Below are positions 1 to 33,854 of a DNA stretch of 33,854 nucleotides, piece after piece; the first letter of the stretch is position 1; every line of letters begins with the position of its first letter. Origin of the DNA: Gammaproteobacteria bacterium (GTDB lineage: Bacteria > Pseudomonadota > Gammaproteobacteria > Ga0077536); the NCBI GenBank assembly GCA_030429865.1, contig JAUIFX010000025.1, positions 1 through 33,854 of the forward strand, read 5' to 3'. Made by a program: the position numbers and the translations under genes. The notes beneath the pieces were generated by a model, which was not told the DNA's origin, made no database searches, and was given only the letters and a program-made list of their open reading frames with translations.

Positions 1-466
1 TGATGACGAACGGCTGCAAGAGCTGTTCGGCCTCGGCCTTGAGATCGATTTTGAGATTACTGTCGAGATCGAATTCGACTTCGCTGACGCCGGTGGCCAG
101 CGCGCTGATCTGGCGGTTGACATCATCGATGCTGGCCTCGATCTCGTTGATGCTGGCGCTGAGCTGCGCGGTGTCGGTGTCCTCGCGCGGCTTCGCGAGT
201 TCCTTGCGCAGGATCTTGAGATCGGCGCGCCGCTCGGAACGCTGTTCGAGGAGGTCGCGGATGGCGTCGAGCGACATCGCGAGCGGCTCGGCGACGGCAG
301 CACCGGCTTGCGGTGCGGGCGTATCCGCGCCGCCCGGCGACGGCGTCCCCGCCGGTGCCGGGGAAGCCTCGCTCGTGGCCGGCGCTTCGGCCGCGGCCCC
401 TGGGGACGGGACCATGGAGAAGCCGCAGAACAAGGCGGCGGCCAACAGGAGTCGGGGTAGAGACAC
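1..466 (-). CDS. Exported protein, N-terminal part only (possible MscS-type mechanosensitive channel)
   Basis: The first 155 residues of a protein whose 3' end lies beyond the left edge. It reads from a GTG at 466 and opens with a signal peptide or first membrane segment (MSLPRLLLAAALFCGFSM), then an Ala/Pro/Gly-rich linker. A heptad-like charged region follows from about residue 65 (DAIRDLLEQRSERRADLK and onward), which looks like a periplasmic coiled coil. The visible sequence ends in EAEQLLQPFVI. This arrangement (signal, low-complexity linker, helical region, then expected membrane helices) is seen in some larger MscS-family channels, but no channel domain is inside the window, so the assignment is a guess. 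An internal ATG at about residue 22 is an alternative start but would destroy the signal segment. The existence of the gene is fairly sure, its function is not. Confidence 0.55.
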   Translation of the reverse strand, partial: MSLPRLLLAAALFCGFSMVPSPGAAAEAPATSEASPAPAGTPSPGGADTPAPQAGAAVAEPLAMSLDAIRDLLEQRSERRADLKILRKELAKPREDTDTAQLSASINEIEASIDDVNRQISALATGVSEVEFDLDSNLKIDLKAEAEQLLQPFVI

Positions 467-600
467 GGCGGCGGTTACGTTTTGAAGCTCGGAAAGCACC
501 GCGCCGAAGTATGCACGATCCGGGCGCCGGCGCGTCGGGCGCCTCGCCGTGCCGCGCGACGGCGCCGGCGGCAGCGCACCGCCGGACCGCCGCGCCGGGT

Positions 601-1485
601 TCAGAACACCTCGCCGGCGAGCGCTTCGAGTTCGGCGAGCAATGCGCTCTCGCTGTCGCCCTGCAGCCACAACACCACGTTGTCGGCGCCGGCGGCAGCC
701 AGCGCCTGGAGGTCGCTGCGTTTGCGGAACATGCCGTCCGGCGCGAAAGCGGTGATGTTGATCGTGCCCGGATCGCGCCCGACGCGCTGCGCGGCCTCGT
801 CGATCGCGGCGCGCCCGTCGGCGATCTCCTGCGGATCGAGCACGAACGGCAGCCAGCCGTCGCCCCATTGTGCGACGCGGCGATAGACGTTGGGCGAGCC
901 GATGCTGCCGAGCAGGATCGGCGGATGCGGCTTGCGCCAGGGCGTGGGCCGGCACACGCTGGGCGGGAAGTTGGCGTACTTGCCCTCGGCACCGACGTAC
1001 TCCCCCGTCCACAGCTGCTTCATGGCCAGGATGTATTCCTTGACCTGGCCCCAGCGGTGCGCGAAGTCGCCGCCCATCATGGTGCACTCGGGCTCGTTCC
1101 AGCCGGCGCCGATGCCGTAGATGAAACGCCCCTTGGAGTAGTGATCGAGCGTCGCGATCTCCTTCGCCGCCAGCACCGGGTGCCGCTCCGGCACGAGGGC
1201 AACGCCGGTACCGAGGTTGATGGTGCTGGTGGCGGCGGCCGCGCGCGACAGCCCAATCAGCGGGTCGGGCATCTTGAACAGGTAATCCGGCACCGGCGCA
1301 CCATCGGCCCTGCCCGGGTAGACGTCCGCCGAGCCTTGCGGAATCGCGGCGTGCTCGGGCAGCCAGTAGGAGTCGAAACCGAGCTCCTCTGCGCGCCTGG
1401 CGATGATCGCGGGATCGCCCGTGAAGTGATCGGCGAGGATCTGGAACACGCCGACCCCCATACCCTCCGATTGTTTTGCTCCCAT
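601..1485 (-). CDS. LLM-class flavin/F420-dependent oxidoreductase
   Basis: A 294-residue luciferase-like monooxygenase (TIM-barrel flavin enzyme) of the group usually annotated as probable F420-dependent oxidoreductase. Family hallmarks are the N-terminal stretch placing the ligand pocket (ARRAEELGFDSYWLPEHA), TSTINLGTGVALVPERHP for the second strand, and GRFIYGIGAGWNEPE followed by HRWGQVKEYILAMKQLW. The C-terminal PILLGSIGSPNVYRRVAQWGDGW also matches. Length is normal. The ATG at 1485 has a GGGGAGG element about ten bases upstream; a second ATG nine codons in has its own purine tract but with too little spacing. The gene is divergent from the aminotransferase at 1695. Whether the cofactor is F420 or FMN cannot be decided from sequence alone. 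Family assignment is sure, substrate unknown. Confidence 0.9.
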   Translation of the reverse strand: MGAKQSEGMGVGVFQILADHFTGDPAIIARRAEELGFDSYWLPEHAAIPQGSADVYPGRADGAPVPDYLFKMPDPLIGLSRAAAATSTINLGTGVALVPERHPVLAAKEIATLDHYSKGRFIYGIGAGWNEPECTMMGGDFAHRWGQVKEYILAMKQLWTGEYVGAEGKYANFPPSVCRPTPWRKPHPPILLGSIGSPNVYRRVAQWGDGWLPFVLDPQEIADGRAAIDEAAQRVGRDPGTINITAFAPDGMFRKRSDLQALAAAGADNVVLWLQGDSESALLAELEALAGEVF

Positions 1486-1532
1486 GTCCGTGTGACCTCC
1501 CCGGTCCGATTGATTCGCGAGTGGCCGACAGG

Positions 1533-1588
1533 TGCCGGCCGGCAGGGCATTTCACGCCAGGCCAGGGTGGCGTGCAAGTCCGCCACCC
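1533..1588. other. Structured region between divergent genes (palindrome plus 8-bp hairpin)
   Basis: The 209-bp gap between the LLM oxidoreductase and the aminotransferase contains a perfect 12-bp palindrome (TGCCGGCCGGCA, 1533-1544). It also contains a perfect 8-bp stem (GGGTGGCG at 1565-1572, CGCCACCC at 1581-1588) closing an 8-base loop, TGCAAGTC. No T-tract follows. It could be a regulatory RNA leader of the aminotransferase or only GC-rich folding potential. Confidence 0.35.
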
Positions 1589-1694
1589 GTAACCGGGCCG
1601 GCGGCCGCGGATCCCGGCACGCGACGCGGCGCATCACCCCGGGCCGACTTGTACTTCGGCGGGCAGTCCCCGATCATCTGGCCCTGCCTCGTCC

Positions 1695-2852
1695 ATGACC
1701 ACTGCAAGGGAGATAAGCGAAACCGTGGCCGCACTGCTAGATACCGTCGATCCGGACGGCCTGCTCGAATACTCGGTGGTGTTCACCGATCGCTCGCTCA
1801 ACCACATGTCGGCGACTTTCCAGGAAGTCATGCGCGACATCTCGGCGACGCTGAAGCAGGTCTACAACGCCCAGGCCGTCGCGGTCGTACCGGGCGGAGG
1901 CACCTACGCGATGGAAGCCGTCGCGCGACAGCTCGCCCAGAACAGCAAGGTGCTCGTCATCCGCAACGGCTGGTTCAGCTTCCGCTGGAGCCAGATCTTC
2001 GAGATGGGCGGCATTCCGTCGGCGGAAACCGTGCTCAAGGCGCGCCGCACCGGCGATGCCGTGGACGCGCCGTTTGCGCCGGCGCCGATCGAGGAAGTCG
2101 TCGCGACGATCCGCGCCGAGAAGCCCGCGCTGGTGTTCGCGCCGCACGTGGAGACCTCGGCCGGCATGCTGTTGCCCGACGACTACCTGCGCGCCGTTGC
2201 CGCCGCCGTGCACGAGGTCGGCGGCCTGTTCGTCCTCGACTGCATCGCCTCGGGCACGCTGTGGGTCGACATGCAGGACGTCGGCGTCGACGTCCTCATC
2301 AGTGCACCGCAAAAAGGCTGGAGCGCCTCGCCCTGTGCGGGCCTGGTCATGATGAACGAGGCCGCGCGCGCACGGGTCGAAGAGACGACCAGCACGAGCT
2401 TCGCCTGCGATCTCAAGAAGTGGCTGCAGATCATGCAGGCCTACGAGAACGGCGGCCACGCCTACCACGCGACCATGCCGACCGATGGCCTGGTCACGTT
2501 CCGCCGCACCATGGCCGAAATGCAGCAGGTCGGCTTCGATACCCTCAAGGCGCAGCAGGTCGAGCTCGGCCGGCGCGTGCGCGCCGTGCTCGCCGACGCC
2601 GGCTATCACAGCGTCGCGGCGCCGGGCTTCGAGGCGCCGGGCGTGGTCGTGTGCTACACCCAGGACCAGGCCATCCACAACGGTTCGAAGTTCCGCGAGC
2701 AGGGTCTGCAGATAGCGGCCGGCGTGCCGCTGCAGGTCGACGAACCGGCGGAGTTCCGGACCTTCCGTATCGGCCTGTTCGGCCTCGACAAGCTCACGCA
2801 CATCGAGCGCACGGTCGAAAACTTCACGCGTGCGCTGAACGCGCTCGGCTGA
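1695..2852 (+). CDS. Class V PLP-dependent aminotransferase
   Basis: A 385-residue fold-type I PLP enzyme of class V (alanine-glyoxylate / serine-pyruvate aminotransferase relatives). Visible motifs are the phosphate-binding loop PGGGTYAMEAV (66-76), the HVETSAG element (151-157), the ring-stacking and cofactor Asp182 in LDCIASG, and the Schiff-base Lys207 in SAPQKGWS. Length fits the family. The ATG at 1695 has no clear ribosome site. A GTG at 1725, ten codons on, follows AAGGGAGA with 11-base spacing and may be the true start. Neighbours (oxidoreductase, PQQ dehydrogenase) suggest a catabolic role with a glyoxylate- or pyruvate-type acceptor, but the substrate is not readable. Confidence 0.88.
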   Translation: MTTAREISETVAALLDTVDPDGLLEYSVVFTDRSLNHMSATFQEVMRDISATLKQVYNAQAVAVVPGGGTYAMEAVARQLAQNSKVLVIRNGWFSFRWSQIFEMGGIPSAETVLKARRTGDAVDAPFAPAPIEEVVATIRAEKPALVFAPHVETSAGMLLPDDYLRAVAAAVHEVGGLFVLDCIASGTLWVDMQDVGVDVLISAPQKGWSASPCAGLVMMNEAARARVEETTSTSFACDLKKWLQIMQAYENGGHAYHATMPTDGLVTFRRTMAEMQQVGFDTLKAQQVELGRRVRAVLADAGYHSVAAPGFEAPGVVVCYTQDQAIHNGSKFREQGLQIAAGVPLQVDEPAEFRTFRIGLFGLDKLTHIERTVENFTRALNALG

Positions 2853-2976
2853 GGCGGGCGCGGTGACCGCGCGGCGCGCCTGCCATCGCGCGGCGCCGCC
2901 GCCGTCGCCCCCGGGGCTCGCGATGGTGCCGCGCATCGGGCACACTGCAGCGCACCAAGCAAGGGGAGACGGTACG

Positions 2977-4926
2977 ATGATGCGTGGTCTGCTCGGCGCA
3001 CTGCTCGCGCTCTGCATTCAGCAGGCGGCGGCCGACACCTGGCACGCCTACGGCGGCAACCGCGGCGGCGAGCGTTACGCCGCGCTCGACCAGATCAATC
3101 GCGACAACGTCGCGCGGCTGGAGCCGGCCTGGACCTACCGTACCGGCGAGCCGCAGCGGTTCCCCGAGCGCTTCGAGGACAGTTCGTTCGAGAGCACGCC
3201 GATCATCGTCGGCGACAAGCTCGTGCTGTGCACGCCGTTCAACCGCATCGTCGCGCTCGACCCGGCGACCGGCGCCGAGCAATGGACTTTCGACGCCGAA
3301 GTCTCGCTCGACAACCCCAAGGCAATGATCTACAAGTGCCGCGGCATCACGCAGTGGACCGATCCGCAGGCCGCGCCCGGCGCGGCCTGCCGTACGCGCC
3401 TGTTCATGGGCACCAGCGACTCGCGCCTGTTCGCCATCGACGGCGAGACCGGTGAACGCTGCGCCGGTTTCGCCGACAACGGCGAGGTCTTCGTCGAGCC
3501 GAGCAAGGAGCTGCTGTTCCCCGGTGAAGTTCACCTCGACTCACCGCCGGTGGTCGTCAACGGCGTCGTCGTCATCGGCACTTCGATCGCCGACAACCAG
3601 CGCGCCGAGGGCCAGAGCGGACGGGTCAGCGCCTACGATGCCCGCACCGGCGCCTTGCGCTGGCGCTTCGACCCGATCCCGCGCGACGCCGCCGATCCGG
3701 CCGCGCAGACCTGGCACGACGAGAGCTGGCGCCGCGCTGGCCACGCCAACGTCTGGTCGATACTCTCGGTCGACGAGGAACGCGACCTCGTGTTCCTGCC
3801 GACCGGCAGCGCGGCACCGGATTTCTACGGCGGCAACCGGCCCGGCGAGAACCGCTACGCCAACTCGCTCGTCGCCCTGCGCGGGGCCACCGGCGAGATC
3901 GTATGGCACTTCCAGTTCGTGCATCACGACTTGTGGGACTACGATCTGCCGTCGCAGCCCACGCTGATCGAGCTCGAGAAGGACGGCCGCACCATCCCGG
4001 CCGTGGTGCAGACCACCAAGCAGGGCTGGGTGTTCGTGTTCAATCGCGAGACCGGCGAATCACTGTTCCCGATCGAAGAGCGCCCGGTGCCGGGTGGCGT
4101 GGTCGACGGCGAATGGCTGTCGCCGACACAGCCGTTCCCGACCGCGCCGCCGCCGCTCGTCGCGCAGAAGCTCGACCCGGAAGATGCCTGGGGCTTCACC
4201 TTCGTCGACCGCCTGATGTGCAAGAAGCGCATCGCCGAACTGCGCAACGAAGGGCTCTACACGCCGCCCAGCACGCAGGGCACGATCCTCATGCCGAGCT
4301 GGACCGGCGGCGCCAACTGGCCGGGCCCGGCCTGGCACCGCGACAGCGGCCTGTTGATCGTCAACACCACGCGCATCGCGACCCAGGTGCGGCTCTACCC
4401 GCGCGAAGCCGCCGGCGAGATCGCGAGCGTCGGCGCCGAGGCCGGCGCCGCCATCCTGCGCGAGACCATCCCCTCGCTGCAGCTTGGTACCCCCTACGCC
4501 ATGACCGTGGGCTACCTGCTCTCGCCGCTCGGCGCGCCCTGCAACCCGCCGCCGTGGGGCGGTTTGAGTGCCGTCGACCTCGCCACGGGGACCATCAAGT
4601 GGGACGTGCCACTCGGCTCCATCGACCGCGAGACGCCGATTCCGCTGCCGTTCGAATGGAACCTCGGCACGCCCAACTCGGGCGGCCCCATCGTCACCGC
4701 CGGCGGCCTCGTGTTCATTGCCGCGACCATGGACCAGCGCTTCCGCGCCTTCGACGTCGAGACGGGAGAAGTGCTGTGGAAACACCGCATGCCGGCCGGC
4801 AGCCAGACGACACCGATGACCTACGAAGTGAACGGCCGGCAGTACGTCGTGATCGCCTCCGGCGGGCACGCCTGGTACGACACGCCGATGGGTGATTACG
4901 TCGTCGCCTTCGCCCTGCCCGAGTAG
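2977..4926 (+). CDS. Periplasmic PQQ-dependent dehydrogenase, glucose/quinate dehydrogenase-like core
   Basis: A 649-residue quinoprotein with an eight-bladed propeller. It oxidises an alcohol, sugar or polyol in the periplasm with PQQ as cofactor. The start is the ATG at 2977 behind AAGGGGAGA (7-base spacing), giving a signal peptide cut near residue 19 (QQAAA/DTWHAYGG). The sequence follows the membrane glucose/quinate dehydrogenase family: HHDLWDYDLPSQPT (316-329), the catalytic-type Lys348 in QTTKQGWVFVFNRETG, a TPPSTQGTI block, and the C-terminal GGPIVTAGGLVFIAATMDQ and TPMTYEVNGRQYVVIASGG. Unlike the E. coli enzyme it lacks the N-terminal five-helix quinone-binding membrane domain, and it has no fused cytochrome c. 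The electron acceptor is therefore unknown. No pqq biosynthesis gene is in the window. The stop codon sits inside a perfect dyad shared with the convergent NTF2-like gene. Confidence 0.92.
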   Translation: MMRGLLGALLALCIQQAAADTWHAYGGNRGGERYAALDQINRDNVARLEPAWTYRTGEPQRFPERFEDSSFESTPIIVGDKLVLCTPFNRIVALDPATGAEQWTFDAEVSLDNPKAMIYKCRGITQWTDPQAAPGAACRTRLFMGTSDSRLFAIDGETGERCAGFADNGEVFVEPSKELLFPGEVHLDSPPVVVNGVVVIGTSIADNQRAEGQSGRVSAYDARTGALRWRFDPIPRDAADPAAQTWHDESWRRAGHANVWSILSVDEERDLVFLPTGSAAPDFYGGNRPGENRYANSLVALRGATGEIVWHFQFVHHDLWDYDLPSQPTLIELEKDGRTIPAVVQTTKQGWVFVFNRETGESLFPIEERPVPGGVVDGEWLSPTQPFPTAPPPLVAQKLDPEDAWGFTFVDRLMCKKRIAELRNEGLYTPPSTQGTILMPSWTGGANWPGPAWHRDSGLLIVNTTRIATQVRLYPREAAGEIASVGAEAGAAILRETIPSLQLGTPYAMTVGYLLSPLGAPCNPPPWGGLSAVDLATGTIKWDVPLGSIDRETPIPLPFEWNLGTPNSGGPIVTAGGLVFIAATMDQRFRAFDVETGEVLWKHRMPAGSQTTPMTYEVNGRQYVVIASGGHAWYDTPMGDYVVAFALPE

Positions 4927-4950
4927 CCGCGGGCGGGGCCGCCGCGGCTA
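4924..4950. terminator. Bidirectional terminator-like dyad overlapping both stop codons
   Basis: Perfect 9-bp inverted repeat (TAGCCGCGG at 4924-4932, CCGCGGCTA at 4942-4950) with a 9-base GC-rich loop. The outer TAG triplets are the stop codons of the two convergent genes. There is no T-tract on either strand, so it is not a canonical intrinsic terminator. Confidence 0.55.
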
Positions 4951-5295
4951 CTTGCGTACGTGCGAGGTGGCGACGGTCTGGCGCCAGATGCGGCCGTCGC
5001 GCATGACGAACGTATCGGTGCCGAAATCGAAGCGATAACGCGGCGACTCGGCGTGCCAGCTGATGAAGACCATGTCGTCCGTCGCGACCTTGTCGATGAG
5101 ATCGAACGCACTACCGGTGGGCAGCAGGTCGCCGAGCCACATGGTGAAGAACTCCCGCGCGCCATCGAGACCGTACCAGGTACGATCGCCGTAGATCATG
5201 ACGGCGTCCGGCGCATAGTCGCTGAGAATGCCATCGAGGTCGCCGGCACCGAAGACCTCGAGGTGATGATCGAAAATCGCTTCCGCGTTGCGCAT
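4948..5295 (-). CDS. NTF2-like / SnoaL-type small domain protein
   Basis: A 115-residue single-domain protein of the NTF2-like (cystatin-like alpha+beta) superfamily. It opens with the typical helix and HLEVFGAGDLDGILSDYAPDAVMI, has a middle strand pair around DRTWYGLDGAREFFTMWL, and ends with DTFVMRDGRIWRQTVAT. The fold covers isomerases, hydratases, scaffold subunits of aromatic dioxygenases and many proteins of unknown use. The ATG at 5295 has GGGGGAG seven bases upstream. It is convergent with the PQQ dehydrogenase and divergent from the amidotransferase-like gene. No catalytic residues can be assigned with confidence. Confidence 0.85.
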   Translation of the reverse strand: MRNAEAIFDHHLEVFGAGDLDGILSDYAPDAVMIYGDRTWYGLDGAREFFTMWLGDLLPTGSAFDLIDKVATDDMVFISWHAESPRYRFDFGTDTFVMRDGRIWRQTVATSHVRK

Positions 5296-5405
5296 GGCTA
5301 TGCTCCCCCGCTACGGCACAGGGCGCGCAGGTGCGCGCCTGCGGCTATCTTCACCAGCGCGACGATGACCGTCAACGCTGCCCGTCCGCAGCGACAGGAG
5401 AAATC

Positions 5406-6143
5406 ATGTTCACGGTAGGCATCCTGCAGTGCGGCCATGCACCCGAAGCCCTGGTCGCCGCGCACGGCGATTACGACACGATGTTCGAGCGCCTGCTCGG
5501 CAACGACGACTTCAGCTACCGGACCTACGCAGTCGTCGACGGCACGTTGCCCGAGAGCGTGCGTGCCGCCGATGGCTGGCTCGTCACCGGCTCGCGCTTC
5601 GGCGTGTACGAAGACCACCCGTGGATCGCGCGGCTGGAGGCGTTCCTGCGCGCGGCCTACGCCGCCGCGGTGCCGATCGTCGGCATCTGCTTCGGGCACC
5701 AGGTTCTCGCCCAGGCGCTCGGCGGCAAAGTCGAAAAGTTCGCCGGCGGCTGGTCGCTCGGCGCGGTCGACTACACGGTGACCGGCGAAGTCGGGGCCGG
5801 CGAGGGCCGCACGCGCCTGCTCGCGTTCCACCAGGACCAGGTCGTCGAGCCACCGCCGGGGGCCACGGTCACCGGCTCGACGCCGTTCTGCCGCTACGCT
5901 TTCCTCGCCTATGGCGAGCGCGCCATCAGCATGCAGCCGCATCCCGAGTTCACCCGGGCCTACGTCGACGACCTGCTGACGGCACGTGGTGACGTGCTGC
6001 CCGCAGACCGCGTGCAGGCCGCGCGGGCACGCAGCGGCGAGGCGCTTGATGCGCCGCGCGTCGCCGCGCAGATCAGGGCGTTCTTCCTCGCCGCACGCGA
6101 CGCGCCGGAGCGCTGCGGCGACGCCGCCGCGGACCCCGCATGA
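5406..6143 (+). CDS. Class I glutamine amidotransferase (GMP synthase-like) protein
   Basis: A 245-residue stand-alone class I glutamine amidotransferase. The nucleophile elbow is VGICFGHQ with Cys95, and the other triad residues are His179 and Glu181 in SMQPHPEF. The start at 5406 has CAGGAGAAA with 5-base spacing and gives MFTVGILQCGHAP, the standard first strand. Stand-alone members hydrolyse gamma-glutamyl bonds, as in degradation of gamma-glutamylated amines, or are poorly characterised peptidase-like enzymes. No synthetase domain is fused or adjacent, so a GMP synthase role is excluded. A gamma-glutamyl hydrolase in amine or conjugate catabolism fits the neighbours but is inference. Confidence 0.88.
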   Translation: MFTVGILQCGHAPEALVAAHGDYDTMFERLLGNDDFSYRTYAVVDGTLPESVRAADGWLVTGSRFGVYEDHPWIARLEAFLRAAYAAAVPIVGICFGHQVLAQALGGKVEKFAGGWSLGAVDYTVTGEVGAGEGRTRLLAFHQDQVVEPPPGATVTGSTPFCRYAFLAYGERAISMQPHPEFTRAYVDDLLTARGDVLPADRVQAARARSGEALDAPRVAAQIRAFFLAARDAPERCGDAAADPA

Positions 6144-6171
6144 CGGGCTAGGCCGCGCCGGCCCGGCCCGT
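6143..6171. terminator. GC-rich hairpin between convergent genes
   Basis: ACGGGC (6143-6148) pairs with GCCCGT (6166-6171), and inside it GGCC (6151-6154) pairs with GGCC (6160-6163). It begins at the end of the amidotransferase-like gene and lies in the 3' end of the convergent Rieske gene. There is no T-tract; it is a possible bidirectional terminator. Confidence 0.35.
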
Positions 6172-7386
6172 GCGCTCGTAGTGCTCCACCCAGTTGACGA
6201 CGGTGTGGTAGTGGTGGCGCAGTGCGAGTTCGTGATCGTGGAACACGAACTCCTTGATCAGGCCCTGCTTCAACGAGCGCTGGATGCGTTCGAGCGTGTT
6301 GCCGTCTTCGAGCACCGCGTCGCGCAGCTCGACCAGCGAGTTCTCCTGGCCGAAACGCTGCGCCGCGTTCGACGCCGGACGCAGGTAGCCGCGCATCTGC
6401 CACACCACCTCGTTCGGCCCGAGCGGCCACATCTGGTGGGTGAAGTACATGCCGCTGCCGATGACGATGATCCAGCCCGGGAAGAACACCGTGACGTCGA
6501 TCGACCAGTTCGGCGCACGCGTCTGGTTCAGTCCTTTCGGCAGCACCGTGCCCTCGTCGACGCTGCCGCTGGTCACGGACGGCCCGGGCGCGTACTGGAA
6601 CGCGAGTCCCTGCACGGGATTGGGCTGGTAGGCGAGGTTGCCGACCACCGACGAGGTGCGGTGCGGCCCCTTGAGACGCACGTCGATGAGGCGGCCGAAC
6701 GGGTTGTCGGGACCGGCCAGCGTGTCGGTCACGGAACGCTTGTGCAGGAACGGCACGTGGTAGGTTTCGCAAAACGAATCGACCATGCACTTCCAGTTGC
6801 AGCCGACCACGCCTTCGTACTCGAAGGTCTGCGTGCCGCGGTGAAACGGATAACCCACCAGGTCGCGGCCCTGCTCGCCGAGGAATTCCTCGAGCGACAT
6901 CGACGGCGGATCGTCGAGGTTGATGAAGATGAAGCCTTCCCAGACGTCGAGATGCACCGCCCGCAGGCCTTTCGCGTCGCGGTCGAGATCATAGAACCCC
7001 TCCGCGTCCGGCACGCCGGCCAGGCGTCCGTCGAGTCCGTAGGCCCAGCCGTGGAACGGGCAGCGGAACGCGTTGCAGTTACCGTCACGCTTGAGCTCGA
7101 CATGGTTGCCGCGGTGCTGGCAGACATTGTGAAAGGCCCGGATGCGATCGTCCTTGCCGCGCACGACCAGGATGGACATGCCGAAGGTGGGGATTTCCTT
7201 GACGAAGAAGTCGCCGGCCTGGCGCACCTGCTCGATCCGCCCCATGCACAGCCACACGCGTTTGAAAATGGCTTCGAGTTCGCGCTCGTAGAAAGCCGGG
7301 TCGTAGTAGATATCGGTCGGTACCGGGCCGGTGCCGAGCTCGGGATGGCGCGCCGTGAGATCGGGCGGGGTGAGGCGTGCGGACAT
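6148..7386 (-). CDS. Rieske non-heme iron oxygenase, alpha subunit
   Basis: A 412-residue catalytic subunit of an aromatic- or steroid-type ring-hydroxylating oxygenase. The Rieske [2Fe-2S] ligands are Cys89-x-His91 and Cys109-x2-His112 (NVCQHRG and FRCPFHGW, 17 residues between). The mononuclear iron site is DSFCETYHVPFLH with His210 and His215; the distal carboxylate is probably in the VLEDGNTLERIQ region near the C-terminus. The start at 7386 follows AGGAGG with 7-base spacing and lies 2 bases after the stop of the 118-aa gene, so the two are co-translated. No beta subunit, ferredoxin or reductase gene is near, so electron transfer partners must come from elsewhere. Substrate unknown; a polycyclic or terpenoid acid fits the neighbours. 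Confidence 0.93.
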   Translation of the reverse strand: MSARLTPPDLTARHPELGTGPVPTDIYYDPAFYERELEAIFKRVWLCMGRIEQVRQAGDFFVKEIPTFGMSILVVRGKDDRIRAFHNVCQHRGNHVELKRDGNCNAFRCPFHGWAYGLDGRLAGVPDAEGFYDLDRDAKGLRAVHLDVWEGFIFINLDDPPSMSLEEFLGEQGRDLVGYPFHRGTQTFEYEGVVGCNWKCMVDSFCETYHVPFLHKRSVTDTLAGPDNPFGRLIDVRLKGPHRTSSVVGNLAYQPNPVQGLAFQYAPGPSVTSGSVDEGTVLPKGLNQTRAPNWSIDVTVFFPGWIIVIGSGMYFTHQMWPLGPNEVVWQMRGYLRPASNAAQRFGQENSLVELRDAVLEDGNTLERIQRSLKQGLIKEFVFHDHELALRHHYHTVVNWVEHYERTGRAGAA

Positions 7387-7388
7387 GT

Positions 7389-7741
7389 TCAGACCTCCTG
7401 TGCGGCGGTATCGGGAATCGCTTCGACCAGCGGGAAACGCTCTGCCGGCCAACCGTCGATGACGGCCGGCTGCTGGTACCACTCGACCGCGGGGCCGACC
7501 TCGGCGAGGGCGAGCATCAGCTTGAGCAGGTTGGCGTCGGCCTCGTCGAGCTGGCCGAGCTGACGCTCGCTCAGGTAGGCGAGCGCATCCGGCGCGACGG
7601 CCAGCATGGCATCGTAGAACGCCTTGATCTCGGGGTAGGCCGTGGCCAGGCGCCGGGCGTGTCGCGCGTTCGAGTCGGGCAGCACCCAGGTCGCGCAGAA
7701 CGGTGCCAGCGCCGCGAACGCTTCGGGCAGCGTCGGTGTCG

Positions 7742-7745
<4 letters not shown>
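7389..7745 (-). CDS. Small helical protein of unknown function in Rieske operon
   Basis: A 118-residue protein with no domain I can name. It is predicted mostly helical, soluble and acidic, without signal peptide or membrane segment. Recognisable blocks are FAALAPFCATWVLPDSNARH, YPEIKAFYDAML and a C-terminal VEWYQQPAVIDGWPAERFPL. Its ATG overlaps the stop of the upstream amidohydrolase by four bases (ATGA), and its stop is 2 bases before the Rieske start, so expression is tightly coupled to both. The context suggests an accessory subunit or chaperone of the oxygenase, or a small enzyme of the same pathway; this is inference. Confidence 0.8.
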
Positions 7746-9463
<1,718 letters not shown>

Positions 9464-9671
9464 GATTCCGCTGTGCCTCCCCTGGCCGAACCGCGCCGAG
9501 GCGCCGCCGCCCGCCCGTGCTGACGGCCGGGGCGCGTGCGCGCGCAACCCGGGAATGATACAAGCCCGCCGGCCGATCGCCACACCGCGGCAGCTCGCGC
9601 ATTGTTCTCGTGATGTCAGCGAGGTTATTTTGCCTGTGGGGGAGCATTACCCCGCCAGCCGTATCGCCCCC

Positions 9672-10991
9672 GTGACCGTGACCACGCCGCTCGAGCAGCT
9701 CGACATCCACCACCCGGATACCTACGCCGCCCATGGCTACCCCTGGGCAGCCTGGGACCGGCTGCGCCGCGAGGCGCCGGTGTTCTGGTACGAACGGGAT
9801 GACATCGAGCCGTTCTGGGCGGTGACCCGCCATGCCGACGTGATGACGGTTTCCCAGCACCCCAAGGTCTTCATCAACGGCGGCGGACGCCTGCGCATGA
9901 CGCTCAAGGGCCACCCGGAGCTGTCCTACGCGGGGCGGGACGATTTCGGCCTGCCGCGCGGCTGGGACCCGGACGAGCCGCCCGACATGGTCTTCATGGA
10001 CGATCCGCGCCACCGCCACATGCGCCGCCTGACGAGCTGGGCTTACACGCAGGGCGCTATGCGCGCGATGGCGCCGCATTTCGCCGCCCTCGCGCAACGA
10101 TTCACCGCCGCCTACGTCGAGGCGCTACGCCGGGCCGGCGACACCGGGGCGGACTTCGTCCACGGCCTCGCGGCACAGCTGCCGCTGACCGCCGTCGGCG
10201 AGATTCTCGGGCTCGCGCGCGAGGACTGGGATCGCCTGCTGGTATGGGGCGATGCGCTGATTGGCGAGGTCGCGCCGGCGCATCGTCTGCCCGGCGAGAG
10301 CCGCGGCCGCGCCGCCTACCGCCTGCTCTACGAGCTGCGCTGTTATCTCGAGGAGGTGATCGAGGAGGCACGCGCCCATGGCCGCCAGCGCGGCGGTCTG
10401 ATCGACCGCATGGTGCACACGCCGGTGGACGGCCGGCTGCTCGACAACCAGCAGCTCAACGGCTACCTGCTGCTGCTCATCGCCGCCGGCAACGACACCA
10501 CGCGCAACGCCTTCTCCGGCGGCGTCGCCGCGCTCGTCGAGCACCCCGCGCAGCGCGACCGGCTGATCGCGGATCCCGCGCTGTTGCCGCTCGCGATCGA
10601 GGAGATCCTGCGCTGGACTTCGCCCATCGGCAGCTTCCTGCGCACGGCGGTGGCCGATTTCGTCCTCGCCGGCACGCGCATCCGCGCCGGTGACACGGTG
10701 GCCATCTTCTATCCTTCGGCGAACCGCGACGAGCGCGTGTTCAGCGAGCCGTACCGCTTCGACATCACGCGCTCGCCGAATCCACACCTGACGTTCGGCT
10801 TCGGCACGCATTTCTGTCTCGGTACCAACCTCGCGCGCGCCGAGCTCAAGGCGAGCCTCACCGCCCTGCTGCCCTACCTCGCGGATCTCGAGCTGTGCGG
10901 GGAACCGACCCGCATCCGCCAGACGCATGTCCTCGGTTACGCGCACCTGCCGCTGCGCCTGTCCGCGCAGGCGCGGAGGCGCCGTCCGTGA
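9672..10991 (+). CDS. Cytochrome P450
   Basis: A soluble bacterial class I P450, 439 residues from this start. The oxygen-binding I-helix is AAGNDTT (271-277), the K-helix pair is Glu311/Arg314 in EEILR, and the heme-thiolate loop is FGFGTHFCLG with Cys382. DPRHRHMRRL is the usual C-helix region. The start is uncertain: GTG at 9672 or 9678 fits family length, GTG 9636 or TTG 9630 behind GCGAGG would add 12-14 residues. The gene overlaps the next by four bases (GTGA). The adjacent hydrolase and divergent Rieske operon suggest oxidative attack on a bulky substrate such as a terpenoid, steroid or acyl chain. No ferredoxin or reductase is encoded nearby. Confidence 0.93.
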   Translation: MTVTTPLEQLDIHHPDTYAAHGYPWAAWDRLRREAPVFWYERDDIEPFWAVTRHADVMTVSQHPKVFINGGGRLRMTLKGHPELSYAGRDDFGLPRGWDPDEPPDMVFMDDPRHRHMRRLTSWAYTQGAMRAMAPHFAALAQRFTAAYVEALRRAGDTGADFVHGLAAQLPLTAVGEILGLAREDWDRLLVWGDALIGEVAPAHRLPGESRGRAAYRLLYELRCYLEEVIEEARAHGRQRGGLIDRMVHTPVDGRLLDNQQLNGYLLLLIAAGNDTTRNAFSGGVAALVEHPAQRDRLIADPALLPLAIEEILRWTSPIGSFLRTAVADFVLAGTRIRAGDTVAIFYPSANRDERVFSEPYRFDITRSPNPHLTFGFGTHFCLGTNLARAELKASLTALLPYLADLELCGEPTRIRQTHVLGYAHLPLRLSAQARRRRP

Positions 10992-11848
10992 ACGCAGACT
11001 GGCCATTGATCGATGCGCAGGTGCACGCCTACGAGCGCAATCACCCGGGGCGACCTTGGATCGGCCACCTGCATGGTCCGCCCGAAGTCACCGGCGAACA
11101 GCTCGTCGCGGCCATGGACGCCGTCGGCGTCGACGGCGCCCTGCTCGTCTCGCCGTGGAGCATGTACCGTTACGACGCGAGCTATGCCTGCGCGGTCCAG
11201 GCGCGCCACCCGGGCCGTTTCGCGCTGATCAAGCCGTTCGACCATCACGACCCGGCGGTCGGCGAGCAGGTGACGGAATGGTCGCGCCAGGCGGGCGCGG
11301 TCGGTGCACGCATCGTGTTTCTCACCGACGCACCGCCGGGCGCCGACGATCCCGGCATCGACGCCATCGTACGCGCCGCGAGCGCGCACGAGCTGCCGGT
11401 CAACATACTGTGCTGGGGGCATCTCGCGTTCATGTCCGGGCTCGCACGGCGTCACCCACATGCCCGGCTCGTGCTCGACCACCTCGGCCTGCGCCAGCAC
11501 TTCGAGCAGCCGCCGCCGGCGCACCCCTTCGCCGCGCTCGACGAGGTGCTCGCGCTCGCCGGGTACGACAACGTCGCGATCAAGATCACCGGCGCCGGCA
11601 CCTTGTCGCACCAGGCTTTTCCCTACGCCGATATCTGGGATCCGATCGCGCGCGTGATCGAAGCCTACGGCATCGAGCGCTGCCTGTGGGGCACCGACTG
11701 GACGCGCGCGACGGCGTTTCTCAGCTTCGCCGAGGGTGTCGACGCGTTCCGCCTGAACGAGCGGCTCACGCGCGAGGAACGCGGCCTGCTGATGGGCGGC
11801 AACACCGCCCGGCTGTACCGCTGGCAGCCGCGCCGGCCGCCGAGCTAG
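10988..11848 (+). CDS. Amidohydrolase-2 type metal-dependent hydrolase
   Basis: A 286-residue TIM-barrel hydrolase of the amidohydrolase-2 family, which includes L-fuconolactonase-like lactonases and decarboxylases such as ACMSD. The start is the GTG at 10988, which overlaps the P450 stop and has GGAGG eight bases upstream. The first metal motif reads LIDAQVHAY, where the usual first His of DxHxH is Gln; this variant also occurs in lactonase-like members. Later conserved parts are VNILCWGH, LVLDHLGL, NVAIKITG and CLWGTDWTRA (the last with the catalytic-type Asp). Co-translation with the P450 suggests it opens a lactone or hydrolyses the P450 product. Substrate inferred only from context. Confidence 0.87.
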   Translation: MNADWPLIDAQVHAYERNHPGRPWIGHLHGPPEVTGEQLVAAMDAVGVDGALLVSPWSMYRYDASYACAVQARHPGRFALIKPFDHHDPAVGEQVTEWSRQAGAVGARIVFLTDAPPGADDPGIDAIVRAASAHELPVNILCWGHLAFMSGLARRHPHARLVLDHLGLRQHFEQPPPAHPFAALDEVLALAGYDNVAIKITGAGTLSHQAFPYADIWDPIARVIEAYGIERCLWGTDWTRATAFLSFAEGVDAFRLNERLTREERGLLMGGNTARLYRWQPRRPPS

Positions 11849-11868
11849 GGACCGCGCTGGGCACGCCG

Positions 11869-11891
11869 GGGCGCCTTCCCGCGCGGCGCCC
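11869..11891. terminator. GC-rich hairpin between convergent genes
   Basis: Perfect 7-bp arms (GGGCGCC at 11869-11875, GGCGCCC at 11885-11891) with a 9-base loop. It sits in the 49-bp gap between the convergent amidohydrolase-2 and cupin genes. It has no T-tract; it probably acts on both strands. Confidence 0.45.
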
Positions 11892-11897
11892 GACGGT

Positions 11898-12380
11898 CTA
11901 CCCGGCGCAGGGCTCGCCGAGGCGGCGTTCGACCAGGTCGGCGATGGTCACGTTCAGAATCGTGTTGCCGGCGGCGTCCAAGAGGTCGAACAGGCGTCCG
12001 TCCGGCGCGTGCACGCTGAACAGCATGGTCAGCCCCTCGGGGCCGGCATGCTCCATGTGCACGTCGCCGTCGGCGATCTTGCCCTCGAAACCGGCCGTGC
12101 GCACCTTGTGCACGCTCTCGGCCGGGCGCTCTTCGAGGATGTGCTGCTCGCCGGCGATGACGCGTGCGGTGGTCGTACCGAGGTGCCGGTGGTAGTGGCA
12201 GTAGGCGTCCGGCTCCCAGCGGATCAGCAATTCGATGCGCCCCTGGACGGGGTCCGCGTCGACCACGGCGTAGGCGTAGTCGATCGGGTAGTCAAACTCG
12301 GGTCCGCCGGCCAGGCGCATCCAACTCACCGTGGCGAGGTCGAGATCGCCCGGCAGGCTCGGGGGCAAGGGTTGGTTCAT
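11898..12380 (-). CDS. Cupin-fold protein
   Basis: A 160-residue single-domain cupin. The first cupin motif is visible as RWEPDAYCHYHRHLGTTTAR with His62, His64 and His66 as metal ligand candidates, followed by VIAGEQHILEE. The second is around GDVHMEHAGPEG with His108 and His111. The start at 12380 gives MNQPLPPSLPGDL, with GGAG seven bases upstream. Similar proteins include ChrR-like anti-sigma cupins and small dioxygenases; there is no zinc-binding anti-sigma domain here, so an enzyme or a ligand-binding protein is more likely. It is convergent with the P450 operon. Confidence 0.82.
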   Translation of the reverse strand: MNQPLPPSLPGDLDLATVSWMRLAGGPEFDYPIDYAYAVVDADPVQGRIELLIRWEPDAYCHYHRHLGTTTARVIAGEQHILEERPAESVHKVRTAGFEGKIADGDVHMEHAGPEGLTMLFSVHAPDGRLFDLLDAAGNTILNVTIADLVERRLGEPCAG

Positions 12381-12515
12381 CGAAAGGCTCCGTGGTCGCC
12401 GCTGTCGCGGCAGTGGTGCCACCACTCTAGTGCAACGGCGCCGCGCCTGCCAACGCGCCCGCGGCGAGCGACCGATCGCGTGCAAGCGCCCGCCGGGGTG
12501 ATTCGCCGTGCCGCT

Positions 12516-13676
12516 TCAACGGCTCGCCGTCACCTCGCCGCGCCGCTTCGTGCCGTCGTTGGCGACCACGCGCGCCGCTGCCAGGTAAGTCGGCAAGGAA
12601 AGGCCGTGCCGCGTGACGGGTACGGGAATGCCGCGTCGCTCGCGCACCAAGCGGGCGACCAGGGCAGCGTCGGGTATCGCGCCGGGCGCGTCACGGCGCG
12701 CCAGCGCATCATCGATTGCCTGCCAGGCGAGCTGCTCGAGGTCACGCTGATCCTCGGCCAACGGCGGATGGACTTCGACGTAGAGCTCGCCGTCGAGCCA
12801 TCCCGCCAGCACCGGTTGATCGACGATGTGCACCGGCGTCTCCAGCGCGACGCGCTCGAACAGCGGCGCGATGTCTTCGGGATAGAGGCGGATGCAGCCG
12901 TGGCTGACCCGCATACCGACGCCGGCCGGCTTGTTGGTGCCGTGAATGAGGTAGTTGGGCCGCGACAACCGGATCTTGAACCGGCCGAGCGGGTTGTCCG
13001 GTCCGGGCGGCACGACCTCGGGCAGGGGATCACCCTCGGCAGCATGTTCGGCGCGCACCGAAGCGGGTGGATACCACTTGGGATTGCGCGTCTTCTGCGT
13101 CACCCGCATGGTGCCCGTGGGCGTCGCCCAGCCCTCGCGCCCGATACCGATCGGATGCGTGTACAGGCGCTGAAAACCGGTGCCTTCCGGCGCCGCCTGC
13201 GCATACTCGAACAAGCGCATGCCCGGCAGGTTGATGACGATGCCGTCGCGCGGTGCGGCGGGCAGGATCATCAGGGTCGGCAGGTAGACGCGCGTGCCGG
13301 CGCCCGGCAGCCACGGATCGACTTCCGGGTTGGCATCGCGCATCTCCTGGTAACCGAGATCGTGCTGCCGTGCGAGATCGGCCAGCGTGTCTTCGTGCAT
13401 GGCGTCGAGCGCCTGCAACGCACCGACGACCTCGGTCTCCGCCGCGACACCTTCGAAGCGCCGCGCGTTCAACGGCGCGTGCACGATGCTCAGGATCTCG
13501 GCGCTGGCCTCGCGCGCCGGCACGCGACCGGTGGTCGCGCCGGGCAGTACGGTGCAGGCACTCGTCACAGCGGCGCACAGGGCGACGAGCGCGCGCGCCA
13601 TCCAACCCGAACCGTGTCGCGGACGACGACTCCGGTGCCGCGGAAATGCGCTGCTAGCCGACAGGGAATTGGTCAT
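12516..13676 (-). CDS. L,D-transpeptidase (YkuD) lipoprotein with LysM-like domain
   Basis: A 386-residue periplasmic L,D-transpeptidase that cross-links peptidoglycan or attaches proteins to it. Order: a basic 25-residue n-region, hydrophobic segment ALVALCAAVTSA and lipobox Cys41, LysM-like region at about 88-134 (HEDTLADLARQHDLGYQEM, then NPEVDPWLPGAGTRVYLP), and YkuD domain at about 143-285. The active site is HGTNKP (His245) and VSHGCIRLYPEDI (His259, Cys261, Arg263). The start at 13676 has GAGGGGAA eight bases upstream, so the long n-region appears real; the Met26 start at 13601 lacks a ribosome site. The architecture matches the ErfK/YbiS/YcfS group. Position +2 after the lipobox Cys is Thr, compatible with outer-membrane sorting. 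Confidence 0.93.
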   Translation of the reverse strand: MTNSLSASSAFPRHRSRRPRHGSGWMARALVALCAAVTSACTVLPGATTGRVPAREASAEILSIVHAPLNARRFEGVAAETEVVGALQALDAMHEDTLADLARQHDLGYQEMRDANPEVDPWLPGAGTRVYLPTLMILPAAPRDGIVINLPGMRLFEYAQAAPEGTGFQRLYTHPIGIGREGWATPTGTMRVTQKTRNPKWYPPASVRAEHAAEGDPLPEVVPPGPDNPLGRFKIRLSRPNYLIHGTNKPAGVGMRVSHGCIRLYPEDIAPLFERVALETPVHIVDQPVLAGWLDGELYVEVHPPLAEDQRDLEQLAWQAIDDALARRDAPGAIPDAALVARLVRERRGIPVPVTRHGLSLPTYLAAARVVANDGTKRRGEVTASR

Positions 13677-13796
13677 GCGCGAGGTTCCCCTCGAAGCTGC
13701 TGACGGCCATTGTCCGCACAGCGCTTCGCGCGCGCAACGCGCGGCACAACGACCCCGATCACGCTCCGCGCCGGCCGCTGCCCGCCACAGGCGCGC

Positions 13797-15056
13797 TCAG
13801 CGGCGCCAGCCGAGCGTCAGCAAGGCTTCGTGCCGCGTGTAGCTGCGGCCAGCGACGTTCGAGTCACGTTCGGTGTAGCGCCAGGCCAGCGACGTGTAGA
13901 AATCCATCGGCAGCTGCCAGGTCGCACCGAGCCGGCCGCTCCAGGTCTCGGCCTCGCGCGCCGTGCCCACGTACTCCCGCTCGAGGTAGCCGAAGCCCGC
14001 GTCCAGCATGAGCCGGTCCGACAGGCGCTGCGTCGCCCGCAGGCGCAGCGTGGTCGCGAAACGGCCGGACTCGAAGCCTTCACTCGCCTCCTCGATCTCG
14101 CGCAGCAGGTCGACCTCGAGGTGCGTGTTCGTATCCACCTGCCAGGCGATCTCCGCGCCGTAACCGACGCCATCGGCCTGTTCGAGGTTGGTATCGTCGT
14201 CGTTGAAATCCTGCATGATGTGGCCGCCGTAGACGCGCGCGGTCAGCACATCCTCGAACAGGACTTCGAGGCCGCCGAGGATGGCGCGGCCATCGCCGTC
14301 GCGGTCGACCAGCACCCGGGGCGGCGCCTGGTCGTAGCCGTGATCATTCCAGCGATAGCTCGCGAAAGGCTTGAGGTGCTCGGTGAGCTGCCAGCCGAAC
14401 TCGAACGTGATATCGACGGTGTCACGATGGCGCCCGATCTGGTCGATGACACCGCCGCCCCGCGCAGCGACATCGTCGACGTTGACTTCGAGATAGGTGA
14501 AATCGACGTCGGTCGTGAAACGCCCGGCGCGCAGGTGCGCCGCGACCCCGCCGGAGAGCTGGTCGAAACTCGCCTGCTCGGCGGCGGCGAGCGGCGTATC
14601 GGGGCTGTCCCAGTCCTCGTTCAGGTCGTCGTAGTTACCGTGCACGGTGAAATCGAGCCAGTCGAACACCTCGAGACGGCCGAAAATTCCCACGCCCACT
14701 TCCGTGTTGTCCTGGCGTGAACGCTCGGCGTAGAAATCCGAGCGTGCGTAGACCTTGGCCACGAACTCGTGGCGGCCGAGCTGCGGGCGCGCGACCAACG
14801 AGGGCGTGATGGCGAAGATGACGTCACCGGTATCGCGCGCATCGCTGGCAAAGATGTTGTCGTTATAGCGCGCGCTGACGGGCACGGTCGGTTGCAGGCG
14901 CAAACCCATCGCTTCGACGCCGGCGCCGCGCGGCTGCTCCTCGAACCATACGTGCGCATCGCGCGCATCACGCACACCGCCGCGCACGGGCGGCAGGGCG
15001 GCAGCCGCGTGGGTGAGCAGCAGGGCTAGCGCCGCAAGGACGCATCGGGACTTCAT
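13797..15056 (-). CDS. Outer-membrane beta-barrel protein (BBP2-like, exopolysaccharide/PEP-CTERM type)
   Basis: A 419-residue outer-membrane barrel. The start at 15056 gives a clear signal peptide (MKSRCVLAALALLLTHAAAA). The mature part opens with LRLQPTVPVSARYNDNIFAS, the typical first strand of the putative beta-barrel porin 2 family, and then alternates aromatic and polar residues to a final LLTLGWRR. The family is common beside exopolysaccharide and PEP-CTERM/exosortase loci, where it may secrete or anchor polymer; the acyltransferase, PEP-CTERM and PrsT-like genes here agree. A Met 14 codons upstream exists but would precede the signal peptide with an unlikely leader. It is the only barrel here ending in Arg rather than Phe. 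Confidence 0.85.
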   Translation of the reverse strand: MKSRCVLAALALLLTHAAAALPPVRGGVRDARDAHVWFEEQPRGAGVEAMGLRLQPTVPVSARYNDNIFASDARDTGDVIFAITPSLVARPQLGRHEFVAKVYARSDFYAERSRQDNTEVGVGIFGRLEVFDWLDFTVHGNYDDLNEDWDSPDTPLAAAEQASFDQLSGGVAAHLRAGRFTTDVDFTYLEVNVDDVAARGGGVIDQIGRHRDTVDITFEFGWQLTEHLKPFASYRWNDHGYDQAPPRVLVDRDGDGRAILGGLEVLFEDVLTARVYGGHIMQDFNDDDTNLEQADGVGYGAEIAWQVDTNTHLEVDLLREIEEASEGFESGRFATTLRLRATQRLSDRLMLDAGFGYLEREYVGTAREAETWSGRLGATWQLPMDFYTSLAWRYTERDSNVAGRSYTRHEALLTLGWRR

Positions 15057-15289
15057 GAGACGCACGGCCTTAGGTTCGGAATGCGGCCCATGGTACATCA
15101 GCCGGGCCGCATACCCGGCGCAGCAACTGGCGAAAGCGTGGTGCGATCGGCGAAAACGCCGCTCTCATCGCACGTCCGAGACGCGCCCCGCCGCCGCTCG
15201 CAGCACCATCGCGCGGGCGAGTGACCCGCTCCGGGGTGTCCCGACGCTGCCGCGCGCGCCAGGCGCCGCGCCGCGCCGTGCCGCGAAAC

Positions 15290-16111
15290 TCATGCGCCGG
15301 CGCGCGCGCGCCGGCGCCAGGCCAGCGCCGGAACACAGGCCGCGAGCAGCAGCACGGGGGCCGGCAGGGGCACCGGGGTGACCCCGTTACCGAACACGAT
15401 GCGGAAATCGTCGCGCCGTGCGAAGTCCGCGTTGATCGTGATCACCGGGTCGACCCAGGCCGTGGCGTCGACGACGCCGTCGAACAGGCTGGCCCAGACC
15501 ACCGCGGTGAGCTGCACCCGGTTGCGCGCGTTCAGCGTGACGTCGGCGGTGAATGCTTCGTTGAACGAGAACGTCCCGGGGATCTTGCAATCGACGACGC
15601 ACGGCGTCGCATCGTAGGTGCGATTGCCATCCCCGGCGGTTTCGAGAAAAGCCCTGGCGTACATGTTCTGCATGCCCGGCCCGTTGACGGAGTCTATGGT
15701 GTAACTGGCCAGGCCTTGCGTCGCAATATCGACCGGCACGCTGCCGCTCCACGCGGGACCGCCCACCTGCTCGACCGCCCAGTAGTAGCGGATCTCCGAA
15801 ACCCCCTGTACGTACTTCGCACTGAAGGACTGGGGCTCGATGTCCATCAGGACGTCGACCTGTGCGCGGGGCCGCCCGCCGCCGCTGGTCGACGCGAAGG
15901 CATTGACGCTGCCAAAGCCGTCGATGGTCGACACGAGAGGGATCGTTTCCGGTGACACCTCGTCGCCGGCAGGACTGCCGAAACTGCTGTTGATGTACTC
16001 GTTGAAACGGCTCTGCTGCAGCGTTATTTCGGCGGAGGCGACGCTCCAGGTCAGGCCGAGGGCCAGCAAGGCGGACGTCGTGGCGCAGGCTCGGGACACC
16101 GGTCGGAACAT
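15290..16111 (-). CDS. Secreted protein with VPLPAP-type C-terminal sorting signal
   Basis: A 273-residue exported protein. It has an N-terminal signal (ATTSALLALGLTWSVASA), then a beta-rich body with one Cys pair (CVVDCKI), and a C-terminal tripartite tail: VPLPAPVLLL, a hydrophobic helix LAACVPALAW, and the basic end RRRARAGA. This is the layout of exosortase or related sorting signals; VPLPA-type tails are a known PEP-CTERM-like variant. The start at 16111 follows AAGGAAGA with 6-base spacing. Function of the body is unknown; it is probably displayed on the cell surface or in the exopolymer matrix. No exosortase gene is within the window. Confidence 0.85.
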   Translation of the reverse strand: MFRPVSRACATTSALLALGLTWSVASAEITLQQSRFNEYINSSFGSPAGDEVSPETIPLVSTIDGFGSVNAFASTSGGGRPRAQVDVLMDIEPQSFSAKYVQGVSEIRYYWAVEQVGGPAWSGSVPVDIATQGLASYTIDSVNGPGMQNMYARAFLETAGDGNRTYDATPCVVDCKIPGTFSFNEAFTADVTLNARNRVQLTAVVWASLFDGVVDATAWVDPVITINADFARRDDFRIVFGNGVTPVPLPAPVLLLAACVPALAWRRRARAGA

Positions 16112-16202
16112 GACACATCTTCCTTCGTGCCGTCAGGAGCCTGCAGCCTAGCGCCATGCTCCGCGCGCCGGTCTGACCTCGATCAGAGTGAGCGCCGCAG
16201 CC

Positions 16203-16967
16203 TCAGCGGGCGCACAGCCCGCCGTCGATGGTGACGATGGTACCGGTGGTGTTGGCGGAGCGGTCGGAGGCGAGAAAAGCCACCATGTCGGCGATGTGTT
16301 CCGGCTTGCCGGGTGGGAAATCCGCATCCAGCAGTTCACGCCAGCGCTCGGCATCGCCAAGCCGTTCGGCGGCGAAGGCGCGTTGCATCGTGACCAGGCG
16401 CTCGGTCTCGATCAGGCCCGGATTGACGCCGACCACGCGGATCCCGTCGAGCGTGCTGCGCGCACCGAGCGCACGCGTCAGGGCCATCAGCGCAGCGTTG
16501 CCACCGGCGCCGGCAGCATAGGCCGCGGTCGGCTTTTCACCGCCCGCGCCGATCACGTTGATGATGACGCCGCTGCCACGCTCGCGCATCGCGGCATAGA
16601 AGCGGCGGCACATGTTGACGTAGCCGAAGACCTTGAGGTCCCAGGCCGCACGCCATCGTGCCTCGTCGACCGCATCGAGGCTGCCGGCGGGAATCGCGCC
16701 GGCATTGTTGACCAGGATGTCGATGCCGGCATGGCTGGCGGCGAGGGCATCGATACTCGCACCGGCAGCGAGATCGAGCGCCGACCAGGTTGGCTGCGTC
16801 CCGCTCTCGGCGGCAATGTCCGCCGCCGCTGCGGCGAGGTCGGCCGCCGTGCGCGCGACCAGGTGGACCGCGCATCCCTCCGCGGCCAGGGTCCTCGCGA
16901 CAGCCAGGCCGATGCCCTTGGACGCACCGGTCACCAGCGCACGTCGTCCCTTCAGTCCCAGGTCCAC
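16203..16967 (-). CDS. Short-chain dehydrogenase/reductase with degenerate active site
   Basis: A 254-residue SDR. The start is a GTG at 16967 behind GGGAGG with 6-base spacing. The cofactor site is intact: TGASKGIG (13-20), ALDLAAG, and NNAG (87-90). The catalytic tetrad is not: Tyr150 is present in PTAAYAAGAGG, but the position four residues on, normally Lys, is Ala154. The Ser position is Asn137 (INVIGAGG) and the usual Asn of helix 4 is replaced in WDLKVFGY. The C-terminal VNPGLIETER and GTIVTIDGGL are normal. The protein may bind NAD(P) with altered or no redox activity, or belong to a divergent SDR branch. It is downstream of the BVMO gene on the same strand, with a 158-bp gap holding a hairpin and a short tandem repeat. 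Confidence 0.88.
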   Translation of the reverse strand: MDLGLKGRRALVTGASKGIGLAVARTLAAEGCAVHLVARTAADLAAAAADIAAESGTQPTWSALDLAAGASIDALAASHAGIDILVNNAGAIPAGSLDAVDEARWRAAWDLKVFGYVNMCRRFYAAMRERGSGVIINVIGAGGEKPTAAYAAGAGGNAALMALTRALGARSTLDGIRVVGVNPGLIETERLVTMQRAFAAERLGDAERWRELLDADFPPGKPEHIADMVAFLASDRSANTTGTIVTIDGGLCAR

Positions 16968-17030
16968 GGACAACCTCCCGCCTTGACGACGAATCCCGGC
17001 CAGTGCGTGCAGCGCGCCGCGGGGCGTACG

Positions 17031-17080
17031 GCCGCCCCAGGGCGTCCCAGGGCGTCCCAGGGCGTCCCGGGGCGTCCCGG
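17031..17080. repeat. 10-bp tandem repeat
   Basis: Four copies of a 10-base unit GGCGTCCC(A/G)G at 17041-17080, preceded by one degenerate copy at 17031-17040. The first two full copies are identical, and the last two share an A-to-G change. The 10-base period does not keep a reading frame and lies between the BVMO stop and the SDR start, so it is noncoding. Confidence 0.85.
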
Positions 17081-17099
17081 AGGACCGGAATGCCGTGCA

Positions 17100-17119
17100 C
17101 GGCCCCGTAGACGGGGCCG
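17100..17119 (-). terminator. Hairpin downstream of BVMO gene
   Basis: Perfect 9-bp inverted repeat (CGGCCCCGT at 17100-17108, ACGGGGCCG at 17111-17119) beginning seven bases after the BVMO stop codon on the minus strand. The formal loop is only 2 bases, so the top pair probably opens. No T-tract follows; it may act as a terminator, an RNA-stability element or a partial attenuator before the SDR gene. Confidence 0.45.
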
Positions 17120-17125
17120 CAAGCA

Positions 17126-18772
17126 TTACTGCATCACGAAGCCGCTGTAGCCGTTACGCGCGACTTCGTCGCACTTGTCGCGGTACTGGCCGACGCCACC
17201 GATGTAGGACAACAGCCGGCGCGGCTTGCCCGCCACGTTCGACCCCATGTACCACGAGTAGGTCTTGGTCACGATGGTCGCGTCCGCCGTTTCGTCGTGA
17301 TGCTCGACCCAGGCGTCCTGCGCCTCGCGGCTGGCCTCGATGACGTTGACCCCTTTCTCGCGCATGTACTTGATGCAGTCGTTGATCCATTCCGCCTGCT
17401 GCTGCAGGCAGGTCGTCATGTTGCACAGCGCTGCCGACGGCGCGAGCGGCGCACCGGTGGTGAACAGGTTGGGGTAGCCGTAAACCTGCAGGCCCATGGT
17501 GGTACGGATGTCCTGGCCCCACTCGTCCTTCAACGACCGCCCGCCACGGCCACGGATGTCGATGCGCGTGAGTGCGCCGCTGCCGGCATCGAAGCCGGTC
17601 GCGAGGATGATGACGTCGAGCTCGTGCTCGGTACCGTCGGCGAGCTGTATCCCCTTCGGCGTCACGCGCGCGATGGCGTTGTCCTTGACGCTGACGAGTT
17701 CGACGTTGGGCCGGTGATATGCCTCGAGGTAGCCGCTCTCGAGCGGCACCCGGTGCGTGCCGAAGCCGTAGTCGGTCGGGATCAGCAGCTCGCACAGGCG
17801 CGGGTCCTTGAGACGCTCGCGCATCTTCTCGCGGACGAACTCCGAAACCTGCGCGTTGACCGCTTCATCGGTGAACAGCTCCGGGTAAGAGCCGATCCAC
17901 AAGGCCAGGGAGCCCTCGTTCCAGATGCGCTCCATCGTCTCGCGGCGCTGCTCGGGCGTGTGATCGGCCCAGGACCCGTTCTCGAAATCGAACTCGAAGC
18001 CACTGAACGTGTGCGGCAGGCGCTCGCGCAGGTAGTCGAACTTGGCCTTGTAGGCTTCGACATCGGCCGGCCCGAACTTCGGATTCTGCATCGGGATGAT
18101 GTACTGCGGCGTGCGCACGAAGACCTTGAGATGGCCGACTTCCGGCGCGATGGTCTGGATGACCTGGATGCCGGTGGCGCCGTTGCCGACGATACCCACC
18201 CGCTTGCCGGCGAAGTCGACCGGCTCCTTGGGCCAGCGCGCGGTATGGAAAATCTCCCCGGTGAAAGATTCCTGACCTTCGAAGACCGAGGTCAGCGGTG
18301 CCGACAGCATGCCGCAGCAGGTCACCAGGAAGCGCGTGTCGATGGTCTGGCCGGATTCCGTGGTGAGCGTCCAGCGGCCGCGCGACTCGTCGTAATGCGC
18401 CGAGACGATGCGCGTGTCGAACTGGATGTCCTTGCGCAGGTCGAGTTCATCGGCGACGTAGTTCATCCAGCGTTCGATCTCGGGCTGGCCGGGGAAACGT
18501 TCGCTCCAGCTCCAGCCCTTGTACAGTTCCTCGGAGAACAGGTACTGGTAGATATGGCTCTCCGAATCGAAGCGGGCGCCCGGGTAACGGTTCCAGTACC
18601 AGGTTCCGCCGACTGCCGAGCCGGCTTCGAATCCCTTCACGTCCAGTCCCTGCTGCCGCAGCAGGTACAGCTGATAGAGTCCCGCGACACCGGCGCCGAT
18701 GACGGCGGCATCGAGAACGAGTGGCGCCGTCGACGTCGTCGCGGCATGGGCTTGCTTGGGCGTTGCGGCCAT
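17126..18772 (-). CDS. Flavin-dependent Baeyer-Villiger-type monooxygenase
   Basis: A 548-residue NADPH/FAD monooxygenase of the cyclohexanone/steroid monooxygenase group, which inserts oxygen beside a ketone. The FAD Rossmann motif is IGAGVAGL (25-32), followed by GGTWYWNRYPGARFD, the standard BVMO stretch. The fingerprint FxGxxxHxxxWP is FTGEIFHTARWP (170-181). The NADPH motif is VGNGATGIQ (195-203), and ATGFDAGSGAL is the usual later flavin contact. The start at 18772 lies just behind GGGGAGAG. Family length is normal. Likely substrate is a cyclic or steroid-like ketone, in line with the P450 and Rieske genes; the exact substrate cannot be read. Confidence 0.94.
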   Translation of the reverse strand: MAATPKQAHAATTSTAPLVLDAAVIGAGVAGLYQLYLLRQQGLDVKGFEAGSAVGGTWYWNRYPGARFDSESHIYQYLFSEELYKGWSWSERFPGQPEIERWMNYVADELDLRKDIQFDTRIVSAHYDESRGRWTLTTESGQTIDTRFLVTCCGMLSAPLTSVFEGQESFTGEIFHTARWPKEPVDFAGKRVGIVGNGATGIQVIQTIAPEVGHLKVFVRTPQYIIPMQNPKFGPADVEAYKAKFDYLRERLPHTFSGFEFDFENGSWADHTPEQRRETMERIWNEGSLALWIGSYPELFTDEAVNAQVSEFVREKMRERLKDPRLCELLIPTDYGFGTHRVPLESGYLEAYHRPNVELVSVKDNAIARVTPKGIQLADGTEHELDVIILATGFDAGSGALTRIDIRGRGGRSLKDEWGQDIRTTMGLQVYGYPNLFTTGAPLAPSAALCNMTTCLQQQAEWINDCIKYMREKGVNVIEASREAQDAWVEHHDETADATIVTKTYSWYMGSNVAGKPRRLLSYIGGVGQYRDKCDEVARNGYSGFVMQ

Positions 18773-18966
18773 CTCTCCCCTCCAGACCTGTTTCCGATTT
18801 GAACGGACAACTTCGATACGGATTTCCCCGCAATCCGCGGGGCGCCGCATAGCATACACGCTCGGCGGCACGATCCGGAGCACACCGCAGGCACCCCGCG
18901 GTGGGCAAGCGATGAAACCGCTGGCGGGCCGTTGAGCGCGCCGCCGCCGGGGCGTCCGGCAACCCG

Positions 18967-20727
18967 TCAGCGCCGCCCGCCTTCGAGCATCGCGAGCACG
19001 GTGCCGCGCACCGCGTCGATGCGCGCCAGGGTCGCGTCGCGCCCGCAGGCGATCATCGCCTCGTAGCGATCGAAATCGAACACGCCGCCGCAGCGATAGG
19101 TCTCCGGCGTGATCACGAGATCGGCCCGCAGCGCCTCGAGACTCGAACCGTAGGAACCGAGCAGTTCCCAGGAGGCGCCGAGCACCGAGCGGAAGCCGAA
19201 CAGGCGCCCGAGGCGCGACTGCAGCCGCTGTCGCCGGTACTCGTGGTAGGCGAGATCGGTCGCCGGGACTGCCACCACGTTGACCGCGATACGCACCCCG
19301 CAGCGACGCCGTTCGAGCACGTCGACCGGTACGCGCGAGACGATCGCGCCATCGACCATCATGCGATCGCCGGCCGGCATGGGCGGAAAGAAACCCGGGA
19401 TCGCCGACGTTCCCAGTACCGCCGGCAGCACCGGCCCGCTGTCGACGACGGCCCGGTCGGCGGAGATCAGGTCGGAGGCGACGATCGCGGTCGGCAGGCG
19501 CAGGTCGGCGAAGGTGACGTCGTCGAACACCCGGCGCGCGGCCCGCTCGACTTTCGCACCGGAGAACAGCGACGTCCGCGGCCACCAGGCAATGTCACGA
19601 ATCTTGCGATTACCACCGAGGAACTCGCGCACCTTGCGCCCGCCCTCGGCGGCACTCGACGACGCGCCCATGGTCAGCGCCACGATGCCGCCCATACTGG
19701 TGCCGCAGACGAAGTCGACCGGGATGCCCTCGGCCTCGAGCGCTTCGAGCACCCCGACGTGGGCGAACCCCCGCGCTGCGCCCGAGCTGAGTGCCACGCC
19801 GACCTCGCTGAAGGTGATGTAACGCGCCACGTGATCGAGCCGGGGATAGTCCTCGCGCCGCCATGCCTGCGGTTCACTCGCGGCACGCTCGAGTTCGCTG
19901 CGCGGCACGCAGAAGCTCCACCGGCTGTGTTCACCACGGGGACGTTCGTCGACGAACACGCGGCTGTACGCCGCGGCCCCGGCGCGGCGCCGCGCGGTGA
20001 CCGTCTCGTCGCGATCGGAATCGTGCTCGAACAGCTCCAGCACGACATCCTCGGGCAGCAGTTCGCTCGCGATGGCATGCAGGTTGCCGGGCGTGACGAC
20101 CGCGACCAGGTACTGCTCGGCCGCGGCCGTATCGCGCCAGCGTTCGAGACGTTGCAGGTCGAACGGCTCGGGGCTCACCCGCCCCTGCTCGTCCAGTCCG
20201 AGCAGCCGCGAGCCCGGCGCGTAGTGCAGCACGCCGGCGAAGACGCGGCGCGCGAAATCGGCCGGGTCGATGCGCCCGGCGAGGCTCACGATCACCGCAA
20301 TGCCCGGCAGGCGCGCATCGTTGCGCGTGCGATACCGCAGTCTTTCGATGAGCAGCCGCGTCAGGCTGTGATGCAGTTGCGGCTCGACGTCGAGCAGCGC
20401 CAGGAAATCGTCTCCTTCGAGACGATACGTGACCGTGTCGCGCGCCGCGACCAGAGTCGCCGCAACCGGCATGCCCGTGAACAAGGACATCTCCCCGAAC
20501 ACCTGCCCGGGGCCGAGGACGAAGCCACGCCAGCCGCCGGGTGCGTCGGCGTCGGCGAGCACGCGCACCGCGCCGGAGGCGATCGCCTGAAAATACTGTC
20601 CGGGCTCGCCGACCCGCGCGATGATCGAACCCTGCTCGTAATGATGCGTCGGGATCTGGTTGCGCAAACGCGCCAGGGAAGCTGCGGAAAGCGGCGCGAA
20701 AAACGGGATTTCGGCAAGATCCAGCAT
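18967..20727 (-). CDS. Patatin-like phospholipase with N-terminal cyclic-nucleotide-binding domain
   Basis: A 586-residue protein. Residues 1-130 form a cNMP-binding domain (YEQGSIIARVGEPGQYFQAI, GFVLGPGQVFGEMSLFTG). A linker domain of about 170 residues resembles that between the cNMP and patatin domains of neuropathy-target-esterase-like bacterial proteins. The patatin domain from about 308 has the oxyanion loop SSGAARGFAHVG, nucleophile Ser344 in GTSMGG, and catalytic Asp459 in MMVDGAIVSRVP. It should hydrolyse (lyso)phospholipids at the membrane, perhaps under nucleotide control, although the key phosphate-binding Arg of true cAMP sites is not obvious. The start MLDLAEIPFFAPLS at 20727 is chosen by homology; no good ribosome site is seen, and a GTG 15 codons upstream is the alternative. 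Confidence 0.92.
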   Translation of the reverse strand: MLDLAEIPFFAPLSAASLARLRNQIPTHHYEQGSIIARVGEPGQYFQAIASGAVRVLADADAPGGWRGFVLGPGQVFGEMSLFTGMPVAATLVAARDTVTYRLEGDDFLALLDVEPQLHHSLTRLLIERLRYRTRNDARLPGIAVIVSLAGRIDPADFARRVFAGVLHYAPGSRLLGLDEQGRVSPEPFDLQRLERWRDTAAAEQYLVAVVTPGNLHAIASELLPEDVVLELFEHDSDRDETVTARRRAGAAAYSRVFVDERPRGEHSRWSFCVPRSELERAASEPQAWRREDYPRLDHVARYITFSEVGVALSSGAARGFAHVGVLEALEAEGIPVDFVCGTSMGGIVALTMGASSSAAEGGRKVREFLGGNRKIRDIAWWPRTSLFSGAKVERAARRVFDDVTFADLRLPTAIVASDLISADRAVVDSGPVLPAVLGTSAIPGFFPPMPAGDRMMVDGAIVSRVPVDVLERRRCGVRIAVNVVAVPATDLAYHEYRRQRLQSRLGRLFGFRSVLGASWELLGSYGSSLEALRADLVITPETYRCGGVFDFDRYEAMIACGRDATLARIDAVRGTVLAMLEGGRR

Positions 20728-20835
20728 GGCCGCTGCATTAGGCCACCCGCGACTGTACCGCGCAACCGGCACCGCGTCGTACGGGTGGGGGGGGAGTGCG
20801 CGCTGGCGCGCGATGGGCGGCGTCAGCCCTTGTGC

Positions 20836-21045
20836 TCAGCCCTTGTGCCAGGTCGTGCTGACGAGCAGCGTCTTCAGGGCGCCCGAGAACACCGCGCGCG
20901 GCGCATCGGCCGTGACCGCGACCTCGCGCGCGTTGCTGGCAGGGTCGCGGGCGTCCTCTTCGAACGCCTTGGAGATCTCGGACTCGGCGTCGGTCGGGCC
21001 GAGGCTCGCGTCGATCGACGTCACACGCGGGCTGGGCTTGGGCAT
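20836..21045 (-). CDS. Small protein of unknown function (69 aa)
   Basis: A 69-residue reading frame starting MPKPSPRVTSIDASLGPTD. An AGGA motif lies eight bases upstream of the ATG at 21045. It is acidic in the middle (SEISKAFEEDARD) and ends VSTTWHKG. There is no signal peptide, membrane segment or known domain. It is divergent from the exosortase-associated acyltransferase and shares its upstream region, which favours a real gene. A longer form from 21102 is less likely because it would run into the shared promoter dyad. Confidence 0.45.
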   Translation of the reverse strand: MPKPSPRVTSIDASLGPTDAESEISKAFEEDARDPASNAREVAVTADAPRAVFSGALKTLLVSTTWHKG

Positions 21046-21099
21046 TGTTATCGTCCTGGGATGCGTTGCGGGCAAGTCATTCTCGTCGCTTATTCTAAG

Positions 21100-21120
21100 C
21101 ACAAAATGTTACGCTTTGTG
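21100..21120. promoter_or_regulatory. Operator-like dyad in divergent intergenic region
   Basis: CACAAA (21100-21105) and TTTGTG (21115-21120) form a perfect 6-bp dyad separated by nine bases, in the only AT-rich stretch of the 151-bp gap between the 69-aa gene and the acyltransferase. Size and symmetry suit a dimeric regulator, but no regulator gene is near. Confidence 0.35.
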
Positions 21121-21196
21121 AGATTTCCGGCGGCGCGTTGTCTGCTTCGCCGGGCAGCGCTTTCCTACTTCCAGCCACCCGCAGGCACGACGCGCC

Positions 21197-21961
21197 ATGG
21201 ATGCCAAACGCATCGTCGATGATTTCCTGCACTACTTCGCCGTGGTGCCGGCGGAGACCGAAGCCTTGCGTCGCGAGGCGTTCCGTATCCGCTACCAGGT
21301 CTATGCCGAGGAACTCGGCTGGGAAGACAAGGCGCGCTTTCCCGACGGCTGCGAAACCGACGAATTCGATGCCGATGCGGTGATCTGCCTGTTGCGGCAT
21401 CGTCCGTCCGCGCGCTTCGCCGGGTGCGTGCGGCTGGTCATGCGCAAGAACGACCCCACCGCCGCGTTTCCGTTCGAACTGGCGATGCGCCACGCCGGCC
21501 ACCCGCTCGACGAGAGCGGCCTCGGCGAGGGCTGGCGGCGCGGCTGTGGCGAGATCTCGCGCATCGCCGTGGTGTCACAGTTCCGCCGCCGGCGCAACGA
21601 GCGCAATCGGCCCGACACCGATGTCGAGAACAGCGACACGGCGACGCCCGAACGGCGCGTTTTCCCCCATATCGCCATGGGCCTCTACCTCGGCGCGGCG
21701 GCGATGGGGCTGCGCCGCGGACTCGACTCGGTGTTCGCCATCATGGAGCCCAAGCTGGCGCGCCGCCTGCGCCTGTACGGCATCGAGTTCGAAGCGGTCG
21801 GCGAGCCGTTCGAGCACCGCGGCACGCGGGTACCCTACCGCCTGCCGCGCGACGGCTTTCTCGCCAGCATCTCGCCCGCGATCAGGGGCCTGCTGGACGT
21901 CATCGACGCGGATCTCGACGGTACGCCGCGCGCGGACGATCCGCGTGACGCGGCACCCTGA
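21197..21961 (+). CDS. PEP-CTERM/exosortase system-associated acyltransferase
   Basis: A 254-residue protein with the GNAT/acyl-homoserine-lactone-synthase-like fold found beside exosortase loci. Typical blocks are the N-terminal REAFRIRYQVYAEELGWE, CETDEFDADAVICLL, FAGCVRLVM, and the acyl-CoA/ACP-binding core GCGEISRIAVVSQFRRRR. The later HIAMGLYLGAAAMGLRRG and FAIMEPKLARRLRLYGI are also characteristic. Such enzymes are proposed to make N-acyl amino acids or acylated signals using acyl-ACP. The start at 21197 lacks a strong ribosome site. It is convergent with the outer-membrane protein gene at 22009. With the PEP-CTERM and PrsT-like genes it supports an exosortase system in this genome, but no exosortase is seen here. 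Confidence 0.85.
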   Translation: MDAKRIVDDFLHYFAVVPAETEALRREAFRIRYQVYAEELGWEDKARFPDGCETDEFDADAVICLLRHRPSARFAGCVRLVMRKNDPTAAFPFELAMRHAGHPLDESGLGEGWRRGCGEISRIAVVSQFRRRRNERNRPDTDVENSDTATPERRVFPHIAMGLYLGAAAMGLRRGLDSVFAIMEPKLARRLRLYGIEFEAVGEPFEHRGTRVPYRLPRDGFLASISPAIRGLLDVIDADLDGTPRADDPRDAAP

Positions 21962-21986
21962 CGCCGGTCCGGGCAAGCGGCCCGCC

Positions 21987-22006
21987 GGCGCCGAACGCGC
22001 GGCGCC
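21987..22006. terminator. Weak GC-rich hairpin between convergent genes
   Basis: GGCGCC (21987-21992) repeated at 22001-22006 forms a 6-bp stem with an 8-base loop in the 47-bp gap between convergent genes. It has no T-tract and is low specificity because the hexamer is itself palindromic. Confidence 0.3.
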
Positions 22007-22008
22007 TC

Positions 22009-23457
22009 TCAGAAGCTGTAGCGCAGCTCGTAGTAGACGCGGTCGCTGTTGTCGAAGCGGCCGAACAGGTTGGTCGGCTTGCCTTCGAAGATGTCGGCAC
22101 CGAGCACCGCGCGCCAGTTGCGCGCGAAATCCCAGCTGATTTTCGGCTGCAGCAGCCATTCGTCGCGGTTCAGGCTGCGGATCCAGAGCACTTCGGGCGT
22201 GATGTCCGGATGCCAGCTGGTGGTGCGCACGAGGATGCTGAAGCCGGTCTCGAGCTCTTTGAACAGCATGTCGCGGTCGTGATCCTGGAACCAGGTCTGG
22301 AAGAACTGGAAGTTCGCGTTGTAGCCGTCGAAGCCCGCCCAGTCGGCACCGATCACGTAGCGCAGTTCGTCGGTCTCGACCAGGCCATCCGGCGAGGACG
22401 GCCGCGTCACCGTCATCAAGCGGTCCATGGTCTGGATGGCCTCGGCCTTGAGCACGAACGAACCGAAACCCTTGGACACCGTGCCGCCGACCTGGTGAAT
22501 GCGCTCATGGATCGGCCGGAACAGTAACTGCGGCGAAGCGCCCAGGCGCAGCTCGCGCTCGTAGGCCGCGGTCTTGTCGGGACTCGTGTAATAGAACAGC
22601 GACATGTCCCAACCGTTCTTCAGGTAGGAAGCGCGTGCACCGAGACCGTAGTCGCTGATCGGGTCGTTGGGCGTCTTGTCGTCGAGAAAGCGCACGTTCA
22701 CGCCCGGCGGCGGCGTGACCGGGAAGGGAAAGAACTCGGCGCCGAACTCGCCCTGGTCGTCGATCGTCATGTAGGGGATGTAGACGAACTCGCCGTGGAA
22801 ATCGCCCTCGTAGTACTCGGCACGCAAGGCCCACTGGGGAATACGGATGATCTCGAAGTCGGGCAGGATGAACTGGCGCAGGTCGAGCGCAGAGATGACG
22901 TCGGCGAAGAACAGCCCGACCATCTCGCCCCAGATGATGTGCTGGCGCCCGAGGCGGAATTCCCATTTGCCGGCGCTGATGTCGAGAAACGTCTCGTCGA
23001 CCCAGCCGTCGACCTTCTGGTCGCGGTCGACGCGGTCGGGGTAGAAAGTCTCGAAGTCGAAGACCGGGTTGTACTGGATGTGGCCGCCGACCTGCCAGCT
23101 GACGCGCGAGTTGAAGCTGCCCTTGAGATAGACCTTGGCGCGGGTCAGGAAATGCTGGAAATGCGGATCGGGCCCCGTGTAGCCGTAGGCCAGTTCGTTC
23201 TGCACGAAACCCGTGAAGCGCACACCGGAAGACGACGCCGCCGCGGCCGCCGCCGCGGCCGGGGTCTCGACGAACAGGTCATCGAACGAACCGACATCGG
23301 CAGCCGCATCGTCCGTGTCCGCCTCGGGCGTGGTCTGGACCTCCTCTTCGGACGGCGCACTGTCTTCGAACAGGTCGTCGAACGACTCCTGCGCCTGCAC
23401 CGTGGTAACGAGTGCGGCGAGCAGAATCCCTGCTCGAATAGGCTGCATGCCGAGCAT
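22009..23457 (-). CDS. Outer-membrane beta-barrel protein, DUF1302-like
   Basis: A 482-residue exported barrel with signal peptide (IRAGILLAALVTTVQAQ). An acidic N-terminal linker carries SFDDLF twice (one followed by ED, one by VE) and an eight-Ala run. The barrel follows from about residue 77: VRFTGFVQNELAYGY, FLTRAKVYLKGSF, LGRQHIIWGEMVGLFFADVI and a final YYELRYSF ending in Phe, the standard BAM signal. The RxxIxWG block and overall layout resemble the DUF1302 family, often found with lipid or sterol exporters. The start is uncertain: ATG 23457 has AGGGA ten bases upstream, while ATG 23487 overlaps the ATPase stop (TGATG). Translational coupling to the ATPase gene makes it the likely outer-membrane part of the same transporter. 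Confidence 0.85.
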   Translation of the reverse strand: MLGMQPIRAGILLAALVTTVQAQESFDDLFEDSAPSEEEVQTTPEADTDDAAADVGSFDDLFVETPAAAAAAAASSSGVRFTGFVQNELAYGYTGPDPHFQHFLTRAKVYLKGSFNSRVSWQVGGHIQYNPVFDFETFYPDRVDRDQKVDGWVDETFLDISAGKWEFRLGRQHIIWGEMVGLFFADVISALDLRQFILPDFEIIRIPQWALRAEYYEGDFHGEFVYIPYMTIDDQGEFGAEFFPFPVTPPPGVNVRFLDDKTPNDPISDYGLGARASYLKNGWDMSLFYYTSPDKTAAYERELRLGASPQLLFRPIHERIHQVGGTVSKGFGSFVLKAEAIQTMDRLMTVTRPSSPDGLVETDELRYVIGADWAGFDGYNANFQFFQTWFQDHDRDMLFKELETGFSILVRTTSWHPDITPEVLWIRSLNRDEWLLQPKISWDFARNWRAVLGADIFEGKPTNLFGRFDNSDRVYYELRYSF

Positions 23458-23486
23458 GTGTAGGCGTTCCCTGCGTTCGCGCCGCA

Positions 23487-24161
23487 TCACAGCACCAGGC
23501 GCCCGTCGGCAATGCTGACGATGCGGTCGGCCATCTCCATGATGCGGAAATCGTGGGTCGAGAAGATGAAGGTCGTGCCCTCGGTCTCGTTGATGCGTTT
23601 CATCAGCGACAGGATACTCTCGCCGGTCTTCGAGTCGAGATTCGCGGTCGGTTCGTCGGCGAGCACGATGCTCGGGCCGCCGGCCAGCGCGCGGGCCACG
23701 GCGACGCGCTGGCGCTGCCCGCCCGACAGTTCGTTCGGTTTGTGCCGCGACTTGGCCTCGAGGCCGACGACGCTGAGGTAGTGTTTGACCCGTTGCGCGC
23801 GCTCGCGCGGGCTGATGTCACTGCGCTGCAACATGGGATACTCCACGTTCTCCGCTGCGCTCAACACCGGCAGGAGATTAAAGGTCTGGAAGACGAAGCC
23901 GAGAGTCTTGGCTCGGAGATCGGCGAGATCGTCAGGCGTTTTGTTGCTCACCATCTCGTCGCCGATGAAAATCTCGCCGCGCGACGGCGTGTCGATACAA
24001 CCGATCATGTTGAGCAGCGTCGTCTTGCCGCTGCCCGAGGGACCCGCGATGGCCAGGAAGCGCCCCGGCGCGACGACCATGGACACGTCCTGTACCGCGT
24101 ACACGGTCTGGTTGCCCAGGTTGTATTCCTTGGACACGTTTTCGACACGGACAACATGCAT
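23487..24161 (-). CDS. LolD/MacB-like ABC transporter ATPase
   Basis: A 224-residue ABC ATPase. Walker A is GPSGSGKT (40-47), the Q-loop Gln92 is in FVFQTFNLLP, the signature is LSGGQRQRVAVARAL (145-159), Walker B is IVLADEPTANLD (165-176), and the switch His203 is in FSTHDFRIM. The FNLLPVLSAAENVEYPM stretch is typical of the LolD/MacB/FtsE group, which pairs with FtsX-fold permeases and works by mechanotransmission rather than classical transport. The start at 24161 gives MHVVRVENVSKEY with a weak ribosome site. Its likely partners are the two permeases at 25123-28044, which are separated from it by the oppositely oriented LolA-like gene. Confidence 0.94.
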   Translation of the reverse strand: MHVVRVENVSKEYNLGNQTVYAVQDVSMVVAPGRFLAIAGPSGSGKTTLLNMIGCIDTPSRGEIFIGDEMVSNKTPDDLADLRAKTLGFVFQTFNLLPVLSAAENVEYPMLQRSDISPRERAQRVKHYLSVVGLEAKSRHKPNELSGGQRQRVAVARALAGGPSIVLADEPTANLDSKTGESILSLMKRINETEGTTFIFSTHDFRIMEMADRIVSIADGRLVL

Positions 24162-24325
24162 GGTGAGAACGCCTGCGACGTGCTCCGCGCCCGCCTCGAT
24201 CACGGGATGCGCTTGAGGTAGCTTATGATATCAATCGCTTAACGCTTTGAATTATTGATCACGCACGGATCCCCATGCAACCGTCGCCAACGGCGCCGCC
24301 CACCCATCATCGCGAGGCCTACACC
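24162..24325. promoter_or_regulatory. Divergent promoter region of ATPase and LolA-like genes
   Basis: A 164-bp gap between divergent starts, with a marked AT-rich island at about 24221-24262 in otherwise GC-rich DNA. On the minus strand TATCAT (24230-24225) is a good -10 match, without a convincing -35. An imperfect dyad (TGATATCAAT at 24226-24235 against ATTGATCA at 24254-24261) spans the island and may be an operator that co-regulates both directions. Confidence 0.4.
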
Positions 24326-25072
24326 GTGAAACGATTCCCGCACCTGCTCCTTTGTCTCATCGTCGCCGCGTTGTCCGGCGGCGCGGCGAGCGCGGCCCCC
24401 GACCCGGCCCGGCTGGTCGCCCGCGCCGACGAGATCCGCTTTCCGTCGCAGCCGTTCCAGGTTCTCGTCACGGTGACTTCGATCCGCGACGACGAACAGA
24501 GCGAGCGGCACATCTACCAGGTGCTGCAGAAAGGCCACGAGCGCAGCGTCGTGCGGACGCTGGCGCCCGACTCGGAGAAGGGCCAGGTCATGCTGCTGCG
24601 CGACGCGGACCTGTGGATCTTCCTGCCCGACGTGTCCCAACCCGTGCGCCTGCCGCTCTCGCAGCGTCTCACCGGGCAGGTCGCCAACGGCGACCTCGCG
24701 CGCGCGAACTTCGCCGGCGACTACGAGGCGAAACTGGACAAGGTCGAGGAAATCGAGGGCGAACAGTACGCGGTGCTCGAGTTGACCGCGGCACGCAAGG
24801 GAGTGACTTATCACCGCGTGCGCTACTGGGTGAACGCGGCGAACGCCCGCCCCTACAAGGTCGAGTTCTACACCCTCTCCGGCCGGCTGATGAAGACCGG
24901 CATGTACACGAACTTCGCCGAACTCGGCGGTGCCGTGCGACCCACCCGCCTGGTACTCATCGACGCGCTGCGCGAAGGCGAGAAGTCGGTGCTCGACTAC
25001 AGCTCGCTCAAGCTGCGCGACATCCCCGACAAGTTCTTCACCAAGGACTTCCTGCGCAAACTGAAGAACTGA
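24326..25072 (+). CDS. LolA-like outer-membrane lipoprotein-sorting protein
   Basis: A 248-residue periplasmic protein. The start is a GTG at 24326 with GCGAGG eight bases upstream, giving signal peptide MKRFPHLLLCLIVAALSGG cut after ASA. The mature part follows the LolA-like family: IRFPSQPFQVLVTVTSIRD, YQVLQKGHERSVVRTLAP, KGQVMLLRDADLWIFLPD and PVRLPLSQRLTGQVANGD. It continues with ANFAGDYEAKL, VEEIEGEQYAVLELTA, YHRVRYWVN and PYKVEFYTLSGRLMKT. This half-barrel fold carries a lipid or lipoprotein acyl chain across the periplasm. Members of this subfamily usually sit beside an exporter (RND/MMPL or ABC) and a DUF1302-type outer-membrane protein; here the partner is ABC-type. Confidence 0.9.
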   Translation: MKRFPHLLLCLIVAALSGGAASAAPDPARLVARADEIRFPSQPFQVLVTVTSIRDDEQSERHIYQVLQKGHERSVVRTLAPDSEKGQVMLLRDADLWIFLPDVSQPVRLPLSQRLTGQVANGDLARANFAGDYEAKLDKVEEIEGEQYAVLELTAARKGVTYHRVRYWVNAANARPYKVEFYTLSGRLMKTGMYTNFAELGGAVRPTRLVLIDALREGEKSVLDYSSLKLRDIPDKFFTKDFLRKLKN

Positions 25073-25098
25073 GGGGCACGCCGCGGCAGGCTTCGAGC

Positions 25099-25121
25099 CG
25101 CCGGGCGCGGGCCGCCCGGCG
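25099..25121. terminator. Bidirectional terminator-like hairpin
   Basis: Perfect 8-bp arms (CGCCGGGC at 25099-25106, GCCCGGCG at 25114-25121) with a 7-base loop, in the 50-bp gap between the convergent LolA-like and permease genes. No T-tract. Confidence 0.5.
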
Positions 25122-25122
25122 T

Positions 25123-26334
25123 TCAGATGTTCCGCGTGAGCGCCAGCGCGATCGGCGTACGCGTCGGTTGGCGGCAGGTCAGCAGCGCCGACACGACGGT
25201 CGCGACAAAGCCGATCAGGAACGCCACCAAGCACACGCCGGGCACGATGCGGATGTAGGCCGTGTAGGCCGCGTTGGAGCTCGGCGGCGGCGGCATCGGG
25301 ATGCCGACCTCGGAGATCAGCACGGCGAGGCCGATGCCCACGGCCACGCCGAGCGCGGCACCCACGGTGCCGAGTATCGCGTTCTCGATCACCAGCAGCC
25401 GGTAGACATAGCTCGACGTGTGGCCGATCGCGCGTATCGTGCCGAACTCGCCGACACGCTCGTTGGCCGTCATGCTGACGCTGTTGGCGACGCTCAGCAG
25501 GACGATTCCCAGGATAATCACCTGCAGCACGCCGAACTGGCTCTGGTAGAGCGCTACCGTCTTGGCGTAGAAGTCGTCCAGCTCGAGCCAGGTCTTGACC
25601 TCGTAACGCTCGCCGAGCACGTGCTGGCCGAGCCAGTCGACCAGCGGATCGACATAGCTCACATCGGTCAGCGAGAACACCAGGCTGTGCAGCGCGGTGG
25701 TATCGAGCAGTTCGCGCGCGGTCGCGATCGGGATGCGTACGGCGCGCGCGTCGAAATCCTTCGAGAACGAGCGGAACACGCCGACGACCTCGAACTCGAG
25801 CGAGTTCATGAACCCGGAGGTGGTCGTCGCGACCATGGTCACGTAATCGCCGGGGGCGAGTGCGAGCGCCGTCGCCACGCCCTCGCCGAGGACGATGGCA
25901 TAGGCGTCGTCGTCGCTGAGCTCACGCCCGGCGACTACCGACATGAAGCTCGCCATTTCGTTCTCTTTCTCCGGCTCGATGCCTTCGACGATGACCGAGC
26001 GGTCGGTACGCGAATTGTTGAGCAGGCCGGTGAAGTTCAGGCGCTGCAGCACCTCGGTCACGACCGGCAGCGTCCCGACCTTCTCCAGGACCGCTTCGGG
26101 GTCTTCGATCATGTAGTCATAGGGTTCGCGGCGGCCGAACTCGTAGTAACCGGCACGGTAGAGCTGCAGGTAGCCGAGGCGCGATTTGATCGTCGCGTCG
26201 CGCAGCTGGTGGTAGATGTCCTCGACGAAGCCGCCGGCGAGGATCAGTGCCGCCACGCCGAACACGATCGACGCGAGCGTGATCATCGTGCGGCCCTTCT
26301 GGCGCGTCAGGTTTCTAAGGGCAAGGCGAAACAT
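25123..26334 (-). CDS. FtsX-type ABC permease (LolC/E or MacB-like), second of pair
   Basis: A 403-residue permease. TM1 lies in MITLASIVFGVAALILAGGF, and a periplasmic domain of about 220 residues follows. Three C-terminal helices come next: FGVLQVIILGIVLLSVANSV, then LGTVGAALGVAVGIGLAVLI, then VCLVAFLIGFVATVVSALL. NERVGEFGTIRAIGHT is the coupling-helix region contacting the ATPase. The start at 26334 follows AGGAG with 9-base spacing, 15 bases after the stop of the first permease. The protein is a clear paralogue of that permease (compare ILAGGFVED and LRDATIKSRLGYLQL with LLAGGFIEW and LRETTIEAHLGHIQV), as LolC and LolE are of each other. Confidence 0.92.
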   Translation of the reverse strand: MFRLALRNLTRQKGRTMITLASIVFGVAALILAGGFVEDIYHQLRDATIKSRLGYLQLYRAGYYEFGRREPYDYMIEDPEAVLEKVGTLPVVTEVLQRLNFTGLLNNSRTDRSVIVEGIEPEKENEMASFMSVVAGRELSDDDAYAIVLGEGVATALALAPGDYVTMVATTTSGFMNSLEFEVVGVFRSFSKDFDARAVRIPIATARELLDTTALHSLVFSLTDVSYVDPLVDWLGQHVLGERYEVKTWLELDDFYAKTVALYQSQFGVLQVIILGIVLLSVANSVSMTANERVGEFGTIRAIGHTSSYVYRLLVIENAILGTVGAALGVAVGIGLAVLISEVGIPMPPPPSSNAAYTAYIRIVPGVCLVAFLIGFVATVVSALLTCRQPTRTPIALALTRNI

Positions 26335-26349
26335 GGCTGGCCGCTCCTG

Positions 26350-28044
26350 TCAGCGCGCGTGGCGCAGCGCGTCGACGATTTCCAGCCGCGCGGCCTTGCG
26401 CGCCGGGTAGATGCTCGCCGCGATGGTCGCACCGAGACCGAGGATGACGCCGCCAATGATGAGCGGCGTCGTCACCATGATGAGACCGTCCACCGGGAAG
26501 TCCATGCCCGGTGCCGGCGGCATCGGGATGCCGATGGCCGAGATGCCCTTGGCCAGCAGCCAGCCGACGGCCGCGCCGACCACGCCACCGAGCGCGCCCA
26601 GCGCCACGCCCTCGCTCAGGAAGAGCATCAGTATCTTGCGCCGCCGGAGACCCAGTGCCATCAGGGTACCGATCTCGCCGGTGCGTTCCATCACGTTCAT
26701 GATCAAGGTGTTGGAAATGCTGACCACGATGATCAGCGCGATGACCACCCACACCACGTTGACCTGGGCGGCGAACAGCTTGGCGGTCTTGTTGTAGAAA
26801 TGGGCCAGGTCCGACCACGGCACGAACTCGAAGCCGGCGGTGCCGGCAAAACGCGCACGCAGGGCGGCCAGCGTATCCTGGGTCGCCTCGGTGTCGTCGA
26901 GCAGCACGATCCAGCGATGCGCGCCGTCGACGCGGATGAGCCGCTGGGCCATCGCGATGGGCATGCGCAGCGACGCATCGTCGTAGGCCTTGTTCGACGT
27001 CTGGAAGATCCCCACTACCTCGGCCTCGACGGCGCCGAGGCCGCCGCCTTCGGGACTCGCCATCAGCACGACCGTCGCGCCCGGCTCGACCTTGAGGTTC
27101 TTGGCCAGGCCCTTGCCGACGATGATGCCGTCGGGACGCGCGCTGTCCAGGTTGCTGCCGGCGACGATGGTCAGGCGCTTGGAGACCTGGGCTTCGCGGG
27201 TCGGGTCGACCCCCTCGCCGAGAAAGGAGATCGAGACGTCGTCGAAACTGATCAGGCCGGACAGCGACAGCCGCGGGGTCACGGTAACGACGTGTTCGGC
27301 ATCGGCGATCTCGCTCGCCATCGGCGCCGACGAGGGGATCAGGTAAGCAAACGGATCGGCTTCGCCCTTCTCGAAGTAGCCTTCCTTGACCACCTGGATG
27401 TGGCCCAGGTGCGCCTCGATCGTGGTCTCGCGCAGGAACCAGTTGCTCCATTCGATGAAGCCGCCGGCAAGCAGCATCGCCATCACCCCGAAGGAGATCG
27501 CGAGCAGGCCCATGCCGGTGCGGCGGCGATGCCGCAGGAGGTTGCGTAACACGTGGCGGATCTCGTTCGGGCGCGGCAGCCATTCGAGAAGGCCGCCGCG
27601 CGGCGCGCTGCTCGCGGCGTCGCCGCTGGCGACGAATTCGCCCGGATTCGGCGCGAGCCCCGCTTCGAGTTCGCGCATGCGCCGTTCGCGCTCCGAGAGG
27701 TAATCGTCGTCACCCGCGAGCGCGGCCTCCGCCTCGCTCTGGATGCCGTCGATGGCGGCAGCACCGGCGCGCTCGGGGACGTGCTCGGTACTTACCGGCT
27801 GGCCCTGGCCGAGGCTGCGCGCGGTCTTCGCGTCCATCACCACGCGGTCGCCGAAGCTCTGGAACAGGAGCTGGCTGCCGAGCGGGATGACGGCGCCCTG
27901 GGGACGCTCCTCGACGATGTTCGCGAGGGCGTTGAAGACCGTGCCGCACTTCACGCAACGGACCATGCCCATCGCGGTGCGCAGGTTGTCCGCGGTGACG
28001 CGGAAGACCGTCGCGCATTCGTGGTTGGAACAATGGGTGAACAT
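26350..28044 (-). CDS. FtsX-type ABC permease with N-terminal MJ0042-type zinc ribbon
   Basis: A 564-residue protein combining two unrelated modules. Residues 1-41 are a zinc ribbon of the MJ0042/DUF3426 type: FTHCSNHECATVFRV (Cys5, His8, Cys10), then VRCVKCGTVFNAL (Cys30, Cys33). Residues 42-160 are a low-complexity, acidic cytosolic linker. From about 165 it is an FtsX permease: TM1 near 177-198, a periplasmic domain, and C-terminal helices around VVWVVIALIIVVSISNTLI, GALGGVVGAAVGWLLAKG and PLIIGGVILGLGATIAASI. The coupling region is ERTGEIGTLMALGLRRR. The ATG at 28044 lies nine bases after the flavoprotein stop and lacks a clear ribosome site, so translation is probably coupled. The reading frame is continuous, with no sign of a frameshift. 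The ribbon should lie in the cytoplasm next to the ATPase. Zinc binding and its purpose are inference. Confidence 0.93.
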   Translation of the reverse strand: MFTHCSNHECATVFRVTADNLRTAMGMVRCVKCGTVFNALANIVEERPQGAVIPLGSQLLFQSFGDRVVMDAKTARSLGQGQPVSTEHVPERAGAAAIDGIQSEAEAALAGDDDYLSERERRMRELEAGLAPNPGEFVASGDAASSAPRGGLLEWLPRPNEIRHVLRNLLRHRRRTGMGLLAISFGVMAMLLAGGFIEWSNWFLRETTIEAHLGHIQVVKEGYFEKGEADPFAYLIPSSAPMASEIADAEHVVTVTPRLSLSGLISFDDVSISFLGEGVDPTREAQVSKRLTIVAGSNLDSARPDGIIVGKGLAKNLKVEPGATVVLMASPEGGGLGAVEAEVVGIFQTSNKAYDDASLRMPIAMAQRLIRVDGAHRWIVLLDDTEATQDTLAALRARFAGTAGFEFVPWSDLAHFYNKTAKLFAAQVNVVWVVIALIIVVSISNTLIMNVMERTGEIGTLMALGLRRRKILMLFLSEGVALGALGGVVGAAVGWLLAKGISAIGIPMPPAPGMDFPVDGLIMVTTPLIIGGVILGLGATIAASIYPARKAARLEIVDALRHAR

Positions 28045-28053
28045 GGCGCCGGG

Positions 28054-29661
28054 TCAGGGAGTGTAGCGGCCGGGAGCGATGAGATTATCCGGATCGACCG
28101 CGGCTTTGAAGTCCCGCACCATGCGCCAGTAGGGACTGTCGGCCTGCACCACCGCGGGCATGGCATCGACACTGCTGCGGTACGGCAGGAAGCCGAGCGC
28201 GCGGCCGCCTTCGCGGAGTTCGTCGTAGCAGGCGCGCGCGCGGGCCACGGCGGCCTCGTCCCGCGCATCGAACAGCAGCGGCACGGTGCTGTCGAAGCAA
28301 CGCTCGGAAAGGCTCGTCAGCGTGATCAGCGGCTCGATGCCGTGCTTGCGGCAGACGCTGTCGACGAAGCCGGTGTAAGTCCGCACGAGTGCGGGCTTCA
28401 TCGGTACGAGCGGTGCATACCAGATGAGACCGCAACCATCGCGTGCCGGGTCGAGATCGTCGTGTGCGGGCCGGCGCCCGGGCACGCGCCAGTAGGCGAG
28501 CGGCAACGCGATCTCGCTCGGCGCGCCGCCGAGCAGCTGCAACGTCTTGTCGAACGTCGCGAGCACGTTGCCGAGCTTCGAGGTCGCGAAACCAGGGACG
28601 AAGCGGGTCACCGCGCGCACGCGGGCGAGCCGCGGCGCGCTGACGAACAGCAGGCGCCGCGCGAGCGGGCGTAACGCGGCCTTGACCTCGGCGACAGCAG
28701 CGGCGACCACGCGGCGCTGCCCGTACAGCGCGCCGGCGCCGGTCCACGCCATGACCTGGTTGGCACGACCGAGCGCGGCGACCTGCGCGTCGGGAATGAC
28801 GGCCTGTGCGGGCACGCCGTCGGGATAAGGCACCATCATCGACAGCACGCGCCGCTGGTTCATGAGATTGATCGAACCGGCGACGCCCTGCGTGCGCCGC
28901 AGCACGTTCTGCACGCGCTGCGTGATCGCTTCGAGCTCGGCGTCCTCGCGCACGCCGAAGAAGAACGCCATGGTCGACTCCGGCCGCGGCGCCAGTGCGA
29001 TCGTCATGCGCGTGACGATGCCGAACGCGCCCTGGGTGAACAGGCCGTCGAGATAGGGTCCCGTACCCCATTTGAAGACCCGGTCGGCGAGCCCTGCGCC
29101 CTGCAGCGTCAAGGGCGTGCGATAGACTTCGCCGTCGGCGAGCACGGCTTCGAGGGCCGTCACCGCGGCGAAATGATCGGTGTGCGGCGTGATGCCGTAG
29201 CCACGCTCGAGCGCGTTGCCGAGCAGGCTGCAGGTCGGCCCGCCGCCGTGCACCGGTACCAGGTACTCGGCGCCGCGGGCATCGAGGAACTCGCGCAGCG
29301 CACGCTGCGTCACGCCCGGCTCCAGCGTGACGACGCCGAGCTCGCGATCGAACTCGAGGACGCGGTCGAGCCGCGCGAGGTCGACCACCACGCAATCGTC
29401 GCGCGCCGGGTTGGCGCTGCCGTAGCCCCAGTTGTGCCCGGTGCTGAGCGGGTAGAGCGCTACGCGGTGGCGCCGCGCGACCAGCACCGCACGGCGCACC
29501 GCGTCGGCGTCGGCGGGGGCGATGGCGCCGAGAATCCGGCGCCTCGTCGCCATCGTGCAGGCGCCGTGGCGGGCTTGCGCCGCCGCGCCGTCGAGCACGG
29601 CGTCCGCGCCGAGTTCGCGCCGCCAGTCCTCGAGGGCCGCGGCGAGCGTCGCGCCGTCCAT
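28054..29661 (-). CDS. VAO/PCMH-type FAD-linked oxidoreductase
   Basis: A 535-residue flavoprotein of the vanillyl-alcohol oxidase / p-cresol methylhydroxylase family. The FAD-binding PCMH domain begins near residue 40, with LYPLSTGHNWGYGSANP, VVVDLARLDRVLEFD, GVVTLEPGVTQRALREFL, VPVHGGGPTCSLLGNALERG and YGITPHTDHFAAV. The C-terminal end is DPDNLIAPGRY. Family members oxidise para-substituted phenols or related alcohols. The start MDGATLAAALEDW at 29661 lies 2 bases after the upstream stop; no strong ribosome site, so coupling is likely. It is co-transcribed with the membrane protein before it and the two permeases after it. No cytochrome c partner is adjacent. Substrate unknown. Confidence 0.9.
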   Translation of the reverse strand: MDGATLAAALEDWRRELGADAVLDGAAAQARHGACTMATRRRILGAIAPADADAVRRAVLVARRHRVALYPLSTGHNWGYGSANPARDDCVVVDLARLDRVLEFDRELGVVTLEPGVTQRALREFLDARGAEYLVPVHGGGPTCSLLGNALERGYGITPHTDHFAAVTALEAVLADGEVYRTPLTLQGAGLADRVFKWGTGPYLDGLFTQGAFGIVTRMTIALAPRPESTMAFFFGVREDAELEAITQRVQNVLRRTQGVAGSINLMNQRRVLSMMVPYPDGVPAQAVIPDAQVAALGRANQVMAWTGAGALYGQRRVVAAAVAEVKAALRPLARRLLFVSAPRLARVRAVTRFVPGFATSKLGNVLATFDKTLQLLGGAPSEIALPLAYWRVPGRRPAHDDLDPARDGCGLIWYAPLVPMKPALVRTYTGFVDSVCRKHGIEPLITLTSLSERCFDSTVPLLFDARDEAAVARARACYDELREGGRALGFLPYRSSVDAMPAVVQADSPYWRMVRDFKAAVDPDNLIAPGRYTP

Positions 29662-29663
29662 GT

Positions 29664-30335
29664 TCAGGGTGTCGCCGGGGTCGCGCCGAAGCGTCTCAAC
29701 AGCGGCAGGGCGAGGCGCCACAGGAACAGGCCGACGCCGCCCCACAGCGTGATGAACCACAGCGGCACCCCGCCCGGCGGATCGCCCGGGTAGAACCACT
29801 CGCCGGTGTAGACCCCGGTGTACTCGATGAGCGCGCCGAGGCCGATCATGTAGCCGGTATAGAGCAGGTCGTGGCGGGTATGGAAGAGCACCAGGCCGAC
29901 GACGAGCAGGGTCCCGGTCACGGCGAGCAGGATGTCGGCGTCCGGAATCGCGCCGAACGCGGCCGCGTAGGCGAGCGCCAGCACCCAGGCGCTGCGCGTG
30001 ACCGGCGGCGGTTCACCGCCCAGCATGCGCCGCGTGTGCAGCGTGTAGAAGCCCCACATCGGCAGCTCGTACCAGGGCATGCGCAGGACGTCGGGCGAGG
30101 TGAACGCGAAAATGCCCTGGCCGAGCGACATCGCGTTCATGAACGTGAAGAACGCCGAGACACACAGGAAGAAGACCATCTCGCCCAGACGCAGCGGCCA
30201 GAACGTCGCCAGCCACAATACGAGCAGGGCGCCGAGCTTGGCGAGGTTGCCCGGCAGAAAGGCGAGGATCGCCAGGGTGGCGACGAGTTGGAGGACGAGC
30301 AGGCCCCTGCCTGGGTGCGGGTTGGCGCGGGTCAT
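29664..30335 (-). CDS. Multi-pass inner-membrane protein of unknown function
   Basis: A 223-residue polytopic protein with about six to seven hydrophobic segments, starting with LLVLQLVATLAILAFLPG and ending with FITLWGGVGLFLWRLALPLL. Conserved-looking polar motifs inside the membrane region are LYTGYMIGLGALIEYTGVYT and GEWFYPGDPPGGVPLW, the latter reminiscent of carotenoid-cyclase-like or DUF2878-like membrane families, but I cannot assign it. It is the first gene of the operon with the flavoprotein and permeases. A -10-like TATACT (30372-30367) lies 31 bases upstream. Confidence 0.8.
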   Translation of the reverse strand: MTRANPHPGRGLLVLQLVATLAILAFLPGNLAKLGALLVLWLATFWPLRLGEMVFFLCVSAFFTFMNAMSLGQGIFAFTSPDVLRMPWYELPMWGFYTLHTRRMLGGEPPPVTRSAWVLALAYAAAFGAIPDADILLAVTGTLLVVGLVLFHTRHDLLYTGYMIGLGALIEYTGVYTGEWFYPGDPPGGVPLWFITLWGGVGLFLWRLALPLLRRFGATPATP

Positions 30336-30366
30336 GGCATCGGCTCGCGAGGGTGACGGTCCGGCG

Positions 30367-30372
30367 AGTATA
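30367..30372 (-). promoter_or_regulatory. Candidate -10 element for the membrane protein/flavoprotein/permease operon
   Basis: TATACT on the minus strand, in the 47-bp gap between the intrinsic terminator of the PEP-CTERM gene and the ATG at 30335. No good -35 is visible (the correct position falls in the terminator stem), so an extended -10 or activator-dependent promoter would be needed. Confidence 0.3.
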
Positions 30373-30382
30373 AACGGCGCAC

Positions 30383-30412
30383 AAAAAAAAGCGGCCCCGG
30401 GTGGGGCCGCTT
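30383..30412 (-). terminator. Rho-independent terminator of PEP-CTERM gene
   Basis: On the minus strand a perfect 10-bp stem (AAGCGGCCCC / GGGGCCGCTT, at 30412-30403 and 30398-30389) with a 4-base loop, followed by an unbroken T-run of eight in total (two of the Ts in the stem). This is the only canonical intrinsic terminator I see in the window. Confidence 0.93.
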
Positions 30413-30444
30413 CTCGTCGAGGGCGTCAACCCTCAAGCGCTTTC

Positions 30445-31323
30445 TCAGGCCTTGCGGCGGCGGTTGCCGGCGAAGCCGAAGGCGCTCAGGCCGAGGCCGA
30501 TGAGGGCCAGGCTGCCCGGCTCCGGCACGAAGAAGGCGCGAACCGGGTCGTTGCTGCGCAGCTGCCAGCCGGTCGGCGGCAGGCCACCGGCAGCAGCGGT
30601 GCTCACGCAGCCCTGCTGGCCCGGGGTGCAGAAGTCGTTCTGCGCGAACATGTCGGCCGCACCGCCGAGGAAGCCGTCGGTGTCGAAGTTGCTGGCGTAG
30701 GCGCCGCCGACGACGCGGAGGAAGCCCTGCGCGGTACCGGTGGCCGGGAAGGTCGCCTGCGTGAAGTTACCGGCGACGGTCGCAGTCGGGTCGACCAGGC
30801 TCACACCGGGCACCCACTCGAGGGACAGGAACAGCTCGCCGCCGACGACGTTGCTGATGCCGTTGTAGCACTGCCCGCCGATAGCGCAGCCACCCGCGGC
30901 GTAACCGCCGAGGCCCTGCGTGTAACCGCCCACTCCGGCAAAGCTGCCGACCGGGTTGATGTAGATGTCGAGGACGCCGCCGGTCGACAGGATGTCGACA
31001 CCGCCGATGCCCGAGGGCGTGACGCTGCTGACATTGATCTGGCCGAACACGCCGGTGAGCTCGGCACCGTTGACGCCGGTGTTCCACAGCTGCGTGGCGA
31101 GCAGCGGGTTCTCGACGCTGGTGATGTTCAGCGTGCCGAAGTTCACGGCGCCGGGCCCGATCTGACCGCCGGTCAGGTTGGCGAAGGATTCGAAGTTGCC
31201 GAACTTGATTTCGATTTCGCCGGTGTAGCCGCCTGCGAGTTCGAAAGTCGGCGCCGCCGAGGCGTTGGACGCGAGCAGGCCGAGGGCAAGGCCGGCTGCT
31301 GCGAGGGTGGACATGCTCTTCAT
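30445..31323 (-). CDS. PEP-CTERM sorting domain protein
   Basis: A 292-residue secreted protein. The start at 31323 follows AGGAG with 8-base spacing; signal peptide STLAAAGLALGLLASNASA. The body is beta-rich with four Cys (GCAIGGQC, and FCTPGQQGC) and Gly-rich runs. The tail is a textbook PEP-CTERM signal: VPEPGSLALIGLGL, then hydrophobic SAFGFAG and basic NRRRKA. Exosortase cleaves such tails and the proteins end up in the exopolymer or on the surface. Functionally uncharacterised. It has its own sigma-54-type promoter and strong terminator, so it is monocistronic and probably highly expressed under floc- or biofilm-type conditions, by analogy with other PEP-CTERM systems. Confidence 0.95.
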   Translation of the reverse strand: MKSMSTLAAAGLALGLLASNASAAPTFELAGGYTGEIEIKFGNFESFANLTGGQIGPGAVNFGTLNITSVENPLLATQLWNTGVNGAELTGVFGQINVSSVTPSGIGGVDILSTGGVLDIYINPVGSFAGVGGYTQGLGGYAAGGCAIGGQCYNGISNVVGGELFLSLEWVPGVSLVDPTATVAGNFTQATFPATGTAQGFLRVVGGAYASNFDTDGFLGGAADMFAQNDFCTPGQQGCVSTAAAGGLPPTGWQLRSNDPVRAFFVPEPGSLALIGLGLSAFGFAGNRRRKA

Positions 31324-31412
31324 GGTCTTATCTCCTGAATCATCCTGTTGCGGATTGATTGATTTCTGGTCTCGAGCGGTGCTGACCGTTTCGTAACCTT
31401 GGCCCAGACAAA

Positions 31413-31427
31413 GCAATCGCTGTGCCA
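31413..31427 (-). promoter_or_regulatory. Sigma-54 (RpoN) promoter of PEP-CTERM gene
   Basis: On the minus strand TGGCAC (31427-31422), five bases AGCGA, then TTGC (31416-31413): an exact match to the -24/-12 core TGGCAC-N5-TTGC. It predicts transcription start near 31401 and a leader of about 80 bases before the ATG at 31323. PEP-CTERM genes in other bacteria are controlled by RpoN with the PrsK/PrsR two-component system, which fits the divergent PrsT-like gene. Confidence 0.8.
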
Positions 31428-31623
31428 GCAATCCCATGCCTTTGCGAAACAGGTGCTTGCGCGAGCTCCCCGGATTCTGTGGCGGGCGCCATCGGCTGTT
31501 TTGTAAAGCTTCTGGACAGGCTTGCGGGGGCATTTTCGCGACAGCTTCGGCAGCGGCTCGGCACTGCACCAGAAATATATTCAAAAACAGAGTATTAGAT
31601 GGATTTCCGTGGCCGCGGGCAGG

Positions 31624-31642
31624 CTGTCAAATCCATTGACAG
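31624..31642. promoter_or_regulatory. Perfect dyad, candidate regulator binding site
   Basis: CTGTCAA (31624-31630) and TTGACAG (31636-31642) are perfect 7-bp inverted arms with a 5-base spacer. It lies about 200 bp upstream of the sigma-54 promoter, the usual distance for an enhancer-binding protein site. Confidence 0.45.
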
Positions 31643-31923
31643 AGCCGTTTTCACGGGCGCTGCGGGCAAATCCGGCCGCGCAGCGCAGCGCAGCGCCCCC
31701 GAAGGATAAAACAATACCACCCTTATTATAGGAACCACTGCCGGACCACGCATGGCACACCTGCCCCCGTGCTAATCTCTGCGCGCCGCCCGCCCCACCG
31801 CGCTCCAGGCGCCGATCCGGCCCGGCCGCGCAGGTGGTGCGGGTTCGCCGCGGACGGTCGCTATGCTGTCAGACCGGACGCACGCTCCGGCCGCCCCGCC
31901 GCCCCGGCAATCATGGAGACGAT

Positions 31924-33854
31924 ATGATGCGATTCGCTTTCCCGGCCTGCCCTCCTGTCCTGACCCATGCGGCGGTCCCGCTGCGTGCGCCGGCGCTCAC
32001 CCTCGCCCTGCTGGCGGGACTGGCCGGCGGCTGCGGCGATTCGGGTACGAGTCCGCAAGAGGCGATCGCCGGCGCACGCGAGGCCGAGACCCCGCAGGAG
32101 CTCGCACGCAGCCTCGTCGACCTGCGCTCGGCCGCGCAGGCGGCGCCCGACAATGCCGAACTGCGCCTGGCGCTCGCGCGCCTTCATCTGAAAATGATGA
32201 ACGCGGCCAACGCCGAAAAGGACACCGACAAGGCGCGTGCCCTCGGCGCGCCGGCCGACGAGACCACCTTGCTGCGTGCGCGCGCCCTGTTCCTGGCCGG
32301 CAAGTACGTGGAACTGCTCGCCCTCAGCGCGCCGACCGATGCGGGCGCGGCGCGCGCCGAGGTACTCGCCCTGCAGGCCGAAGCCCATCTCGAGCGCGAT
32401 GACCGGGCCAGCGCGATCGCGGCGCTCGAAGCGGCGCGCGCGATCGCGCCCGAGACCGTTCCCGTCCGCATGGCCGCGGCGCGCCTCGAAGCTGCCGAAG
32501 GCGATGTCGCGGGCGCAGTCGCCGCGCTCGAAGCACTGCTCGCGGACGCCCCGGGCCATGGCCGGGCGTGGAGCGTGCTCGCCCGCTTCCACGAAGCCGA
32601 AGGCGACAAGGAGGCCGCCATCGCGGCGCTCGGCAAGGCCATACCCAACCTGTACATCGCGGTGCCGGAGCGCTACCGCCTGGCCCTGCTGTACATCGAG
32701 AAGGGCGACTATGCGAGTGCCGAACCGGTCGTCGAGGCCGTGCTCGCGCAGGCGCCGGACGATCCGCGCGCGCAATTCGCCGCCGGCCTGCTCGCCTTCG
32801 GCAAGCGCGAGTTCGCACCGGCCGCGGCGCATTTCGTCAAGATCAACGAGCCGGCGCGCGCCCTGCTGCGCAGCGTCAACTACTACGACGGCGTCACTGC
32901 GCTGGCCCTCGACAAGCCGGAGCAGGCCCTGCAGAAGCTGGAAATCGCGCGCGAGGCGTTCCCGAAATCACCCGACGTCAACTACCACCTCGCCCTCGCG
33001 CACCTGGAGATCGGTGATGTGCCCGGCGCGGAGAAGGTGCTGCAGGGCTTTCTCGCCCACGACCCGCTCAATCCCGAGGTGCTCGAACTGCTCGGCAAGC
33101 TGACCCTCGCCGAAGGCCGCGCCGAGGAGGGCATCGGCTACCTGCAGCAGGTGATCGATCTCAAGGGCGACTCGGCGCCGCTGCTGCTCGAGCTCGGCCA
33201 GGGCCTGCTCGCGGCCGGCCGCGTCGACGAGAGCCTGGCCCTGTTCGGCCAGGTGGCGGAGCTCGACGACGCCGCCGGCGCCGAAGGCAGTATCGGCGCG
33301 CTGCTCGCCTCCGATCGCATCGAACAGGCGCGGGCGGAAGTCGATCGCCTGCTCGCGGAGTCCCCCGATGCGCCGCTCGCCCACAACCTCGACGGCCTGG
33401 TCAAGCTGCGCGAGGGGCGCAACGACGCCGCGAAGGAAGCGTTTGCACGCGCGATGGTGCTCGATGCCGACTACCTGCCGGCGGTGTACAACCTGGTGCT
33501 TGCCGAACTGAACGGATTGGCGATTGACGCGGCCAAGAGTCACCTGGCGGGCGCGCTCACGGCCCATCCGCGCGACCTGCGGCTGCGCCTGCTCGCCGCC
33601 GACGCCGCCTTGCGCGAGAACGATGTCGCGAGCGCGCGCGGTCACCTGGAGGTGGCACTCGAAATCGCACCGCAGCATCCCGCGGCCAACCTCGCCATGG
33701 CGCAGGCGCTGGTCCGCGAGCGCAACTACGAACCGGCCATCGCGCACCTGAGCAGCGTGCGCAAGCGTTTCCCCGACCACCCCCTGGTACTTTCGCTGCT
33801 CGGCCACGCCCATCTCGAAACCGGGCATGCCGAGGACGCGGTCGCCGCGCTGTC
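31924..33854 (+). CDS. prsT: TPR-repeat lipoprotein, PrsT-like (PEP-CTERM system), 3' end outside window
   Basis: At least 643 residues, open to the right edge. The start at 31924 has GGAGA four bases upstream. A hydrophobic segment (LTLALLAGLAGGC) ends in a lipobox Cys, so it is a lipoprotein. The rest is a continuous run of tetratricopeptide repeats with the usual A/L/G/Y/A/P pattern, for instance AIAALEAARAIAPETVPVRM, HLALAHLEIGDVPGAEKVL and EALLADAPGHGRAWSVLARF. The XrtA-system protein PrsT has this layout (lipoprotein Cys followed by about 900 residues of TPR) and is found beside PrsK/PrsR. The assignment rests on layout and on the divergent PEP-CTERM gene; another large TPR lipoprotein is possible. 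Confidence 0.8.
   Translation, partial: MMRFAFPACPPVLTHAAVPLRAPALTLALLAGLAGGCGDSGTSPQEAIAGAREAETPQELARSLVDLRSAAQAAPDNAELRLALARLHLKMMNAANAEKDTDKARALGAPADETTLLRARALFLAGKYVELLALSAPTDAGAARAEVLALQAEAHLERDDRASAIAALEAARAIAPETVPVRMAAARLEAAEGDVAGAVAALEALLADAPGHGRAWSVLARFHEAEGDKEAAIAALGKAIPNLYIAVPERYRLALLYIEKGDYASAEPVVEAVLAQAPDDPRAQFAAGLLAFGKREFAPAAAHFVKINEPARALLRSVNYYDGVTALALDKPEQALQKLEIAREAFPKSPDVNYHLALAHLEIGDVPGAEKVLQGFLAHDPLNPEVLELLGKLTLAEGRAEEGIGYLQQVIDLKGDSAPLLLELGQGLLAAGRVDESLALFGQVAELDDAAGAEGSIGALLASDRIEQARAEVDRLLAESPDAPLAHNLDGLVKLREGRNDAAKEAFARAMVLDADYLPAVYNLVLAELNGLAIDAAKSHLAGALTAHPRDLRLRLLAADAALRENDVASARGHLEVALEIAPQHPAANLAMAQALVRERNYEPAIAHLSSVRKRFPDHPLVLSLLGHAHLETGHAEDAVAAL

Follow-up and report, generated by a model that had tools for sequence, protein, structure and literature searches.

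ABC transporters of the LolCDE/MacB class extract or export their substrates. The AmeABCD system of Castellaniella defragrans, in which a DUF1302 protein and a LolA-superfamily protein occur beside an RND pump, has been linked to monoterpene efflux (PMC6394551). ThiF and nitroreductase proteins are the known tailoring pair of the OxzAB/TyzABC pathway (PMC10404671), and the tyz genes are flanked by mmpL9, the product of which was suggested to move the lipid. The stieleriacine cluster of Stieleria, which contains the same enzymes, includes "putative permease and exporter proteins", and the culture supernatant contained stieleriacine D (PMC7378531). An association of N-acyl amino acid synthases with exosortases has been noted earlier (PMC11072679, PMC7293339, PMC4897644). 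When such a synthase gene was disrupted in Methylomonas LW13, the normal polysaccharide band was lost, and complementation restored it (PMC11072679). In the open-licence literature, we found neither an ABC-LolA-barrel exporter for N-acyl amino acids nor a pairing of exosortase with LolA, or of PEP-CTERM with outer membrane lipoprotein sorting. Here, we describe a locus with five core genes that, with moderate confidence, we propose to encode a dedicated Lol-like trans-envelope exporter of N-acyl amino acid lipids to the outer membrane or cell surface.

The locus is located in a 33,854-nucleotide stretch of a gammaproteobacterial genome, referred to as the window. The seven open reading frames that the first-pass annotation had described between positions 22009 and 30335 are all present at about these coordinates, and profile searches showed its family calls to be broadly right (DUF1302, ABC_tran, PF17131, MacB_PCD with FtsX, FtsX with a zinc ribbon, and FAD_binding_4). 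The gene of the DUF1302-type outer-membrane β-barrel (22009–23490, minus strand, PF06980), the proposed last step at the outer membrane, overlaps by 4 bp with that of a LolD/DevA-type ABC ATPase (23487–24203, minus strand, PF00005), the likely start of which is an internal ATG. The gene of the LolA-like periplasmic carrier (24275–25072, plus strand), an orthologue of NE2245 (PDB 3buu), is divergent from the ATPase gene across a 71 bp intergenic region (24204–24274). Judging from this geometry, the region is a probable shared promoter region of the ATPase-barrel genes and the carrier gene. The carrier gene converges, with a gap of 50 bp, on the gene of permease 2 (25123–26334, minus strand), a LolE/LolC-type FtsX permease with FtsX and MacB_PCD domains. 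A gap of 15 bp separates it from the gene of permease 1 (26350–28044, minus strand), a LolC/E-type FtsX permease with a lineage-specific N-terminal zinc ribbon. The remaining two genes encode a FAD-linked oxidase (28054–29799, minus strand, FAD_binding_4), the true start of which is probably downstream of 29799, and a 223-residue polytopic membrane protein (29664–30335, minus strand) that had no family match in Pfam-type and NCBIfam profile scans. Since the carrier gene is on the plus strand, opposite to the six others, and is divergent from or convergent with its neighbors, the seven genes do not form one operon.

Just outside this range is a gene of greater importance than two of the seven, which the first-pass annotation had overlooked, as it had the exosortase link. 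It encodes an exosortase-associated acyltransferase of the N-acyl amino acid synthase family TIGR03694 (21197–21961, plus strand; 225.3 bits against a curated cut-off of 111.95), which we propose as the cargo maker, and is positioned tail-to-tail with the barrel gene at a distance of 47 bp. The gene order from the synthase to permease 2 is the same in another metagenome bin (L062), the carrier of which is 94% identical, and the arrangement in the window is therefore not an assembly artefact. The synthase gene lies near that of a patatin-like phospholipase with an N-terminal cyclic-nucleotide-binding domain (18967–20772), a regulatory domain also present in the FeeM fusions described below. At its other end, the locus is adjoined by a gene for a PEP-CTERM protein (30445–31584) that scores 39 bits against the flocculation protein PepA family, below the cut-off of 80.

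The barrel protein matches DUF1302 with 42.7 bits (gathering cut-off 23.2). Its AlphaFold model has a mean pLDDT of 74.7 and is shaped as an outer-membrane barrel, preceded by a disordered N-terminal signal and linker. The nearest folds are those of the OccK/OprD porins (Z ~22) and of the alginate exporter AlgE (Z ~21), all of which are 18-stranded barrels. The modelled fold alone gives no transport direction, and the same fold could import. Because substrate-specific uptake channels are among its nearest relatives, the barrel and the carrier might serve the import of hydrophobic substrates or retrograde lipid transport. We consider this very unlikely, as an exporter is equally near in fold and the ABC class to which the ATPase and permeases belong extracts or exports its substrates. 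The carrier matches PF17131 (LolA_like) with 152.4 bits against a gathering cut-off of 30, and the NE2245 structure 3buu with E = 1.6e-80. The best NCBIfam matches of the ATPase, to DevA (212.6 bits) and LolD (210.9 bits), do not reach the respective cut-offs.

Among proteins of solved structure, both permeases are closest to LolF, LolE, and LolC. The model of permease 1 (mean pLDDT 78.2) superimposes best on LolE and LolC (Z up to 30.1, 368 aligned residues, rmsd 5.5), ahead of MacB (Z 19.9), and its predicted structure thus has the LolC/E permease fold. Permease 1 combines FtsX with an MJ0042-type zinc ribbon that scores above the TIGR02098 cut-off. Permeases 1 and 2 reach 113 and 100 bits, respectively, in the lolCE model TIGR02212, the cut-off of which is 362. 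The sequence TPAGLVPRLKR, which forms the LolC-type Hook hairpin in a canonical LolC/E protein of the same genome, is absent from both window permeases, and the aligned region is different and five residues shorter. Docking of the carrier on the window permeases, which lack the canonical LolA-recruiting Hook, is assumed, and we infer that any docking at this segment must differ in detail.

The ATPase, permeases, and carrier belong to the same superfamilies as the components of the Lol system, and the genes could in principle encode the genome's housekeeping Lol system for lipoproteins. However, the genome encodes two canonical LolC/E proteins (C26 and C271, about 410 bits each, above the cut-off of 362), as well as LolA (C206) and LolB (C207), on other contigs, and the scores of the window permeases fall far short of the lolCE cut-off. 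A housekeeping role would require all of the canonical lol contigs to be contamination, which is estimated at 4.6% for this genome. We therefore rejected this explanation as having almost no probability. The canonical LolC/E genes C26 and C271 are on separate contigs, and an overlapping gene for a LolD-like ATPase was seen only with the C271 copy.

Relatives of the locus were found in a genome collection using a profile of the LolA-like carrier; the ATPase was left out as a query because it is too common. The search provided 280 loci, of which the best 80 were kept, and their carriers form 41 clusters at 80% identity. These 80 loci span Nitrosospira, Nitrosomonas, Sulfuricella, Thiobacillus, Dechloromonas, Accumulibacter, Methyloversatilis, Methylocaldum, and other genera. 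In translated searches of the 80 loci, 78 gave matches to the ATPase, 73 to the DUF1302 barrel, and 59 to the permeases. In the 44 loci with full flanks of about 10 kb on either side, the barrel and the ATPase are always present, and the permeases are found in 38. Each of the other six genomes encodes a permease pair elsewhere, and all eight genomes checked, those six included, have the pair. The geometry of the core is nearly constant, with the barrel and ATPase genes pointing leftward and the carrier gene rightward; the opposite-strand ATPase gene is upstream of the carrier gene in 75 of the 80 loci.

The conserved system is composed of five parts: a DUF1302-type barrel, a LolD-like ATPase, a PF17131 carrier, and two LolC/E-like permeases. 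The flavoprotein gene was found in 7 of the 80 loci, and that of the 223-residue membrane protein in 1, as well as beside the FAD gene in L039; both are occasional neighbors outside the conserved set. The distinct Lol-like system proposed by the first-pass annotation was thus supported in that the genes of the ATPase, permeases, carrier, and barrel are repeatedly found together in many genera, and in that canonical lol genes are present elsewhere in the genome. Its seven-gene composition was rejected, since only five of the genes co-occur in the neighborhoods, and the suggested modification of the cargo by the flavoprotein and the membrane protein found no support. The zinc ribbon was also discarded as a marker of the module. 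It is lineage-specific: apart from 2 of the 57 permease-bearing loci scored among the 80, it was found in members of the family to which the window belongs. The five genes very likely constitute one transport system.

Three distant gammaproteobacterial genomes contain compact operons transcribed in one direction (L048:8259–13659, L049:7405–12555, and L050:6931–12092), which encode a PF17131-type carrier, two permeases, an ATPase, and, as the last gene, a 411–415-residue protein with a C-terminal aromatic end. This possible outer-membrane protein has no Pfam family match, and its hhalign comparison with the DUF1302 barrel was not significant (probability 3%). No TIGR03694 match was found on these three contigs. 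The architecture may be older than the link to the synthase described below, and its occurrence at a distance without the synthase means that the design is not restricted to a single cargo.

A synthase of the TIGR03694 or FeeM (PF21926) family is encoded in 33 of the 44 full-flank loci; the other 11 have none within 10 kb. All 36 module genomes checked encode at least one synthase, at a density of 0.67 copies per Mb, from which about 1.4% of loci would be expected to have one by chance. The synthase gene directly follows the carrier gene on the same strand in 20 loci (gap −1 to 215 bp), follows the barrel gene in 10, and is tail-to-tail with the barrel gene in 6. It is tail-to-tail with the carrier gene in another 2 loci and is located beside the permease genes in 3. 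On the carrier tree, the three commonest arrangements require at least seven changes, and the association with the synthase has therefore persisted, or been established anew, as the loci were rearranged. In Pseudothauera, where the permease genes are away from the carrier gene, a TIGR03694 gene starts 59 bp behind the permeases. ThiF and/or nitroreductase genes are present in 25 of the 44 full-flank loci.

In one gammaproteobacterial group, a fusion of a FeeM synthase with a cyclic-nucleotide-binding domain is encoded directly behind the barrel gene (L064, L065, L066, L068, L069, and L056:10227–11435); the domain composition suggests N-acyl amino acid synthesis under nucleotide control. A 658-residue ThiF-nitroreductase protein that resembles the OxzB fusion is encoded in L045:2222–4198 and L123:4280–6256. 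Near permeases of the window family in L043:3867–8908, and also in L040 and L041, are genes for an HprK-related kinase A, a WbuX-like amidotransferase, an AMP ligase, a thioester-reductase-like protein, and a methyltransferase, possibly of another pathway.

We consider a lipid of the N-acyl amino acid family to be a reasonably likely cargo. The system could alternatively export a different hydrophobic substance, for example a toxic hydrocarbon or a lipid from the XrtA exopolysaccharide pathway, and be linked to the synthase only through shared regulation or island membership. The pairing of DUF1302 and LolA-superfamily proteins in Castellaniella monoterpene efflux (PMC6394551), the XrtA polysaccharide genes that neighbor several loci, and the similar operons of L048–L050 with no synthase nearby are consistent with this alternative. 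However, the synthase gene is immediately adjacent in several geometries, often on the same strand, and in Pseudothauera it adjoins permeases that are separated from the carrier, which makes the alternative unlikely.

Co-occurrence was surveyed in 275 genomes of the Gammaproteobacteria, the class of the source organism, in which the module carrier was called above 350 bits, the next best match being 169 bits. The carrier is present in eight genomes, all of which encode exosortase A and a TIGR03694 synthase above cut-off. The module is absent from 26 genomes with exosortase A and no TIGR03694, and from 13 genomes with TIGR03694 and no exosortase A. The p-values of the association are 5e-7 for exosortase A, 3e-8 for the synthase, and 8e-4 for the synthase given exosortase A, and they overstate independence because the eight genomes come from four families. 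One exosortase-type locus (L068) is from a record titled as a Klebsiella pneumoniae metagenome-assembled genome and has a carrier nearly identical to those of uncultured gammaproteobacteria (L065, L067); it is probably a mislabelled bin.

These associations might reflect a second Lol-like protein route, in which lipid-anchored PEP-CTERM proteins processed by exosortase A, or special lipoproteins, are delivered to the outer membrane, with the synthase providing their anchor instead of a free cargo. Such a route would fit the Lol-like permeases and carrier, the exosortase A in all eight module genomes, and the proximity of XrtA genes to several loci. We nevertheless regard it as improbable, because the 26 genomes with exosortase A and no TIGR03694 also lack the module, the synthase and tailoring enzymes are commoner neighbors than exosortase genes, a barrel is present instead of LolB, and the LolC-type Hook is missing. 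The first-pass annotation had left the cargo as a hydrophobic compound or a lipoprotein. The former is now narrowed to a proposed N-acyl amino acid lipid, and the latter has become less likely, since the synthase and exosortase links provide a concrete cargo.

We return to the export of N-acyl amino acid lipids by the five-part system. Gene content, conservation, genomic association, and fold class form the direct basis of this proposal, from which we infer the transport direction, the order of hand-over, and the cargo. Powered by the ATPase, the paired LolC/E-type permeases would take the amphiphile out of the inner membrane at its periplasmic leaflet. The PF17131 LolA-like protein would shield the acyl chain while crossing the periplasm, and the barrel would receive the lipid and pass it into or through the outer membrane. 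The exporter would serve the surface or the exopolysaccharide matrix of exosortase-A (PEP-CTERM) bacteria. More tentatively, we speculate that an ABC extractor, a LolA-like shuttle, and a barrel form a new class of lipid export that delivers N-acyl amino acids or acyl-oxazolones to the surface, for the PEP-CTERM/exopolysaccharide matrix or as the lipid acceptor of the exosortase. If so, the long-noted link between synthase and exosortase would be explained. The module is probably the missing exporter of N-acyl amino acid lipids in many environmental bacteria. The Lol principle of a membrane extractor handing over to a soluble carrier would then have found a second use in the transport of small lipids, for which a barrel takes the final step. 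With five named genes and a solved carrier structure (NE2245, 3buu), the proposal is directly testable.

The locus shares features with four described types of systems. Many of its relatives resemble the OxzAB/TyzABC and stieleriacine clusters in combining a synthase with ThiF and nitroreductase genes, although the ThiF/nitroreductase pair of the OxzAB/TyzABC pathway was not found among the window open reading frames scanned. Those clusters were described as biosynthetic, without an identified ABC-LolA-barrel exporter, and a Mycobacterium cluster of this type has a flanking MmpL pump gene. As in AmeABCD, a DUF1302 outer-membrane protein occurs with a LolA-superfamily periplasmic protein (PMC6394551). 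However, AmeABCD has an RND pump and a DUF1329 protein, whereas the window has an ABC transporter and a PF17131 carrier, and no RND-family protein was found among its scanned open reading frames. MacAB-TolC and DevBCA belong to the same ABC superfamily and also export across the envelope, and DevA is the best, sub-cut-off, NCBIfam match of the window ATPase. In contrast to these systems, the core in the window lacks a membrane-fusion protein and TolC, has a soluble carrier rather than a continuous channel, and has an ATPase separate from its two permeases, unlike the single ATPase-permease chain of MacAB-TolC. The LolCDE-LolA-LolB system, including LolF, likewise has a separate LolD-like ATPase, LolC/E-type permeases, and a periplasmic carrier of the LolA fold. 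The window module differs from it in permeases that score far below the lolCE cut-off and carry a hairpin five residues shorter in place of the LolC-type Hook, in a carrier of PF17131 instead of PF03548, and in a DUF1302 barrel in the place of LolB. It is linked to N-acyl amino acid synthases and coexists with the canonical Lol system in the same genome.
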